Assembly: GCF_030273315.1 (NCBI RefSeq)
Contig: NZ_CP127174.1
Span: 1,178,001-1,242,000 of the forward strand
From: Natrialbaceae archaeon AArc-T1-2
Lineage (GTDB): Archaea > Halobacteriota > Halobacteria > Halobacteriales > Natrialbaceae
Direction of reading: 5' to 3'
Length of the DNA: 64,000 nucleotides
The position numbers were made by a program, and so were the translations under genes. Position 1 is the first letter of the stretch; every line of letters starts with the position of its first letter. Positions 1-64,000 of the stretch are shown here, one piece after another. The notes beneath the pieces are model-generated. The model was not told the origin of the DNA. It saw only the letters and a program-made list of their open reading frames with translations, and did not search any database.

Positions 1-1
1 C

Positions 2-2140
2 GTCGGCGACGCGACGTCGTTGCTCGCGCTCGTCGTCGCGATACTCGCGGCGGCGACGGTGCTCGCCCGGGCGATCCGACCGCGAACCGCGATTGGCCTC
101 GCCGCCGCAGCCGGCGCGGGCGGATTCGGCTACTATCTCGTCACGACGGACGCCGGCCTCGGCGCGACGGTCGCGACCGCACGCGACCTGCTCGCAGACA
201 CCGCCGCGCTCGCGACCGGGCTGTCGGTGTTGCGAATGGTCGATGCGGGAACCTGGGCGCTCGCGTTCGTCCCCGCGCCAGTCTTTCTCTCGTGGTATCT
301 CGCGCTCCGGCGTCAGTACGCTGCAAGCGTCGTCCCGGGTGCGGTCGCACTCTTCTTTCTCGTGCTTACCGGCGACGCGTCCGTCGCCGCCACCGCCGTC
401 GGAACCGTCGGCGCACTCGCCGCCGTCGCCCTCGGCGACCTCGAGCGTCGCGGCGGGACGGTCGCCCAGCTCGAGCTCGTCTCGCTGGTCGTCGCCGCTA
501 TGCTGGTGCTCTCGATGACCGTGCCACTCGTCCCCGGAAGTGCGGGCACGAACGGACCGGCGATAGGCGGCGGCGACGGCGTCGACACCCTCGAGGAGAC
601 GAGTGCAACCGCGCCCGACCGGTCGCCGATCGCCGGCGAGGTCGACCTCTCGCCGGAGGTCCGCTTTACCGTCCAGAGCGAACGACCGAGCTACTGGCGA
701 ACAGGTGTTTACGACCGGTTTACCGGCGACGAGTGGATCCGGACGGGACAGGAACAGGCGTACGACGGAGAGCTGGCGCGACCGCCTGGCGAGTACGAGA
801 CGGTCGAACAGACCGTTCACGTCGAGGCACCAGCCGAAATCATGCCCGCCGCAGCCCACCCGATCGCCGTCGACGGCGAACTCGCATCGGACACCGCGGT
901 CACGACGCACGGTCAGATCCGGCCCGACGGGCCGTTGTTCGCGGGCGACACCTACACCGTCCGAAGCGCCATCGTCGATCCTCCATCCGACGAGCTCCAA
1001 GCGGCTGAAACGGCGTATCCGGAACCGATCACAGAGACGTACCTCCAGACGCCGGGTGACGTCTCGCCGGCGTTCGAGACCTACACCGAAGCGGTCACCG
1101 CCGACGCCGACACACCGTACGAGAAAGCAGTCGCCGTCGAACGCTACCTGCGAACCTCGAAGGAGTACTCCCTCGAGGTCGAGAAGCCGGATGGCGACGT
1201 CGCGGAGGCGTTTCTCTTCGAGATGGACGACGGCTACTGCGTCTACTTCGCGACGACGATGGTCCAGATGCTCCGGACGGCTGACGTCCCCGCACGGTAC
1301 GCCGTCGGCTACACGAGCGGCCAGGAGATCGACGACGGCGAGTACGTCGTCCGCGGGACCGACGCCCACGCGTGGGTCGAAGTGTACTTCCCCGATCACG
1401 GCTGGGTCACGTTCGAGCCGACGCCGGGCGGTCCTCGCGAGGAGACTCACGACGCGTTCGTCGAACAGGCCCGCGAGGACGGCTCCGCGAGCGTCGACAC
1501 CGACGATAGCGAGGACGCCTCGATCGAGGAGGGAGACGACGAGGACCCGCCCGAAGACGCGTTCGACCTCGGCGAACTGGAGCTACCAGACGGTGACAAC
1601 GAGAGCGACGCCGACGGCGCGGGCGATGACCGAGTCGACTCGAACGGGGAAGACGAAGACGGCATCGATCCCGGACCGGACGTCTCGGCTCCCGACGACG
1701 ACGGGATCGCGATGCCGGGACTCGAGACGACCATCGTCGGGCTGGCCGCACTCGTCGGGCTCGTTGCTGGCGTACGCCGAACACGCATCCCGAGCCGCCT
1801 CTATCGCGGCTACCGGCTACACTGGCAACGACCCGGCGACGAACCCGGCCGAGACGTCGAACGGGCCTACGAACGTCTCGAATTGCTACTCGAACGCGAG
1901 TACCGGCCGCGACGTCGATCGGAGACGGTCCGGGACTACCTCGAGCGGCTCGCGTCGGCACACGGCCTCGACGACCGGGTCGTCGCCGTCGGTCGTCGGT
2001 ACGAACGAGTAGCTTACGGCGACGGCGTCACCCGCGAGGAGGCGACCGAAACGATCGCAGCCGTCGACGCGCTCGTTCGAGATCGGACACCGATCCTCGG
2101 CCGACGCCGTCGCGACCGGAATCAGAACCGAGATCCCTAA
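2..2140 (+). CDS. Transglutaminase-like membrane protein (TgpA/DUF4129 type), 5' end outside window
   Basis: The reading frame is open to the left edge, so the N-terminus lies outside the window. The visible part starts with several hydrophobic segments (to about base 545), followed by an extracytoplasmic region. A transglutaminase core follows with the expected triad: Cys in DGYCVYF (codon at 1238), His in TDAHAW (1367) and Asp in FPDHGW (1394). An acidic low-complexity linker (about 1490-1700), one more membrane helix (about 1715-1770) and a basic, helical DUF4129-like cytoplasmic tail come next. The family (TgpA/DUF3488-transglutaminase-DUF4129) usually sits behind MoxR and DUF58 genes, which would be left of the window. 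The biochemical activity of haloarchaeal members is not established; an envelope peptidase or transglutaminase role is inferred. Confidence 0.88.
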   Translation, partial: VGDATSLLALVVAILAAATVLARAIRPRTAIGLAAAAGAGGFGYYLVTTDAGLGATVATARDLLADTAALATGLSVLRMVDAGTWALAFVPAPVFLSWYLALRRQYAASVVPGAVALFFLVLTGDASVAATAVGTVGALAAVALGDLERRGGTVAQLELVSLVVAAMLVLSMTVPLVPGSAGTNGPAIGGGDGVDTLEETSATAPDRSPIAGEVDLSPEVRFTVQSERPSYWRTGVYDRFTGDEWIRTGQEQAYDGELARPPGEYETVEQTVHVEAPAEIMPAAAHPIAVDGELASDTAVTTHGQIRPDGPLFAGDTYTVRSAIVDPPSDELQAAETAYPEPITETYLQTPGDVSPAFETYTEAVTADADTPYEKAVAVERYLRTSKEYSLEVEKPDGDVAEAFLFEMDDGYCVYFATTMVQMLRTADVPARYAVGYTSGQEIDDGEYVVRGTDAHAWVEVYFPDHGWVTFEPTPGGPREETHDAFVEQAREDGSASVDTDDSEDASIEEGDDEDPPEDAFDLGELELPDGDNESDADGAGDDRVDSNGEDEDGIDPGPDVSAPDDDGIAMPGLETTIVGLAALVGLVAGVRRTRIPSRLYRGYRLHWQRPGDEPGRDVERAYERLELLLEREYRPRRRSETVRDYLERLASAHGLDDRVVAVGRRYERVAYGDGVTREEATETIAAVDALVRDRTPILGRRRRDRNQNRDP

Positions 2141-2208
2141 AAAAGACCACACGAAGGCGTACAGGTCCCGATAGTGTTTAATATGGTCATTTCGTAGATT
2201 CAGCCGTA

Positions 2209-2502
2209 ATGTCGGAAGTCTGCTCGACGTGCGGGCTCCCCGAAGAGCTCTGCGTCTGTGAAGACGTGGCCAAGGGGCAACAACAGCTCAACGTCCGCAT
2301 TGACGAGCGCAGATACGGTAAGGAGGTAACGATCATCGAAGGATTCGATCCGAAGGACGTCGACCTCGACAGTCTATCGTCGGATCTCAAGTCCAAATTC
2401 GCCTGTGGGGGGACCGTCGAAGACGGGCAGATCGAACTACAGGGTAACCACACCGGTCGCATCGAAGAGTTCCTTCGGGACCGCGGCTTCAACGTCGCCT
2501 GA
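2209..2502 (+). CDS. Translation initiation factor aIF1 (SUI1 family)
   Basis: This 97-residue protein has the SUI1/eIF1 fold. It has an N-terminal zinc-knuckle-like motif ([13 protein letters not shown]), then the SUI1 core with [10 protein letters not shown], a conserved FACGGTV loop, and the C-terminal [16 protein letters not shown] motif. It binds the small ribosomal subunit and enforces start-codon fidelity. A TATA-like box (TTTAATAT, 2177-2184) lies about 25 nt before the ATG, so the transcript is probably leaderless. The length matches archaeal aIF1 and I see nothing unusual. Confidence 0.95.
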
Positions 2503-2611
2503 GCCCGCAATGCTCTGAGACGACTTCCGATCCCGCGACTTCTCCGTTCGGCGATCCGGTCAGCGACCGCTTTCGTCCGGACGAGCCGATCCACTCGGCA
2601 CCGACGAAAAG

Positions 2612-2959
2612 CTAAAACGGCGTCTCCGATTCGCCAGCGTCTCCCTCGAGGTCGTACGAGTCGGCCCACTCGGTGAGTCCACCCGCCATACTCTCGACGC
2701 GGGCGTTTGCCGTCCCCTCGTAGGAGGCGATGAGTCGTGCCGCCTGAATGCTCGATTTTCCGTGCGGACAGACGGTCACGATGCGATCGGCCCCGGCGAG
2801 TCCCTCGACGCGGTCTGGCAACTCGTCGAAGGGAACGTTCTCGCTGTCGGGGATTCGGCCGCGCTCGAAGCTCTGTTCGTCACGAATGTCGACGATGCAG
2901 ACGTCTTCGTCGGCCTCGAGCAGTTCGTGGACTTCGTCGGTCGATATTTCGCCGTCCAT
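2612..2959 (-). CDS. Rhodanese-like domain protein
   Basis: This 115-residue single-domain rhodanese has the CIVDIRDEQSF strand-turn near residues 21-31 and the active-site loop VCPHGKSS, with the catalytic Cys at about residue 64. The C-terminal MAGGLTEW motif is typical. Such proteins transfer sulfane sulfur through a cysteine persulfide; the physiological acceptor is unknown. The acidic tail fits a halophile. It stands alone, transcribed in the same direction as the Nudix gene upstream, with a large inverted repeat between the two. Confidence 0.9.
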   Translation of the reverse strand: MDGEISTDEVHELLEADEDVCIVDIRDEQSFERGRIPDSENVPFDELPDRVEGLAGADRIVTVCPHGKSSIQAARLIASYEGTANARVESMAGGLTEWADSYDLEGDAGESETPF

Positions 2960-3002
2960 AGACGGGGTTCGTCCGCGAGCCCGATAAGCACCACGGGGTG
3001 AG

Positions 3003-3090
3003 GTTATACTATCGGACGTACCTGTGTGACGAGTCTCGCCACCCCGGGGCGGCGAGACTCGTTCACGACGTACGTCCGGCAGTATACAAC
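3003..3090. repeat. About 40-bp imperfect inverted repeat at the end of the Nudix gene
   Basis: Bases 3003-3042 and 3051-3090 are imperfect inverted copies separated by about 8 nt (ccccgggg centre). The inner block ACGAGTCTCGCC and the outer block CGGACGTA pair perfectly, and further out ATACT pairs as well. The right arm is the coding sequence for the last residues of the Nudix protein plus its stop codon. The RNA would form a very long hairpin right at the stop, which could act as a terminator or 3' stabiliser. Confidence 0.75.
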
Positions 3091-3617
3091 AGCCCGTCGG
3101 CGTCAGCCAGCAACAGCCCGCTGATCGAGGCGTCGTTCGCCGGCTGCTCGCGCGCGACCGTGAGCGCCTCCTCGACCGCCACCGGCCGCACCTCGAGGAA
3201 CTCGTTGGTGTCGCGGTCGCGCTGGCCGGGTTCGAGTCCCTCGGCGTAGACGATCGCCCGGTCGTGACGAAGCACCCCCGTCGCGACGCTGTAGGTCTGG
3301 AGAACGGCGAGACTCGACGGGCACAGCCCGGTCTCTTCCTCGAGTTCGCGTCTGGCCGCCTCGGTGTAGGACTCGCCGTCCTCGACGATGCCGGCGGGTA
3401 ACTCGAGGTGGGTCTCGCGGATCGACGGCCGGTACTGTTCGACGAAGATCACCTCGTCGTCGGTCCGGGCGACGATCACCACGGCGTCTGGCAACTCGGC
3501 CCAGTAGTAGCGCTTTTCGGTGCCGTCGGGCTGTTCGACGAGGTCGTAGCCACCGTCGTACCAGCCCGTCTCGTACTCGGTTTCCGATTCGATCACCGGC
3601 CACTCCGTCTCGTCCAT
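3063..3617 (-). CDS. Nudix hydrolase (ADP-ribose pyrophosphatase-like)
   Basis: This 184-residue protein carries a complete Nudix box: Gly76, Glu82, then RELEEETGL at 90-98, fitting GX5EX7REUXEEXGU. The preceding strand has VIFVEQYRPS, a signature of the ADP-ribose/NDP-sugar pyrophosphatase branch, so it probably hydrolyses ADP-ribose or a related nucleoside diphosphate with Mg2+ bound by the box glutamates. The substrate is inferred, not shown. The last codons lie inside a long inverted repeat. The start ATG is the first in frame. Confidence 0.9.
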   Translation of the reverse strand: MDETEWPVIESETEYETGWYDGGYDLVEQPDGTEKRYYWAELPDAVVIVARTDDEVIFVEQYRPSIRETHLELPAGIVEDGESYTEAARRELEEETGLCPSSLAVLQTYSVATGVLRHDRAIVYAEGLEPGQRDRDTNEFLEVRPVAVEEALTVAREQPANDASISGLLLADADGLLYTAGRTS

Positions 3618-3686
3618 GCGCGTGGAGTGCGGACTCGAAAGGCTAGTAGATAGCGGTCGCGGACGAGCGGGTGATACGGATTGCTG

Positions 3687-4097
3687 TCACACCAGCTCCC
3701 GGTAGAGCCGACCGAACGCCTGTCGCCGCAACGTCGCGACCGCCGCCGCCTCCTCGTCCTGGAACGTCGCTGCCACCGCTTCGTCGCCGGGGCCGGCGTG
3801 CCAGACGACGTTGTCGACGCGCTCGTGGCCGACCTCGATGACCTCGCCGTCGTAGCTCTCACACCAGTCCTCGTACTCCTCGCGCGTGCCGACGGTGACC
3901 GCGAGTCGGCTCGCAAACAGCACGTCCCGTGCCGTCTCGACGACGTCGCCGGTGACGCGGTCGTCGTACTCCTCGCGGTCGAACGCCATCGCACGGGCGA
4001 CTTCGCGAACGACCGTCTGGGCTGTAGGGCCGAGCGACTCGTATCGCTCGCGGACCTCGTCTATCGTTTCGGGCGAGAACGTCCCCTCCGTGTGCAT
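3687..4097 (-). CDS. DUF5809-type haloarchaeal protein
   Basis: This is a 136-residue acidic protein with no recognised catalytic motif. It begins MHTEGTFSPETIDEV and has an N-terminal helical part and a mixed C-terminal part containing a WHAGPGDEAV motif. It resembles the small haloarchaeal family annotated as DUF5809, which typically sits next to the DUF5810 protein as it does here (25 nt apart, same strand). The function is unknown; the conserved pairing suggests a shared role. Confidence 0.75.
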   Translation of the reverse strand: MHTEGTFSPETIDEVRERYESLGPTAQTVVREVARAMAFDREEYDDRVTGDVVETARDVLFASRLAVTVGTREEYEDWCESYDGEVIEVGHERVDNVVWHAGPGDEAVAATFQDEEAAAVATLRRQAFGRLYRELV

Positions 4098-4122
4098 ACC
4101 AGTGGGCTCGAGGTGCGTGCAG

Positions 4123-4545
4123 TTACGCGTTTTCGTCTTCGTCGCCGTCGTCCTCGTACATCCGCCGGGTCAGCTCTCGAGCCTCCTCGAGAACCGCCTC
4201 CGTGTCGGCAGACAGTGCACCGTCGGTTCCACCCCGGGCGGTCATCGAACCCCGACCCATCCCCTGGGCCTGGCGGGCGAGTTCGTCCTCGAAGGGACGG
4301 CCGCGGTCGTCAGCGTGACCGTGAGCGTGGTTTTCGCTCTCGAACTCGGGCGTTTCGACCTCCGGGGCGTACTCGCGGACTCGTTCGGCAAGCTCCCGTT
4401 GGGTGCAGTCGGTCCAGTCGGGAGCGTGTGCAGAGAGCCACTCGAGATGATCCTCTCGGCCGAGCGAGGCGGTCACGGCGAGGTGGTTTGCGAGGTGAAC
4501 ATCGTCTGCCTGCTCTCGAGCACACACTGGACAGGCGTATCCCAT
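4123..4545 (-). CDS. DUF5810-type zinc-finger-like protein
   Basis: I place the start at the ATG at 4545 (MGYACPVCAREQADD) rather than farther upstream, because the CPVC zinc knuckle with following HLANHL is the N-terminus of this haloarchaeal family. The 140-residue protein has an N-terminal CxxC...HxxxH finger, a middle region with SAHAPDWTDCT, and an acidic, His-rich C-terminal half with a helical end. It is co-oriented with the DUF5809 gene and the RimI-like acetyltransferase. The function is unknown; a nucleic-acid or protein-binding zinc module is plausible. Confidence 0.75.
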   Translation of the reverse strand: MGYACPVCAREQADDVHLANHLAVTASLGREDHLEWLSAHAPDWTDCTQRELAERVREYAPEVETPEFESENHAHGHADDRGRPFEDELARQAQGMGRGSMTARGGTDGALSADTEAVLEEARELTRRMYEDDGDEDENA

Positions 4546-4611
4546 ATTCGGACGTAGCGTCGCCGGTCCTATAATGACCACGGCTGTGGCCACGTCCACG
4601 CCCGCGTCCGA

Positions 4612-5118
4612 TCACTCGAGTTCCCGAACCATGATGATCGCGTCCTCGTCGTCGTCGTAGTACCCGCGAATCCGCCGTAGCGACTCGAAGCCGTACTCGC
4701 GATAGAGCCGCTTTGCGTCCTCGTTCGACGTCCGGACCTCGAGTTTTACCGAGTCGGCACCGTGGGACGCGAGGGTCACGAACGAACGGGTAAGCAGTCG
4801 TGAGCCGACGCCGCGTCCGCGACAAGCAGGGTGGACGGCGATGTCTTTGATGTGGCCGATCGAACGGCCGTGGGTCGTCGTCACGTCGGCGACGACGTAG
4901 CCGACGATCCGATCGTCATCGGTTACGGCGACGAGAAACCCGGGTTCGCCGAGAAAAGTCTCGAACGCATCGTACGGCCACGGCTGCGGAAACGAGGCGT
5001 TCTCGATGCGAACGATGGCGAGCAGATCCGCACGTCGTGCTCGTCTGACGACGACGTCGTCGGCGTCGACGTCGGGGGCCGAAATCGTCACGCGTACGTA
5101 TTTGTGTCCATCGTACAT
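4612..5118 (-). CDS. RimI-type N-acetyltransferase (GNAT)
   Basis: The 168-residue GNAT domain shows FPQPWPYDAFETFL near the N-terminus, IKDIAVHPACRGRGVGSRLL for the acetyl-CoA pyrophosphate loop (R/QxxGxG/A), and the C-terminal YREYGFESLRRIRGYY pattern typical of RimI/Ard1 enzymes that acetylate protein N-termini. The ATG at 5118 is chosen; a GTG at 5091 is an alternative start. An upstream extension to 5274 would overlap the divergent MFS gene and lacks family sequence. The target is likely protein N-termini, by family. Confidence 0.88.
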   Translation of the reverse strand: MYDGHKYVRVTISAPDVDADDVVVRRARRADLLAIVRIENASFPQPWPYDAFETFLGEPGFLVAVTDDDRIVGYVVADVTTTHGRSIGHIKDIAVHPACRGRGVGSRLLTRSFVTLASHGADSVKLEVRTSNEDAKRLYREYGFESLRRIRGYYDDDEDAIIMVRELE

Positions 5119-5263
5119 ATACTGTCGCGTCTCGAGCAATGCGTCGACGGCAGTCGAGCACGTATCGAGAGTAAGATATATGGCTACCGCCACTCGTCCC
5201 CCTGGACTGCATGAACGAAGACCGGGTCGGTGACGGTCACGAAAACGCACGCGAGGTGCCCCC

Positions 5264-6520
5264 ATGAACGACAACGATCGATCGATCGTCGGCTACGTGA
5301 TGGTCGGACACGCGATGGTCCACACCTACGAGCTCTCGATTCCGATTCTCATGACGGTCTGGCTGCTCGAGTTCTCGGTGTCGGCTGCAGTGCTCGGTGC
5401 GTCGGTCACCGTCGGATACGGGCTGTTCGGCGTCGGTTCCCTTCCTGGCGGCGTACTCGTCGACCGGTTCGGCCCCCGAGCGCTGATCAGCGCCTGTCTC
5501 GCCGGGATGGGGCTTTCCTTTCTCCTGTTGAGTCTCGCTCCAGGGATCGGGGCCATCACCGTCGCACTGGCCGTCTGGGGGCTCGCCGCGAGCGTCTATC
5601 ATCCAGCCGGACTCACGCTGATCAGCAACGGCGTCCGGCAACGCGGTGTCGGCTTCGCCTACCACGGTATGGCGGGTAACGCCGGTATCGCCTTCGGTCC
5701 GCTCGCGACGGCCCTGCTGTTGCTAGCGTTCGACTGGCGACTCGTCGCCGCGATCCTCGCAGTCCCGGCACTCGTCGGTTCAGTCGCCGGGTTGCTGATC
5801 GCGTTCGATCCCACAGCAGCCGTCGAACTGACCGACGGTGGCGAAGACGGGGGATCGGACAGCCGATCGCTCGGTGACGTCGTCGGCGACACGCGTCGGC
5901 TGTTCACTGTCGGTTTTCTCACCGTCTTCGTCGTCGTCTCGTTCAACGGCCTCTACTACCGCGGCACGTTGACCTTCCTTCCCGACCTCCTCGGAGACTT
6001 CCTCGCGGTCGCCGTCGGAGACGTCCAGCTGTTCGACCCCGACACCCCGATGGCCGAGGAGTTCGACCTCGCACAGTATCTTTACGTCGGTCTGCTGACA
6101 GTCGGTATCGTCGGTCAGTACGTCGGCGGAAAGCTCACGGACGCGATCGAACCCGAACGAGGGCTCGCTGGAATGTCGCTCGGACTGACCGTCGTCGCCC
6201 TCCTTTTCGTCCCGGTTGCCGAAACCGGTCTCGTGCAACTGCTCGTCGTAAGCGTCGTCCTCGGGTTCGTCCTGTTTGCCCTCCAGCCGTTCACGCAGGC
6301 CACGATCGCGAAGTACTCCCCGCCAGAGGCACGCGGACTCTCCTTTGGCTACACCTACCTGGCTATCTTCGGCATCGGCGCGTTGGGCGCGGCGATCACC
6401 GGAACCGTCCTCACCCTCGGCTCGGAGTCGATCACGTTCGTCGTTCTTGCCGGGTTCTCGGCGATGAGCTGTCTGCTCGCACTCTCGCTCGTCGCGAGGT
6501 CGGTCTCACGACGCTACTGA
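5264..6520 (+). CDS. MFS transporter
   Basis: This 418-residue protein has about 12 hydrophobic segments in two halves separated by an acidic loop (about residues 190-210). The motif-A-like loop GVLVDRFGPRAL between helices 2 and 3 marks the major facilitator superfamily. It is a secondary transporter in the cytoplasmic membrane, and the substrate cannot be read from sequence. An acidic insertion around residues 250-275 carries extra charge. It is divergent from the RimI-like gene, so the promoters lie in or near the region 5119-5263. Confidence 0.87.
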   Translation: MNDNDRSIVGYVMVGHAMVHTYELSIPILMTVWLLEFSVSAAVLGASVTVGYGLFGVGSLPGGVLVDRFGPRALISACLAGMGLSFLLLSLAPGIGAITVALAVWGLAASVYHPAGLTLISNGVRQRGVGFAYHGMAGNAGIAFGPLATALLLLAFDWRLVAAILAVPALVGSVAGLLIAFDPTAAVELTDGGEDGGSDSRSLGDVVGDTRRLFTVGFLTVFVVVSFNGLYYRGTLTFLPDLLGDFLAVAVGDVQLFDPDTPMAEEFDLAQYLYVGLLTVGIVGQYVGGKLTDAIEPERGLAGMSLGLTVVALLFVPVAETGLVQLLVVSVVLGFVLFALQPFTQATIAKYSPPEARGLSFGYTYLAIFGIGALGAAITGTVLTLGSESITFVVLAGFSAMSCLLALSLVARSVSRRY

Positions 6521-6700
6521 CTCGGTGGGGCTATCGAGGCGACGCCCGATCCGGGATAGAGGCAGCTGTTTCCGCTATTGCCGAGTCAGGGTATCGTTTG
6601 CTCATGTAGCGCCACTTACCCACATCCGGTACGAACGTGGGCTCGATATGCAGACCACGACTGGAGAGCGCTTTTTACCGAACCGCCCGTATCCGTGTTC

Positions 6701-7405
6701 ATGACTGACGATCCCGACGCCCGATCCCGAGACGACCGCGACGGCGCAGTTCCCACAGACCGCGAATCGCCCGTGGGTGCCCCGGTCATCCGGGGCGACG
6801 AATCGGTCACCGGACAACGTGCGCGCGAAGCCGTACAGTTCGATCCCGACGATCCCGAGAGCGTCGCAAACGCCGCCGAGATTGTCTATCAGTTCGCGAC
6901 CGGTGACGCCGAGGGAGACAACCTCGTCATGCTCCGTGGAGCCGCCGCCTGTGCTGCACTCGTCAGAGGCGTCGGCTCCTACAAGACTGCCACAGAGCAG
7001 GCCAATGCGGTCGGCGACGACGACAGCACGGTTACCGTCTCGTTCATCCGCAAGTGGGCGCGCGTCCACGACCTCCCGCGGTCAGTCCGCCGGCAGGTCG
7101 CACTCGGAGCCATCGCACCCACCGCCGCAAAGCACATCGCCCGCGTTAGCGGTGAAGCACGGCTGTTGCTCGCCTGGGCGACCCTCGACGGCGACCTGAC
7201 GGTTCGTGAGGTCCGTGCCGCCGCGAGCGCGATAAACGACGGCGTCCCGATCGATGAGGCACTCGCCGATCACGGCGTCGTCCTCGGTAGACTCGAGCTC
7301 ATCCTGCCACGAACGACCTATCGCGATCTCCGGCGACAAGCGTCCCTCGAGGGCGTCACACCAGGCGACGTCGTCGCCGATGCCTTCGAGCAATACCTCG
7401 AGTGA
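6701..7405 (+). CDS. DUF7119-type protein with helix-turn-helix character
   Basis: I start the gene at the ATG at 6701 (MTDDPDARSRDD), which gives the usual acidic haloarchaeal N-terminus; the extension upstream is Cys/Trp-rich and unlikely. In the 234-residue protein, residues 60-160 are helical, with VSFIRKWARVHDLPRSVRR followed by APTAAKHIARVSG and DLTVREVRAAAS. This arrangement resembles the KorB/ParB-like HTH part of DNA-binding proteins. I recognise it as the haloarchaeal DUF7119 family. A DNA-binding role is inferred. Confidence 0.8.
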   Translation: MTDDPDARSRDDRDGAVPTDRESPVGAPVIRGDESVTGQRAREAVQFDPDDPESVANAAEIVYQFATGDAEGDNLVMLRGAAACAALVRGVGSYKTATEQANAVGDDDSTVTVSFIRKWARVHDLPRSVRRQVALGAIAPTAAKHIARVSGEARLLLAWATLDGDLTVREVRAAASAINDGVPIDEALADHGVVLGRLELILPRTTYRDLRRQASLEGVTPGDVVADAFEQYLE

Positions 7406-7490
7406 ACCGCACGACAGGGCGATGTCGGCGTCGGACCGGGAGAACGAGAAAGAAACGTTTAACCGGCGCTCACGAGAAGGTGAAATTGGA

Positions 7491-7564
7491 GGGCCGGTAG
7501 CTCAGTCCGGCAGAGCGTCTGGCTTTTAACCAGACGGCCGCGTGTTCAAATCGCGCCCGGCCCG
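7491..7564 (+). tRNA. tRNA-Lys (anticodon UUU)
   Basis: This is a 74-nt cloverleaf with a perfect acceptor stem GGGCCGG/CCGGCCC, D-arm GCTCAGTCCGGCAGAGC, anticodon stem GTCTGG/CCAGAC around loop CTTTTAA (anticodon TTT), T-loop TTCAAAT and discriminator G. CCA is not encoded. A TATA-like GTTTAA lies around 7457, about 30 nt upstream. A second copy of the 3' end sits 125 bp downstream. Confidence 0.95.
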
Positions 7565-7692
7565 CTTCTCGCCGCGAGCAAATCCGCGAGCGGCGAGCAT
7601 CGGAACCGGCGGGATTTGAACGCAGGGAACACGCAGCGCGAACGAAGTGAGCGACCGTGTGACCGTGTGTTCAAATCGCGCCCGGCCCGCTT
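7542..7692 (+). repeat. Direct repeat of the tRNA-Lys 3' end (possible attachment-site remnant)
   Basis: The last 23 bases of tRNA-Lys plus 3 flanking bases (7542-7567) recur perfectly as 26 nt at 7667-7692. Between them, around 7609-7628, lies a T-arm-like segment in inverse orientation (GGGATTTGAAC). Such split tRNA ends are typical of integrase target sites, but only about 100 bp remain between the copies and no integrase gene is present. The rest of the stretch to 7821 holds no recognisable gene. Confidence 0.7.
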
Positions 7693-7821
7693 TTGCGACG
7701 AACAATCGACTATCGAACGGTGAACGGTCGACGGTCTCGACATCACTTTGTGTTAGAACGATAACTATCGGGTTGGGAACGTTGGGTGTGTGACTTTGTA
7801 CCTCGGCCGTTACTAGACCGT

Positions 7822-8223
7822 ATGGGATCGATTCCTGCTGACGTCCAGGACGTGTTCGAGAAGCGAACGTTCGCTCACATAGCGACGGTTCTACCCGACG
7901 GATCGCCGCATTCGACGCCGGTGTGGGTTGACTACGACGCCGATGCGGATCGGCTGTTGGTGAACACCGAACGCGGCCGCCGAAAGGAGAAAAACGTTCG
8001 AAACGACCCGCGAGTCGCCATTAGTATGACTGATCCGGACGATCCCTACCGAATGCTCTCGGTGACGGGTGAAGTCGATGAAGTTACCACGGATGGGGCG
8101 CGCGAGCACATCGACGAGCTGTCAGAGCGATATACAGGAGAGGACGAGTATCCCAACCCAATCGAGACGGAACGCGTCATCATCTCAATCAGACCCAAGA
8201 AGGTCAGTCACTTCGAAGGATAA
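7822..8223 (+). CDS. PPOX-class F420/FMN-dependent oxidoreductase
   Basis: The 133-residue split-barrel protein begins at the ATG at 7822 (MGSIPADVQDVFEKRT). It shows AHIATVLPDGSPHSTPVWVD, then LLVNTERGRRKEKNVRNDPRV, the core of the pyridoxamine-5'-phosphate-oxidase-like flavin/F420-binding fold. Haloarchaea make F420, and this subfamily is usually annotated as a TIGR03618-like F420-dependent enzyme. The substrate is unknown. It lies between tRNA-Lys and tRNA-Cys, in a spot that may have hosted integrations. Confidence 0.85.
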   Translation: MGSIPADVQDVFEKRTFAHIATVLPDGSPHSTPVWVDYDADADRLLVNTERGRRKEKNVRNDPRVAISMTDPDDPYRMLSVTGEVDEVTTDGAREHIDELSERYTGEDEYPNPIETERVIISIRPKKVSHFEG

Positions 8224-8349
8224 CGATGCGGTCTGTTTCCGACACGAAGTCCGAGAGCCGGTGAGGGGTCGATGTAGTGCCGCGAGAGTCCAGATAGGTA
8301 GACGGGGATAACCGCTTGCTGATTCAGAGTTATCCAAGAAGTCGCTATA

Positions 8350-8425
8350 AGCCAAGGGCCGGATTTGAACCGGCGGTGGGCGGCTCTGCAGGCCGCTGCG
8401 TTCGGCCGGACTCTGCCACCTTGGC
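8350..8425 (-). tRNA. tRNA-Cys (anticodon GCA)
   Basis: On the minus strand a 76-nt cloverleaf has acceptor GCCAAGG/CCTTGGC, anticodon stem GCGGC/GCCGC around loop CTGCAGA (anticodon GCA), T-loop TTCAAAT and the U discriminator expected for tRNA-Cys. It follows 5S rRNA, the classic haloarchaeal place. It has its own TATA-like box GCTTAAAC at 8451-8458 (about 28 nt upstream), so it may be transcribed independently of the rRNA operon. Confidence 0.95.
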
Positions 8426-8499
8426 GCGCTTGGTCGTAGTCACTGCGGTCGTTTAAGCGTAGCGGTACGATTCTGTACCCGATCGCCCAATATATACAA

Positions 8500-8534
8500 A
8501 AGGCCACACAGCCACAGCTGTGGCTGTGTAGGGC
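8500..8534 (-). terminator. Hairpin terminator between 5S rRNA and tRNA-Cys
   Basis: Bases 8506-8529 form a perfect 24-bp palindrome (12-nt arms), flanked by GGCC/GGCC that can extend the stem with a small bulge. On the minus strand it is followed by TTTTGTATATATT. A stem followed by a T-run after the last rRNA gene suits a terminator or 3'-processing hairpin of the operon. The TATATATT may also serve as a promoter element for tRNA-Cys. Confidence 0.65.
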
Positions 8535-8558
8535 CGTAGATAAGTATGAAAGTATGAG

Positions 8559-8680
8559 TGGAGGCGGCGAACCAGCGTTTCCAGAGGGTCTCCCACTCCA
8601 GTACTTGCCGGAACGCTGGCGGGCTTATCTTCCGTGTTCGAGATGGGTACGGGAGCGCCCCGCCGCTGTGGCCGCCCGAA
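8559..8680 (-). rRNA. rrf: 5S ribosomal RNA
   Basis: The minus strand holds the conserved 5S core CCCGTACCCATCTCGAACAC, then GGAAGATAAGCCCGCCAGCG and AGTACTGGAGTG. The ends GGGCGGC and GCCGCCT can form the terminal stem. The length is about 122 nt; ends are set by comparison with known haloarchaeal 5S and may be off by a few bases. Confidence 0.93.
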
Positions 8681-8737
8681 CGCCGATCGACGGAATCGAA
8701 CCGTCGCCACTCCAGTATCGGTCTCTCTCCGCCACAA

Positions 8738-8785
8738 CCGTGTCGTACGTGTAGTCCAGTCTGCGCCTGGACCCGTTTCCGGGTC
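8738..8785 (-). repeat. 3' arm of the 23S rRNA processing stem
   Basis: This 48-nt segment just past the 23S 3' end is the inverted partner of 11775-11821 just before its 5' end. Shared blocks include ACGGGTCCAG and TGGACTACACGTAC. The two arms bring the ends of 23S together in the precursor. The imperfect centre fits a bulge-helix-bulge site cut by archaeal splicing endonuclease. Confidence 0.8.
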
Positions 8786-8800
8786 ATGATCCATGCGGTA

Positions 8801-11733
<2,933 letters not shown>

Positions 11734-11774
11734 TTCGACGGATCGGCGTTGCGACGAAGTCGCAACGATGTAGT

Positions 11775-11821
11775 GACCCGGGAACGGGTCCAGTGGACGC
11801 CTGGACTACACGTACACACGG
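11775..11821 (-). repeat. 5' arm of the 23S rRNA processing stem
   Basis: This is the inverted partner of 8738-8785; see that entry. The mismatched core (CAGTGGACGCCTGG here against CAGGCGCAGACTGG in the other arm's complement) is where the bulge-helix-bulge cut sites would be. Confidence 0.8.
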
Positions 11822-11963
11822 TCTCATCCGCACGCCAGTAGACAGCTGGCCTGCATTAACCCTTCCCACCCGCGTTTACACGGGGTGGTGCATCGGTTCT
11901 GTCGTACCCAATCGTCGCGCCGTCTCCCACTTAAGGGGAGCGATTCGACGACGGGCCGAGACA

Positions 11964-12035
11964 TGGACCCACTGGGAGTCGAACCCGGGGCGACCGCCGT
12001 CGGCGGCGGTCGCCCTTCCAGTCAGGTATGGGTCC
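11964..12035 (-). pseudogene. Degenerate tRNA-Ala in the 16S-23S spacer
   Basis: The spacer holds a 72-nt tRNA-shaped sequence where tRNA-Ala(UGC) is expected. The acceptor stem GGACCCA/TGGGTCC is perfect with discriminator A. U8-A9, a D-arm with CTGGA and a T-arm GGGTTCGACTCCC are present, with one C-A mismatch in the T stem. The anticodon arm is replaced by a 24-nt GC hairpin (10-bp stem, CCGA loop) that leaves no 7-nt anticodon loop. The 3' half matches typical haloarchaeal tRNA-Ala. It cannot decode as drawn; it may survive as a processing element. A functional tRNA-Ala must lie elsewhere. Confidence 0.75.
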
Positions 12036-12075
12036 AGCCCGCTCGCGTTCTCGTACAGAGCGAGCGGGAACGAGG

Positions 12076-12142
12076 TGTGAGCCCTGGTAGTTCAAAGGTG
12101 CCCGATCGGCCTACGGGTGGGCGATCGAACGTGGTGGTGTGG
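12076..12142 (-). repeat. 3' arm of the 16S rRNA processing stem
   Basis: This segment downstream of 16S is the inverted partner of 13722-13789 in the leader. Shared blocks include TGTGAGCC, TGGTAGTTC, GCCCGATCGG and GAACGTGG. Together they form the precursor helix around 16S with a bulge-helix-bulge-like centre. Confidence 0.8.
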
Positions 12143-12192
12143 CACAACGGGCCACGAGTGGTGGGCTGGGGCGACGCCCCAGTCCCGGGCTG

Positions 12193-13662
<1,470 letters not shown>

Positions 13663-13721
13663 GCTATCTCCCCGTGAAGGGGAGGGTTTGGCGGTGAATG
13701 TAGATACACACTCACACAAAT

Positions 13722-13789
13722 GGTCCACGTTCGGTGATCGACCCACGATCGCGAACCGATCGGGCGTCACCGAACTACCAAGGCTCACA
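13722..13789 (-). repeat. 5' arm of the 16S rRNA processing stem
   Basis: This is the leader segment complementary to 12076-12142; see that entry. It lies 60-127 nt upstream of mature 16S. Confidence 0.8.
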
Positions 13790-13859
13790 TCAGATCCCAT
13801 CTGTACGGAAGACCGCAGGGGTAGGATCCTCATTTCCTTCGGACGTAATCGTACGCTTC

Positions 13860-14190
13860 GAGGAGTACTTAACCCCTTCGAAGCGCACCGTCCGTGCCGA
13901 CGGGGCTGATGCCCCGTCGATCACGCATCGTTGCGTTTTCATCCCAACGCCCTCGAACACTTAAGGGCATCGGATCATCCACCACCTGGAAGTCGGCCCA
14001 GGTGACGGGATCGCGTATCCGGTCGAAATTGCCCTGGGTATATAAGGGCGTCGTCTCCGTCCAACCGGGTCGTGCTCGAGTCGGCGTGGAATGCGTTTCC
14101 TACCTCCGCACCGGGAACGGTCGGAGGACGTGACGATCGTCGCCACGTTGTGTGCATTCGGTTCGAGGTGGGGTGGATATATAAAGCCGT
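13860..14190 (-). promoter_or_regulatory. Tandem rRNA promoters (four TATA-like boxes)
   Basis: Reading toward 16S on the minus strand there are four TATA-like elements: TTTATATAT (14177-14185), CTTATATA (14038-14045), CTTAAGTG (13958-13965) and GGTTAAGTA (13866-13874). Three have a TTCGA-type motif (TTCGACGG, TTCGAGGG, TTCGAAGG) within about 10 nt, and the other has TTTCGACC just downstream. Multiple tandem promoters are known for haloarchaeal rRNA operons. The stretch 13790-14403 contains no credible gene besides this leader. Confidence 0.75.
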
Positions 14191-14403
14191 CGAACGAATC
14201 CATCATCGGATCCCGGTACCATGGGACGATTCTCCACGTGGGATGCCGTCTCGAGCACTGATAAAGCCGCGACGGCCGTCGACGCGGTCCGTCGCGCACG
14301 GGCCGCGACGCTGCCGATTTCCCAAACGGAAATACGCCGAGTTGCAAACGCTGGCAGTGGCCGGCCAAACTGGTTTTTCCTGCCGTCGGGTACGTCGTGT
14401 TCG

Positions 14404-14559
14404 ATGGTAACCGATCCAGTGTGCGGGCGTGACGTGAATCCGAACGAAACCGAAATCCAGTCCGAACGCGACGGAGAGATGTACTACTTCTGTTCGATCG
14501 ATTGCCGGGAAGCGTTCGGGCAGGAGCCAGAACGGTATACGAACGGACAAAACGGGTGA
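14404..14559 (+). CDS. YHS-domain mini-protein
   Basis: This is 51 residues: MVTDPVCGRDVNPNETE, then GEMYYFCSIDCREAFGQEP. This is the YHS/TRASH-type metal-binding fold with Cys in DPVCG and the C-x3-C pair FCSIDC. Such domains bind heavy metals and often accompany copper ATPases, but no such partner is adjacent. The longer frame upstream runs into the rRNA promoter region and has no family sequence, so I start at 14404. Confidence 0.85.
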   Translation: MVTDPVCGRDVNPNETEIQSERDGEMYYFCSIDCREAFGQEPERYTNGQNG

Positions 14560-14698
14560 CCGGCAACGACGGCTGTGAGTCGTGTACAACTTACAGCCGG
14601 TGGGGTACTGTTCTCGGCAACGCAGTCAGCTCTGAGATGGCTGTGGTGTTTCTCGCCATCGATGGCTCTAAATCAACCGCGTGAAAAGTAGCGCACGA

Positions 14699-15076
14699 AT
14701 GGTCCGGGACTCGATCGCTTCGGAGTCGGCACCGTCGGCGGCGGAGATCTGCTCCGCGCTCGACGATCCCGACTGTCGGGAGATCATCCGGAATCTCGAC
14801 GAACCAATGACTGCCGCTGAACTCACCTCACACTGTGACATTCCACAATCGACACTGTATCGGAAGCTCGAGTTACTGACCGACGCGACGCTGCTCGAGG
14901 AGTCGACCGAGATCCGAAAGGACGGCCACCACGCGAGCAAGTACGCGGTCGCCTTCGAGGAGGTGACGATCGTTCTCGAGGACGATCAGTCGCTCGCAGT
15001 CAAGATCGAACGGCCGGCCCGGACGGCAGAGGAACGGCTCGCAGAGCTGTGGTCTGAGGTGCGAAAGGAAACATGA
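14699..15076 (+). CDS. Winged helix-turn-helix transcriptional regulator
   Basis: This 125-residue protein resembles ArsR-type haloarchaeal regulators. It has EICSALDDPDCREIIRNL, then MTAAELTSHCDIPQSTLYRK as the HTH recognition part, and the wing with HASKYAVAFEEVTIVL. The ATG at 14699 is preferred; an in-frame GTG at 14681 is the alternative. Its stop overlaps the start of the next gene by ATGA, so the two are translationally coupled. This pair (HTH plus three-helix membrane protein) recurs in haloarchaea. Target genes are unknown. Confidence 0.85.
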   Translation: MVRDSIASESAPSAAEICSALDDPDCREIIRNLDEPMTAAELTSHCDIPQSTLYRKLELLTDATLLEESTEIRKDGHHASKYAVAFEEVTIVLEDDQSLAVKIERPARTAEERLAELWSEVRKET

Positions 15077-15366
15077 GTCCAGACACCATCGGAATGGAAG
15101 CCGCGATCGCTCTGACCGTCGTGAAGACGCTCGTGTTGATCGTCGGCGGAATCATCACCTACTTCTCGTTCAAGGCGTATCGGCGGACACGACAGCGAGC
15201 GCTCGGGTATCTGGCGACGGGCTTTGGGATCGTCACGCTCGGACTGGTGATTGCGGGATTCGCCCACGAGTTGCTCAACGTGCCGCTTGCAATCGGGATC
15301 CTGATCGAGAGTCTGCTCGTGCTCGTCGGCTTCGTCATCATCGCATACTCGCTGTACGTACAGTAA
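15073..15366 (+). CDS. Small membrane protein, DUF7521 type
   Basis: This 97-residue protein has three hydrophobic helices (about 8-30, 44-66, 70-95) with a basic KAYRRTRQRAL loop between the first two. It fits the haloarchaeal DUF7521 family, whose members lie directly behind an HTH regulator as here (4-nt overlap). The function is unknown; a membrane partner or target of the regulator is inferred. Confidence 0.8.
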   Translation: MSPDTIGMEAAIALTVVKTLVLIVGGIITYFSFKAYRRTRQRALGYLATGFGIVTLGLVIAGFAHELLNVPLAIGILIESLLVLVGFVIIAYSLYVQ

Positions 15367-15417
15367 TCGATCGGCCGTCGATCACGGGTCTCGGTTCGGC
15401 GCCGCCTCACCCTGCCC

Positions 15418-16878
15418 TTAGCGATTCAGCGTGTGAATCGCTCGACCGAGGGCGTTCTCTGCGGCTTCCATCACCGACTCCGAGAGTGTGGGATGGGTGT
15501 GAACGGTGGCAGCGACGTCCTCGAGGGTCGCACCGAGTTCGATCGCGAGCCCGAGTTCGGCGATCAGTTCCGACGCCTCGGGGCCGACGATCTGGGCACC
15601 GAGGACGAAGCCGTCGTCCGCCTCGGCGACGATCCTGACGAATCCGTCAGTGTGACCGGTCGTCAAGGCGCGGCCGCTGGCTCGGAACGGGAACTCGCCG
15701 ACGACGGTCTCGAAGCCCTGCTCGGTGGCCTCGGTTTCGGTCATTCCGACGGTGCCGATCTCGGGCTCGGTGAAGACCGCGGCGGGCATCGCCTGGTGGT
15801 CGAGCGCCGCGGGTTCGCCGGCGATCACCGCCGCGGCGACCTGGCCCTCGACCATGCCGGTGTGAGCGAGCATCGGCTCGCCGGCGACGTCACCGACGGC
15901 GTAGATATCGTCGACGTTCGTCCGCGTGCGGTCGTCGACCTCGATGAAGCCGCGGTCGTCGGTCTCGACGCCAACGGTCTCGAGGTCGAGCGTGTCAGAG
16001 ACCGGTTCGCGACCGACGGCGACGAGAACCTTCTCGGCGTCGACCTCGAGCGAGTCGGTCTCGGCGTCGAGTTCACCGCCGTCGGCTGCGGTCTCCTCGG
16101 CAGGATCGGCGACGACGCGGATGCCGTCGTCTCGTTCGTGCCAGCTCGAGGCGGTGTAGCCGAACTGGAAGTCGACGCCGAGTTCCTCGGCGCGGTTTCT
16201 GACCGGTCGCGCGAGGTCGTCGTCGTAGCCGGGCAGGACGTCCTCGAGCATCTCGACGACGGTGACGTCGGTGCCGAGTTTGGCGAAGACGCCGGCGAGT
16301 TCCATCCCGATGTAGCCTGCACCGACGACGACGAGCGAGTCGGGAACCGACTCGAGTGCGAGTGCCTGTTTGGAATCGAGGACCGGATCGTCGGCGAAAT
16401 CGAAGTTCGGAATCTCGATCGGACGCGAGCCCGTCGCGACGATCGCGTGTTCGAACGAGAGCGTTTCGCTGCCCTGGCCGTCGCCGTCGTGAGAGAGCCG
16501 GACGGTGTCCTCGCCGGCGAAGCGTGCGGTTCCCTCGAGCAGGGAGACGCCGTTTGCCTTGCAGAGTTTCTCGACGCCGGAGGTGAGCTGGGAGACGACG
16601 TCGTCTTTCCAGCCGACCATTCCCGCGAGGTCGACGGCGGGATCGGCGTGGATCCCCATCTCCTCGGCGGTGGCGGCCTCGTGGGCGACGTTCGTGGCGG
16701 AGATCAACGCCTTCGAGGGGATACAGCCGTGGTTCAGGCAGGTCCCGCCGTAGGCGTCCTTTTCGACGAGCGTGACGTCCAGATCGAGCTGGCCGGCACG
16801 GATCGCGGCGGCGTAGCCTGCAGGCCCCGCACCGATTACCAGTACGTCAGTTCCAGTCGTAACGTCCCCGACGACCAT
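15418..16878 (-). CDS. lpdA: Dihydrolipoyl dehydrogenase (E3)
   Basis: This 486-residue FAD/NAD flavoprotein reoxidises dihydrolipoamide of the 2-oxoacid dehydrogenase complex. Visible are the FAD motif VIGAGPAGYAAAI, the redox disulfide GGTCLNHGCIPSK (Cys47/Cys52), the NAD motif VVVGAGYIGMELAGVF, the TNVDDIYAVGDVAGEPMLAH FAD-site motif and the C-terminal HTHPTLSE base. It is the last gene of the E1alpha-E1beta-E2-E3 cluster, about 96 nt after E2. Haloarchaea normally oxidise pyruvate by ferredoxin enzymes, so this complex may act on other 2-oxoacids. Confidence 0.95.
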   Translation of the reverse strand: MVVGDVTTGTDVLVIGAGPAGYAAAIRAGQLDLDVTLVEKDAYGGTCLNHGCIPSKALISATNVAHEAATAEEMGIHADPAVDLAGMVGWKDDVVSQLTSGVEKLCKANGVSLLEGTARFAGEDTVRLSHDGDGQGSETLSFEHAIVATGSRPIEIPNFDFADDPVLDSKQALALESVPDSLVVVGAGYIGMELAGVFAKLGTDVTVVEMLEDVLPGYDDDLARPVRNRAEELGVDFQFGYTASSWHERDDGIRVVADPAEETAADGGELDAETDSLEVDAEKVLVAVGREPVSDTLDLETVGVETDDRGFIEVDDRTRTNVDDIYAVGDVAGEPMLAHTGMVEGQVAAAVIAGEPAALDHQAMPAAVFTEPEIGTVGMTETEATEQGFETVVGEFPFRASGRALTTGHTDGFVRIVAEADDGFVLGAQIVGPEASELIAELGLAIELGATLEDVAATVHTHPTLSESVMEAAENALGRAIHTLNR

Positions 16879-16974
16879 ACTCGTCTTTCGCCGAGCCGAC
16901 GTATAAGTACCCTCCTCCAGCCGTCGGGCGTGTCGGTGAACACGAACGTTACGAGCGGGTTCGAAACCCGAACG

Positions 16975-18492
16975 TCACTGCAACAGGAGCAGTTCGGGGT
17001 CCTCGAGGTACGCCATCACCGCGTTGGTAAAGCGTGCGCCGACCGCGCCGTCGATCAGCCGGTGGTCGAACGACAGCGACAGCGTCATCACCGACCGGGG
17101 CTCGATCGACTCGGTCCCATCCTCGTCGGTGACGACGCGGGGTTTGCGTTTGATCTCGCCGATCGCGAGGATGCCCGACTCGGGGTAGTTGAGAATCGGC
17201 GTGGCGTACTCGCCGCCGATGCCGCCGACGTTCGTCACCGTGAACGTCGAGCCCTGCAGTTCCTCGGGGGAGATCGTTCGCTCGCGGGCTTTCTCGACGA
17301 GTTCGTTCATCTCCGAGGCGAGCTGGAGCAGCCCCTTCCGGTCGACGTCCTCGACGACGGGCACCATCAACCCGACGTCGGTCGCGGTCGCGACGCCGAC
17401 GTTGTAGTAGTCGCGGTAGACGATCTCCTCGGCGTCGTCGTCGAGCACGGCGTTCATCTCGGGAAACTCCGCTAACGCGGCGACCACCGCCTTCATGATA
17501 AACGGCATGTACGTCAGGGTGATTCCCTGCTCGTCGGCCCTCGCGGCGAGGCGCTCTCGAGTCGCGACGAGGTCGGTGACGTCGACTTCGTCGTGGTGGG
17601 TGACGTGTGGGGCAGAGTACTTCGACTCGACCATCGCGTCGGCGATCCGCTTGCGGACGCCACGAAACGGCTCGCGTCGTTCCCCACGCTCTGTGTCGGC
17701 CGCCGCCTCGAGAGCCTCGACGTCCGCCTCCTGAGCCTGCTTCTGGGCGTCGGCGTACGCCATCACCGCCTCCGGCGTGACGAACGGTTCGCCGTCGCGT
17801 TCCTCGGCCGCCGGGACGGCGTCGATGTCGACGCCTGCTTCCTCGGCGATCCGACGCGTCGCCGGCGCGGCGAGGGTCCGATCGCGGTCAGCCGACTCGA
17901 GCGTCGGTTGCTGGCCGGTCTCGTTCTCGTCCGTCGCCGGTTCGTCGGTCGGTGCGGGCTCGGGCTCGGATTCGTGTTCGAGTTCTGACTCGCCGTCGTC
18001 GGCCGCCGTCGCTGGCTCCGCACTCGCGTCGACGGCTGCACGAACGTCTCCCTCCGTGATCCGGCCGCCGGGGCCGCTGCCCTCGAGCGTCGCGAGGTCG
18101 ACGCCCTCCTCGCGAGCCAGTCTTCGAACGCGCGGGGGCGCGAAGACGCGTCCGCCGGGCGTGGTGACCCCCCCGGTCTCGTCGTCGGCTTCGTCGGAGC
18201 GTTCCTCGGCGTCGGCCTCGACCGCCTCGTCGGCGTCGCCTTCGGCCTCCCCGTCGGCGACGTCGTAGGTGACGAACAGGTCGCCGACGGGGACGACGTC
18301 GCCTTCCGCCCAGTGGAGTTCCTGGACGGTACCGTCGACGGGCGAGGGAACCTCGACGAGTGCCTTGTCGGTCTCGACCTCGGCGACGGGCTGGTCTTCG
18401 CTCACCACCTCGCCCTCGGCGACGAGCCAGGAGACCAGTTCGCCCTCGGCGACGCCCTCACCGACGTCGGGGAGGTGAAACTCACGAACCAT
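16975..18492 (-). CDS. pdhC: Dihydrolipoamide acyltransferase (E2)
   Basis: This 505-residue E2 has a lipoyl domain with Lys43 in ETDKALVEV, an acidic linker, and a subunit-binding domain (about 118-154, APPRVRRLAREEGVDL). A second such motif (about 207-247, ATRRIAEEAGVDIDAV) follows, then the catalytic domain ending with SFDHRLIDG (His477, Asp481 of the acyltransferase site). The two binding-domain motifs are unusual compared with the common single one. The gene starts within the stop of E1beta (TGATG overlap). Its product is the core of the complex, and LipA (47.1 kb) would supply the lipoyl group. Confidence 0.93.
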   Translation of the reverse strand: MVREFHLPDVGEGVAEGELVSWLVAEGEVVSEDQPVAEVETDKALVEVPSPVDGTVQELHWAEGDVVPVGDLFVTYDVADGEAEGDADEAVEADAEERSDEADDETGGVTTPGGRVFAPPRVRRLAREEGVDLATLEGSGPGGRITEGDVRAAVDASAEPATAADDGESELEHESEPEPAPTDEPATDENETGQQPTLESADRDRTLAAPATRRIAEEAGVDIDAVPAAEERDGEPFVTPEAVMAYADAQKQAQEADVEALEAAADTERGERREPFRGVRKRIADAMVESKYSAPHVTHHDEVDVTDLVATRERLAARADEQGITLTYMPFIMKAVVAALAEFPEMNAVLDDDAEEIVYRDYYNVGVATATDVGLMVPVVEDVDRKGLLQLASEMNELVEKARERTISPEELQGSTFTVTNVGGIGGEYATPILNYPESGILAIGEIKRKPRVVTDEDGTESIEPRSVMTLSLSFDHRLIDGAVGARFTNAVMAYLEDPELLLLQ

Positions 18493-19478
18493 CAGAAGTT
18501 CACCGCCTCGCGGATGCCGTCTTTGATGCGGGCCGGCTCGGGCAGGTAGTAGTCTTCGAGTGCGTACAGCGGGAACGGCGTGTCGAAGCCGGTGATACGT
18601 TTGACCGGGGCCTCCTGGTACAGCAGGGCCTCCTCCTGGATTGTCGCGGTAATCTCGCCGGCGAGCCCGCCGGTCTTGGGGGCCTCGTGGACGACTGCGG
18701 CACGACCGGTCTTTTTGAACGAGTCGACGATGGCGTCGGTGTCAAGCGGCGACAGTGTCCGGAGATCGACGACCTCGACGTCGATTTCGCCCGCGAGGTC
18801 GTCGGCAGCCGAAAGCGTCGGCCGGGTCATCGCTCCCCAGGTGAACACCGAGACGTCCGCGCCTTCGCGTCTGACCGCGGCCTCGCCGAGGGGAATCTCG
18901 TAGGACTCGCTCGGGACCTCTTCGCGGAACGCCCGGTAGATGAGCTTGGGCTCGAGAAAGACCACCGGGTCCGGATCGCGGATCGCGCTCGTCAACAACC
19001 CCTTCGTGTCGGACGGCGTCGAGGGGACGACGACCTTGAGGCCGGGCTGGTGGACGAAGAAGGCCTCCGTCGACTCGGAGTGGTGTTCGGGCGCGCGGAT
19101 GCCACCGCCGTAGGGGGCGCGGACGACCATCGGACAGGTGTATCGTCCGCGCGAGCGCGTCCGCAGCCGGGCCGCGTGCGAGACGAGCTGGTCGAACGCG
19201 GGGTAGATAAAGCCCATGAACTGGATTTCCGGGACCGGCCGGAGGCCGTAGGCGGCCATCCCGATCGCGGTGCCGACGATGCCGGACTCGGCGAGTGGCG
19301 TGTCGATCACTCGCTCCTCGCCGAACTCCTCGTAGAGACCCTCCGTCGCCCGGAAGACGCCGCCGTTTTTCCCGACGTCCTCGCCCATCACGAGGACGTC
19401 CTCGTCACGTTCCATCTCTGCGTGGAGTCCGTCCCGAACCGCTTGTACGAGCGTGAGGTTTTCCGTATCCGTAGCCAT
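18492..19478 (-). CDS. pdhB: 2-oxoacid dehydrogenase E1 beta subunit
   Basis: This is 328 residues starting at MATDTENLTLVQAV; the frame extends upstream but that part is antisense-like Arg/Ser-rich noise inside E1alpha. It has the transketolase-like pyrimidine-binding domain (DVLVMGEDVGKNGGVFRATE) and the C-terminal domain with EVVDLRTLSPLDTDAIVDS. With E1alpha it forms the ThDP-dependent heterotetramer that decarboxylates the 2-oxoacid. The gene is 4 nt downstream of E1alpha and overlaps E2 by one base. Confidence 0.94.
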   Translation of the reverse strand: MATDTENLTLVQAVRDGLHAEMERDEDVLVMGEDVGKNGGVFRATEGLYEEFGEERVIDTPLAESGIVGTAIGMAAYGLRPVPEIQFMGFIYPAFDQLVSHAARLRTRSRGRYTCPMVVRAPYGGGIRAPEHHSESTEAFFVHQPGLKVVVPSTPSDTKGLLTSAIRDPDPVVFLEPKLIYRAFREEVPSESYEIPLGEAAVRREGADVSVFTWGAMTRPTLSAADDLAGEIDVEVVDLRTLSPLDTDAIVDSFKKTGRAAVVHEAPKTGGLAGEITATIQEEALLYQEAPVKRITGFDTPFPLYALEDYYLPEPARIKDGIREAVNF

Positions 19479-19482
19479 GATC

Positions 19483-20595
19483 TTACTCCTCGAGGAGGGC
19501 GTCGTCGCCGTGTCGTTCGCGCACCGATTCGAACCACTCGAGTTGTTGCTGTAACCGTTTGGGCATCCCCTCGTAGACGTGTGCGAAGATCTCCTCGGGG
19601 ACGGGCCGTGTGGAGGCTTCCGCCTCGTCGATCGCGTCGGCGACTGCCTCCTCGACGCGGCGTTCGATCGCGTCGACGCGTTCGTCCTCGAGTATCCCGT
19701 TCGACCGCAGGAACGTCTCCAGCCGTGGGATCGGGTCTTTCTGCTTCCAGCGTTCGACCTCCTCGTCGTCGCGATATACCGACGGATCGTCCGCAGTGGT
19801 GTGAGCGCCGAAGCGATACTGGACGGCCTCGATGAGCGTCGGTCGAAGCTCGTCCTCGTCGGGATCTTTGGCCTTTGCGATGGCGTCGCGAGTGACCTGA
19901 TAGACCGCAAGTGGGTCCATCCCGTCGACCTGCACGCCCTCGAAGCCGTAGGCGGTCGCCTTCTGGGCTAAGGTCTCACTCGCCGTCTGGCGTTCCCGGG
20001 GAACCGAGATCGCCCACTGGTTGTTGTTACAGAAAAAGACCGCCGGTACGTCGAAGACGCCGGCGAAATTAAGCCCCTCGTGGAAGTCGCCTTCGCTCGT
20101 CGCGCCGTCGCCGAAGTAACAGAGGAAGGCGGTGTCGTCCTCGTCTTTGAGTTTCGACGCCCAGGCGGCACCCGTCGCGTGTGGAATCTGGGTCGCGATC
20201 GGCACCGCGACGGTGAAGACGTTCGCGTCCTCGGGGATCAGGTTCCCGTCCTCGTGGCCCATCCAATACAGAAGCGTTCGCTTCAGCGACATTCCGCGCA
20301 CGAGCGCAGCCCCGTGTTCGCGGTAGCTAGGGAAGATCCAGTCGCTGTCCTCGAGTGCGTGGGCGCTGCCGATCTGGGCACCTTCCTGTCCCGACAGCGG
20401 CGGATACGTCCCCATCCGGCCCTGACGCTGGAGACTTACCGCGCGCTGATCGAAGTGTCTGGCCAGGCGCATCTGTTCGTACATCTCGACTAACTCGTCC
20501 TCCGAGAGGTCCGGCACCGCCGCTCCCTCGAGGACGCGACCGGCGTCGTCGAGTACCTGCACCCGATCGTGGGGATCGCGCTGTAACGTACTCAC
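19483..20595 (-). CDS. pdhA: 2-oxoacid dehydrogenase E1 alpha subunit
   Basis: This is 370 residues starting at GTG 20595 ([13 protein letters not shown]); a GTG at 20607 is an alternative. The ThDP-binding [20 protein letters not shown]...NNN motif and the phosphorylation-loop region [16 protein letters not shown] are intact. It is the first gene of the complex operon. The promoter should lie in 20596-20700, an AT-richer stretch. Substrate specificity (pyruvate or branched-chain) cannot be settled from sequence; the family also includes bkd-type enzymes. Confidence 0.93.
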
Positions 20596-20831
20596 GGATA
20601 GCGGCACCTGTGCATACCCACCTATCTATCGCCTGCGTTATAGGAGTTTCGTAAATACGTTGCTATCAAAGTTATTCTCGCATATACGACGAAGAGTGGA
20701 ACCACTATGAGTTATAATCACCCACTCGTTTCTGCAACAAGTTTATCAAAGGACGTGTGAACAGTTCTTTCTTCGGGCGATGGCGCGAGTGAACGTGCGT
20801 GCGATTCGATCAGTTCTAGGCGGGATCGACC

Positions 20832-21638
20832 CTAGGCGGGATCGATCGGTGCTGGCGCGACAGCGTCGTGACCGCCGAGGAACTCCCGGACGCGTTCGGT
20901 CTCCGGTCGTTCGAAGAACGACTCGGCGTCGTTCGCCTCGACGACCTCGCCGAGATAGAGGAAGACGACGTCGTCGGCGAGCGCTCTCGCTTGGCTCATG
21001 CTGTGTGTAACCATGACGATCGTGTACTCCGATTTGAGCGACTCGAGGGTCTCTTCGACGGTCTCGGCCGAGACCGGATCGAGCGCAGAGGTCACCTCGT
21101 CACACAGCAAGACGTCCGGTTCGACGGCCAGCGACCGGGCGAGACAGAGCCGCTGGATCTGTCCCCGGGAGAGTTGTGCGCCGGGGGTCTCGAGTCGGTC
21201 CGCGACCTCCTCCCAGAGATCGACTTTTCGCAGGGATTGCTCGACGCGCTCGTCGAGTTCGGCGGTGGAGAGGTCGCCGTGGAGTCGCGGGCCGTAGGCG
21301 ACGTTGTCGTAGATCGACATCGGCAACGGCGTCGGCTCCTGGGGGACGTAGCTGACCCGCCGGCGAATCTCCGGCAGCGGCTCGTCGGTGTCGTAAAGCG
21401 GCTGATCGCCGATGTAAACCTCTCCCGAGATGTCGACGGCGGTGTTGATCTCGTGAAGCCGGTTCAACGACTTAAGCAGCGTCGACTTGCCACAGCCCGA
21501 GGGACCGATGATGGTCGTCAGGCGGTTCTCGGCGAACGAGACGTCGACGCCTGCAAGCGCCTCGACGTCGCGAGCGCCGGTGTAGGTCAGTGCGAAGTGT
21601 TCCGTTCGGATCGCGTTGGTCTCTCGTGGTGTCGTCAT
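20832..21638 (-). CDS. pstB: Phosphate ABC transporter ATP-binding protein
   Basis: This 268-residue ABC ATPase has Walker A GPSGCGKSTLLKSLNRLHE, Q-loop SYVPQEPTPLPMSIYDN, signature LSRGQIQRLCLARSLA, Walker B VLLCDEVTSALDP and switch His in VMVTHSMSQ. The NRLHEINT segment after Walker A is typical of PstB. The stop lies at the end of the pst operon. No phoU follows: the next gene is the oxoacid dehydrogenase E1alpha. Its start overlaps the end of pstA by 4 nt. Confidence 0.93.
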   Translation of the reverse strand: MTTPRETNAIRTEHFALTYTGARDVEALAGVDVSFAENRLTTIIGPSGCGKSTLLKSLNRLHEINTAVDISGEVYIGDQPLYDTDEPLPEIRRRVSYVPQEPTPLPMSIYDNVAYGPRLHGDLSTAELDERVEQSLRKVDLWEEVADRLETPGAQLSRGQIQRLCLARSLAVEPDVLLCDEVTSALDPVSAETVEETLESLKSEYTIVMVTHSMSQARALADDVVFLYLGEVVEANDAESFFERPETERVREFLGGHDAVAPAPIDPA

Positions 21639-22495
21639 GAATATCTCCCTCCTGGTGTGTAGCGTGCGAACCGCCCTGCGAGCAGTTTCGAGACGAGAAT
21701 CAGCGTCAGGGCGGCCACGATGAGCAGAAACGAGGCCGCGTACGCGTGCGAGCGCACTTCGGCGTTGAACGACGCCGCCTGCTCGAAGATGAGAATCGGC
21801 AAGGTCGTCGCCGGTTCGAACGGGCCGGCGGGCATCTGCGTGCTCCGGCCGGCGGTAAAGAGCACCGTCGCGGCGTCGCCGATGCCGCGAGCGAACCCCA
21901 TGACGACACCCGCGACGACGCCCGGCAGAGCCGCCCGGAGTGTCACGCGAGCCGCCTCGAACCGGGTCGCGCCGAGTCCGTACGTCGCCTCCCTGACCGT
22001 GTCGGGAGCCGACCGCAACGCCTCGTCGGCGTATCGCGTGATGATCGGATACTGGAAGATGGCGATTGCGACGATCCCGAAGACGAGACTCGTCTGTGCG
22101 CCGACGGCGATGATCACCGTCAGAACGAACACGCCGTAGACGATCGGGGGCGTCCCCCAGAGGACGTTCAGGAACATGTTGATGACGTCCGACGTGCGCT
22201 CGCTCGAGTAGTCGCTCTGGAGAAAGACCGCCGTCGAGATCGAAAGCGTCGTCGCGACGACGGTCGCCGGGACGACGATGAAGATGCTTCCCAACACGGC
22301 GTGGAGGAATCCGCCGCCGCCGTCGAGCATGTACCGCGACCCAGGCGGCGTTACCGCGACTGCTGGGTCGGTGAGAAACACGCGCCCGCCGCGATAGAGC
22401 GTCACGCCGACGACGATCAGAAGCACCGCGACGACGAGCGCGGCGCTTGCACGGGCGAGCAGGCCGAACAGTCGCTGTTCGAGGTATCGGTCCAT
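21635..22495 (-). CDS. pstA: Phosphate ABC transporter permease PstA
   Basis: This is 286 residues from MDRYLEQRLFGLLARAS; sequence further upstream is the antisense of pstC. It has about six membrane helices, with the EAA-type cytoplasmic loop DEALRSAPDTVREATYGLGA that contacts the ATPase. The start overlaps the stop of pstC by ATGA. It pairs with PstC to form the membrane channel. Confidence 0.92.
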   Translation of the reverse strand: MDRYLEQRLFGLLARASAALVVAVLLIVVGVTLYRGGRVFLTDPAVAVTPPGSRYMLDGGGGFLHAVLGSIFIVVPATVVATTLSISTAVFLQSDYSSERTSDVINMFLNVLWGTPPIVYGVFVLTVIIAVGAQTSLVFGIVAIAIFQYPIITRYADEALRSAPDTVREATYGLGATRFEAARVTLRAALPGVVAGVVMGFARGIGDAATVLFTAGRSTQMPAGPFEPATTLPILIFEQAASFNAEVRSHAYAASFLLIVAALTLILVSKLLAGRFARYTPGGRYS

Positions 22496-23430
22496 CAGTA
22501 CTGCCACCTCCGTTGCAGTCTGCGACGGACGAGCATCGCCCCGACGTTGAACAGCCAGACGATCACGAGTAACAGCAACCCGACGAGAATCAGCGCCGAC
22601 TGCGTAATCGGGATCGACATCAACTCGCCGAAGTCGTTGACGATCAGCGTCGGCAGCGTCTCGCCCGCGTCGAACGGGCTCTCCGGGACCGCCGTCTGGC
22701 CGCCGATGAGCATCGCGGGGACGATCGTCGCACCGAAGACGCGCCCGAAGCCGAGCAGGATCGCCGAGAAGATGCCCGGCCCCGCTGCCCGCAAGAGGAC
22801 CGTCCGGATCATCTCCCACTTCGTCGCGCCGACGCCGAGTGCCGACTCGCGAAGTTCGTCGGGAAGCGCCTCGAGGGACTCGACCGACAGCGAGATCATG
22901 AACGGGGTGACGATGATCGCCATCACCAGACTCACCGTGACGATTCCCAGGCCGATGCTGTGTGTGCCAACCGCCGGCGCGAGGTAGTCGCCGACGAACG
23001 GGACGACGACGATCAGTCCGACCAGTCCGAAGACGACCCCCGGGATCGCCGCGAGGACGTCGATGAACGACGCGACGAGAACTTTCGTTCGTCCCTCGGC
23101 GTACTCGGCGATGTAGATCGCCGCGAGGATCGCGATCGGCGTCCCCATCGCCATCGAGAGCACGGTGACGTAGATCGTCCCCACGATAGCCGGCAGGAAG
23201 CCGAACTCGTTCTGTGCGGGATCCCAGTTCGAGGAGGTCACCATCTCGAGCAGCGAGTGCTCGGAGACGATCGGTATCGACTGCTGGACGAGCGTCAGGA
23301 CGATCAGTCCGAACAACGCGACGGCGAACAGTCCGGCACCGAGCAGCCAGTAACTGCTTAGCCGTTCGATCAGCAGCCGTCGATCGAGTCCGTTCGACCG
23401 GTCGGGTTGGTTCGTGTCAGTCGTCGCCAT
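22495..23430 (-). CDS. pstC: Phosphate ABC transporter permease PstC
   Basis: This is 311 residues from the ATG at 23430 (MATTDTNQPDRSNG). It has a hydrophilic start, then six helices and the loop SVESLEALPDELRESALGVG with the EAA-like motif. It is two bases downstream of the pstS stop, so the operon is tight. It works with PstA, PstB and the lipoprotein PstS in high-affinity phosphate uptake. Confidence 0.92.
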   Translation of the reverse strand: MATTDTNQPDRSNGLDRRLLIERLSSYWLLGAGLFAVALFGLIVLTLVQQSIPIVSEHSLLEMVTSSNWDPAQNEFGFLPAIVGTIYVTVLSMAMGTPIAILAAIYIAEYAEGRTKVLVASFIDVLAAIPGVVFGLVGLIVVVPFVGDYLAPAVGTHSIGLGIVTVSLVMAIIVTPFMISLSVESLEALPDELRESALGVGATKWEMIRTVLLRAAGPGIFSAILLGFGRVFGATIVPAMLIGGQTAVPESPFDAGETLPTLIVNDFGELMSIPITQSALILVGLLLLVIVWLFNVGAMLVRRRLQRRWQY

Positions 23431-23432
23431 AC

Positions 23433-24404
23433 TTACGACGCCTCCGCCAGCGCGTCTCGCTGTTGGGCCAGCCGATCGTCCTCGAGCGTGGCGTAGCCGT
23501 TCTCTCGAACGTACTCCTGGCCGTCGGTGAGGACCCACTCGACGAACGCCGCGGCCTCCGACTCGAACTCCCCGTTAGCTGCGAGAAACATCTCGCGAGC
23601 CGGTGGCGACGGATAGATGCCGTCTTCGACGGCGGCGAGAAACGCGTCGCGAGTCTCGTAGAAGTCCTCCGTCGGCGTAAGCGTCCCGGTTCCCTCGAGA
23701 TCGAGCGGAACGGGTCGGACGTTCATCTCGAGGTCGCCGGTGTTGAAGTCGTAGACGTAGTTGATGTTGTTCATCGAAATCCCGTGTGCGTCGTTGTCGA
23801 TCGCTTGCGCGATCTGCTGGTCGCCGTCGAAGTTCCCGTCGGCGAGGTTCTCGAGTTCGTTCTCGGTGTACCCGCCGAGGAACTCGCCCCACTGTTTGTA
23901 GGCAGCCGAGGAGTCGGACCGGCCGTAGACGTAGATCGGTTCGTCGACGTCCGCCTCGACGACCTCGCCCCAGTTCGTGACCGTCTTCGTGAAGATCGCC
24001 TCGAGGTCGCGCTGGGTGAGACCGTGCTCTCTGAGTTGCTCGTAGACGGGATTGTCGACGTTGACCGTGCCGACGACGGTATCGACGAGCATTGCGACCG
24101 CGACCAGTCCCCGATCGAGTTCGTCCGGGTCGGGCGCTCGTCCCATCATAGCGACGTCGACCTGACCGTGCAAGACGTCGGAGACGCCGACGCCAGTGCC
24201 GCCGCCGGAGACGTCGATCGAAACGCCGGTCGCCCGTTCGTACTCGTCGGCCCACACCTGCATCATCGGAAGTGGTCCCACGCCGCCTGAGATTCGGATC
24301 GCCGAGTCGCCGTTCGAACCGAGACAGCCGGCGAGACCGAGTGCCGAACCGGCTCCGATCGATCCGAGCAACGAGCGCCGCGAGTAGCCACGTTCTAGGG
24401 ACAT
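23433..24404 (-). CDS. pstS: Phosphate-binding lipoprotein PstS
   Basis: This is 323 residues from MSLERGYSRRSLLGSIG. The SRRSLLG Tat motif plus lipobox LAGC give a Tat-exported lipoprotein, the usual haloarchaeal arrangement. The binding core has GGGTGVGVSD and RSDSSAAYKQWGEFL, typical of PBP-II phosphate receptors. It is divergent from the tupA gene, leaving a 420-bp intergenic region that must hold both promoters. Confidence 0.9.
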   Translation of the reverse strand: MSLERGYSRRSLLGSIGAGSALGLAGCLGSNGDSAIRISGGVGPLPMMQVWADEYERATGVSIDVSGGGTGVGVSDVLHGQVDVAMMGRAPDPDELDRGLVAVAMLVDTVVGTVNVDNPVYEQLREHGLTQRDLEAIFTKTVTNWGEVVEADVDEPIYVYGRSDSSAAYKQWGEFLGGYTENELENLADGNFDGDQQIAQAIDNDAHGISMNNINYVYDFNTGDLEMNVRPVPLDLEGTGTLTPTEDFYETRDAFLAAVEDGIYPSPPAREMFLAANGEFESEAAAFVEWVLTDGQEYVRENGYATLEDDRLAQQRDALAEAS

Positions 24405-24824
24405 TGGTACCAGTCGTTCCATTCCGATTCCGGAGTACTATCCTTTCTTTTCCTCTCAAGACTTGTGGTAAGAACGTGATGGTCGCAATACTTTCCTGAA
24501 CCGGACAGACAACGCTGCGATCACGAACGAGAGAGAGTACCAATCCAGCCGCCAGAACGCGCGCTTGCGGCCGTTCGGCGCAGTTTACGACGTCACGCGT
24601 CACGTCCACGGACGCCGCCGGCGAATATGTTGCCGGTATCTGTATCGACAGACTGCGTCGATCGACCGGGGCGAATGTCAGCCACGAGTGGTTTCGTTAC
24701 CTCTCGTCACGGGAGTGAATCACGAGACGTGACAGTGACAGCTTCGCTAGTACTCGAATCCCGTAACCAACATACGTTACGTATCGTCGAAAGCTATTTT
24801 GCCACGGGCAACGACGATGTGCCC
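24405..24824. promoter_or_regulatory. Divergent promoter region between pstS and tupA
   Basis: This 420-bp stretch carries no credible gene. On the plus strand a TATA-like GCTATTTT (about 24792-24799) lies about 26 nt before tupA, giving a leaderless transcript. Just upstream is the perfect inverted repeat ATACGT-T-ACGTAT (24772-24784). On the minus strand an AT-rich run (24436-24460) in front of pstS may hold its promoter; no obvious phosphate box stands out. Confidence 0.65.
24772..24784 (+). promoter_or_regulatory. Candidate operator upstream of tupA
   Basis: This perfect inverted repeat ATACGT-T-ACGTAT directly abuts the TATA-like box of tupA. Position and symmetry suit a dimeric HTH regulator such as the TOBE protein encoded at the end of the operon. 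This is inference; no second copy was noticed in the window. Confidence 0.5.
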
Positions 24825-25736
24825 ATGTCGATACAACGTCGGGAGGTCGTCGCATCGATCGGGGGTGTCGCGGCAGCCGGACTGGCAGGCTGTCTCGGTG
24901 GGGACGATGGCGACGAGGAACGACCCGGCGTCAGCGGCGAGACACTCACACTGACGACGACGACGAGTACCGACGACACGGGGCTGCTCGACGAACTGAA
25001 CGCGCCCTTCGAGGATCGGTACGGCGTCACCGTCGACGTCGTCGCACAGGGAACCGGAGCCGCCCTCGAGACGGCGAGAAACGGCGACTCAGACGTCGTG
25101 ATGGTCCACGCCCGCTCGCTCGAGGACGAGTTCATGCGGGAGGGATACGGCGTGAACCGCCGGGACCTGATGTTCAACGACTTCGTGATCGTCGGTGCCG
25201 AGGACGATCCGGCGGGTATCGAGGGGATGGAGTCGGCGGCCGACGCGTTCGCCTCGATCGCGGATTCGGAGGCGTCGTTCGTCTCCCGGGGGGACGAATC
25301 CGGCACCCACACCAAAGAGCTCGAGGTCTGGGAGGAAGCCGGGATCGATCCCGGCGGTGACTGGTACCAGGAGATCGGCGGCGGGATGGGGGATGCGCTG
25401 AACAACGCAACCCAGCAGGGCAGCTACACGCTCTCCGACCGCGGGACGTTTCTCTCCCGGGACGACGACCTGGTGATCCTCGTCCAGGGTCCGATCGAGG
25501 ACGGTCCGGAACAGCTCTCGAACCCCTACGGGATCGTCGCGGTCAATCCGGCGGCCCACGACCACGTCGTGTACGACCTCGCGATGGCCTACATCGGATT
25601 TCTCACGAGCCCCGAGGGTCAGGACCGCATCGAAGCGTACACCGTCGAGGGCGAACAGCTGTTCTTCCCCAGGGCCGTCCCGGAGGATCCGAACTTCCAG
25701 CAGTACGTTCCGGAGGACTGGAGCAGTGAGGAGTAA
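24825..25736 (+). CDS. tupA: Tungstate ABC transporter substrate-binding lipoprotein
   Basis: This is 303 residues from [19 protein letters not shown]; a Tat signal (QRREVVA) and lipobox LAGC mark an exported lipoprotein. The mature part has [51 protein letters not shown] and the conserved GTFLSR region, hallmarks of TupA-type oxyanion receptors. It binds tungstate or molybdate for import. It is followed by tupB (33 nt) and tupC. Confidence 0.9.
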
Positions 25737-25769
25737 CCCCGGCGGAATCCATCGCCACACACGCCAGAA

Positions 25770-26486
25770 ATGACAGTCGACGTCGCAACGATCGATCCCC
25801 TGCTCGCCACGTTCCCGTTCGAGTGGAACTACGTCAGGAGCATCGCCCGCGTCTCGCTGTACGTGAGCCTGACCGCGGTCTTCCTGAGCACGCTCGCCAG
25901 TCTCCCGATCGCGTTGTTCGTCGGGATGCGGGAGTTTCCCGGCAAGGGGCTGGTGACGGCGCTCATCAACACCGGGATGGGGTTTCCGAGCGTCGTCGTC
26001 GGACTCGCCGTGCTCTTTCTCGTCTCGAGTCAGGGACCACTCGGCACGTTCGATCTCGTGTTCACGCCGGAGGCGATGATCATGTCCCAGTTCGTGCTCG
26101 CGATGCCGGTGATCACCGGCGTCAGCCTCGCGGCGGTCTCGAGCGTCGACCAGGGCGTCCGTGACGCCGCCTTCGCGATGGGCGGGACGAAACTCGACGT
26201 CGCCCTGGTGACGATCAAACAGGCCCGCTACGGCATCGCGACGGCGGTGCTTGCGGGCTTTGGCCGGGCGATCAGCGAGGTCGGGTCGGTGCTGATCGTC
26301 GGCGGAAACATCGCCGGTGCCGACGGCACCTCGAAGACCCGCACGCTGACGACCGCGATCCAACTCGAGGCCCGTCAGGGCCGCTTCGAGACGGCGATGT
26401 TACTCGGCGCAATCCTGCTCGTCCTCGTGTTGATCGTCAACGGCGTCGTCGTCCGGCTGGGAAGCGACACCGGGAGGATACGATGA
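25770..26486 (+). CDS. tupB: Tungstate ABC transporter permease
   Basis: This 238-residue permease has five to six helices and the EAA loop [20 protein letters not shown], followed by [21 protein letters not shown], a TupB signature. Its stop overlaps the start of tupC by 4 nt (ATGA), so the two are translationally coupled. It forms the membrane pore of the tungstate importer. Confidence 0.92.
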
Positions 26487-27253
26487 CGCTTCACGCGGCT
26501 GATATCTCCCACGGCTTCGACGGGACGGCCGTCCTCGAGGACGTCACTCTCGGCGTCGAGGGCGGCGAGGTCGTCGCGATCATCGGCCCCTCCGGGGTCG
26601 GCAAGACCACGCTGCTTCGTCTGTTCGGACTGTTCGACGAACCCGACGCGGGTACCCTCGAGTACGACGGCGTCGACGTCTGGGACGCCCCCGAGCAGCG
26701 ACGCCTCGAGCTCCGTCGACGGATCGCCATGGTGTTCCAGGACGCGAACCTCTTCGACGCGAGCGTCAGGCGAAACGTCGAGTACGGCCTCCGGGTGCGC
26801 CAGGACTGGCGCGAGCGGCTCCGGCGTGAGGTGGCCGCGCTCGTCGGCAAGCGAAACGGCACGAGCGAGGCCGCCGCGACCGCACTCGAGGTCGTCGGGC
26901 TCGAGGACAGTCTCGAGCAAGAGGCCAGCTCGCTATCCGGCGGCGAGGCCCAGCGGGTGGCCTTTGCCCGAGCACTCGCCTACGAGCCGGACGCCCTCCT
27001 GCTCGACGAGCCGACGTCGGATCTCGACCCGCGGAACACGGCGGTCATCGAGGAGGCCGTCGGCGAGGCCAGCGACCGGGGGATCGGCGTGGCGATCGCG
27101 ACCCACGACATGCACCAGGCCAGGCGGATCGCCGACCGAGTCGCGGTGTTGCTCGGGGACGGGATCGTCGAGGCCGGCGAGACCGACCGGGTGTTCGAGC
27201 GACCGTCCGACGAGCGAACGAGAAAGTTCATCGACGGCGAACTCGTCTACTGA
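26483..27253 (+). CDS. tupC: Tungstate ABC transporter ATP-binding protein
   Basis: This 256-residue ABC ATPase has Walker [15 protein letters not shown]-loop [14 protein letters not shown], signature [17 protein letters not shown], Walker [13 protein letters not shown] and switch His in [12 protein letters not shown]. It energises the TupAB importer. Its stop is followed two bases later by the ModE/TOBE gene. Confidence 0.93.
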
Positions 27254-27255
27254 GT

Positions 27256-27957
27256 ATGGACAGGACGGCAGAGCCGGGACTCGCGGTCGAAGACGTCCGG
27301 ATCGACGAACGCGACGTCGAGATGCTCGAGGCGATCGATCGCTACGGTTCGATGCATCGGGCCGCCGAGGAACTCGGCCGTTCCTACGCCCGGATCCAGC
27401 GTCGCGTCGTCGAACTCGAGGAGGCCGTCGGCCAGTTGACCGAACGCAAACGCGGTGGGACAGACGGCGGCGGAACCGAACTGACCGCGACTGCGACTCG
27501 GCTGTGTCGACAGTTCGACCGACTCGAGGCCGAACTCGACGGCGTCGCGTCGGTCACCGAGTCGGTCTTTACGGGCACCGTCGAGTCCCGGACGGGCGAG
27601 CTCGCGACGGTCTCGACGTCCGTGGGACCGGTCCGGGCGCTCGTCCCGGCCGAGGCGAGCGAGGTCCAGGTGACCGTTCGCTCGGACGCCGTCGTCCTCA
27701 CCGACCCGGACGAGACGCCCGACGCCGACGGAACCAGCCTCCGCAACCAGTTCGGCGGGGTCGTCGTCGACGTCGAACCGGGCGAGGCCATCGCCAGGAT
27801 CCGGATCGCCCTCGCCGACGAGACTGGCAAGCCGGACGGCGTCGACCTCGAGGCGCTCGTGACCCGCGAGAGCCGCGAACGGCTCGCTCTCGAGCCCGGC
27901 CGGGAGGTCGTCGCCTCCTTCAAGGCGACGGCCGCGCGAGGGATCGACCTCTCCTAG
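27256..27957 (+). CDS. ModE-like regulator with TOBE domain
   Basis: This is 233 residues. The N-terminus has an HTH of ModE/LysR type: MLEAIDRYGSMHRAAEELGR then SYARIQRRVVELEEAVG. The C-terminus has a TOBE/Mop-like oxyanion-binding region (VRALVPAEASEVQVTVRSDA). It likely senses molybdate or tungstate and controls the tup operon, in which it is the last gene (two bases after tupC); the palindrome at 24772-24784 is a candidate target. The stop codon overlaps that of the convergent small gene at 27954 (shared CTAG). Confidence 0.87.
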   Translation: MDRTAEPGLAVEDVRIDERDVEMLEAIDRYGSMHRAAEELGRSYARIQRRVVELEEAVGQLTERKRGGTDGGGTELTATATRLCRQFDRLEAELDGVASVTESVFTGTVESRTGELATVSTSVGPVRALVPAEASEVQVTVRSDAVVLTDPDETPDADGTSLRNQFGGVVVDVEPGEAIARIRIALADETGKPDGVDLEALVTRESRERLALEPGREVVASFKATAARGIDLS

Positions 27958-28136
27958 CCGCTCCACTCGCCGGCCAGATCGCCGGCGACGTTCTCCCGCC
28001 AGATCTCGAAGCCGGACGCACAGTCGGGGCTCTCCGCCAGGTGGTCGACGAAGCCGGCACCGGGAGTTGCAAGCGCCGATCCGCAGAACGGACACGTCCC
28101 GGGATCGCTCCAGTTCGTAGCAGCGTTAGCTGACAT
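27954..28136 (-). CDS. Small zinc-finger-like protein, DUF7501 type
   Basis: This is 60 residues from MSANAATNWSDPGTCPFCGS. CPFCG forms a zinc knuckle, with His in FVDHLAE and Cys in SPDCASG completing a C2HC-like set, and it ends in VAGDLAGEWSG. This small protein family is widespread in haloarchaea; the function is unknown. It is convergent with the ModE/TOBE gene, with stop codons overlapping. An inverted repeat lies 46-77 nt upstream. Confidence 0.75.
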   Translation of the reverse strand: MSANAATNWSDPGTCPFCGSALATPGAGFVDHLAESPDCASGFEIWRENVAGDLAGEWSG

Positions 28137-28181
28137 CGTACGCGGGACGTGACCGAACTGGCACAAGAAGCTACCCAATAA

Positions 28182-28213
28182 ACATATAATATACTACCCA
28201 CGTGATTATATGT
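28182..28213 (-). promoter_or_regulatory. 9-bp inverted repeat in AT-rich promoter of the DUF7501 gene
   Basis: ACATATAAT (28182-28190) and its exact complement ATTATATGT (28205-28213) flank a 14-nt spacer containing CACGTG. The site is unusually AT-rich for the window and lies 46-77 nt before the start of the small zinc-finger gene. It may be an operator or paired TATA boxes for both directions. Confidence 0.5.
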
Positions 28214-28301
28214 CCCTAATATTACTGGAACTGGTTAAGGAGCGAGAGCTCTCGGGACGGAGTTTCTCGAGGACGAGGGCGGTACCGGATTGTGCCGGAC
28301 A

Positions 28302-28559
28302 CTACTCGTCGTCGTCCCTGCGGGATTCGTGGATGTTGTAGTTGCCACCCGCGTAGGGATCGGTCTCCGGATCGTAGTCGAGTTCGCTTCGCGTGAGGAG
28401 ATAGAGGAAAAAGCCGAAGATCGGGACGAGCAAGACGATCGCCGTCCACTTCGTCTGCGACAGTCCCACCTTCTCCGAATCGTAGTAAGTGAACCCCGTG
28501 AGAGCGGCGTGCCACACCAGCGGAATGCCGACGAGGAGAAGAAGCAACGCGTTGCTCAT
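28302..28559 (-). CDS. Small membrane protein
   Basis: This 85-residue protein has two hydrophobic helices (about 3-22 and 38-57) joined by a Gly/Tyr-rich loop, and an acidic soluble tail (PETDPYAGGNYN). The KWTAIVLLVPIFGFFLYLL segment resembles phospholipase-D-nuclease N-terminal-type small membrane proteins. The function is unknown. Confidence 0.75.
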   Translation of the reverse strand: MSNALLLLLVGIPLVWHAALTGFTYYDSEKVGLSQTKWTAIVLLVPIFGFFLYLLTRSELDYDPETDPYAGGNYNIHESRRDDDE

Positions 28560-28650
28560 GGCGTGAAGTACGGCCCCGCCCGATAAACCCGTTGTGCTAC
28601 GCGGGAGCGGCGGGCGATCCGCGTCGACCCCCTAGCGTGGCATAGCGGTT

Positions 28651-29472
28651 TCAGAAGAGATGACGCGTCCAGCCGCCGTCGACGTCGATCACGCTTCCGG
28701 TAACGTACTCCGCTGCGTCCGAGGAGACGAACGCGACGACCTTCCCGAACGACTCTGGCTCCGTATACCGACCGAGCGCGTGGTCCTCCTCTCCCGTGAT
28801 GAGCCGGAGGATACCCTGCTCTCGTGCCTCCTCGCGGGTGAGATCCTCGCCGAGCGTTCCGAATCGGTCGCGGCGGTTTCGGACTCGGTCGGTCATGATC
28901 CCACGCGGCGTCACGCAGTTGACCCGAACGTCTTCGTCGCCGTACTCTACGGATAGACTCTTCGAAAGGCCGTAGATCCCGGGTCGGATCGTGTTCGCCA
29001 GGACGTGGTTTTTCTGTGGCTCTTTCACCGACGTGGCGATGATGTTCGTGATCGCCCCGCCGCCGTCGGTCAGCGCGGGCATCGCCGCCTTGATCGCGAT
29101 GATCTGGCTCTTCAAGACGGACGTGTAGACGTCGTCGAAGTCCTCGATCGTGGACTCCTCGAAGTTCTGTTCCGGCGGCCCGCCCTTGTTGGTGACGAGA
29201 ATATCCAGGCCGCCGAGCGTCTCGATCGCGTCCTCGACTCCGGAGGCGATTCCCGCTTCGCTCGAGAGGTCGATGACACGCGTCTCGACGAGGTCGTCAC
29301 TCGCACCGGTCTCTGCGAGAATCGCCGCTTTCGCCTCGCGTAGATTCTCCTCGCTACTCGAGGTGAGCACCGTCTGTGCCCCCTCCCTGACGAGTTCCGT
29401 CGCGGATGCCCGTCCGAGTCCCTTGCTCGCTGCGAGAACGAGCGCCCGTTTGCCGTCTAAGTGCAGCTCCAT
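28651..29472 (-). CDS. SDR-family oxidoreductase
   Basis: This is 273 residues from MELHLDGKRALVLAASKGLG. The Rossmann motif AASKGLGRAS binds NAD(P), NKGG replaces the usual NNAG, and the catalytic YGLSK (Tyr-x3-Lys) is present. It ends with the typical GSVIDVDGGW. It is a dehydrogenase or reductase of unknown substrate, resembling 3-oxoacyl-ACP reductase-like SDRs. It lies next to a thiolase gene on the same strand, so an acyl-chain role is possible. Confidence 0.88.
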   Translation of the reverse strand: MELHLDGKRALVLAASKGLGRASATELVREGAQTVLTSSSEENLREAKAAILAETGASDDLVETRVIDLSSEAGIASGVEDAIETLGGLDILVTNKGGPPEQNFEESTIEDFDDVYTSVLKSQIIAIKAAMPALTDGGGAITNIIATSVKEPQKNHVLANTIRPGIYGLSKSLSVEYGDEDVRVNCVTPRGIMTDRVRNRRDRFGTLGEDLTREEAREQGILRLITGEEDHALGRYTEPESFGKVVAFVSSDAAEYVTGSVIDVDGGWTRHLF

Positions 29473-29610
29473 ACCGCTTCGATACCAGAGTTCCAGCTCA
29501 TTTATAATTTTACGTGGGGGTGATTCCGTCGGTGAGAGCCATCGGTCTGAGACGAACCGCACGAACGGGGCTCGTCTCCGTGAGATCGCATTCGCAGGCT
29601 CTTCGAGCGC

Positions 29611-30792
29611 CTACGGGACCTCGAGTTCGATCGCCGCCCCCTGGCCGAAGCCGACACACAGCGTCGCCAGCCCGCGGCCACCGCCGCGTCGCTCGAGTTC
29701 GTGAGCCAGCGTGACGGGCAGGCGCGCGCCCGACGCCCCGAGTGGGTGTCCGATCGCGATCGCACCGCCGTTTACGTTGAACCGGTCAGGGTCGACTCCC
29801 AGCTCGTCCCGGCAGTAGACGGTCTGGCTCGCGAACGCCTCGTTTAACTCCACGAGGTCGTAGTCCTCGATCGTACGGCCGGTTCGCTCGAGCAGCCCGC
29901 GCGTGGCGGGAACGGGCCCGATACCCATCACGGTCGGATCGACGCCGGCGACCTCGTTCGCGCCGACCTCGGCGACGACCTCGAGGTCGTGGTCGTCGGC
30001 GAACGCCTCGCTGGTGACGAGCAAGGCGGCCGCGCCATCTGCGACCTGGGAGGCGTTGCCGGGCGTGACCGTCCCGTCGCTTTTGAAGACCGTCGGCAAC
30101 CCGGCGAGCGTCTCGCGGTCGGTGTCGGGGCGGATGCCCTCGTCTTCGGTGACGGTGCCGTCGTCGTCGACGGCGTCGCCGTCCGCTCGGTGCGTTCCCG
30201 ACGCACCGCTGGTCTCGATGGGGACGATCTCGTCGTCGAACCGTCCCTCCTCGGTAGCGGCGGCGGCCCGGCGGTGGCTCTGCAGGGCGTACTCGTCCTG
30301 TTGTTCGCGGGAAATGTCGTACTCCTCGGCGACCGTTTCGGCGGTCATCCCCATCTGGAGTTCGCCGACGTTGTACTCCGTCGCCAGTCGTGGGTGCAGG
30401 GAAGCGACGCTCTCGCCCATCGGCTGGCGAGTCATGCTCTCGACGCCGCCGGCGATGAGACACTCCCGCTGGCCCGCCCGGATCGCGTCGGCAGCGGAGA
30501 TAAGCGCCTGCATCGAGGAGGCACACCAGCGGTTGATCGTCGTTCCCGGCACGTCCTCGCCGAGCTCCGAGAGGAGGCAGACGACGCGAGCGAGGTTGTT
30601 GTCCTGTTCGTCGCGTTGCTGGGCACAGCCCCACAGCAGGTCGTCGACGTCCGCACCCGAGAGTCCGGTCTCGGCGAGAATCTCGTTGACGAGCGGGATC
30701 GAGAGGTCCTCGCTGCGGACGTCCGCGAAGACGCCGTCTTCTTTCCCCTGTGGGGTCCGGACCGCGCGGACGATCACTGGCGTCCGTGACAT
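29611..30792 (-). CDS. Acetyl-CoA C-acyltransferase (thiolase)
   Basis: This is 393 residues from MSRTPVIVRAVRTPQGKEDG. The acyl-binding Cys lies in INRWCASSMQAL, the conserved NEAFASQ and GGAIAIGHPLGASGARL regions carry the active-site His, and LCVGFGQGAA holds the second Cys. It condenses or cleaves acyl-CoA in fatty-acid degradation or precursor synthesis. It is co-oriented with the SDR gene downstream. Confidence 0.93.
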   Translation of the reverse strand: MSRTPVIVRAVRTPQGKEDGVFADVRSEDLSIPLVNEILAETGLSGADVDDLLWGCAQQRDEQDNNLARVVCLLSELGEDVPGTTINRWCASSMQALISAADAIRAGQRECLIAGGVESMTRQPMGESVASLHPRLATEYNVGELQMGMTAETVAEEYDISREQQDEYALQSHRRAAAATEEGRFDDEIVPIETSGASGTHRADGDAVDDDGTVTEDEGIRPDTDRETLAGLPTVFKSDGTVTPGNASQVADGAAALLVTSEAFADDHDLEVVAEVGANEVAGVDPTVMGIGPVPATRGLLERTGRTIEDYDLVELNEAFASQTVYCRDELGVDPDRFNVNGGAIAIGHPLGASGARLPVTLAHELERRGGGRGLATLCVGFGQGAAIELEVP

Positions 30793-30905
30793 ACCGTACC
30801 GAACTATCGTCATCGACTTAAAAACGGGTAGAACGGCGAACGACGCGTCTCGAGTTTACGGCCCCGAGGACAACCCTTATCCCTGACGTTTCGGAATGAG
30901 TCCTC

Positions 30906-31508
30906 ATGAACGAGGAGTCGGAGGGAGCGGACAGTTCCGACGGCACACGAACGGGCGACGACCCGATGCCAGGCGTTCCCGATCCCGAGTCCGTCGACGA
31001 GGACGAGGCCGAGGGGGTCCCCGGGGACGTCCGCAAGTACGCCCGCTTCACGAAGATGGACGGCGCGGAGTACGACCGGGTTAACGACTTCCTGCGCGAT
31101 CGAACCTACATCACCGCCCGCGAGTGGGCCATCGCCAGGCTCTGTGCTGACTTTCGGACGGAAACCGGCGTCGAGATGACCAAAATCGGCGAGAACCTGC
31201 CCGAGCTGGTCCCGTTCATGACCGACACCTACACGCCACAGGCGGTCAACCAGGCCCGCTCGTCCTTCGAGGAGAAGGTCCGCAAGTCCGGTGCGACCTT
31301 CCTCTACGGCGCGATGTGTGATTTCTTCACCGCCGAGGAACTCGACGACGTCATGTACGAGGCCACCGAGGTCGCGAAGTTCTTGCTCGAGGTCGAAGGT
31401 GTCGACCTCGACGTCGAGGACGAACTCGAGGCCGAAGAGCGCATCTCGTCGGTGATGCGAGAGGTTCGGGAAGCGAGCAAGGAACTGCGCGAGGAAGAGA
31501 ACAGCTAG
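30906..31508 (+). CDS. DUF5806-type protein
   Basis: This 200-residue protein has an acidic N-terminal tail and a mainly helical core: KYARFTKMDGAEYDRVNDFL, then DRTYITAREWAIARLC, which looks like a helix-turn-helix, and a long helical C-terminus. I recognise it as the haloarchaeal DUF5806 family. The function is unknown; DNA binding is possible. It is convergent with glmM, with 17 nt between the stops. Confidence 0.8.
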   Translation: MNEESEGADSSDGTRTGDDPMPGVPDPESVDEDEAEGVPGDVRKYARFTKMDGAEYDRVNDFLRDRTYITAREWAIARLCADFRTETGVEMTKIGENLPELVPFMTDTYTPQAVNQARSSFEEKVRKSGATFLYGAMCDFFTAEELDDVMYEATEVAKFLLEVEGVDLDVEDELEAEERISSVMREVREASKELREEENS

Positions 31509-31525
31509 CGGGACAGCAGACCGTA

Positions 31526-32884
31526 TCACGCGTCCGCTTTCGCCTCGAGCAAGGCGTCGTACATGTCACCGGCGAGTGCTGCGGCGCGGTCGCGGTCGCG
31601 AGCCTCGGCGTACACCCGCACGAGCGGCTCCGTGCCGGATGGACGAGCGAGTACCCACGCGTCGCCGTAGTCGAGCCGGTAGCCGTCGCGGGTGTTGAGT
31701 TCGGCGTCCGCGGCGTGGGCCTGGTTGGCAGCGGCGTCTAACATCGCGTCCCGCTGTGCCGTCGAGTCGTAGCCGACGTTGTGCCGGACGTTGGCGTAGC
31801 CGTCGTAGGGAGCGACCAGCTCGCTGACGGGCTGGTCAGCAACGAGTTCGAGAAAGCGCGCGGCGGTGTAGGCACCGTCCCGGGCGAGCCGGTAGCCGGG
31901 GAAGAAGACCCCGCCGTTTCCCTCGCCCGCGATCGGGACCGAGCGATCCTCGAGTTCGCGGATGCGGGTGATGATGTTCGTCGATCCGATGGGGGTAAGC
32001 TCGAGGTCGGCGCCCACCTCGTCGACGATGTCGACCAGCCGCTGGGAGACGTTGACCGCGGAGACGGTCGTGTCGCCGGCTTCGAGTTCGGCGGCGGCGA
32101 GGGCGGCGAGAGCGGCGTCGCCGGAGACGTACTTGCCGCGTTCGTCGACGAAGACGGCCCGATCGGCGTCGCCGTCGTGGGCGATGCCGACGTCGGCGCC
32201 GCTTGCACGGACGAGCCGTTCGAGATCGCGGAGGTTGTCCTGGACCGGCTCGGGGTCGCGACCGGGAAAGCGTCCGTCGGCCTGGCCGTTGACGGTGACG
32301 ACCCGACAGCCCAGTTCCCGGACGAATTCGGGACTGGTCAGCGCGCCCGCCCCGTGGCCGGGATCGAGTGCCACCGTGAGCTCTGCGTCGTCGATCCGGT
32401 CCCGGTCGACGGCCGCGAGTAGCTCCTCGAGGTAGGCCCGGCGGACACCCTCGACCTCGCGACTCCGGCCGGTGCCGTCCCAGGGAGCGACGTCGACCGT
32501 CTCCGCCAGTAAGGTCTCTTCGATCCGCTCGAGGTCGCGAACCCCGAGTTCGACGCCGTCGGAACCGACGAGCTTGACGCCGTTGTACTGCGGCGGGTTG
32601 TGTGAGGCGGTGACGATCATCGCGGGCACGCCCTCTCGATCGGCGTACGCCTGTGCTGCCGGCGTCGGGACGGTTCCCAGCCGATCGACGTCGGCACCCG
32701 TACTCGCCAGCCCGCTGGCAGCTGCGTCGGCGAGCATCCGCCCGGTGAGCCGCGTATCCCGAGCGAGCGCGACCCGATCGTGCCCCCAGGCCGTCCCCGC
32801 GGCCGTCGCCACCCGCAGGACGAACTCGGGGGTCAGTTCCTCGTTCGCGACGCCCCGCGTCCCGCTCGAGCCGAACACTTCCAT
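31526..32884 (-). CDS. glmM: Phosphoglucosamine mutase GlmM-type phosphohexomutase
   Basis: This 452-residue protein has the phosphoserine loop TASHNPPQYNGVKL, metal site DGDADRAVF, sugar-binding GEGNGGVFF and the phosphate-binding RPSGTEPLVRVYAEA. It interconverts hexosamine or hexose 1- and 6-phosphates for sugar-nucleotide synthesis (S-layer glycans). Archaeal members may act on glucosamine or mannose; the exact substrate is inferred. It is divergent from the propeller-protein gene. Confidence 0.92.
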   Translation of the reverse strand: MEVFGSSGTRGVANEELTPEFVLRVATAAGTAWGHDRVALARDTRLTGRMLADAAASGLASTGADVDRLGTVPTPAAQAYADREGVPAMIVTASHNPPQYNGVKLVGSDGVELGVRDLERIEETLLAETVDVAPWDGTGRSREVEGVRRAYLEELLAAVDRDRIDDAELTVALDPGHGAGALTSPEFVRELGCRVVTVNGQADGRFPGRDPEPVQDNLRDLERLVRASGADVGIAHDGDADRAVFVDERGKYVSGDAALAALAAAELEAGDTTVSAVNVSQRLVDIVDEVGADLELTPIGSTNIITRIRELEDRSVPIAGEGNGGVFFPGYRLARDGAYTAARFLELVADQPVSELVAPYDGYANVRHNVGYDSTAQRDAMLDAAANQAHAADAELNTRDGYRLDYGDAWVLARPSGTEPLVRVYAEARDRDRAAALAGDMYDALLEAKADA

Positions 32885-33012
32885 CGACTCCTACTCGGGA
32901 GGGAATCCCCAAAGGGATTCCGGACGAACGCGATCGTAGACGCCGTCGAGCCGAACTCGCGTCCCGGCTCGTCGTCGGAACGCTTTCGAATGGCGCGGAC
33001 GAGTCCAAACGT

Positions 33013-33963
33013 ATGCTCTCTATCGAAGAGAAACGCGTCTACGACGACCGAACGGGCGTGACGGAAGCGTACGTCGCCTCCGGTATCGGCGTCTGCTGGG
33101 TCCGGATCTCCGAGGAGATCGTCGGCGAGTTCGGCCTCGTCACACGTTGTAGCGCCCGCGACGTCGCCGTTACGGCCGAGGCCGTCGCCGTCGCGACAGA
33201 CGAGGACGTGCTGGTGTTCGAAGACGAGCGTGTTGACAGCACCACAGCGGGCACTGCCCGCGAGGACGGCACCACAGCGGGCACTGCCCGCGAGGACGGC
33301 ACCACAGCGGGCACTGCCCGCGAGGACGGCACCACAGCGGGCACCGCCCGCGAGGACGGCTTCACCGCGACCGGCTTCGGCCCCGCCGTCGCCGTCGGCT
33401 ACGACGACTCGAGTCTCCTCGCTGTCGCCCCGTCGGGACGCGTCGCACGCTTTCGGGACGGGGTGTGGACGGACCTCGAGTCGCCGGCCGACCTCGCGGT
33501 ACGAGCGATCGATCGCGACCTGTTCGCGACCGACGACGGCATCTACCGAGTCCACGGCGGCGCGCTCGTACACGCCGGCCTCGAAGCCGCCCGCGACGTC
33601 TCCGCGCCGGGTGTCCCCCTCGCGGCGACCGACGACGGTCTCTACAAGCTGGGCAACGGCTGGATGCGCGAACGCGAGGGGCGGTTCGACGCCGTCGCGG
33701 CAGATCCCCGGCTGGAGCCGGGCAGCCTCGAGCGGGCGTACGCGGCTTCGGGGACGACGGTTCTCGCACACGGCGAGGACGCGTGGGAACCGCTCGAGGC
33801 GACTCCCGAGCCGGTCGTCGACGTCGGGTACGGCGAGACGGTCTACGCCGTCACCGGATCCGGGACGTTCCTCGCGGCGGGCCAGGACGGCTGGCGCTCC
33901 CGGGCGCTCGGGCTGACCGACGTCACGGGACTCGCCGTGTCGGCCCCGATCGACGGCGTCTGA
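33013..33963 (+). CDS. HVO_0234-family beta-propeller protein with internal repeat
   Basis: This 316-residue protein has recurring short motifs consistent with propeller blades (VAVGYDD, YRVHGGALVHAG, LYKLGNGW, VVDVGYGETVYAVTG). I recognise it as the haloarchaeal HVO_0234-like family, usually found beside GlmM and PRPP synthetase as here. Residues 77-116 are four copies of TTAGTAREDG, encoded by a 30-bp tandem repeat, apparently inserted in a loop between blades. No signal peptide is obvious, so it is probably cytoplasmic. The function is unknown. Confidence 0.85.
   Translation: MLSIEEKRVYDDRTGVTEAYVASGIGVCWVRISEEIVGEFGLVTRCSARDVAVTAEAVAVATDEDVLVFEDERVDSTTAGTAREDGTTAGTAREDGTTAGTAREDGTTAGTAREDGFTATGFGPAVAVGYDDSSLLAVAPSGRVARFRDGVWTDLESPADLAVRAIDRDLFATDDGIYRVHGGALVHAGLEAARDVSAPGVPLAATDDGLYKLGNGWMREREGRFDAVAADPRLEPGSLERAYAASGTTVLAHGEDAWEPLEATPEPVVDVGYGETVYAVTGSGTFLAAGQDGWRSRALGLTDVTGLAVSAPIDGV
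33241..33360 (+). repeat. Four tandem copies of a 30-bp unit inside the propeller gene
   Basis: The unit (starting ACCACAGCGGGCACTGCCCG) occurs four times in a row; only the fourth has a single T-to-C change. Each unit encodes ten residues, so copy number changes stay in frame. Each contains GCGGGCA-C-TGCCCGC, able to form a small hairpin that could help slippage. Confidence 0.95.
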
Positions 33964-34011
33964 CGGACGTCTGACGGGGAGTTATCCCGTCCGGACCCCA
34001 TTCGACCACCG

Positions 34012-34545
34012 ATGAACGAACTGACGCGCCGGCGCGCGGTGGCCGCCGTTGCCACCGCCGCCGTGGGGGGAGTTGCTGGCTGTTCGGGCGTCGCCGAGGA
34101 GGCCGACGACGAGCCCGAGGGAAGCGACGACGAACCGACGTCGGACGCCGGAGACGGTTCCGGGGCCGACGACGCCGAAAGCGACGAGACGGCTGCCGAG
34201 TCGGGAGACGGGGGAACGATCCTCGGCGAACTCGCCGTCGAAAACTTACACGACGAGACGCACACGGTCGACGTCCTCGTCGAGTTCGGCAGCGAGATCG
34301 AACACTGGTCGACACACGAGTTAGCACCCGGCGACGCCGGCGTCGACCTCGAGCGCGACTGGCCGGACGACGCCGGCGACTTCCGCGTCACGATCCGAAC
34401 CGACGGCGAGGAGATCCAGCAGGTCACCGCCGCGAAGTGGAACGAGCCCGACTGTCTCAACCTGCTCGTGTTGATCGGCCGCGACGGCGAGGTCAGGGTC
34501 ACCGGCGACACCGACGGCGGGCCATGTGAGGACGGCGACGACTGA
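34012..34545 (+). CDS. Secreted lipoprotein
   Basis: This is a 177-residue protein. TRRRAVAAVA is a Tat motif followed by a hydrophobic stretch and lipobox VAGC, so it is exported and lipid-anchored. An Asp/Glu/Ser-rich linker (about 28-70) precedes a small beta-rich domain with LAVENLHDETHTVDVLVEF and two Cys near the C-terminus (EPDCLNL, GGPCED). The domain resembles extracellular beta-sandwich modules of haloarchaeal lipoproteins. No function can be assigned. Confidence 0.82.
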   Translation: MNELTRRRAVAAVATAAVGGVAGCSGVAEEADDEPEGSDDEPTSDAGDGSGADDAESDETAAESGDGGTILGELAVENLHDETHTVDVLVEFGSEIEHWSTHELAPGDAGVDLERDWPDDAGDFRVTIRTDGEEIQQVTAAKWNEPDCLNLLVLIGRDGEVRVTGDTDGGPCEDGDD

Positions 34546-34609
34546 TCGACGGCGAGGACGGAGCCGGGAGAACGAAAACGGGTTTAGCCCGCGTGCTGTG
34601 GCTTCGAGC

Positions 34610-35464
34610 ATGATCGTCAGCGGATCCACGTCACAGTCACTCGCCGCCACGCTCTCACGAGAGCTCGAGAAGCCGCTCGCTGCCGTCTCCTACGACCGGT
34701 TTCCCGACGGTGAGCGACTCGCTTCGGTGCCCGATTTCGAGGGCGAGCGCGCGATACTCGTCGCCTCGACGACCTCGAGCGACGCCCACCTCGAGCTGCT
34801 GCAGTTGCAAGACGCCGTCCGGGAGGCCGGAGCCGAGCACGTGACGACGGTCCTGCCGTACATGGGCTACGGCCGCCAGGACGCGGCGTTCGAATCCGGA
34901 CAGCCGATCTCGGCGCGGGCGGTCGCGCGGGCGATCTCGACCGGCACCGATCGGGTGCTCACCGTCACGCCCCACGAGGAGGCCGTCTGTGACTTTTTCG
35001 AACCGACGGCCGAGTCGATCGATGCGGCGGGCCGACTGGCCGAACCGTTACCGACCGACCTCGAGGACCCGGTCTTCCTCTCGCCCGACGCGGGCGCGAT
35101 CGACCTCGCTGAGACGGTCCGTGACGCCTACGGGGCAGGCGAGACCGACTACTTCGAGAAAGTTCGACACACCGGTACTGACGTCGAGATCACCCCGAGC
35201 GACGTCGCGGTCGCAGGTCGTGACGTGGTCGTCGTCGACGACATCATCGCCACCGGCTCGACGATGAGTGAGGCGATCGCCGTGTTAGGCAACCGGGACG
35301 TGGGCCGCGTATTCGTCTCCTGTGTCCACCCGCTGCTCGTCAGGGACGCCTACACCAAACTCGCCCGTGCCGGCGTCGAGGCGATCTACGGCACCGACAC
35401 GATCGAACGGGAGGCGAGTGCGGTCTCGGTCGCGCCCGCAATCGCCGAATCCCTGACAGAGTGA
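34610..35464 (+). CDS. prs: Ribose-phosphate pyrophosphokinase
   Basis: This is 284 residues from MIVSGSTSQSLAATLS at 34610. It contains YMGYGRQDAAFESGQPISAR and the PRPP loop DVVVVDDIIATGSTMSEAI. It transfers pyrophosphate from ATP to ribose 5-phosphate, making PRPP for nucleotide and other syntheses. The archaeal short type matches this length. It follows a lipoprotein gene but has its own start region. Confidence 0.93.
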   Translation: MIVSGSTSQSLAATLSRELEKPLAAVSYDRFPDGERLASVPDFEGERAILVASTTSSDAHLELLQLQDAVREAGAEHVTTVLPYMGYGRQDAAFESGQPISARAVARAISTGTDRVLTVTPHEEAVCDFFEPTAESIDAAGRLAEPLPTDLEDPVFLSPDAGAIDLAETVRDAYGAGETDYFEKVRHTGTDVEITPSDVAVAGRDVVVVDDIIATGSTMSEAIAVLGNRDVGRVFVSCVHPLLVRDAYTKLARAGVEAIYGTDTIEREASAVSVAPAIAESLTE

Positions 35465-35546
35465 CCCAGCCCGGACCCAGACCGGTCGAGAATCTTCGAT
35501 TTTCGGACGAGTCCACGCACCCGGAATCCGACGATGCCGACCGCGG

Positions 35547-36332
35547 TCAGAGCTCGATCGTCGATCCGACCCCGACCCGATCGAACCGATCGCCGAACTC
35601 CGCCTGCAGGATTCGTCGGGCGTCGTGGCCGGTACAGTGTGTCGGGACGACGTACTCGAGTCGATCCTCGAGCCACCGCGCGATCGCAGTCAGCTCGTCG
35701 GCGTCGCTCGAGCGTAGGTGAGTCCCGCCGACGACCGTCCGGACGGGTTCGTCGAAGACGGCTTCGGCGTGAACGACCGTGTTCTGCAGTCCCGCGTGAC
35801 AACAGCCGAGGACGAGTGCGATCCCGTCGTCGATCTCGACCACGAGCGACTGGTCGTCACGGACGGGATCGTCGACGCGACGACCGTCGTCGTCGATCGT
35901 CTCGCCCGTCGGGTTGTCCGGAAACTCCCGTGGGATCTCGCCGAGCGCGTAGATTCCGTCGGCCACTTCGACGGGATCGCTGTGAGTCCGGACGTCGACC
36001 TGGGACTCGAGCCACGCCCGATCGTACGGCATCCCGGTGGGCTCGTCGTCGTCGCCGTACTTCGGATCGAAGGCCGCGGGGTGGCAGTACAGCTCCGTGG
36101 CGTCCTCGAGAAACGGTGGCAGTCCCGACGTGTGGTCGTAGTGGCCGTGGCTCAGGACGATCGTCTCGAAGGGACCCGCCTCGAGCGTCGCGGCGTTGTC
36201 CGCGGCGACGCCGGTCTGTCCGGCGTCGAAGAGGACGTCGCCGACGGCCGCGGCGAATCCCCACTCGGCGCACAGTCCTTTCGGTCTCGACGTGGCGACC
36301 TCGTTGTCCGAGAGGATCGTAACCGTCGTCAT
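35547..36332 (-). CDS. MBL-fold metallohydrolase
   Basis: This is 261 residues. The metal motif SHGHYDHTSG (HxHxDH), His in LGCCHAGLQNTV and His near HCTGHDAR are the ligands. The arrangement resembles the MptA/DHPPP-synthase-like and related MBL proteins of archaea; the exact substrate is unknown. It is just three bases past the end of ileS, so it may be cotranscribed with it. Confidence 0.87.
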   Translation of the reverse strand: MTTVTILSDNEVATSRPKGLCAEWGFAAAVGDVLFDAGQTGVAADNAATLEAGPFETIVLSHGHYDHTSGLPPFLEDATELYCHPAAFDPKYGDDDEPTGMPYDRAWLESQVDVRTHSDPVEVADGIYALGEIPREFPDNPTGETIDDDGRRVDDPVRDDQSLVVEIDDGIALVLGCCHAGLQNTVVHAEAVFDEPVRTVVGGTHLRSSDADELTAIARWLEDRLEYVVPTHCTGHDARRILQAEFGDRFDRVGVGSTIEL

Positions 36333-36335
36333 CGT

Positions 36336-39300
36336 TCACACCGTCGACTCCGCACGAGGGGCGATTGCGAGTTCGATCGTGACGCCTTCGACCGCCCACT
36401 CCTTTCGGTGGCCGTCCTCGACGGTGCCGACCTCGTCGGCTCTGACCTCCTCGCGGATCAGTTCCTCGCGGTCGTCGACCAGCGAGGCGACGCGGTCGTC
36501 GTCGATCTCGAGTTCGAGTGCGATCCGTTCTTCGACGTCCAGGTCGAGCTCTTTGCGCATCTCCTGGACGCGCCGGATGACCTCGCGGGCGTAGCCCTCG
36601 CTCTCGACGTCCTCCGTGAGCGAGGCGTCGACGTAGACGACGCCCCGGTCGTCCCCGTTCAGACCGAACGCCGCACCCGCGACGTCCGCGGGCGTCTCGG
36701 TGACGAACGACACCATCTCCTCCTCGAGCTCCTCGTCGACGGCGTCCTCGAGCGAGTCAAGCGTCGGCTCCTCGATGCGTGCCTCGTTGAGCGCGTTCAT
36801 CACTTCGCCGGCGCGGTCGCCGAAGGCGGGGCCGAGTTCGCTCATGTCGGCTTCTGCGCTGTAGGCGAGTTCGCCCCAGCGCTCGCCGGGTTCGACGAGT
36901 TCGATCTCGCGGGCGTTGAGCCGGTCGGCGAGTAAGGCCTCGTGGCGGGAGATCGCCTCGACGACCCGGTCGTCGTCCGCCGCGACCACGATGCGTTGGA
37001 CCGGCCAGCGCAGTTTGCGGCCGGCCTGCTGGCGGGCGTTCGCACCGGCTTCCTCGATCGCTCGCAGGAGGGCGACGTCGTCCTCGAGCTGTTCGTCGGT
37101 CCAGTACTCCTCGCGTTCGGGCCAGTCACACATGTGGACCGTCGGATGTTCGGCCTCGCCAGTCAGCGTCCCGTAGATCTCCTCGCTGACGAAGGGGGCA
37201 AACGGCGCGAGCAGGGCGACGACCTCGCGGAGGACCCGGTAGATCGTCGCGTATGCGGCCTCCTTCGAGGCGCTGTCTTCTTCTTCCCACATGCGTTCCC
37301 GGACCGCCTGGACGTAAAAGCGGGAGACGTCCTCGAGGACGAACTCGAGCAAGGCCTCCAAGGCCTTGTCCTGGTGGAACTCCTCCATCGCTTCTGTCAT
37401 CTCGGCTTTCGTCGACTGCAGGCGCGCGAGCACCCACTCGTCGACGAGTTCGAGGTCGTCGTCGACGGTCGCGAGGTCCGTCTCGGACGGGTCGAAGCCG
37501 TCTAAGCGCATGTACGGCAGCGGAAACCGGAAGACGTTCCACAGCGTCCGGAGGTTGTTCTCCATCGTCGCCATCTCGTCCCAGGAGAAACGCATGTCCT
37601 CACCCTGGGGGTTCGCCGACAGCAGGAACAGCCGCATCGGGTCCGAGCCGTGGCGGGAAATCGCCTCGCCGGGTTCGACGACGTTGCCGACGGATTTGGA
37701 CATCTTGCGGCCGTCCTCGTCTAAGGCGTGGCCGTGCATGAGCACCGTGTCGTAGGGGATCTCGCCCAGCGCGGCGGTACCCATCCCCAGCTGGGACCAG
37801 AACCAGCCACGGGTCTGGTCGTGAGCCTCGAGGATGAAGTCCGCAGGCCAGAGCTCGTCGAACCGGCTGTCGTCCTCGGGGAAATCGAGCGTGCCAAGCG
37901 AGGCGACCGAGGAGTCGAACCAGACGTCGAAGACGTCGGGGACGCGGGTGTAGGTGGTGCCGGCTTCGGTGATCGTCAGCTCGTCGACGGTGTCCTTGTG
38001 GAGGTCGACGGTCTCGGGGTCGACCGCCTGATCGACCCGTTCAGCGAGTTCCGCCCGATCGCTGATGACGATCATCTCCTCGTCGTCGTCCCGGTCTTCG
38101 GGCGTCCAGATCGGCAGCGGGATGCCCCAGTAGCGTTGCCGGGAGACGTTCCAGTCGGGGGCCTCCTCGACGAAGTCCCGGAAGCGGTTGTCACGGGCCC
38201 AGTCGGGGTACCACTCGCTGTCCTCGATGTTCGCGAGCAGTTCGTCCTTGACGTCCGTGATCGTGATGAACCACTGGTCGGTGACGATCTGGAGGATGCC
38301 CGTGTCACACCGCCAGCAGTGGCCGTAGCTGTGCTCGACCGTTCCCGAGGAGAGCATCGCACCCTTCGCCTCGAGGTCGGCGATGATCTCCTCGTCGGCG
38401 TCTTTGACGAACTGGCCGGCGTACGTACCCGCCTCGTCGGTGTAGCTGCCGTCGCCAGCGACGGGACAGAAGATCGGGAACCCGAGCTCGCGGCCGCGCT
38501 CGAAGTCCTCCTCACCGTGGCCGGGCGCAGAGTGAACCAGACCCGTGCGATCGGCCTCGACGTAGTCGGCCCCGTAGACCTCGAGTGCGCCCTCGTGGTC
38601 CGGATGCGCGGGCACCTCCTCGGCCAGCGGGTGCTCGTAGGCCCAGCCGACCATCTCCTCGCCGGGCAGTTCCTCGACGATCTCGTAGTCGTCGTACCGC
38701 CCCGCTTTCAACACGCCTTCGACACACTCCTCGGCGACGTAGAGCACGTCTTCCTCGCCGTCTTTCTCGGCGCGGACGCCCTGGTACGTGAGCTCGGGGT
38801 CGACCGCGACGAAGGTGTTCGCCGGGATCGTCCACGGGGTGGTCGTCCAGATGACCAGCGACCCCTCGCGGTCCTCGAGATCGAACGTCACGTAGATCGA
38901 GGGGTCCTCGACGTCCTCGTACTCGACCTCGTTGTTCGCGATCGCCGTCTCACATCGGGGACACTGCGAGATCGACCGTTTCCCTTTCTCGACGAGCCCG
39001 CGTTCGGCCGCCTTCGAAAAGCCCCACCAGGCCGCCTCCATGTACTCCGGCGAGACCGTCTTGTAGGGGTCGTCCCAGTCCATCCAGACGCCGAAGGACT
39101 TGAAATCGGACTGGAGCCCCTCGAGTTGCTCCTCGGCGAAGGCCTTGCACTCCTCGATGAAGGCGTCCTCACCGAACTCCTCGATGTCTTTCTTGTTCTC
39201 GAAGCCGAGTTGCTCCTCGACTTTCGTCTCGATCGGCAGCCCGTGCATGTCGTAGCCGGGTCGGTCGGTGACGTCGTAGCCGCACATTCGAAGGTAGCGG

Positions 39301-39512
39301 ATGTAGACGTCTTTCAGCGTCTTGTTCCAGGTCGTCCCCATGTGGGCCGACCCAGAGGTGTACGGCGGCCCGTCGACGAAGAAAAACGATTCGCCGTCTG
39401 CGCGGTGTGCTTTCGTCTGCTCGTAGGCGTCGACCTCGTCCCAGTACTCGAAGATCGCCTCCTCGAGTGCGTGTGGGTCGTACTGGTCGTCGACCTCGCC
39501 GAACCTGCTCAT
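36336..39512 (-). CDS. ileS: Isoleucyl-tRNA synthetase
   Basis: This 1058-residue class Ia synthetase starts at the ATG at 39512 (MSRFGEVDDQYDPH). The HIGH-type signature is SAHMGTTWNKTL, the KMSKS loop DGRKMSKSVGN is intact, and the editing (CP1) domain lies between. A Cys-containing segment ISQCPRCETAI around residue 185 is also present. It charges tRNA-Ile. An archaeal-type C-terminal domain follows. Confidence 0.96.
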   Translation of the reverse strand: MSRFGEVDDQYDPHALEEAIFEYWDEVDAYEQTKAHRADGESFFFVDGPPYTSGSAHMGTTWNKTLKDVYIRYLRMCGYDVTDRPGYDMHGLPIETKVEEQLGFENKKDIEEFGEDAFIEECKAFAEEQLEGLQSDFKSFGVWMDWDDPYKTVSPEYMEAAWWGFSKAAERGLVEKGKRSISQCPRCETAIANNEVEYEDVEDPSIYVTFDLEDREGSLVIWTTTPWTIPANTFVAVDPELTYQGVRAEKDGEEDVLYVAEECVEGVLKAGRYDDYEIVEELPGEEMVGWAYEHPLAEEVPAHPDHEGALEVYGADYVEADRTGLVHSAPGHGEEDFERGRELGFPIFCPVAGDGSYTDEAGTYAGQFVKDADEEIIADLEAKGAMLSSGTVEHSYGHCWRCDTGILQIVTDQWFITITDVKDELLANIEDSEWYPDWARDNRFRDFVEEAPDWNVSRQRYWGIPLPIWTPEDRDDDEEMIVISDRAELAERVDQAVDPETVDLHKDTVDELTITEAGTTYTRVPDVFDVWFDSSVASLGTLDFPEDDSRFDELWPADFILEAHDQTRGWFWSQLGMGTAALGEIPYDTVLMHGHALDEDGRKMSKSVGNVVEPGEAISRHGSDPMRLFLLSANPQGEDMRFSWDEMATMENNLRTLWNVFRFPLPYMRLDGFDPSETDLATVDDDLELVDEWVLARLQSTKAEMTEAMEEFHQDKALEALLEFVLEDVSRFYVQAVRERMWEEEDSASKEAAYATIYRVLREVVALLAPFAPFVSEEIYGTLTGEAEHPTVHMCDWPEREEYWTDEQLEDDVALLRAIEEAGANARQQAGRKLRWPVQRIVVAADDDRVVEAISRHEALLADRLNAREIELVEPGERWGELAYSAEADMSELGPAFGDRAGEVMNALNEARIEEPTLDSLEDAVDEELEEEMVSFVTETPADVAGAAFGLNGDDRGVVYVDASLTEDVESEGYAREVIRRVQEMRKELDLDVEERIALELEIDDDRVASLVDDREELIREEVRADEVGTVEDGHRKEWAVEGVTIELAIAPRAESTV

Positions 39513-39565
39513 ACGTGAGGTGATTGGCTCCGACACTAAAGGAGAATCGGTCCGGCGGACCGACG

Positions 39566-39787
39566 TCAGCGAGTCAGCCGTGTGAGCACTTTCCGGTAGC
39601 CGAGCCCGACGCCGGCATACAGCATGACGGCACCGATGGCGGCGAGCCAGAGTGCCACCGTCGTCTCGCCGGCTCCGAAGTGCTGAAAGCTCGTGTACTC
39701 GACGAGAACGCCGCCGACGGTCAGGATGGCGGCGAGGGCGGCGTACACGAGAAGCGACAGCGATTCAACGAGAAGTTCCGAACTCAT
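39566..39787 (-). CDS. Small two-helix membrane protein
   Basis: This is 73 residues from MSSELLVESLSLLVYAALAA with two hydrophobic helices (about 10-30 and 42-62) and a basic C-terminal end (YRKVLTRLTR). Sequence upstream in the same frame is non-conserved-looking and overlaps the promoter of the divergent UDG gene, so I start at 39787. No function is assigned. Confidence 0.72.
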   Translation of the reverse strand: MSSELLVESLSLLVYAALAAILTVGGVLVEYTSFQHFGAGETTVALWLAAIGAVMLYAGVGLGYRKVLTRLTR

Positions 39788-39902
39788 AGTAGCTGTAGGC
39801 GAGTCGACGAAAGTAAACTTGTCCCCTCGAGGAGGTCCGAAAACGGATTCGAAGCGATCGATTCCGCGTGAGCTATAGTTTCCGGCCGTCGATCGAAAGA
39901 CC

Positions 39903-40574
39903 GTGCCCGAGTTTCCGACCGAACGCCACGTGGTAGAGTCCGACTGTGCTCGCTGTCCGTCTCTCAGCGACGCTCGCGAGTGCATCTCCTGGGGTACCGG
40001 CGATCCGGACGCGGACGTCCTGGTCGTCGGCGAGGCTCCCGGCTACGGAAATCCCGACGCCGACCGCTGGCGCGGCGGCAACTGGACCGGAATGGCCTAC
40101 ACCTCGAGACACTCCGGCCGTCGCATCCGCGAGTTGCTCACAGCGACCGGCTACGCCGCGGACGCCTACTACACGAACGCGGTGAAGTGCTTTCCTGCCG
40201 ATCCGGACGATCCGGCGACGAATCGCGAACCGACCGACGAAGAACGGTCGAACTGCCGTCGGCACCTGCTCGCCGAACTCGAGACCGTCGCCCCCGTCGT
40301 CGTCCTCGCGACGGGCAAACACGCCACGACGACGATACTCGAAGCGGAGGGGCGATCGCTCGATGGCTTTCTCGAGGCCGTCCTCGAGCCGGTTCGCTGT
40401 GACGACCTCGGCGTCTGGCTCGTCCCGATCCTGCATCCGTCCTACCAGGACGTCTGGCTCGCCAGGCTGGAGTACGACTCCGAGGAGTACGTGACGGCGA
40501 TCGAAGAGACGCTCGCGAACTGTCTCGTGCAGCCGGTCCCACGCGAGCACGGTCCGGACCACGTTTCCGGTTAG
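39903..40574 (+). CDS. Uracil-DNA glycosylase superfamily protein (family 4/5-like)
   Basis: This is 223 residues with a GTG start. The iron-sulfur ligands are CARC near residues 16-19, Cys in NAVKCFP and Cys in SNCRRHL. The uracil site motif is GEAPGYGNPD and the C-terminal motif is LHPSYQ. This is an FeS-type glycosylase removing uracil from DNA. The last 87 nt before the C-terminal tail (40434-40520) reappear decayed at 40903-40989. Confidence 0.87.
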   Translation: MPEFPTERHVVESDCARCPSLSDARECISWGTGDPDADVLVVGEAPGYGNPDADRWRGGNWTGMAYTSRHSGRRIRELLTATGYAADAYYTNAVKCFPADPDDPATNREPTDEERSNCRRHLLAELETVAPVVVLATGKHATTTILEAEGRSLDGFLEAVLEPVRCDDLGVWLVPILHPSYQDVWLARLEYDSEEYVTAIEETLANCLVQPVPREHGPDHVSG

Positions 40575-40649
40575 ACGATCACTCTAAAGTACACTCATTT
40601 CTCACACATATTCGACTGTCGGTCCAGAAGAGTAGGAAATTTTCCACCA

Positions 40650-40755
40650 GTTCGACAGTCACGCCAACAGATGTATTATTGGTGCACTCCTACTGACTGA
40701 TGGCGGGACGGATACGGACATCGAACACCCGTCAGTGCTCACCACCTGAACCCGC
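40650..40755 (+). repeat. Upstream copy (R1) of a duplicated intergenic segment
   Basis: Blocks such as ACGCCAACAGATGTATTAT (40661-40679), GATGGCGGGACGGATACGGA (40699 on) and AGTGCTCACC recur in the same order at 41046-41180. Identity is high in the blocks and low between them. The stretch is part of a decayed tandem duplication; no gene is seen. Confidence 0.75.
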
Positions 40756-40820
40756 CACTGCCGTCTGCTCCATGCGGCCTCCAGCCGCTTGCAGAAACCG
40801 AACCCATTCTCGAGTGATCT

Positions 40821-40850
40821 TACGGTTTCGTTCATCGAGGACGAAATCCG
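40821..40850 (+). pseudogene. Fragment of the 5' end of bluB
   Basis: Bases 40821-40850 match the start of bluB (41271-41300) in about 25 of 30 positions (GGTTTCGTTC core), with the ATG changed to ACG. It sits between R1 and the UDG fragment, exactly where a tandem duplication would place it. Confidence 0.6.
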
Positions 40851-40902
40851 GACTATTACGCCCGCCTGAACGTCCGCCGGTTCCGGCCTGTCCCGACCTA
40901 CA

Positions 40903-40989
40903 TCCGTCCTGCCAGGACGTCTGTCTCGTCCGGCTGAAATGCGACTCCGAGGAGTACGTGACCGCGATCGCAGGGACGCTCGCGAACGA
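40903..40989 (+). pseudogene. Fragment of the 3' end of the uracil-DNA glycosylase gene
   Basis: This 87-nt segment matches 40434-40520 in 77 positions without gaps (about 88%). It would encode HPSCQDVCLVRLKCDSEEYV in place of the HPSYQDVWLARLEYDSEEYV of the intact gene. The catalytic-motif Tyr and the Trp are lost to Cys, so it is a relic. Confidence 0.85.
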
Positions 40990-41045
40990 CGGCTACGCAC
41001 TCGACTCGACGATTGTTTCACATCCATAGGACAATATTCCAATCA

Positions 41046-41180
41046 TTCGACGCACACGCCAACAGATGTATTATGCCCCCGGTACTACCTGAAGATGGCG
41101 GGGCGAATACGGACATCGAACGCCGTATCGATGCCAAGTGCTCACCCTCGCTGTCGATACCCGCCACAATTATCCGTTCT
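41046..41180 (+). repeat. Downstream copy (R2) of the duplicated intergenic segment
   Basis: This is the partner of 40650-40755. It keeps the 19-nt identical block (41056-41074), GATGGCGGGG...GGACATCGAAC (41094-41121) and AGTGCTCACC. It lies about 90-225 nt upstream of bluB and could contain its upstream regulatory region. No gene is seen in 41046-41271. Confidence 0.75.
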
Positions 41181-41271
41181 ACCCGGCCCCAGTCGCTCCT
41201 GAACAGCCGAACCTGTCTCTAGGACCGTCCGGACAGCAACATTCTTCAAATTGAATTTCACTACTGCTATT

Positions 41272-41931
41272 ATGGTTTCGTTCACCGAGGAGGAGACCCG
41301 GGCCGTTTACGAGGCGATCTACGCTCGCCGGGATATCCGGCGATTCCGGAGCGAGCCGATCCCCGATGACGTGCTCGAGCGACTCGTCGACGCCGCCCAC
41401 CACGCCCCGAGCGTCGGATTCTCCCAGCCCTGGGACTTCGTCGTGATCCGCGACGAGGAGACGAAAAGCGATATCAAAGAGATCGCCTCGCGGGCGATCG
41501 CGGCCGCACAGGCGGCCTACGAGGAACCCAGACAGTCCGAGTTCGGGCAGTTGAAACTCGAGGGAATCGAGGAGTCGCCGGTCAACCTCTGTGTCACCTG
41601 TGATCCGACCCGTGGCGGTCCACACGTCCTGGGACGGAACTCGATGCGTCGCACCGACGTCTACTCGACGTGTCTCGCCGTGCAGAACCTCTGGCTCGCC
41701 GCCCGGGCCGAGGGAGTCGGCGTCGGCTGGGTGAGCTTTCTCTACCCTGCCGAGGTCCGCGAGGTACTCGGGATTCCGCCACACGTCAAGCCGATCGCCT
41801 ACCTCTGTCTCGGCTACCCCGAGTCGTTTCCCGACGAGCCGACCCTCCAGACCGAGGGCTGGCGCGATCGCATCGACCTCGAGGAACTCGTCCACACCGG
41901 CGGCTGGGACGCCCGGGCTGGAAGCGAGTAA
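41272..41931 (+). CDS. bluB: 5,6-dimethylbenzimidazole synthase-like nitroreductase (BluB)
   Basis: This is 219 residues from MVSFTEEETRAVYEAIYARR. The flavin-binding RRDIRRFRSEPIPDDVL start, HHAPSVGFSQPWDFVVI and LAARAEGVGVGWVSF match the BluB branch of the nitroreductase family, which breaks FMN to make the lower ligand of cobalamin. Assignment to BluB rather than a generic nitroreductase rests on the GFSQPWDF and GWVSF motifs. The region in front is a decayed tandem duplication. Confidence 0.87.
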   Translation: MVSFTEEETRAVYEAIYARRDIRRFRSEPIPDDVLERLVDAAHHAPSVGFSQPWDFVVIRDEETKSDIKEIASRAIAAAQAAYEEPRQSEFGQLKLEGIEESPVNLCVTCDPTRGGPHVLGRNSMRRTDVYSTCLAVQNLWLAARAEGVGVGWVSFLYPAEVREVLGIPPHVKPIAYLCLGYPESFPDEPTLQTEGWRDRIDLEELVHTGGWDARAGSE

Positions 41932-41964
41932 CCTTCTTGAGGTCTGCGGCCACACGCTCGGAGT

Positions 41965-42384
41965 ATGAGCACGATCTTCACCCAGATCGTCGACGGCGAG
42001 ATTCCAGCCGATATCGTCTACGAGAACGAGACGACCTGTGCGTTTCTCGACGCGAACCCGCTCGCGCCGGGACACACGCTCGTGATTCCGAAAGACGAGT
42101 ACACACGTATCGACGACCTGCCAGCGGACGTGGCACGGGAGCTGTTCGCGACGGTCCACCGGCTCGTGCCGGCGGTCGAAGACGCCGTCGACGCCGACGC
42201 CACGACGGTCGGGTTCAACAACGGGACGGCTGCTGGCCAGGAGGTCGACCACGTCCACTGTCACATCGTTCCTCGATTCGAGGACGACGCTGGCGGCACG
42301 CTACACAGCGCCCTGGGCGGGCCCACAGAGCTCGCCGACGACGACCGCGAGTCGATCGCCGCCGACATCGAGTCTCGAGTGTGA
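41965..42384 (+). CDS. HIT-family hydrolase
   Basis: This 139-residue histidine-triad protein has CAFLDANPLAPGHTLVIPK, then GQEVDHVHCHIVPR (HxHxH with the catalytic central His). Such proteins hydrolyse nucleoside phosphoramidates or similar adenylylated compounds. The stop overlaps the GTG start of the next small membrane gene. Confidence 0.93.
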   Translation: MSTIFTQIVDGEIPADIVYENETTCAFLDANPLAPGHTLVIPKDEYTRIDDLPADVARELFATVHRLVPAVEDAVDADATTVGFNNGTAAGQEVDHVHCHIVPRFEDDAGGTLHSALGGPTELADDDRESIAADIESRV

Positions 42385-42620
42385 GTCTCCGAACCGACCT
42401 CGCCGAGTTGGTAACCGACCTCCGTGCACACCCCGTCGCGGCGACGGTCGAGTTCGGCAGTCTCCTCGTCTGTGGCGTACTGTTCGTCTGGACGACCGTC
42501 GCGCTCTCGAGCGGTCCGCCCGCCGAACACGGCTGGCTCTGGCTGGCGACGATCGTCCTCGGCGCGGCGTTCGTGTTGCTGTGGACGGTCGTGATCCCGC
42601 TCGTCGACGGTCACGCGTGA
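42381..42620 (+). CDS. Small two-helix membrane protein coupled to HIT gene
   Basis: This is 79 residues from a GTG at 42381 that overlaps the HIT stop (GTGA), implying coupled translation. The hydrophobic helices SLLVCGVLFVWTTVALSS and LWLATIVLGAAFVLLWTVVI are separated by a Gly/Pro-rich loop. No function is known. The upstream part of the longer reading frame is the HIT gene out of frame and is ignored. Confidence 0.75.
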   Translation: MSLRTDLAELVTDLRAHPVAATVEFGSLLVCGVLFVWTTVALSSGPPAEHGWLWLATIVLGAAFVLLWTVVIPLVDGHA

Positions 42621-42630
42621 CGGTAGTCGG

Positions 42631-42894
42631 TCACGGCGACCGGCGTTTCACCGGGAGATCGGTCCGACAGAGAACCCCGTCGACGAACAGCTGGCCGTCG
42701 CTCGTGATCGTCACCTCGTGGTCTTCGAGTTCGAACGTGAACTCCCAGTTCCCCTCGTCCATCGCCGACAGCGCCACAAGCACCTCCGGATCGACGTGAT
42801 CAGCGAGCGTAATCGAAAGCTCCTCGACGGCGACGCGATCGGCCTCGGCGACCGCCTCGAGAACGTCAACGATGAGATCGCGACGGTTACTCAT
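42631..42894 (-). CDS. HalOD1 output-domain protein
   Basis: This is 87 residues. It resembles the HalOD1 domain: DLIVDVLEAVAEADRVAVEE, then ITLADHVDPEVLVAL, with the later EFTFELEDHEVTITSDG. The domain is common as an output module of haloarchaeal sensors; here it stands alone. The upstream gene on the same strand (DUF7344) overlaps by 8 nt, so they are a translational pair. Confidence 0.82.
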   Translation of the reverse strand: MSNRRDLIVDVLEAVAEADRVAVEELSITLADHVDPEVLVALSAMDEGNWEFTFELEDHEVTITSDGQLFVDGVLCRTDLPVKRRSP

Positions 42895-43282
42895 CGTTCC
42901 GGCGCTCCTCCTCGAGACGATGACAGCCTTCTACCAGCGGATCCGGGACCACGTCCGCCCGCGCATAGAGCGACTCGAGGACGACGGCCGCCTGATCGAA
43001 CGTCGGACCGCGCCAGGCACGGAACGGGTCACGCTTCCACTCGACGAACCCGCCGTCGGCGAGCATCGGGAGGTGGCGGTGACGCAGGTGGATCCGAATG
43101 CGGTCGTGATCGACGGAGCCGTTTGGGGGCACTGCCGCGTCGGGAAGCGAGACGTGTCTGCCGGCCGGTGCATCCGCGAGCGTGGTGAGTAGCTGGCGAC
43201 GGGGTTCCGCCGAGAGAACCTCGAAAACCCGGTTCCACCGCTCGGCGACCCGTCGTCCGTCCCGGGATGGCTCCACTGTCAT
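42887..43282 (-). CDS. DUF7344-type winged-helix protein
   Basis: This 131-residue helix-turn-helix protein has VFEVLSAEPRRQLLTTLAD, then RIHLRHRHLPMLADGGFVEW as recognition helix and wing. This is the haloarchaeal DUF7344-like domain, typical of one-component or sensor-linked regulators. It is paired with the HalOD1 protein downstream, suggesting a small sensing/output unit. The target is unknown. Confidence 0.82.
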   Translation of the reverse strand: MTVEPSRDGRRVAERWNRVFEVLSAEPRRQLLTTLADAPAGRHVSLPDAAVPPNGSVDHDRIRIHLRHRHLPMLADGGFVEWKRDPFRAWRGPTFDQAAVVLESLYARADVVPDPLVEGCHRLEEERRNDE

Positions 43283-43367
43283 GGTGTCTCAATCTGGAGT
43301 CTGACACATAACGGTTATGAACGGGTCGAATACTGGCACGGTACGTCGCTACCGGTCGCCGACGTTC

Positions 43368-45500
<2,133 letters not shown>

Positions 45501-45572
45501 TCACCGTCCGCGTTCGGACCGACTCGAGTCGACCCTGCCACTTTACCGGCTCGGCCTCGTACCTGCTGGTAG

Positions 45573-46436
45573 ATGCCACGGGAGTACGGGCTGGTCGATC
45601 CCGACGAGGTCGACACGCCGGGCGACGAGTGGGAAGAGATCGACGTCTCCGATACGGAGGCCGACCGCATCGCCCGCAAGCGCGACCGCGAGTTCAACGA
45701 GTTCCAGGAGCGGATCAAAGATGCCGACCAGTTCAAAGTCGAACAGTCCGTCTTCGACGACGCGACCTTCGCCGCGCTGTACAAACTCGTTCAGGACGGC
45801 CACGTCGAGGCCTTCGGCGGACCGATCTCGACGGGCAAGGAGGCAAACGTCTACCACGCCCTGGGCGACGACCGCGACGTCGCCGTGAAGATCTACCGGA
45901 TCAACGCCTCGAACTTCCGGCAGATGCGCGACTACCTGGAGGGCGACCCCCGCTTCGAGGGACTCGGCGGCAAGAAAAAAGACGTCGTCCTCGCGTGGGT
46001 GAAAAAGGAGGCCGCCAACTTAGAGCGCGCCCAGCGAGCCGGCGTGCGGGTGCCCGAACCGATTGCCGCCGAGCGTAACGTGCTCGTGATGGAGTACATC
46101 GGCGACGAGGGCGGCCGGGCGAAGCGACTCGGCGAGGTCCACGTCGAGAACCCGGAGACAGCCTACGAGGTCATGCGCGAGTACATGCGCCGACTGTACG
46201 CCTCGGGACTGGTCCACGGCGACTTGAGCGAGTACAACGTCGTCTTCCAGGAGGGCCAGCTCGTGATCATCGACCTCGGCCAGTCAGTAACGGTCCATCA
46301 CCCCAACAGCCGCGCGTTCTTAGAGCGCGATTGCGAGAACGTCGCGAGCTTTTTCTCCCGGCAGGGGCTTGGCGTGACCGGAGACGAGTTGCTCGAGTAC
46401 GTCCTCGAGGCCGACCCGGATCCGTCGCGAGAGTGA
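45573..46436 (+). CDS. rio1: RIO-type serine protein kinase Rio1
   Basis: This 287-residue protein has the RIO domain with nucleotide loop STGKEANVYHA, Lys in DVAVKIYRI, catalytic VHGDLSEYNV and metal motif IIDLGQSV. An N-terminal helical segment precedes it. Rio1 kinases act in late small-subunit ribosome maturation. Gene size and motifs are normal. Confidence 0.95.
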   Translation: MPREYGLVDPDEVDTPGDEWEEIDVSDTEADRIARKRDREFNEFQERIKDADQFKVEQSVFDDATFAALYKLVQDGHVEAFGGPISTGKEANVYHALGDDRDVAVKIYRINASNFRQMRDYLEGDPRFEGLGGKKKDVVLAWVKKEAANLERAQRAGVRVPEPIAAERNVLVMEYIGDEGGRAKRLGEVHVENPETAYEVMREYMRRLYASGLVHGDLSEYNVVFQEGQLVIIDLGQSVTVHHPNSRAFLERDCENVASFFSRQGLGVTGDELLEYVLEADPDPSRE

Positions 46437-46487
46437 TCGATCCAAACGCCCTTGCGGGCGGACGTGGGAACGAAACGACACAGGCAC

Positions 46488-46619
46488 ATGAACCGTCGCT
46501 CGTTCCTCGCGGTCCCGATTACGCTCCTTCTTAGCGCATGCTTTCGTCGGGAAGATGGGACACAGACCGACTCTCCCGGATCGAGAACCCACCGGGAGTC
46601 TCTCGGAGACGAGGGGTGA
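46488..46619 (+). pseudogene. Short or broken lipoprotein
   Basis: This 43-residue frame begins MNRRSFLAVPITLLLSAC, a signal with lipobox LSAC, followed by a polar tail and stop. A different frame continues directly after with an acidic, Thr-rich stretch (SETRGDVSETDGDDTPRRD) to about 46700, of the kind that usually follows haloarchaeal lipoboxes. A single frameshift therefore probably broke a slightly longer lipoprotein; a genuine short protein is the alternative. Confidence 0.5.
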
Positions 46620-46747
46620 TGTTTCGGAAACGGACGGCGACGACACGCCTCGTCGGGATCAGGACGGAGATCCGCGTGCGAGCACGACCGACGGCTAGCT
46701 CGACGGTACCTCGAGCGGATCGTCCGGACTCGGACTCGAATCGACGA

Positions 46748-46837
46748 TCAGAAGAGATGCATCGCCGGCATGGCGATCATCGACGTCGCCATCAGGATGG
46801 CAAACAGCAGGGCGATGACCTTGTTTCGCCTGTTCAT
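46748..46837 (-). CDS. Putative 29-residue hydrophobic peptide
   Basis: The minus-strand frame MNRRNKVIALLFAILMATSM continues to IAMPAMHLF and stop. A basic start plus one hydrophobic helix resembles a signal peptide or a single-pass micro-protein. Short proteins of this kind are seen in haloarchaea, but I cannot confirm it here. The rest of 46620-47119 shows no other gene. Confidence 0.4.
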   Translation of the reverse strand: MNRRNKVIALLFAILMATSMIAMPAMHLF

Positions 46838-47119
46838 GCGTGCGGATACTATCTCCTGACGTATGAATCCAACGACCATCGGTGGCTGGTCGTGCTGTCG
46901 CCGTCTAGGCATTTACGTCGTTCGCCGCTCATACTGTCGGTCATACCGACGTGAACACGGCTGGTGACAGCACGACCAGACACACGTTCAACGGCCGGAT
47001 CACCCGGACACCAGCTCACAGGTCCATGACCGACAGTATCACTATCGGAGGTTCGGCACTCACTTCGCTCGTGCCGCTTTGCTCGCGGTTCCATTCGTCA
47101 CCGCTCGCTTTTCCGGCGC

Positions 47120-48052
47120 TCACGCTGTTCGCGCCGCCTTCCTCGCTTCCTCGAGACTCTTCCCCTCCCTGAGTACCGCGTCGACGAAGAGTTCGCCGGC
47201 CTTGTACGACGACCGGACCATCGGGCCACTGGCACAGTACAGAAAGCCGAGTTCCTCCTCGGCGACGCGTCGCCAGGTCTCGTACTTGTCGGGGTGGTCG
47301 TAGCGCCGGACCTCGAGGTGGTCTCGCGAGGGCCGGAGATACTGACCCAGCGTGACGACGTCGACGCCGTGTTCCCGACAGTCCGCAAGCGTCTGGTAGA
47401 CCTCGTGGTCGTACTCGCCGTGGCCGAGCATGATCGAGGTCTTCGTGTAGATGTCGGATTCGCGATCGACCTGGTCGAGCACCGAGAGGCTCTGTTCGTA
47501 GCCCGCACGGCGGTCCCGGACGGGAAACTGCAGTCGTCGTACGGTCTCGACGTTGTGGGCGATGACGTCGGGGCCGGCGTCGATTATCTTTCGGACGAGC
47601 CGTTCCTCGCCCTGGAAGTCCGGAATGAGGACCTCCACGAGGATGCCCGGATGTCGGGCCTTGATCTCACGGATCGTCTCGGCGAAGTGACCCGCTCCCT
47701 GGTCGGGCAGGTCGTCGCGGTCGACGCTCGTCAGGACGACGTAATCGAGGCCGATCTCGGCGATCGCCTCGGCGACGTTTGCGGGCTCGTCGGGATCGAG
47801 CGGTTCCATTCCGCCCGTCTTCACATCACAGAAGTTACAGGCTCGAGAACAGCGATCGCCCATCAACATGAACGTGGCGGTGCCGCCGCCGTCGTCGCCC
47901 CGACCCGACCAGCACTCGCCCAGGTTCGGGCAGTTCGCTTCCTCACAGACGGTGTGGAGATCGTGATCGCGAAGCGTCTCGCGGATGCCGGCGAACTCCC
48001 GGCCCGACGGCGGACGGCTCTTCAGCCAGTCGGGCTTTCGCGAGCGGCTCAT
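47120..48052 (-). CDS. lipA: Lipoyl synthase LipA
   Basis: This 310-residue radical-SAM enzyme has the auxiliary cluster motif CEEANCPNLGEC, radical-SAM CSRACNFC, and the C-terminal RSSYKAGE region. It inserts sulfur into octanoyl chains to make lipoyl groups, used by E2 of the complex at 16.9-20.6 kb. The start is the ATG at 48052 (MSRSRKPDWLK). The typical haloarchaeal GC-rich direct/inverted words flank its 3' end. Confidence 0.95.
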   Translation of the reverse strand: MSRSRKPDWLKSRPPSGREFAGIRETLRDHDLHTVCEEANCPNLGECWSGRGDDGGGTATFMLMGDRCSRACNFCDVKTGGMEPLDPDEPANVAEAIAEIGLDYVVLTSVDRDDLPDQGAGHFAETIREIKARHPGILVEVLIPDFQGEERLVRKIIDAGPDVIAHNVETVRRLQFPVRDRRAGYEQSLSVLDQVDRESDIYTKTSIMLGHGEYDHEVYQTLADCREHGVDVVTLGQYLRPSRDHLEVRRYDHPDKYETWRRVAEEELGFLYCASGPMVRSSYKAGELFVDAVLREGKSLEEARKAARTA

Positions 48053-48199
48053 ACGTCGTCCGTCGGGACGCGTCGTCAAAGTCGTGATGGTCCCCGGCCT
48101 CCAACTCGCTCTCGGTCGTGATGCCTCCGTGATCCAGACAGTCCACTTATTGTTTAGATTACGACAGGTTTACAGACGCGAGGGGTGTATGCTTACACT

Positions 48200-48715
48200 A
48201 TGGCAACCGAGACGAGTCCGGACTGGGTCCATCTGGGGAACGGGGAGGACGTCGTCTGGGAGAGCCGTCCGCATCCGGTTGCGATGGGGCGACGGTTACT
48301 CGTCGGTGCCGCTCTCGTCCTCGTCGGCGTCCCGCTGCTCGTCTGGGGCGTCACCGAGGGCCGGACGATCCTGACGGCCGCAGGGATCGTTCTCGCGGTC
48401 GCCGGAACGGGGCTGCTCGCCGTGTTGTACCTGTTCTGGACCCACACGCGGTACGTGATCACCTCGTCGGAGCTGTACGAGAAACGCGGCGTCGTCACCC
48501 ACGACGTCACGCAGTTTCGTCTCAATCGCGTCCAGAACACCACGTTACGTCAGTCGGCGCTCGGCCGGCTGCTCGGATACGGCGACCTGACCGTCTACAC
48601 TGCCGGTTCCGGCGATCCGGAACTCACGTTCGAGCGACTGCCACGGCCACACCGTGCGAGTATCATCCTCTCGGAACAACTCGACGGCGTCGACGCCACG
48701 CGGACGACGCCGTGA
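48200..48715 (+). CDS. PH-domain (bPH2/YdbS-like) membrane protein
   Basis: This is 171 residues from MATETSPDWVHLGNGEDVVW. It has two membrane helices (about 28-50 and 57-80) followed by the bPH2 domain with TRYVITSSELYEKRGVVTHD and LNRVQNTTLRQSALGRLLGYG, the YdbS-like signature. Its role is unknown; such proteins bind membranes or partners. It stands upstream of the helicase gene with about 70 nt between. Confidence 0.85.
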   Translation: MATETSPDWVHLGNGEDVVWESRPHPVAMGRRLLVGAALVLVGVPLLVWGVTEGRTILTAAGIVLAVAGTGLLAVLYLFWTHTRYVITSSELYEKRGVVTHDVTQFRLNRVQNTTLRQSALGRLLGYGDLTVYTAGSGDPELTFERLPRPHRASIILSEQLDGVDATRTTP

Positions 48716-48787
48716 GGTGACGAGACGAGCGCGTTCGTGCGACCGTAACAGAAACGCCTTTCAGCACCCGACTCACGTCTCCACCTG

Positions 48788-51130
48788 ATGGAGGTCGCCG
48801 AGGTTCTGCCCGAGTTTGCCGACGCCTTCGCCTTCGAGGAGTTCAACCGGATGCAACGTGAGGCGCTGCCCGCCCTGCTCGAGCGCGAGGCAAACGTCGT
48901 CGCGAGCGCGCCGACGGCCTCCGGCAAGACCGCGCTGGCGGAACTGGCGATCTGTAAGACACTCGCCGAGGACGGGACCGCACTCTTTATCGCCCCGTTG
49001 CGGGCGCTAACCAACGAGAAAGAAAGCGACTGGGATCGCTTCGAGGAACTCGGCTACTCGGTGTACGTCGTCACGGGCGAGCGAGAGCTCAACCCGCGTC
49101 GGGCGCGTCACGCGGACATCCTCGTGATGACTCCCGAGAAACTCGACTCGGCGACGCGCAAACACGACTCTCGGCGGTACGAGTTCGTCACCGACGTCGA
49201 CGTCTGCGTCATCGACGAGGTCCACTTACTCGACGCCGACCGACGGGGGGCGGTCCTCGAGGTGACGGTCTCCCGGCTGCGTCGGCTCTGTGAGCCACGG
49301 ATCGTCGCACTGTCGGCGACGATGCCAAACGTCGACGACGTGGCGGCGTGGCTCGACGCCCCGGACGAGTGTACCTTCGAGTTCGACGACGACTACCGTC
49401 CGGTCGATCTCAACGCCGGCGTGAAGACCTACACCCACGGCGAGAACTCCTTCGCGGACAAGTACCGCCGGCTCTACCGGGCGCTCGATCTGGCCGAACC
49501 CCACCTCCGGGAGGACGGCCAGGCGCTCGTGTTCGTCGCCTCGCGACAGGACACCGTCGAGGCGGCGAAGACGGCCAGAGACGAGATCGCCGACCGCGAC
49601 CTGCAGGTCGGCCCGCGGGGCGACTACGACTTCCACGCCGAGACCAAAGACGCCCTCGACGACGAGACGCTTCGGAAATCGGTGCTCGACGGCGTCGCCT
49701 TCCACCACGCCGGGCTCTCGAAAAACGACAAGGACCTGGTCGAGGAGTGGTTCAAGGAGGGGACGGTCGAACTCCTCTTTTCGACCTCGACGCTCGCCTG
49801 GGGCGTGAACCTCCCCGCCCGCTGTGTCGTCATCCGCGACACCAAGCTCCACGACCCCCTCGAGGGCGAGGTCGACATGAGTCCGCTGGACGTCCTCCAG
49901 ATGCTCGGGCGGGCGGGTCGGCCCGGCTACGACGACGTCGGCTACGGCTGGGTCGTCTGTGACCGTGCCGACGCCGACCGGTACCGGCAGCTGCTCCGGG
50001 ACGGCAAAGAGATCGAGTCCCGGCTGGCCGCAGAGCTCGAGTCCCACCTCAACGCCGAGATCGCGATGGGGACGATCACCGACCTCGAGGACGTCATGGA
50101 CTGGCTCGAGACGACGTTTTACTACGTCCGGGGCCAGTCCCGGCCCGACGAGTACGACTTCCCGAACCTCCGGGAACGGGTCCGGGACACGCTCGAGGAG
50201 CTCGTCGATCGGGGGTTCGTCGAAATGGACGGGCTCTCGATCGACGCGACGCCACTTGGCGTACTCGCCTCGAAGTACTACCTCCGGCTCGACACTGCTG
50301 CAGCCTTCGCCCAGCTGTGCGAACGCGACGACCTCGCGGCCGGCGACCTGTTGCGTGCGGTCGCGACGGCCGCGGAGTTCGACTCCGTCTCCGCGCGCCA
50401 GGCCGAACGCGACGCGATCAGTGCCGTCCTCGTCGGTCAGGAAACCGACGACCTCGAGCCGGGCGAACGGAAAGTGCTCGCGATCCTCCGGGGGGCCGCA
50501 AGCGGGACGACCCCCGGGGAACTGCAAAGCGACGCCTGGGTGATCCGCCAGAACGCCCTCCGCCTGCTCGCGGCGTTGCGTGCCTTCCTCGAGCGCTTTC
50601 ACGGCCCCCACGCGGCGAACCTCGCTCGCCGGCTCGAAGGTCGCGTCGAAAACGGCGTCGCCGAGGACGCAGTCGGGCTGACGGCCATCGACGGCGTCGC
50701 CGCCGGCCGGGCGAGCAAACTCGCCGCAGAGGGACTCTCGACGCCCGGCGACGTCCTCGAGGCGGGCATCGAGGGGATCGGCGACGCCGGACTCGCAGAA
50801 GGCATCGCCGAACGCGTCTACGAAGGTGCCCAGTCGCTGCCGGCGATCGAACTCGAGTGGGGATCGTTCCCCGAACGCGTCGCACCCGGCGAGAGCGACG
50901 TCCACGAGGTCACGATCAGAAACGTCGGCGAGCCGGCCCAGGTGGGCATCCGGGTGACGGTCAACGGCGTCGAGATGACGAGTACGAGTACCTACCTGCG
51001 GGATAGCGAGACCGTCCCCGTGGGCGTCTTCGGGGCCGACGAGGACATCCTCGAGTTCACCGTCTCCGTCGTCACGCCCGAGGAGCCGCTCGTTCCCGTC
51101 GTCGAGACACGGACCGTCGATGTCGAGTGA
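48788..51130 (+). CDS. Ski2/Hel308-like DNA or RNA helicase
   Basis: This 780-residue SF2 helicase has Walker A ASAPTASGKTALAE, Walker B DEVHLLDA, SATMP, and the motif V-VI region STSTLAWGVNLPAR plus MLGRAGRPGYD. A winged-helix and ratchet region and an HhH-like segment (GVAAGRASKLAAEGLSTPGD) follow, then an extra beta-rich C-terminal domain (EVTIRNVGEPAQVGIRVTVN). Hel308-type activity at stalled forks is one possibility, Ski2-like RNA helicase another; the C-terminal Ig-like extension is unusual. Confidence 0.88.
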   Translation: MEVAEVLPEFADAFAFEEFNRMQREALPALLEREANVVASAPTASGKTALAELAICKTLAEDGTALFIAPLRALTNEKESDWDRFEELGYSVYVVTGERELNPRRARHADILVMTPEKLDSATRKHDSRRYEFVTDVDVCVIDEVHLLDADRRGAVLEVTVSRLRRLCEPRIVALSATMPNVDDVAAWLDAPDECTFEFDDDYRPVDLNAGVKTYTHGENSFADKYRRLYRALDLAEPHLREDGQALVFVASRQDTVEAAKTARDEIADRDLQVGPRGDYDFHAETKDALDDETLRKSVLDGVAFHHAGLSKNDKDLVEEWFKEGTVELLFSTSTLAWGVNLPARCVVIRDTKLHDPLEGEVDMSPLDVLQMLGRAGRPGYDDVGYGWVVCDRADADRYRQLLRDGKEIESRLAAELESHLNAEIAMGTITDLEDVMDWLETTFYYVRGQSRPDEYDFPNLRERVRDTLEELVDRGFVEMDGLSIDATPLGVLASKYYLRLDTAAAFAQLCERDDLAAGDLLRAVATAAEFDSVSARQAERDAISAVLVGQETDDLEPGERKVLAILRGAASGTTPGELQSDAWVIRQNALRLLAALRAFLERFHGPHAANLARRLEGRVENGVAEDAVGLTAIDGVAAGRASKLAAEGLSTPGDVLEAGIEGIGDAGLAEGIAERVYEGAQSLPAIELEWGSFPERVAPGESDVHEVTIRNVGEPAQVGIRVTVNGVEMTSTSTYLRDSETVPVGVFGADEDILEFTVSVVTPEEPLVPVVETRTVDVE

Positions 51131-51171
51131 CCGCCAGAAGAACGAAGTGTGAGAGCGTCGACGTTTCGATT

Positions 51172-51426
51172 ATGACCTCGAACGACGACGGTCCAGTCGA
51201 TCCGTTCGCACTCGGGCTCGCGGCTGGCGTGCTCTGGGCGGTTGCCATGGCCGTCCTCGGGCTTACGTCCCGGTTCGGCTGGGGAGACGGGTGGCGCGAG
51301 TTGTTCGCCGATCTCTACATCGGCTACGAAGAGTCGACGACGATCGGCACGGCCTGGGGGTTCGTCGACGGTTTCGCCGCCGGCTACATCCTCGGCTGGC
51401 TGTACAACCTGTTCGCCCGTCGCTGA
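51172..51426 (+). CDS. Small membrane protein annotated as holin-like
   Basis: This is 84 residues from MTSNDDGPVDPFALGLAAG with two hydrophobic stretches (about 11-30 and 57-80). The middle has FGWGDGWRELFADLYIGYEE. It resembles haloarchaeal proteins often labelled holin, but there is no lysis cassette or phage context, so that name should not be trusted. It follows the helicase gene closely. Confidence 0.72.
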   Translation: MTSNDDGPVDPFALGLAAGVLWAVAMAVLGLTSRFGWGDGWRELFADLYIGYEESTTIGTAWGFVDGFAAGYILGWLYNLFARR

Positions 51427-51459
51427 CGCCTCGGTCCGGTCGAGAAAGCCCGCGAGTCG

Positions 51460-51897
51460 CTACTCGTCTCTCGGTCCGGTCGAGCGGGACACGAGCACCG
51501 AGCAGTCGGCGTTTCGCAGCACGCTCTCGGTGACGCTGCCGAGCAGGAACCGGTCGAGCCCGCGTCGACCGTGGGTCCCCATCACGATCGCGTCGACGTC
51601 GTGGTCGCCGGCGTACGCGAGGATGGTCTCGTCTGCCTCACCTTGCTCGACGGCGGTCACCGTCTCGAGGTCGTCGGGGGCCCGGTCGACGGCCTCCTGG
51701 GTGATCTTCTCGCCTTCCGTTCGCAGTCCCTCGACGACGGGTTCGCTCGAGATGGAAAGCGGCGTCCGTTCGTCGACGTCGACGACGAACAGCGCGTGCA
51801 ACGTCGCGTCGAACCGGGCTGCGAGTTCGACCGCCTGGTCGACGGCACGGTCGGCCGGCTCGCTCCCGTCAGTCGGCACCAGTACGTGCTCGTACAT
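51460..51897 (-). CDS. Universal stress protein (UspA family)
   Basis: This is 145 residues from MYEHVLVPTDGSEPADRAVD. The ATP-binding GTHGRRGLDRFLLGSVTESV motif (G-2x-G-9x-G-S/T) is present and the length is normal. It is cytosolic and possibly nucleotide-binding. It is convergent with the holin-like gene, 33 nt apart. Confidence 0.93.
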   Translation of the reverse strand: MYEHVLVPTDGSEPADRAVDQAVELAARFDATLHALFVVDVDERTPLSISSEPVVEGLRTEGEKITQEAVDRAPDDLETVTAVEQGEADETILAYAGDHDVDAIVMGTHGRRGLDRFLLGSVTESVLRNADCSVLVSRSTGPRDE

Positions 51898-52020
51898 ACA
51901 CAGAGCTTTGCCCGCCAGCGTCATTACTTACCGTGGTAGCCGCGAGAACGAGTCTCACGAACCGACTGTCGCTGTGGTCGACCTGCTACTCGGCCGTGAG
52001 CTGCCGGCGCGTGGGTGCTG

Positions 52021-52428
52021 TCAGGCCAGTTCGACGTCGACCGCCGTCTCACCCTGGACGGTGTCGTTGACCGGACAGCGCGTTTCGACGGCTGCGAGCC
52101 ACTCCTCGAGAGTCTCCTCGTCGGCGTCCGCCGCGACGTCCAGTGTGATCTGCAGGTCCCCGAACCCGGCGCGGGCGTCCTCGTCCTTGCCGAGGAACGC
52201 CGCGTAGTCGATATCGCCCTCGACCGTCGCGGTCAGGTCGTCGACCTCGAGATCCATCTCGCTCGCGACTTTCGTCGCCGTCGCGTTGAGACAGGCGAGC
52301 ATCGACCCGAGCAGGTACTCGACCGGGCTCGCGTCCTCGCCGATCACGAACTCGGCGTCGTCGGCGTCGATGCGCGTCCGTCGCGGGCTGATCCGTTCAC
52401 CCGTCAGCGTGTACGTCTTCTCGGTCAC
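52021..52428 (-). CDS. OsmC-family protein
   Basis: This is about 135 residues; GTG at 52428 (MTEKTYTLTG) or 52434 are possible starts. LGSMLACLNATATK and RCPVNDT supply the two reactive Cys of OsmC/Ohr-type peroxidases, but resemblance is stronger to the YhfA-like redox-responsive OsmC branch. It may detoxify organic hydroperoxides; the substrate is inferred. Confidence 0.9.
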   Translation of the reverse strand: MTEKTYTLTGERISPRRTRIDADDAEFVIGEDASPVEYLLGSMLACLNATATKVASEMDLEVDDLTATVEGDIDYAAFLGKDEDARAGFGDLQITLDVAADADEETLEEWLAAVETRCPVNDTVQGETAVDVELA

Positions 52429-52501
52429 ACCCACACCTCCCGTCGCCGCCGGCTAATCGGTTCCGATCGCAGTACGCGAGCGACCACAGGTCGTCGCCGG
52501 G

Positions 52502-53191
52502 TCAGCGAAACGGCCGGTTGCGCGAGGCCGTCACGTCGAGCCCGCGGCTGTAGTAACAGACGGGGCTGCCCGCAGGCTCGTCGAAGCCGTTGGCCTCGAA
52601 GAGCGTGTTCTCCTCGAGGGTGACCGTCGCCGCCTGCAGCGTCCAGGGCTCGTGGTCGACGTCGGCGTAGCGGACCTGCCCGCTCGCGTCCTGGCTGTAG
52701 TAGCGGTAGCGTTCGGTCAGGAACGCAGCGAGCGAGCCGGGTGCGGGAGTGAACGACTCCCCGACGGGTTCGTAGCTCGCGTCGAACAGCACCGGCCGCG
52801 CGCCGGGATGGCGTCTGACGGTGCGAAACCGGACGACGTCGTTCCGTTCTCGCATCCCGATGCGGGCGTAGTAGTACGGCAGGTAGTGGGTCACGCGTGC
52901 CCCGAGGACGCCGGCGATTCCCTCGGCGTCGAGGCTGAAGAAGTAGACGCCCGGCTCGCCGTCACACCGGACGTACGTCCGGAGGTTGAGTTCGGGCAGG
53001 TCCAGTCCCAGCCACGCGGGCAGCCCGCGCGGCCGGACGTCGACGTTGCGAAAGGGGACGATCGACAGCCAGGCCCGCCCCTCGTGGGTGTCGGCCGCGA
53101 GCGCGTCCGGGAGCCGGGCGTCGACGGCCTCGGGCTCGAGCGGCCAGTTCGCGAACAGCAGCCGTCGCCATCCCATCGCGATCGGGAGCAT
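52502..53191 (-). CDS. DUF2071 (YqjF-type) protein
   Basis: This is 229 residues from the ATG at 53191 (MLPIAMGWRRLLFANWP); the frame extends upstream without family features. GWRRLLFANWPLEPEAVDAR and FSLDAEGIAG fit the YqjF/DUF2071 family. No catalytic residues are known. It overlaps nothing and is divergent from the queuosine-transporter gene. Confidence 0.85.
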   Translation of the reverse strand: MLPIAMGWRRLLFANWPLEPEAVDARLPDALAADTHEGRAWLSIVPFRNVDVRPRGLPAWLGLDLPELNLRTYVRCDGEPGVYFFSLDAEGIAGVLGARVTHYLPYYYARIGMRERNDVVRFRTVRRHPGARPVLFDASYEPVGESFTPAPGSLAAFLTERYRYYSQDASGQVRYADVDHEPWTLQAATVTLEENTLFEANGFDEPAGSPVCYYSRGLDVTASRNRPFR

Positions 53192-53358
53192 AGGCGAGTC
53201 GAAGACGGGCAAAACCGAAAAGCCACGGCTCGCGGCAGCGGTCCGGGTACGGTCGTCACGGCGGTCTCCAGCCGAGGTTCTCGAGCGGAGTGTCGGGTCC
53301 GACTCGAGTCGTACTCGAATAGCACCACTTACGGTTTCGCCGTTACTACCGCGGATCG

Positions 53359-54075
53359 ATGACAGACGCTCGAGGGACGCCGACGGTCCCGCAGGTCGCA
53401 CTGATCGGGCTGTTCGTCACGGCACTCGTGACCGCACAGCTGACGGCCTCGAAGGTGCTCGCGTTCTCGCTGCCGTTCTCGCTCCCGGTGACGGGTGCCG
53501 ACCTCGTCCTGCCAGGTGCGGCGCTTGCGTACGCGCTCACGTTCTTCGCCAGCGACTGTTACGCCGAACTCTACGGTCGGCGAGCGGCACAGATCGTCGT
53601 CAACGTCGCGTTCGCGATGAACTTCGTCGTCCTCCTGTTGGTGTGGTCGACGATCGCCGCGCCCGCTGCCGAGAATAGCGTCGATCCCGCCGCGTTCGCC
53701 GACGTGCTCGGCGCGTCGACGAACATCGTCGCCGGCAGCCTGCTCGCCTACGTCGTCAGCCAGAACTGGGACGTCTGGCTCTTCCACGAGATCAGAGACC
53801 GCACCGGCCCCGACCGGCTCTGGCTGCGCAACATCGTCTCGACCGGCACCAGCCAGGCCATCGACACCCTCATCTTCGTCTCCGTCGCGTTCACAATCGC
53901 GCCCGCGCTGTTCGGCGTCGGCGCCGTCCTCCCACTCGAGGTCGTCGCCGCCCTGATCGTCGGCCAGTACCTGCTGAAACTCGCCATCGCCGTGGTCGAC
54001 ACGCCGTTTGTCTACCTCGTCGTTGCACTCGCACGCTCCCGGGACGGGCTCGAGGTCGCCGGGACGACCTCGTAG
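53359..54075 (+). CDS. Queuosine-precursor transporter (YhhQ family)
   Basis: This 238-residue protein has six helices. ALIGLFVTALVTAQLTASK at the start, then VLPGAALAYALTFFASDCYA and a conserved SQNWDVWLF loop are typical of the YhhQ/VUT-type importers of 7-cyano/7-deazaguanine precursors. Archaea need such bases for archaeosine in tRNA. It is followed by the M29 gene (about 40 nt). Confidence 0.85.
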   Translation: MTDARGTPTVPQVALIGLFVTALVTAQLTASKVLAFSLPFSLPVTGADLVLPGAALAYALTFFASDCYAELYGRRAAQIVVNVAFAMNFVVLLLVWSTIAAPAAENSVDPAAFADVLGASTNIVAGSLLAYVVSQNWDVWLFHEIRDRTGPDRLWLRNIVSTGTSQAIDTLIFVSVAFTIAPALFGVGAVLPLEVVAALIVGQYLLKLAIAVVDTPFVYLVVALARSRDGLEVAGTTS

Positions 54076-54114
54076 ACCGGTGGGAGTTTTGCTCGCCCCG
54101 CTCGCAGTGGAGGT

Positions 54115-55194
54115 ATGGACGAACGCGTTCGCGAACACGCCGAGATTCTGGTCGACTGGAGTGCACGGGTCGAGCCCGGCGACGACGTCGTCGTCTCGGT
54201 CGGCCCCGAAGCTCACGAACTGGCGGTCGCCGTCGCCGAGGCACTGGGCGAGCGGGGGGCCAACCTGCTCGCGACCTACAGCTCCGGAGAACTGCAGCGG
54301 GCCTACCTGCAGGCACACGACGGCGAGTTCGACGAGGCCGACCACGAGCTCGCACTCGCCCGCGAGGCCGATGTCTACCTCTCGCTGGGCGGCGGGCGAA
54401 ACACGAGCGCCACTGCGGACGTCCCCGGCGAGGCTCGCAACGCCTACCGCGAGGCCCGCCAGGACATTCGAGAGGCCCGCTACGACACGCGCTGGGTATC
54501 GACGGTCCACCCGACGCGCTCGCTCGCCCAGCAGGCGACCATGGCCTACGAGGAGTACCAGGAGTTCGCCTACGGCGCGATCATCCGGGACTGGGAGTCT
54601 CTCGCCGCGGAGATGGACCGGGTGAAAGAGATCCTCGACGCGGGCAGCGAGGTCCGACTCGTCTCCGGGGACACCGACCTGACGATGTCGATCGCAGACC
54701 GCACGGCGGTCAACAGCGCCGCGAGCGTCGCCTACGACTCGCACAACCTCCCCAGCGGCGAGGTCTTCACTGCACCCGCCGAGACCGAGGGCGAGGTCGT
54801 CTTCGACGTCCCGATGACGATCCGCGGCGAGTCGGTCCGGGGCGTCCGCCTCGAGTTCGCCGACGGCGAGGTGGTCGACTACGGGGCGAGCGAAGGCGAA
54901 GACGTCATCGGCGACGTACTCGAGACCGACGACGGTGCCCGCCGACTCGGCGAACTCGGGATCGGGATGAATCGCGACATCGACCGCTACACCGACAACA
55001 TCCTCTTCGACGAGAAGATGGGCGACACCGTCCACCTCGCGCTCGGGCGGGCCTACGACGCCTGCCTCCCCGAGGGCGAATCCGGCACCGCGTCGGCCGT
55101 CCACGTCGACCTCATCACCGACGTGAGCGAGGACTCGCGGCTCGAGGTCGACGGCGAGGTGATCCAGCGGAACGGACGCTTCCGGTGGGAGTAA
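54115..55194 (+). CDS. Aminopeptidase (M29 family, thermophilic-type)
   Basis: This is 359 residues. Motifs LVSGDTDLTMSIADR and NLPSGEVFTAPAETEGEVVF mark the M29 family; the conserved acidic and His residues include HLALGRAYDAC near the C-terminus. It is a cytosolic metallo-aminopeptidase with two metals by family knowledge. Nothing is odd about its size. Confidence 0.92.
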   Translation: MDERVREHAEILVDWSARVEPGDDVVVSVGPEAHELAVAVAEALGERGANLLATYSSGELQRAYLQAHDGEFDEADHELALAREADVYLSLGGGRNTSATADVPGEARNAYREARQDIREARYDTRWVSTVHPTRSLAQQATMAYEEYQEFAYGAIIRDWESLAAEMDRVKEILDAGSEVRLVSGDTDLTMSIADRTAVNSAASVAYDSHNLPSGEVFTAPAETEGEVVFDVPMTIRGESVRGVRLEFADGEVVDYGASEGEDVIGDVLETDDGARRLGELGIGMNRDIDRYTDNILFDEKMGDTVHLALGRAYDACLPEGESGTASAVHVDLITDVSEDSRLEVDGEVIQRNGRFRWE

Positions 55195-55285
55195 CGAGGG
55201 CGACGTGCCCGCAGGCAGGAGCCCTCGGGATACCGAGCGGCGACCACTGGGAGCCGCGAGGACGATTTCGAGGAGTGATCGGACG

Positions 55286-55312
55286 GCTTTTGGATCAATT
55301 CGAACCAAAAGC
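55286..55312. terminator. Hairpin between convergent genes
   Basis: GCTTTTGG (55286-55293) and CCAAAAGC (55305-55312) form a perfect 8-bp inverted repeat with an 11-nt loop, between the end of the M29 gene and the minus-strand membrane-protein gene. It could terminate both. Confidence 0.55.
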
Positions 55313-55322
55313 AACAGGATAG

Positions 55323-55622
55323 TCAGTGTGTCGGCTGAGAGTGAAAGGGTAAAAATAACGAAACGTCTGGAGGCGGCGAAAGCCAGAGGGCGACGATCCA
55401 GCCGAGAACGTAGAGGAGAGCGACGGCAACTGCCGGAACGTGAATGCCAAGATAGGTCCTCACCACGTCCCGGATCCACGGATTTGCGATGGTTCCAGCG
55501 GCGATTATCGGGACGCCGAAACCGATAGCGCTTGCGAACACGTAAACCGTTCCGAAGACGATCGTGAAGATTGATACTAGGTACGCGGTAATTTTGCGGC
55601 CGTTAGTCTGGGGCGACATCAT
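55323..55622 (-). CDS. Small membrane protein of atypical composition
   Basis: This is 99 residues; MMSPQTN then two to three helices (about 10-35, 55-82). The sequence is less acidic and the DNA less GC-biased than the neighbours (runs such as AAAAATAACG), which may mean recent transfer or relaxed selection. There is no recognised family. A second ATG three bases later (55619) is an equally good start. Confidence 0.55.
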   Translation of the reverse strand: MMSPQTNGRKITAYLVSIFTIVFGTVYVFASAIGFGVPIIAAGTIANPWIRDVVRTYLGIHVPAVAVALLYVLGWIVALWLSPPPDVSLFLPFHSQPTH

Positions 55623-55831
55623 AGTACGTATCTCCGCATCGGAGTGGTACTGATCCGTGTGAACGGGGTGTGTTCGAAGTGGTGTATCTTCCCTTGTCTT
55701 CGTTTTTTGGTGTCATTGATGTACGCCTCCGCAAAAGCAGCTTCCGAATCGAACCGCCCGCATCTGTCACTCGAGGCCGCCTTCCGTCGCGCCGACGCCT
55801 CGCTTTTCACGCCGGCGGCCGTACCACGACC

Positions 55832-56443
55832 ATGCGCGACGCGCTCCGTGCCGGCGTCGCCGTCTACAACGACGGCTACTACCACGCCGCCCACGACGCC
55901 TGGGAGGATCGCTGGCTCGCCCTCGAGTCCGGCACCGACGACGAACGGCTCCTCCACGGGTTGATCCAGTTCACCGCCGCGGTCTACCACGCTCGCGATC
56001 GCAACTGGACGGGTGCGGTCGGGCTGGCCGAAAGCGCACGCGAGTATCTCGAGGGGCTGCCGGCGGCCTACCGCGACGTCGATCTGCCCCCGGTGCGGGA
56101 CTACCTCGAGTCGCTGGCGTCCGATCCCGAGGTGATCGAGCGCCGATCACCGATCCGACTCGTCCACGAGGGCGAGACGCCCGGTCTGAACGACCTCGAC
56201 GTCCGGCCGACGGCGATCGCCGCCGGCGTACTGGCCGCGGAGTTGGACTTCGACGACGACCCCGTCACGGCCGCAGCCGAGTACGCGATCGACGACCTCG
56301 AGGCGGGACGGGACGACAGTCGCTTCATCGCCGTGGTGTTCGCTTTCGTCCGGAGCGACCACCGCGATGTCGTCTACCGGCGGCTCTCGGCACACGTCGA
56401 GCGCCGGCGAGCGAAAGAAGACGACGTCGAGGGGTTGTTCTGA
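55832..56443 (+). CDS. DUF309-type protein
   Basis: This is 203 residues from MRDALRAGVAVYNDGYYHAA at 55832. The N-terminal YHAAHDAWED with FTAAVYHARDRNWTGA is the DUF309 helical signature (HxxHExWE-like). The length includes a C-terminal domain of unknown type. The function is unknown. Confidence 0.85.
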   Translation: MRDALRAGVAVYNDGYYHAAHDAWEDRWLALESGTDDERLLHGLIQFTAAVYHARDRNWTGAVGLAESAREYLEGLPAAYRDVDLPPVRDYLESLASDPEVIERRSPIRLVHEGETPGLNDLDVRPTAIAAGVLAAELDFDDDPVTAAAEYAIDDLEAGRDDSRFIAVVFAFVRSDHRDVVYRRLSAHVERRRAKEDDVEGLF

Positions 56444-56605
56444 GAGAGACGGAACGAAGCGGAGTGTCCGACACGAACGGCAACGAGCCATCCCTCCGTC
56501 TGTGCCGACACGTTCGCCGTCGTCACATCATCGGCTATGTCCGCAACCAGTCACAACCGTTTCGTTCGCGGTGCCATTATTACCCGCCGCGTCCACCGAA
56601 CGAGC

Positions 56606-56992
56606 ATGAGTCTCGACGACATCTCCGAAGACCGAAAGATCGAACTCGCCGCCAGCTACATCCGTCGAGCCGCCGACGTGCGAGAACCGATCCCGGAGGC
56701 GTTGGCGTACCGACACGCGGGCTACTCGAGTAGCGGGATCGCGAAGCGATTGGATACGAGAGAGGATACCGTCGAAAGCTGGATGGATCGCGTCGCTGCC
56801 CAGTACGGGTTGTCCGCTATCGAGGCGAAAGAAGCCGGTGCGAAACCGGAGTTCGGGGAGCTGACACAAGACGAGCTGAAACGCTACAGCGAGCCCGTCA
56901 AGGCCCAGTGGTGGCAGAGAGCCAAAGACAACCACGGACACATTCCTGACGGACTGCTCGAGGGCGTCTCTATCGACGACAGCGCCTGGTGA
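56606..56992 (+). CDS. Helix-turn-helix protein of unknown role
   Basis: This is 128 residues from MSLDDISEDRKIELAASYIR at 56606. YRHAGYSSSGIAKRLDTREDTV is a sigma-like HTH (homeodomain-style turn), and the C-terminus is polar (AKDNHGHIPDG). It would bind DNA by inference. It is not part of an operon. Confidence 0.72.
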   Translation: MSLDDISEDRKIELAASYIRRAADVREPIPEALAYRHAGYSSSGIAKRLDTREDTVESWMDRVAAQYGLSAIEAKEAGAKPEFGELTQDELKRYSEPVKAQWWQRAKDNHGHIPDGLLEGVSIDDSAW

Positions 56993-57111
56993 ACGGGTGC
57001 AGCCGGCCAGGTGAGTGTGCATGTATCGCTTCAGGTCGGACAGATCAAAAGTGGACTTCACACCAGCGGAAAGAGTTCCCAGTCGCCGAGACGACTGGGG
57101 AGTCGACGACC

Positions 57112-59172
57112 CTAGAACTCCTCGCTCGGCGGTGCGACCCCGGCTTCGTCGTCGCTGTCCTCGAGGTCGAACTCCTCACGGATCTCCCGAATGCGATCCC
57201 GGATGTCCGCCGCGAGTTCGAACTCGAGGTTGTTCGCTGCCTCCTGCATCTGCGTCTCGAGGTCGTCGACGTAGCGGGCGGCCGCCTCGGCGTCCTCGAG
57301 TTCCTGCCCGGAGACCTCGCTGGTGTCGGTCTTGCTGCCGGGCAGGTTCGTCTCGCCGATCTCTTTCTCGATCGTCGTCGGCTCGAGGCCGTGTTCCTCG
57401 TTGTACTCCTGTTGAATCTCCCGGCGACGCTTCGTCTCCTCGATGGCCGACTCCATCGCCGACGAGGGGTCGTCGGCGTAGAGGACGACCTCGCCGTTGA
57501 CGTTGCGTGCGGCCCGGCCCATCGTCTGGACGAGCATCGTCTCGCTGCGAAGAAAGCCCTCCTGGTCGGCGTCGAGGATGGCGACCAGCGAGACCTCGGG
57601 GATGTCGAGTCCCTCCCGCAGGAGGTTGATCCCCACGAGGGCGTCGATCTCGCCCAGCCGCAGCGAGCGGATAATCTCGTGTCGTTCGAGCGTGTCGGTC
57701 TCGTCGTGCATGTACGCGACGTCGATCCCTGCTTCCTCGAGATACGCCGTGAGATCTTCGGCCATCCGCTTTGTCAGCGTCGTCACGAGGACGCGCTCGT
57801 CGCGGTCGATACGCCCGTCGATGCGGTCCATGAGGTCGTCGACCTGACCGGTGGCGGGAGCGACCTCGATCGCCGGGTCGACGAGGTGGGTGGGTCGGAC
57901 GATCTGCTCGACGATCTGTGCCGAGTGCTCGCGTTCGTACTCGCCCGGTGTGGCGGAGACGTACAGCGTCCGGTCGGTCTTTTCTTCGAACTCCTCGAAG
58001 GTGAGCGGACGGTTGTCGTAGCTCGTCGGCAGACGAAAGCCGTTCTCGACGAGCGAGTCCTTGCGGGACTTGTCGCCCTCGTACTGGCCGCGGATCTGGG
58101 GCAGCGTCTGGTGGGACTCGTCGACGACGGTCAGAAAGTCCTCGGGGAAGTAATCGAGCAACGTGTAAGGCGAGTCGCCCGGCTCTCGATCCGAGAGATA
58201 CACCGAGTAGTTCTCGATACCCGAACAGTAGCCCGTCTCCGCCATCATCTCGAGGTCGAACGTCGTCCGTTCCTCCAGCCGCTGGGCGGCGACGAGATCA
58301 CCCTGGCGCTCGAAGTAGCTGACCCGGTCCTCGAGATCCTCGCGGATCTCCGCCATCGCCCGCTCGAGTTTCGGTTCCGGGATCGAGTAGTGTTCTGCGG
58401 GGTGGATCAAGACTGCGGGCTCTTCGCTTACGACCTCGCCCTCGAGGGGATCGACTTTCAGCATGCGATCGATCTCGTCGCCCCACAGCTCCACCCGGAC
58501 GGCGTAGCGGCCGTACATCGGGTAGATCTCGATCGTGTCGCCCCGAACGCGGAAGGTGCCCTGGGTGAAGTCGACGTCGTTGCGCTCGTAGTTCAGATCG
58601 ACCAGCCGCGCGAGCAGGTCGTCGCGGCCGACCTGCTCGCCGACCTCGAGGCGCATCGACATGTCGACGTAGTTGCGCGGATCGCCGAGCCCGTAGATCG
58701 CCGAGACGGAGGCGACGACGATGACGTCTTCCCGGGTCAGGAGCGACCGGGTCGCGCTGTGTCGCAGGCGGTCGATCTCGTCGTTGATCGAGGCGTCCTT
58801 GTCGATGTAGGTGTCGGTCTGTTCGACGTAGGCCTCGGGCTGGTAGTAGTCGTAGTAGGAGACGAAGTACTCGACGGCGTTGTCGGGAAAGAGGCTCCGG
58901 AACTCCTCGTACAGTTGCGCTGCCAGCGTCTTGTTGTGGGCGATCACCAGCGTCGGCTGCTGGATCTCCTCGATCAGCCAGGAGACAGTGTTCGTCTTCC
59001 CGGAACCGGTGACGCCGAGCAGGGTCTGCTTGTCCTTTCCCCGTCGAAATCCCGCGGCCAACTGCTCGATTGCCTCGGGCTGATCGCCCGCAGGCTCGAA
59101 GGGCGCGTCGACCGCGAACGGTCGATCGACGTCGGGGCGGTCCGGCTGGAGGGGGCCTCGCGTATCGCTCAC
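57112..59172 (-). CDS. uvrB: Excinuclease ABC subunit UvrB
   Basis: This 686-residue protein has Walker [14 protein letters not shown], the beta-hairpin region [18 protein letters not shown], helicase motifs ([20 protein letters not shown]) and the C-terminal UVR domain (LQTQ-like [17 protein letters not shown]). It loads on damaged DNA with UvrA and recruits UvrC. Haloarchaeal UvrABC is bacterial in origin. Gene size is normal. Confidence 0.96.
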
Positions 59173-59273
59173 GAGAGTCGCGTACGGACGCGAGCTACTT
59201 GACCGACACGCTCACGTCTCGAATACGTCATCCTGGAAGCGCCGTATGCCGTGACCGACCCGTCAAAAGGAAG

Positions 59274-59346
59274 CGCCGAAGCCAGGACTCGAACCTGGGA
59301 CCGCCTCGTTAACAGCGAGGCGCTCTACCATCTGAGCTACTTCGGC
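59274..59346 (-). tRNA. tRNA-Asn (anticodon GUU)
   Basis: This is 73 nt on the minus strand: acceptor GCCGAAG/CTTCGGC, anticodon stem CCTCG/CGAGG around loop CTGTTAA (anticodon GTT), T-loop TTCGAGT, discriminator G. Upstream CTATCAAATG (about 59370-59380) may be the promoter. Confidence 0.95.
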
Positions 59347-59447
59347 TCGCGGCAGTTCTGGGTAGCCGCGGGCATTTGATAGGGCTTTCGTTTTCACCCA
59401 ACGGCGGGTCGACACGCTTTCACGCACCGCCGGAGTACGTCCGCCTA

Positions 59448-60830
59448 ATGACCGACGAGGGAGCCGACGAGCACACACGTAGCGACCTCGAGGGAGTCCT
59501 CTCCCGGGTCCGCGAGCGGATCGATCCCGACGAGGACGAACGCGACCGACTCGAGGCCGTCGCCGACGAACTGCGTGCACGCGCCGAGCAGGCGGCGACC
59601 GAGCGCTGTCCCGACGCCGACGTCATGCGGGTCGGGTCGACGGCGCGGAACACCTGGATCAGCGGCGACCGGGACGTCGACGTCTTCGTCAGGTTCCCGC
59701 CCGATCTCGATAGCGAGTGCCTCGAGGAGTACGGTCTCGCGGTCGGCCACGCGACCCTGCCCGACGGCCGCGAGGAGTACGCCGAACACCCCTACGTCAC
59801 CGGCGAGTACGAGGGGTTCGACGTCGACGTCGTCCCCTGCTTTCGGCTCGAGGACGCGACGGAGATCCGATCGGCCGTCGACCGGACTCCCTTCCACACC
59901 GCGTACGTTCAGGAGCGACTCGATCCCGAGCTGGCGGCCGACGTGCGGCTGACGAAGGCGTTCACGAAAGGCGTTGGCGTCTACGGAAGCGACCTGCAGA
60001 CCAGGGGATTCAGCGGCTACCTGACCGAACTGCTCACTCTCGAGTATGGCGGCTTCGAACCACTGCTCGAGGCCGCCGCGGACTGGGAGCCGCCGGTCCG
60101 GCTCGATCCCGAAGCTCACGGCCGCGAGACGTTCGACGACGCACTCGTCGTGATCGATCCAACGGACCCGGAGCGCAACGTCGCTGCGGTCTGTTCGGCG
60201 GCGAACGTCGCCCGGTTTCAACACTACGCCCGCGAGTTCCTGGCGAATCCTCGCCAGGAGTGTTTCGAACCGACGACGGTCGACCCGCTCTCCGAATCCG
60301 ACCTCGAGGCTCACCTCGAGCGCCGCGGGACGACGCCGATCGCAATCCGCTTTCCGGCTCCGGACCTGGTCGACGACCAGCTCTACCCCCAGCTCCGAAA
60401 GTCACTCGGAGGGATCACACGCGAGTTAGAAGCGCGCGGGTTCGACGTCTTCCGGGCGGCGACGTTCGCCGACGAGACCGCCGTCTTGCTCGTCGAACTC
60501 GCGGTCGCCGAGCGACCCCTCCTCGAGCGCCACGACGGCCCCCCGGTTCACGTCCGCGGCCATGCCGAGGGGTTTTTCGAGGCGTACGCAGACGATCCGG
60601 ACGTCTACGGTCCGTTCGTCGAGGGCGAGCGCTACGTCGTCGAACGTCGCCGGGAGTGGACGAGCGCCGTCGAATTCCTCGAGAGCGACCGGCTGTTCGA
60701 CGTCTCGCTGGGTGCCCGCGTCGAGACGACGCTCGAGGACGGCTACGACCTGCTGGTCGGCGAGGAACTCACCGCCGTCCTCGAGGAGTTCGGCGAGGAG
60801 CTGGCCCGGTACGTCGATCCGCGTCCGTAG
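59448..60830 (+). CDS. cca: CCA-adding enzyme (archaeal class I)
   Basis: This is 460 residues from the ATG at 59448 (MTDEGADEHTRSDLEG). The catalytic motif GSTARNTWISGDRDVDVFV has the two metal-binding Asp (DVD), and downstream LTKAFTKGVGVYGSDLQTR and GFSGYLTELL are archaeal class I signatures. It adds CCA to tRNA ends, needed because the tRNAs here lack encoded CCA. It is convergent with the deacetylase gene, stop codons adjacent. Confidence 0.95.
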   Translation: MTDEGADEHTRSDLEGVLSRVRERIDPDEDERDRLEAVADELRARAEQAATERCPDADVMRVGSTARNTWISGDRDVDVFVRFPPDLDSECLEEYGLAVGHATLPDGREEYAEHPYVTGEYEGFDVDVVPCFRLEDATEIRSAVDRTPFHTAYVQERLDPELAADVRLTKAFTKGVGVYGSDLQTRGFSGYLTELLTLEYGGFEPLLEAAADWEPPVRLDPEAHGRETFDDALVVIDPTDPERNVAAVCSAANVARFQHYAREFLANPRQECFEPTTVDPLSESDLEAHLERRGTTPIAIRFPAPDLVDDQLYPQLRKSLGGITRELEARGFDVFRAATFADETAVLLVELAVAERPLLERHDGPPVHVRGHAEGFFEAYADDPDVYGPFVEGERYVVERRREWTSAVEFLESDRLFDVSLGARVETTLEDGYDLLVGEELTAVLEEFGEELARYVDPRP

Positions 60831-61841
60831 TCAGTAGTCGATCCCGTGGACGTCGGCGACCGCAGAGAGCGTCTCGTCGACGTCGTCGCTCACGTCGCCG
60901 TCGGGAACGATCGGCCGCTGGCCGTCGAAGACCTCGTGGACGATCGCGACGCTTTCGGCGAGCAGCTCCAGACCGTACCCCCCCTCGAGGACGAACGCGA
61001 GCGCAGCGTCGGTGTCGTTGGCGATCGTTCGGAGTCGATCCGTCATGACGGCGTAGGCGTCCGTCGAGAGGCGAATGCGAGAGATCGGATCGTGACGGTG
61101 GGCGTCGAAGCCGGCACTGACGAGCAGGAGGTCGGGGTCGAACGACTCGAGTGCGGGCGCGAGCACGCCCTCGACGGTCCGCAGGTAGTCGGCGTCGTCG
61201 GCTCCTGCGGGCATCGGAACGTTCACCGTCGTGCCCTCACCGTCTCCCTCGCCGGCTTCGTCGACGTCGCCGGTGCCAGGGTAGAGCCCGCTCTCGTGGA
61301 TCGAGGCGACGAAGACGTCACCCCGATCGTAGAAGATGTCCTGTGTGCCGTTGCCGTGGTGGACGTCCCAGTCGACGATCGCGACTCGTCGTGCACGCAG
61401 GTCCTCGAGTGCATGCTGGGCGGCGACGGCGACGTTGTTGGCGAAGCAAAACCCCATCGCGTCGTCGGTAACAGCGTGGTGTCCCGGCGGGCGTCCGAGC
61501 GAAAACGGCGTCTCGCGTCCGTCTTCCCCCTCGAGGGCCGCCTCGGCGGCCCAGCAGGCCAATCCGGCACTCCGGAGAGCTGCGTCCCAGGTTTCTTCGA
61601 CCGCGATCGTATCGGGGTCCCAGTTGCCCCCACCGTCGGCACAGAACGATCGAATCTCCTCGAGATACTCGCGGTCGTGAACTGCCGCGAGCTGTTCGAT
61701 CGTGGCGGGGTCGGCCTCGACGTACTCGACGCCGTGTTTTCGTTTCAGCCCCTCACGGATCGCACGTAGCCGGTCGGGCGACTCCGGGTGGCGGGAACCG
61801 GGGTCGTGCTCGAGACAGGTGTCGCTGTAACCAAATCGCAT
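60831..61841 (-). CDS. Histone-deacetylase-family protein
   Basis: This is 336 residues from the ATG at 61841 (MRFGYSDTCLEHDPGSRHPE). The catalytic GRPPGHHAV (two His), zinc ligands in DWDVHHGNGTQDIFY (DxH) and SAGFDAHRHDP, and GGYGLELLAESV are intact. Class II-like HDAC or acetoin/polyamine deacetylase by family. The histone gene ends two bases before its start, so they are likely cotranscribed. Confidence 0.93.
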   Translation of the reverse strand: MRFGYSDTCLEHDPGSRHPESPDRLRAIREGLKRKHGVEYVEADPATIEQLAAVHDREYLEEIRSFCADGGGNWDPDTIAVEETWDAALRSAGLACWAAEAALEGEDGRETPFSLGRPPGHHAVTDDAMGFCFANNVAVAAQHALEDLRARRVAIVDWDVHHGNGTQDIFYDRGDVFVASIHESGLYPGTGDVDEAGEGDGEGTTVNVPMPAGADDADYLRTVEGVLAPALESFDPDLLLVSAGFDAHRHDPISRIRLSTDAYAVMTDRLRTIANDTDAALAFVLEGGYGLELLAESVAIVHEVFDGQRPIVPDGDVSDDVDETLSAVADVHGIDY

Positions 61842-61842
61842 C

Positions 61843-62274
61843 TCACTCGAACAGCGAGAAGTACGTCTCGATGTCTTCGGCCTTGATCGTCCGCCGGTCG
61901 GCGTGTCGAGCGAGCGTCGCCGCCGCACGGGCGACGTTGTCAGCGTAGTCTTCGAGGATGTCAGCCAGGGCGATTCGGGCGTCCATCGAGACGCGGTACC
62001 GGTCGTCGATCTCGATACGGGCGATCCGGTCGACCGGTGCGACCGGAAGCTCCAGATCGTCCTTGTCGACGACCACCTCGACGTCGAAATCCGCCGCCAT
62101 GAGCGTCTTTCGACCGTCTTCCGTCGCCCGACGGGCCGCATCGCCTGCGAGGTCGGCACCGTGTTCCTGGATGCGTTTTGCAAGTTCCTCCGACGCCTCG
62201 GCACTCACCCTGAGGTTTCCTGCGTTTCGCCGGATAATAGAGTCTACTGGGGCGAACGGAAGCTCGACGTTCAT
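61843..62274 (-). CDS. hstA: Tandem histone-fold protein
   Basis: This 143-residue protein has two histone folds: residues about 3-65 (LPFAPVDSIIRRNAG...ASEELAKRIQEHG) and 74-143 (LPVAPVDRIARIEID...LADILEDYADNVARAA). Fusion of two folds is the haloarchaeal histone form. It is acidic, so DNA-packaging ability is uncertain and a regulatory role has been proposed for the family. CATTAAGAG on the minus strand about 27 nt upstream is a possible TATA box. Confidence 0.94.
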   Translation of the reverse strand: MNVELPFAPVDSIIRRNAGNLRVSAEASEELAKRIQEHGADLAGDAARRATEDGRKTLMAADFDVEVVVDKDDLELPVAPVDRIARIEIDDRYRVSMDARIALADILEDYADNVARAAATLARHADRRTIKAEDIETYFSLFE

Positions 62275-62349
62275 ACCTTAATGCCTGCAGTTGACACTCT
62301 TAATGGTTTTCCTAGCGGGATCGAACCGCGGATCGGTCGACCGGCCGTA

Positions 62350-63771
62350 TCAGAACACGTCGCTCGCCTCGAGGCGTCCGTCGCGGACGACGCCGCGGGC
62401 GGTGACTTCCTCGCCGAGTCCGACGTCCGCGTCCGTTTCGACGCTCATCGTCTCCTCACCGTCGTCTAACACCACCGGGTCGCCGGCCTGGACGACCACG
62501 CCCGTGAACTCGAGTTCTTCGCCGTCCGCGTCCGTACCCGTACCCGTAGCTCCGTCGCCCCCGCCGACATCGCTCGAGGTGGCCGTCGAGTCCTCCGTGC
62601 CGTCGTCTGAAAACGCCGAGAGCCCGGCCGACTCGTCGTCCGCGTCGGATTCGTCCGCACCGGCATCGTCGGCGTCGAGCACCGTCACCGTCGATCGCCA
62701 CCCCGCCGAGGCCTCGAGGTCGTCCTGCCAGCCGTCCTGGACCTCGACGTCCGTGAACGCGACCTCGTCGCCGGGGCCGAGTTCGATATCCGCTTTCTCG
62801 CCCCACAGCGCGACGCGAACGTCGCCGGTGGCGTCCTGCAGGCGAACGTTTCGAACCTGACCCTCCGAGCCGTCGTCGCGATCGAAGGTGCGTTTGGGAT
62901 CTGCCGACCGGATTACCCCCGCGACGTCGACCGTCTGACCGATCTCGAGGTCCTCGATCGGCGTGCTCTCGGGGACGTACTCGACCTCGGCATCGACCTC
63001 CTCGACTGCACCCCGGTTGCCGACGTGGAGTTCGAGGTCGCCGTCGCGTTCGCGGACGTAGCCGTCGACGACCTCGACGGTCGTCCCGGACTCGAGGTCC
63101 GCGACGCGGTCGGCTCGCTCGTCCCACAGCGTCACGCGAACGCGACCGGTCGAATCGCCCAGCGTGAGGTTCGCGACTCTCCCTTCGGAGCCGTCGTCGC
63201 GGTCGAACGTCCGCACCGAGTCAGTATCGAGTACGACCCCCACGAGGTTGACGTTCGAGAGCCCGAGCGAGAGGTCCTCGACCGTCTGCGTATCGGAGAG
63301 CTGGACGTCGACGTCCGCGTCTGGATCGGGTTCGACCTCGTCGACGCTGACCTCGACGCCGGAAAAGCCCTCCTTCGGACGACCCTTGAGCCGTAACACC
63401 TGGCCCTCCTCGAGTTCTCCGATTGCAGCCTCGGCGTGTTCGTCCCAGAACGCGGCGCGAACGGAGCCCGTCTCGTCTGCGACCTCGACGTTGACCACGC
63501 GACCGTCCTCGTCCTCGCCGTCGCGTTCGAACGTCCGTAGCTCGCCGATGCTCACCACCTTCGCGACGAACTTGGCTTCCTCCATGCCGGGTTCGACGTC
63601 CGCGACGCCGCCGACTTCGCTCTCGCCGAGTTCGTGAGCGACGAGCATCGCCGCCGTCTCCTCGTCCGCGAGTCCACCCATCTGCTCTACTTTCGCCTCG
63701 ACGGCCTCGCGAAACTCCTCGAGGGAGACGTCGGCCTCGAGGTCCTCGTAGACGCCCTCGATGTCGCTCAT
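62350..63771 (-). CDS. rpa: Replication protein A (single-stranded DNA-binding protein)
   Basis: This is 473 residues from the ATG at 63771 (MSDIEGVYEDLEADVSLEEF). A short helical N-terminus is followed by three OB folds with repeated RTFERDGEDEDGRVVNVEV / RTFDRDDGSEGRVANL / RTFDRDDGSEGQVRNV, and an acidic tail with a final OB-like strand set. It binds ssDNA in replication and repair. It heads the rpa-histone-deacetylase cluster; in Haloferax the essential RPA lies close to the histone gene as I recall. Confidence 0.93.
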   Translation of the reverse strand: MSDIEGVYEDLEADVSLEEFREAVEAKVEQMGGLADEETAAMLVAHELGESEVGGVADVEPGMEEAKFVAKVVSIGELRTFERDGEDEDGRVVNVEVADETGSVRAAFWDEHAEAAIGELEEGQVLRLKGRPKEGFSGVEVSVDEVEPDPDADVDVQLSDTQTVEDLSLGLSNVNLVGVVLDTDSVRTFDRDDGSEGRVANLTLGDSTGRVRVTLWDERADRVADLESGTTVEVVDGYVRERDGDLELHVGNRGAVEEVDAEVEYVPESTPIEDLEIGQTVDVAGVIRSADPKRTFDRDDGSEGQVRNVRLQDATGDVRVALWGEKADIELGPGDEVAFTDVEVQDGWQDDLEASAGWRSTVTVLDADDAGADESDADDESAGLSAFSDDGTEDSTATSSDVGGGDGATGTGTDADGEELEFTGVVVQAGDPVVLDDGEETMSVETDADVGLGEEVTARGVVRDGRLEASDVF

Positions 63772-63983
63772 TCTATACTCGTGCATGAATAGCCCGCGCA
63801 TAAACGTTGTCGTTGCCCGGTTCGTGCTCCCGTCGTCGGTGACATGGCGGAGTCTGGTCGCGGGTTGATACCTAAAGGTTCGGTCCGTCGCCTCGAGTCA
63901 ACGGCCACGGCCCGCGAAACCGCCCGACAGCACGACAGCCCTTTCGAAAGGGCTTTAACGTGGACCGCTCTACGAAGAGATGA

Positions 63984-64000
63984 GTCCTGATAGGGTAGTG
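63984..64000 (+). tRNA. Likely 5' end of a tRNA cut by the window edge
   Basis: GTCCTGA (acceptor strand), TA (U8-A9) and GGGTAGTG (D-arm start) end at the window edge. A TATA-like TTTAA (63954-63958) preceded by a BRE-like CGAAAGGG lies about 26-30 nt upstream. The anticodon is outside, so the isotype is unknown. The bases ATGAGTCCTG (63980 on) could also be read as a short protein start; I prefer tRNA. Confidence 0.5.

Follow-up and report, generated by a model that had tools for sequence, protein, structure and literature searches.

A 64,000-nucleotide stretch of the Natrialbaceae archaeon AArc-T1-2 genome (hereafter the window; the genome comprises 3.36 Mb in 3 contigs, and its rRNA genes are archaeal) carries an intact gene of the UDG superfamily and an intact bluB gene separated by about 700 bp, and this interval contains a second, broken set of both gene ends. 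On the plus strand the pieces follow one another as UDG - R1 - bluB' - 'UDG - R2 - bluB, where R1 and R2 are two copies of a spacer, R. The arrangement raises the question of how the second set arose and whether the parts of R that remain alike in both copies have been kept by selection, as a sequence-only reading of this DNA had suggested.

Organization of the UDG-bluB locus

The product of the second bluB copy exceeds the BluB equivalog cut-off (TIGR02476, 279.6 versus 150 bits). The first UDG copy, whose 3' end supplies the beginning of the duplicated unit from about position 40414 on, falls below the curated cut-offs of the models for type-4 uracil-DNA glycosylases (NF040953, 72.8 versus 250 bits; TIGR00758, 66 versus 125.3 bits) and is therefore assigned to the UDG superfamily only. 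Both genes are intact open reading frames (ORFs) with family matches, so that the statement in the sequence-only reading that all coding pieces are broken applies to the inner bluB' and 'UDG and not to the first UDG and the second bluB. An Rfam search over the whole window returned six matches, every one of them rRNA or tRNA.

Table 1. Features of the UDG-bluB locus (positions in the window)
Feature	Position	Strand	Evidence or detail
UDG-superfamily gene, intact first copy	39903..40574	+	Pfam PF03167, E 3.9e-21; GTG start, 223 aa
Duplicated unit, copy 1 (UDG end - R1 - bluB'), about 468 bp	40414..40881	+	Repeat alignments, self-BLAST
R1: block 1 40638-40679, 19-nt spacer 40680-40698, block 2 40699-40729	40638..40729	+	Register shared with R2, offset 395
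bluB' fragment, predicted dead bluB 5' end	40807..40886	+	ACG in place of ATG, in-frame TGA, promoter core missing
Duplication junction TCCGG	40882..40886		Sequence reading and BLAST ends
'UDG fragment, predicted dead copy of UDG 3' end	40882..40987	+	86% over 107 columns; core 80/91; Tyr and Trp lost
R2: block 1 41033-41074, spacer 41075-41093, block 2 41094-41124	41033..41124	+	Repeat alignments
bluB promoter region; TTCAA core spanning -27 to -23 relative to ATG	41229..41271	+	Homologous to the equivalent place in G021
bluB (5,6-dimethylbenzimidazole synthase), intact, 219 aa	41272..41931	+	TIGR02476, 279.6 bits

Similarity between the two copies

The copies are colinear and lie on the same strand in the arrangement A-R-B'-'A-R-B. 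The UDG tails (40430-40520 and 40897-40987) are identical at 80 of 91 positions (88%), and their homology reaches slightly past this start (40414-40520 and 40882-40987, 86% by self-BLAST). Identity amounts to 34/42 in R block 1 and 28/31 in R block 2, or 62/73 (85%) for the two blocks together, and to 35/45 (78%) at the start of bluB (40807-40851 and 41257-41301). None of 1000 dinucleotide shuffles reached the local alignment scores of the UDG tail, the whole of R, R blocks 1 and 2 or the bluB start, each taken with some flank; the repetition of the UDG end, R and the bluB start proposed in the sequence-only reading therefore reflects real similarity. Its figure of about 25/30 for the beginning of bluB was reproduced exactly when counted from the start codon, and the identical block that it had placed in R1 and R2 is present, with a length of 20 nt rather than 19 (40660-40679 and 41055-41074).

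Gapped global alignment of the R blocks and of the bluB start gave scores reached by 0 of 500 shuffles. The part of R located 3' of block 2 was marginal in local alignment (6/1000 shuffles reached the score) and above chance in gapped global alignment (2/500), and the part 5' of block 1 was near chance in the latter (31/500). The gapped identities of 83-89% within R weigh little, because shuffles average 72-79%. Over its three parts R contains 24 gap runs, as compared with none in the 91 columns of the UDG tail.

Origin by a single tandem duplication

An origin by a single tandem duplication of about 468 bp, comprising the UDG 3' end, the spacer R and the bluB 5' end, is well supported. One such event predicts the order UDG - R1 - bluB' - 'UDG - R2 - bluB that was found. 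The junction TCCGG falls within both the bluB and the UDG homologies, and its counterparts at the breakpoints, as they read after decay, are an identical TCCGG in bluB (41345-41349) and TCTGG in UDG (40414-40418; 4/5 bases). In three outgroup genomes of the family (G016, G021 and G094), UDG is directly followed by a single bluB, with an intergenic length of 126 nt in G016 and 85 nt in G021. The order, the junction and these single-copy neighborhoods all agree with the earlier proposal that one duplication of this segment took place. A search of 125 family genomes, the host genome included, yielded 99 other genomes matching at E <= 1e-60, and 29 of these provided the 29 UDG loci used for comparison. 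At 3 of the 29 loci bluB adjoins UDG; a second UDG-tail fragment, looked for within the sequence around each UDG, occurred at none of them (0/29).

Short tandem duplications that arise by illegitimate (microhomology) recombination or by replication slippage need no phenotype. The present one shares with them the head-to-tail arrangement, the partial genes at the inner junction and, as far as the decayed sequence shows, a few shared bases at the breakpoints, and shows no essential difference from them, being an old and partly erased case. We consider it quite probable that, overall, the locus reflects an ordinary tandem duplication, illegitimate in origin and about 468 bp long, whose inner pieces drift neutrally, the R blocks being mere remains. 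This explanation builds directly on the order of the pieces, the alignment statistics, the single-copy state of the outgroups and the neutral pattern in 'UDG. The duplication would have arisen between breakpoints with about 4-5 bases in common, presumably through replication slippage or a microhomology mechanism. The outer UDG and bluB would have remained whole, the inner bluB' and 'UDG would then have drifted neutrally through substitutions and indels, and the R blocks would most likely be the better preserved leftovers of the duplicated spacer, probably devoid of function.

Decay of the inner fragments and a neutral expectation for R

Judged by their sequence, the inner bluB' and 'UDG fragments are dead. 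Besides the altered start codon and the in-frame TGA of bluB' (Table 1), its promoter core is missing, the corresponding stretch falling in an alignment gap, and the Tyr and the Trp changed in 'UDG are both kept in 29/29 relatives (tblastn). Most of the 11 sites at which the UDG tails differ could be assigned to the inner copy: at eight of them its base was found in 0-2 of 25 orthologues, while position 40464 represents a change in the intact first copy and positions 40472 and 40504 are ambiguous (this polarization used 25 of the 29 loci, found by a pattern requiring the Tyr codon). Seven of the 11 differences change an amino acid, versus 77% expected at random (P 0.28).

The dead UDG branch, with 8-10 changes in 91 nt, provided a neutral expectation of 17-21% divergence for two branches that are both free to change. 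In the R blocks, 11 of 73 sites (15%) are not identical, which fits this prediction (P about 0.34, range 0.25-0.45, for 11 or fewer differences) and makes the blocks unremarkable beside the dead UDG fragment; an identical run of 20 has a probability of 0.17-0.50 under the same expectation. The 19-nt spacer between the blocks has the same length in both copies but is identical at only 6/19 positions, against 62/73 in the blocks (Fisher P 1.3e-5) and 80/91 in the UDG tail (P 1.3e-6), and a gapped alignment of its two copies was no better than shuffles (331/500 reached its score). A spacer scrambled at equal length may stem from several compensating indels, from a small replacement or from a fixed distance between a TATA box and a transcript start. 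Uniform neutral drift fails to predict this pattern unless compensating indels or a small replacement are assumed, and this counts against the explanation that we favor, as do the many indels in R beside a UDG tail that has none and the favorable fold of the R2 core described below.

The R2 core is predicted to fold better as RNA than most shuffles (z -2.4; 5/500), and the z-score was -0.9 for the R1 core and for longer stretches of both R1 and R2. No RNA structure common to R1 and R2 was found: a GGCGGG/CCCGCC stem is favored in R1 only, and the R2 core folds differently.

Distribution of R

In a search of the 125 family genomes (own genome included) with R2 DNA, 109 had a match at E <= 1, the best outside the host genome covering 23 nt (E 0.003). 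A sequence-only model of R1 and R2 scored the two window copies at 136 and 118 bits and detected no further copy in the host genome (next 13.3 bits, E 0.15). Among 391 further genomes of the order the same model gave no convincing match; the best score there was 20.7 bits (E 8.4e-4) and 44 genomes matched at E <= 0.05, with about 20 expected by chance and the E-values being rough. A distant BLAST search of plasmids and phages returned no match to the R region, the exact 19-mer of R occurred in 0 viral contigs, and the UDG-bluB intergenic stretches of G021 and G016 held no R-like sequence above shuffles. Relatives carrying R1 and R2 as independent insertions, named beforehand as the observation that would speak against a duplication, were not seen, and neither was a single-copy R, as none of the other genomes searched yielded R. 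In the one genome of the same genus that was compared (G001, 67% complete), the contig stops a short way past UDG, and this genome gave no bluB match; its sequence after UDG was not clearly above shuffles in comparison with R (lowest 22/200). This sequence (L140, about 2130-2361) resembles what we take to be the end of an IS200/IS605-type element. Either R is an insert specific to this lineage, or it is a spacer that has diverged past recognition.

Regulation of bluB and alternative explanations

A conserved core was found upstream of bluB in haloarchaea. Forty-one loci from L057-L098 (excluding L095, a Rubrobacter locus) together with G021 and G094 supplied 43 upstream regions. Merging of two duplicates reduced these to 41 distinct ones, which have T at -27 in 38, C at -25 in 35, A at -24 in 35 and A at -23 in 39; the loci were drawn from the best 80 of 363 and include many close relatives, so that the counts are not independent. 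The intact bluB of the window matches this core at all four bases, and the last 43 nt upstream of it align with G021. Unlike the outgroup bluB neighborhoods, that of the window has extra R sequence further upstream, and the R2 blocks sit about 150-240 nt before bluB, outside the promoter core. Most likely, bluB has a leaderless promoter of its own immediately ahead of the ATG, from which it is transcribed, and its regulation most likely resides in the -27 to -23 region rather than in the R blocks, because the conserved core lies there.

The suggestion of the sequence-only reading that R is selected as a regulatory region of bluB, which would imply two retained operator copies, agrees with the position of R2 directly upstream of bluB. 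It is nevertheless very unlikely and finds no support in the present data, since the blocks fit the neutral expectation and the promoter core common to haloarchaeal bluB genes lies outside them; the R2 blocks are also distant from the gene, and G021 and G016 have the same UDG-bluB neighborhood without R-like intergenic sequence. Another possibility, that unequal crossing-over joined already diverged alleles, for instance of mating strains, would make the non-coding R more different than the UDG tail from the outset and would suit an R that is rich in indels beside a UDG tail that is not. The UDG-tail changes look neutral instead of synonymous-biased (a weak test with 11 changes), which suggests that little divergence predates the duplication, and we regard such an origin as highly improbable.

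A more serious alternative accepts the same duplication but takes the R blocks to be a selected promoter and transcript start, with a TATA-like TGTATTAT in block 1 and an ATG in block 2 about 24 nt further on, as in a leaderless transcript, which might encode a short ORF (beginning with MAGRIRTSN in both copies) or represent a small RNA. We keep it as an unlikely explanation, mainly because of the spacer scrambled at constant length: conserved blocks around a spacer that is free to vary in sequence only are what a TATA box at a fixed distance from the start would produce. In PMC4983044, the haloarchaeal TATA motif is given as TTWT and the BRE motif as CGAAA, and 72% of the protein-coding transcripts of Haloferax volcanii are reported to be leaderless, which makes this the usual form there. 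The TTAT of block 1 fits the former motif, but the BRE motif of that source is absent from block 1. Two of the three block 2 differences fall at third codon positions (GGA/GGG, CGG/CGA), yet the R1 and R2 peptides diverge after about nine residues and neither of the containing ORFs has a Pfam match. Likewise, the favorable fold of the R2 core has to be set against the different fold preferred by the R1 core and the ordinary scores of the latter and of the longer stretches. The blocks are, moreover, kept no better than expected under neutrality and lack a convincing homologue in the 391 other genomes of the order. It seems doubtful that a lineage-specific promoter lives on in two copies in the R blocks and drives a very short leaderless transcript (a peptide MAGRIRTSN... 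or a small RNA) ahead of bluB, with both copies preserved and the spacer between the TATA-like sequence and the start free to change. Were the blocks shown to be transcribed, they would exemplify the emergence of a small transcription unit from spacer DNA.

Under the favored explanation of neutral decay after a tandem duplication, the locus appears to be a common kind of genome scar in which nothing points convincingly to a concealed regulatory element. It offers a readable archaeal example of a small tandem duplication in decay, in which the dead UDG fragment serves as an internal clock for the spacer, and it cautions against reading selection into short stretches of an old duplication on the strength of their identity alone.

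Other repeats in the window

Several further repeats were observed in the window. The 3' end of a tRNA-Lys gene (7491-7565) is repeated about 95 nt downstream (7538-7567 and 7663-7692; 30 nt, 97%), an arrangement reminiscent of the paired attachment sites of an integrative element that has since been lost. An inverted repeat at 3005-3086 (84 columns, 83%) could form a large hairpin and overlaps the start of an ORF on the minus strand (3063-3617). Within a 483-aa ORF, also on the minus strand, a direct repeat (62789-62892 and 63110-63213; 71%, 321 nt apart) probably corresponds to an internal protein repeat. A 51-column match (82%) connects distant parts of the window (1907-1956 and 56071-56121), and an inverted repeat (8737-8786 and 11774-11822) flanks the 23S rRNA gene, presumably as expected of an rRNA processing stem.
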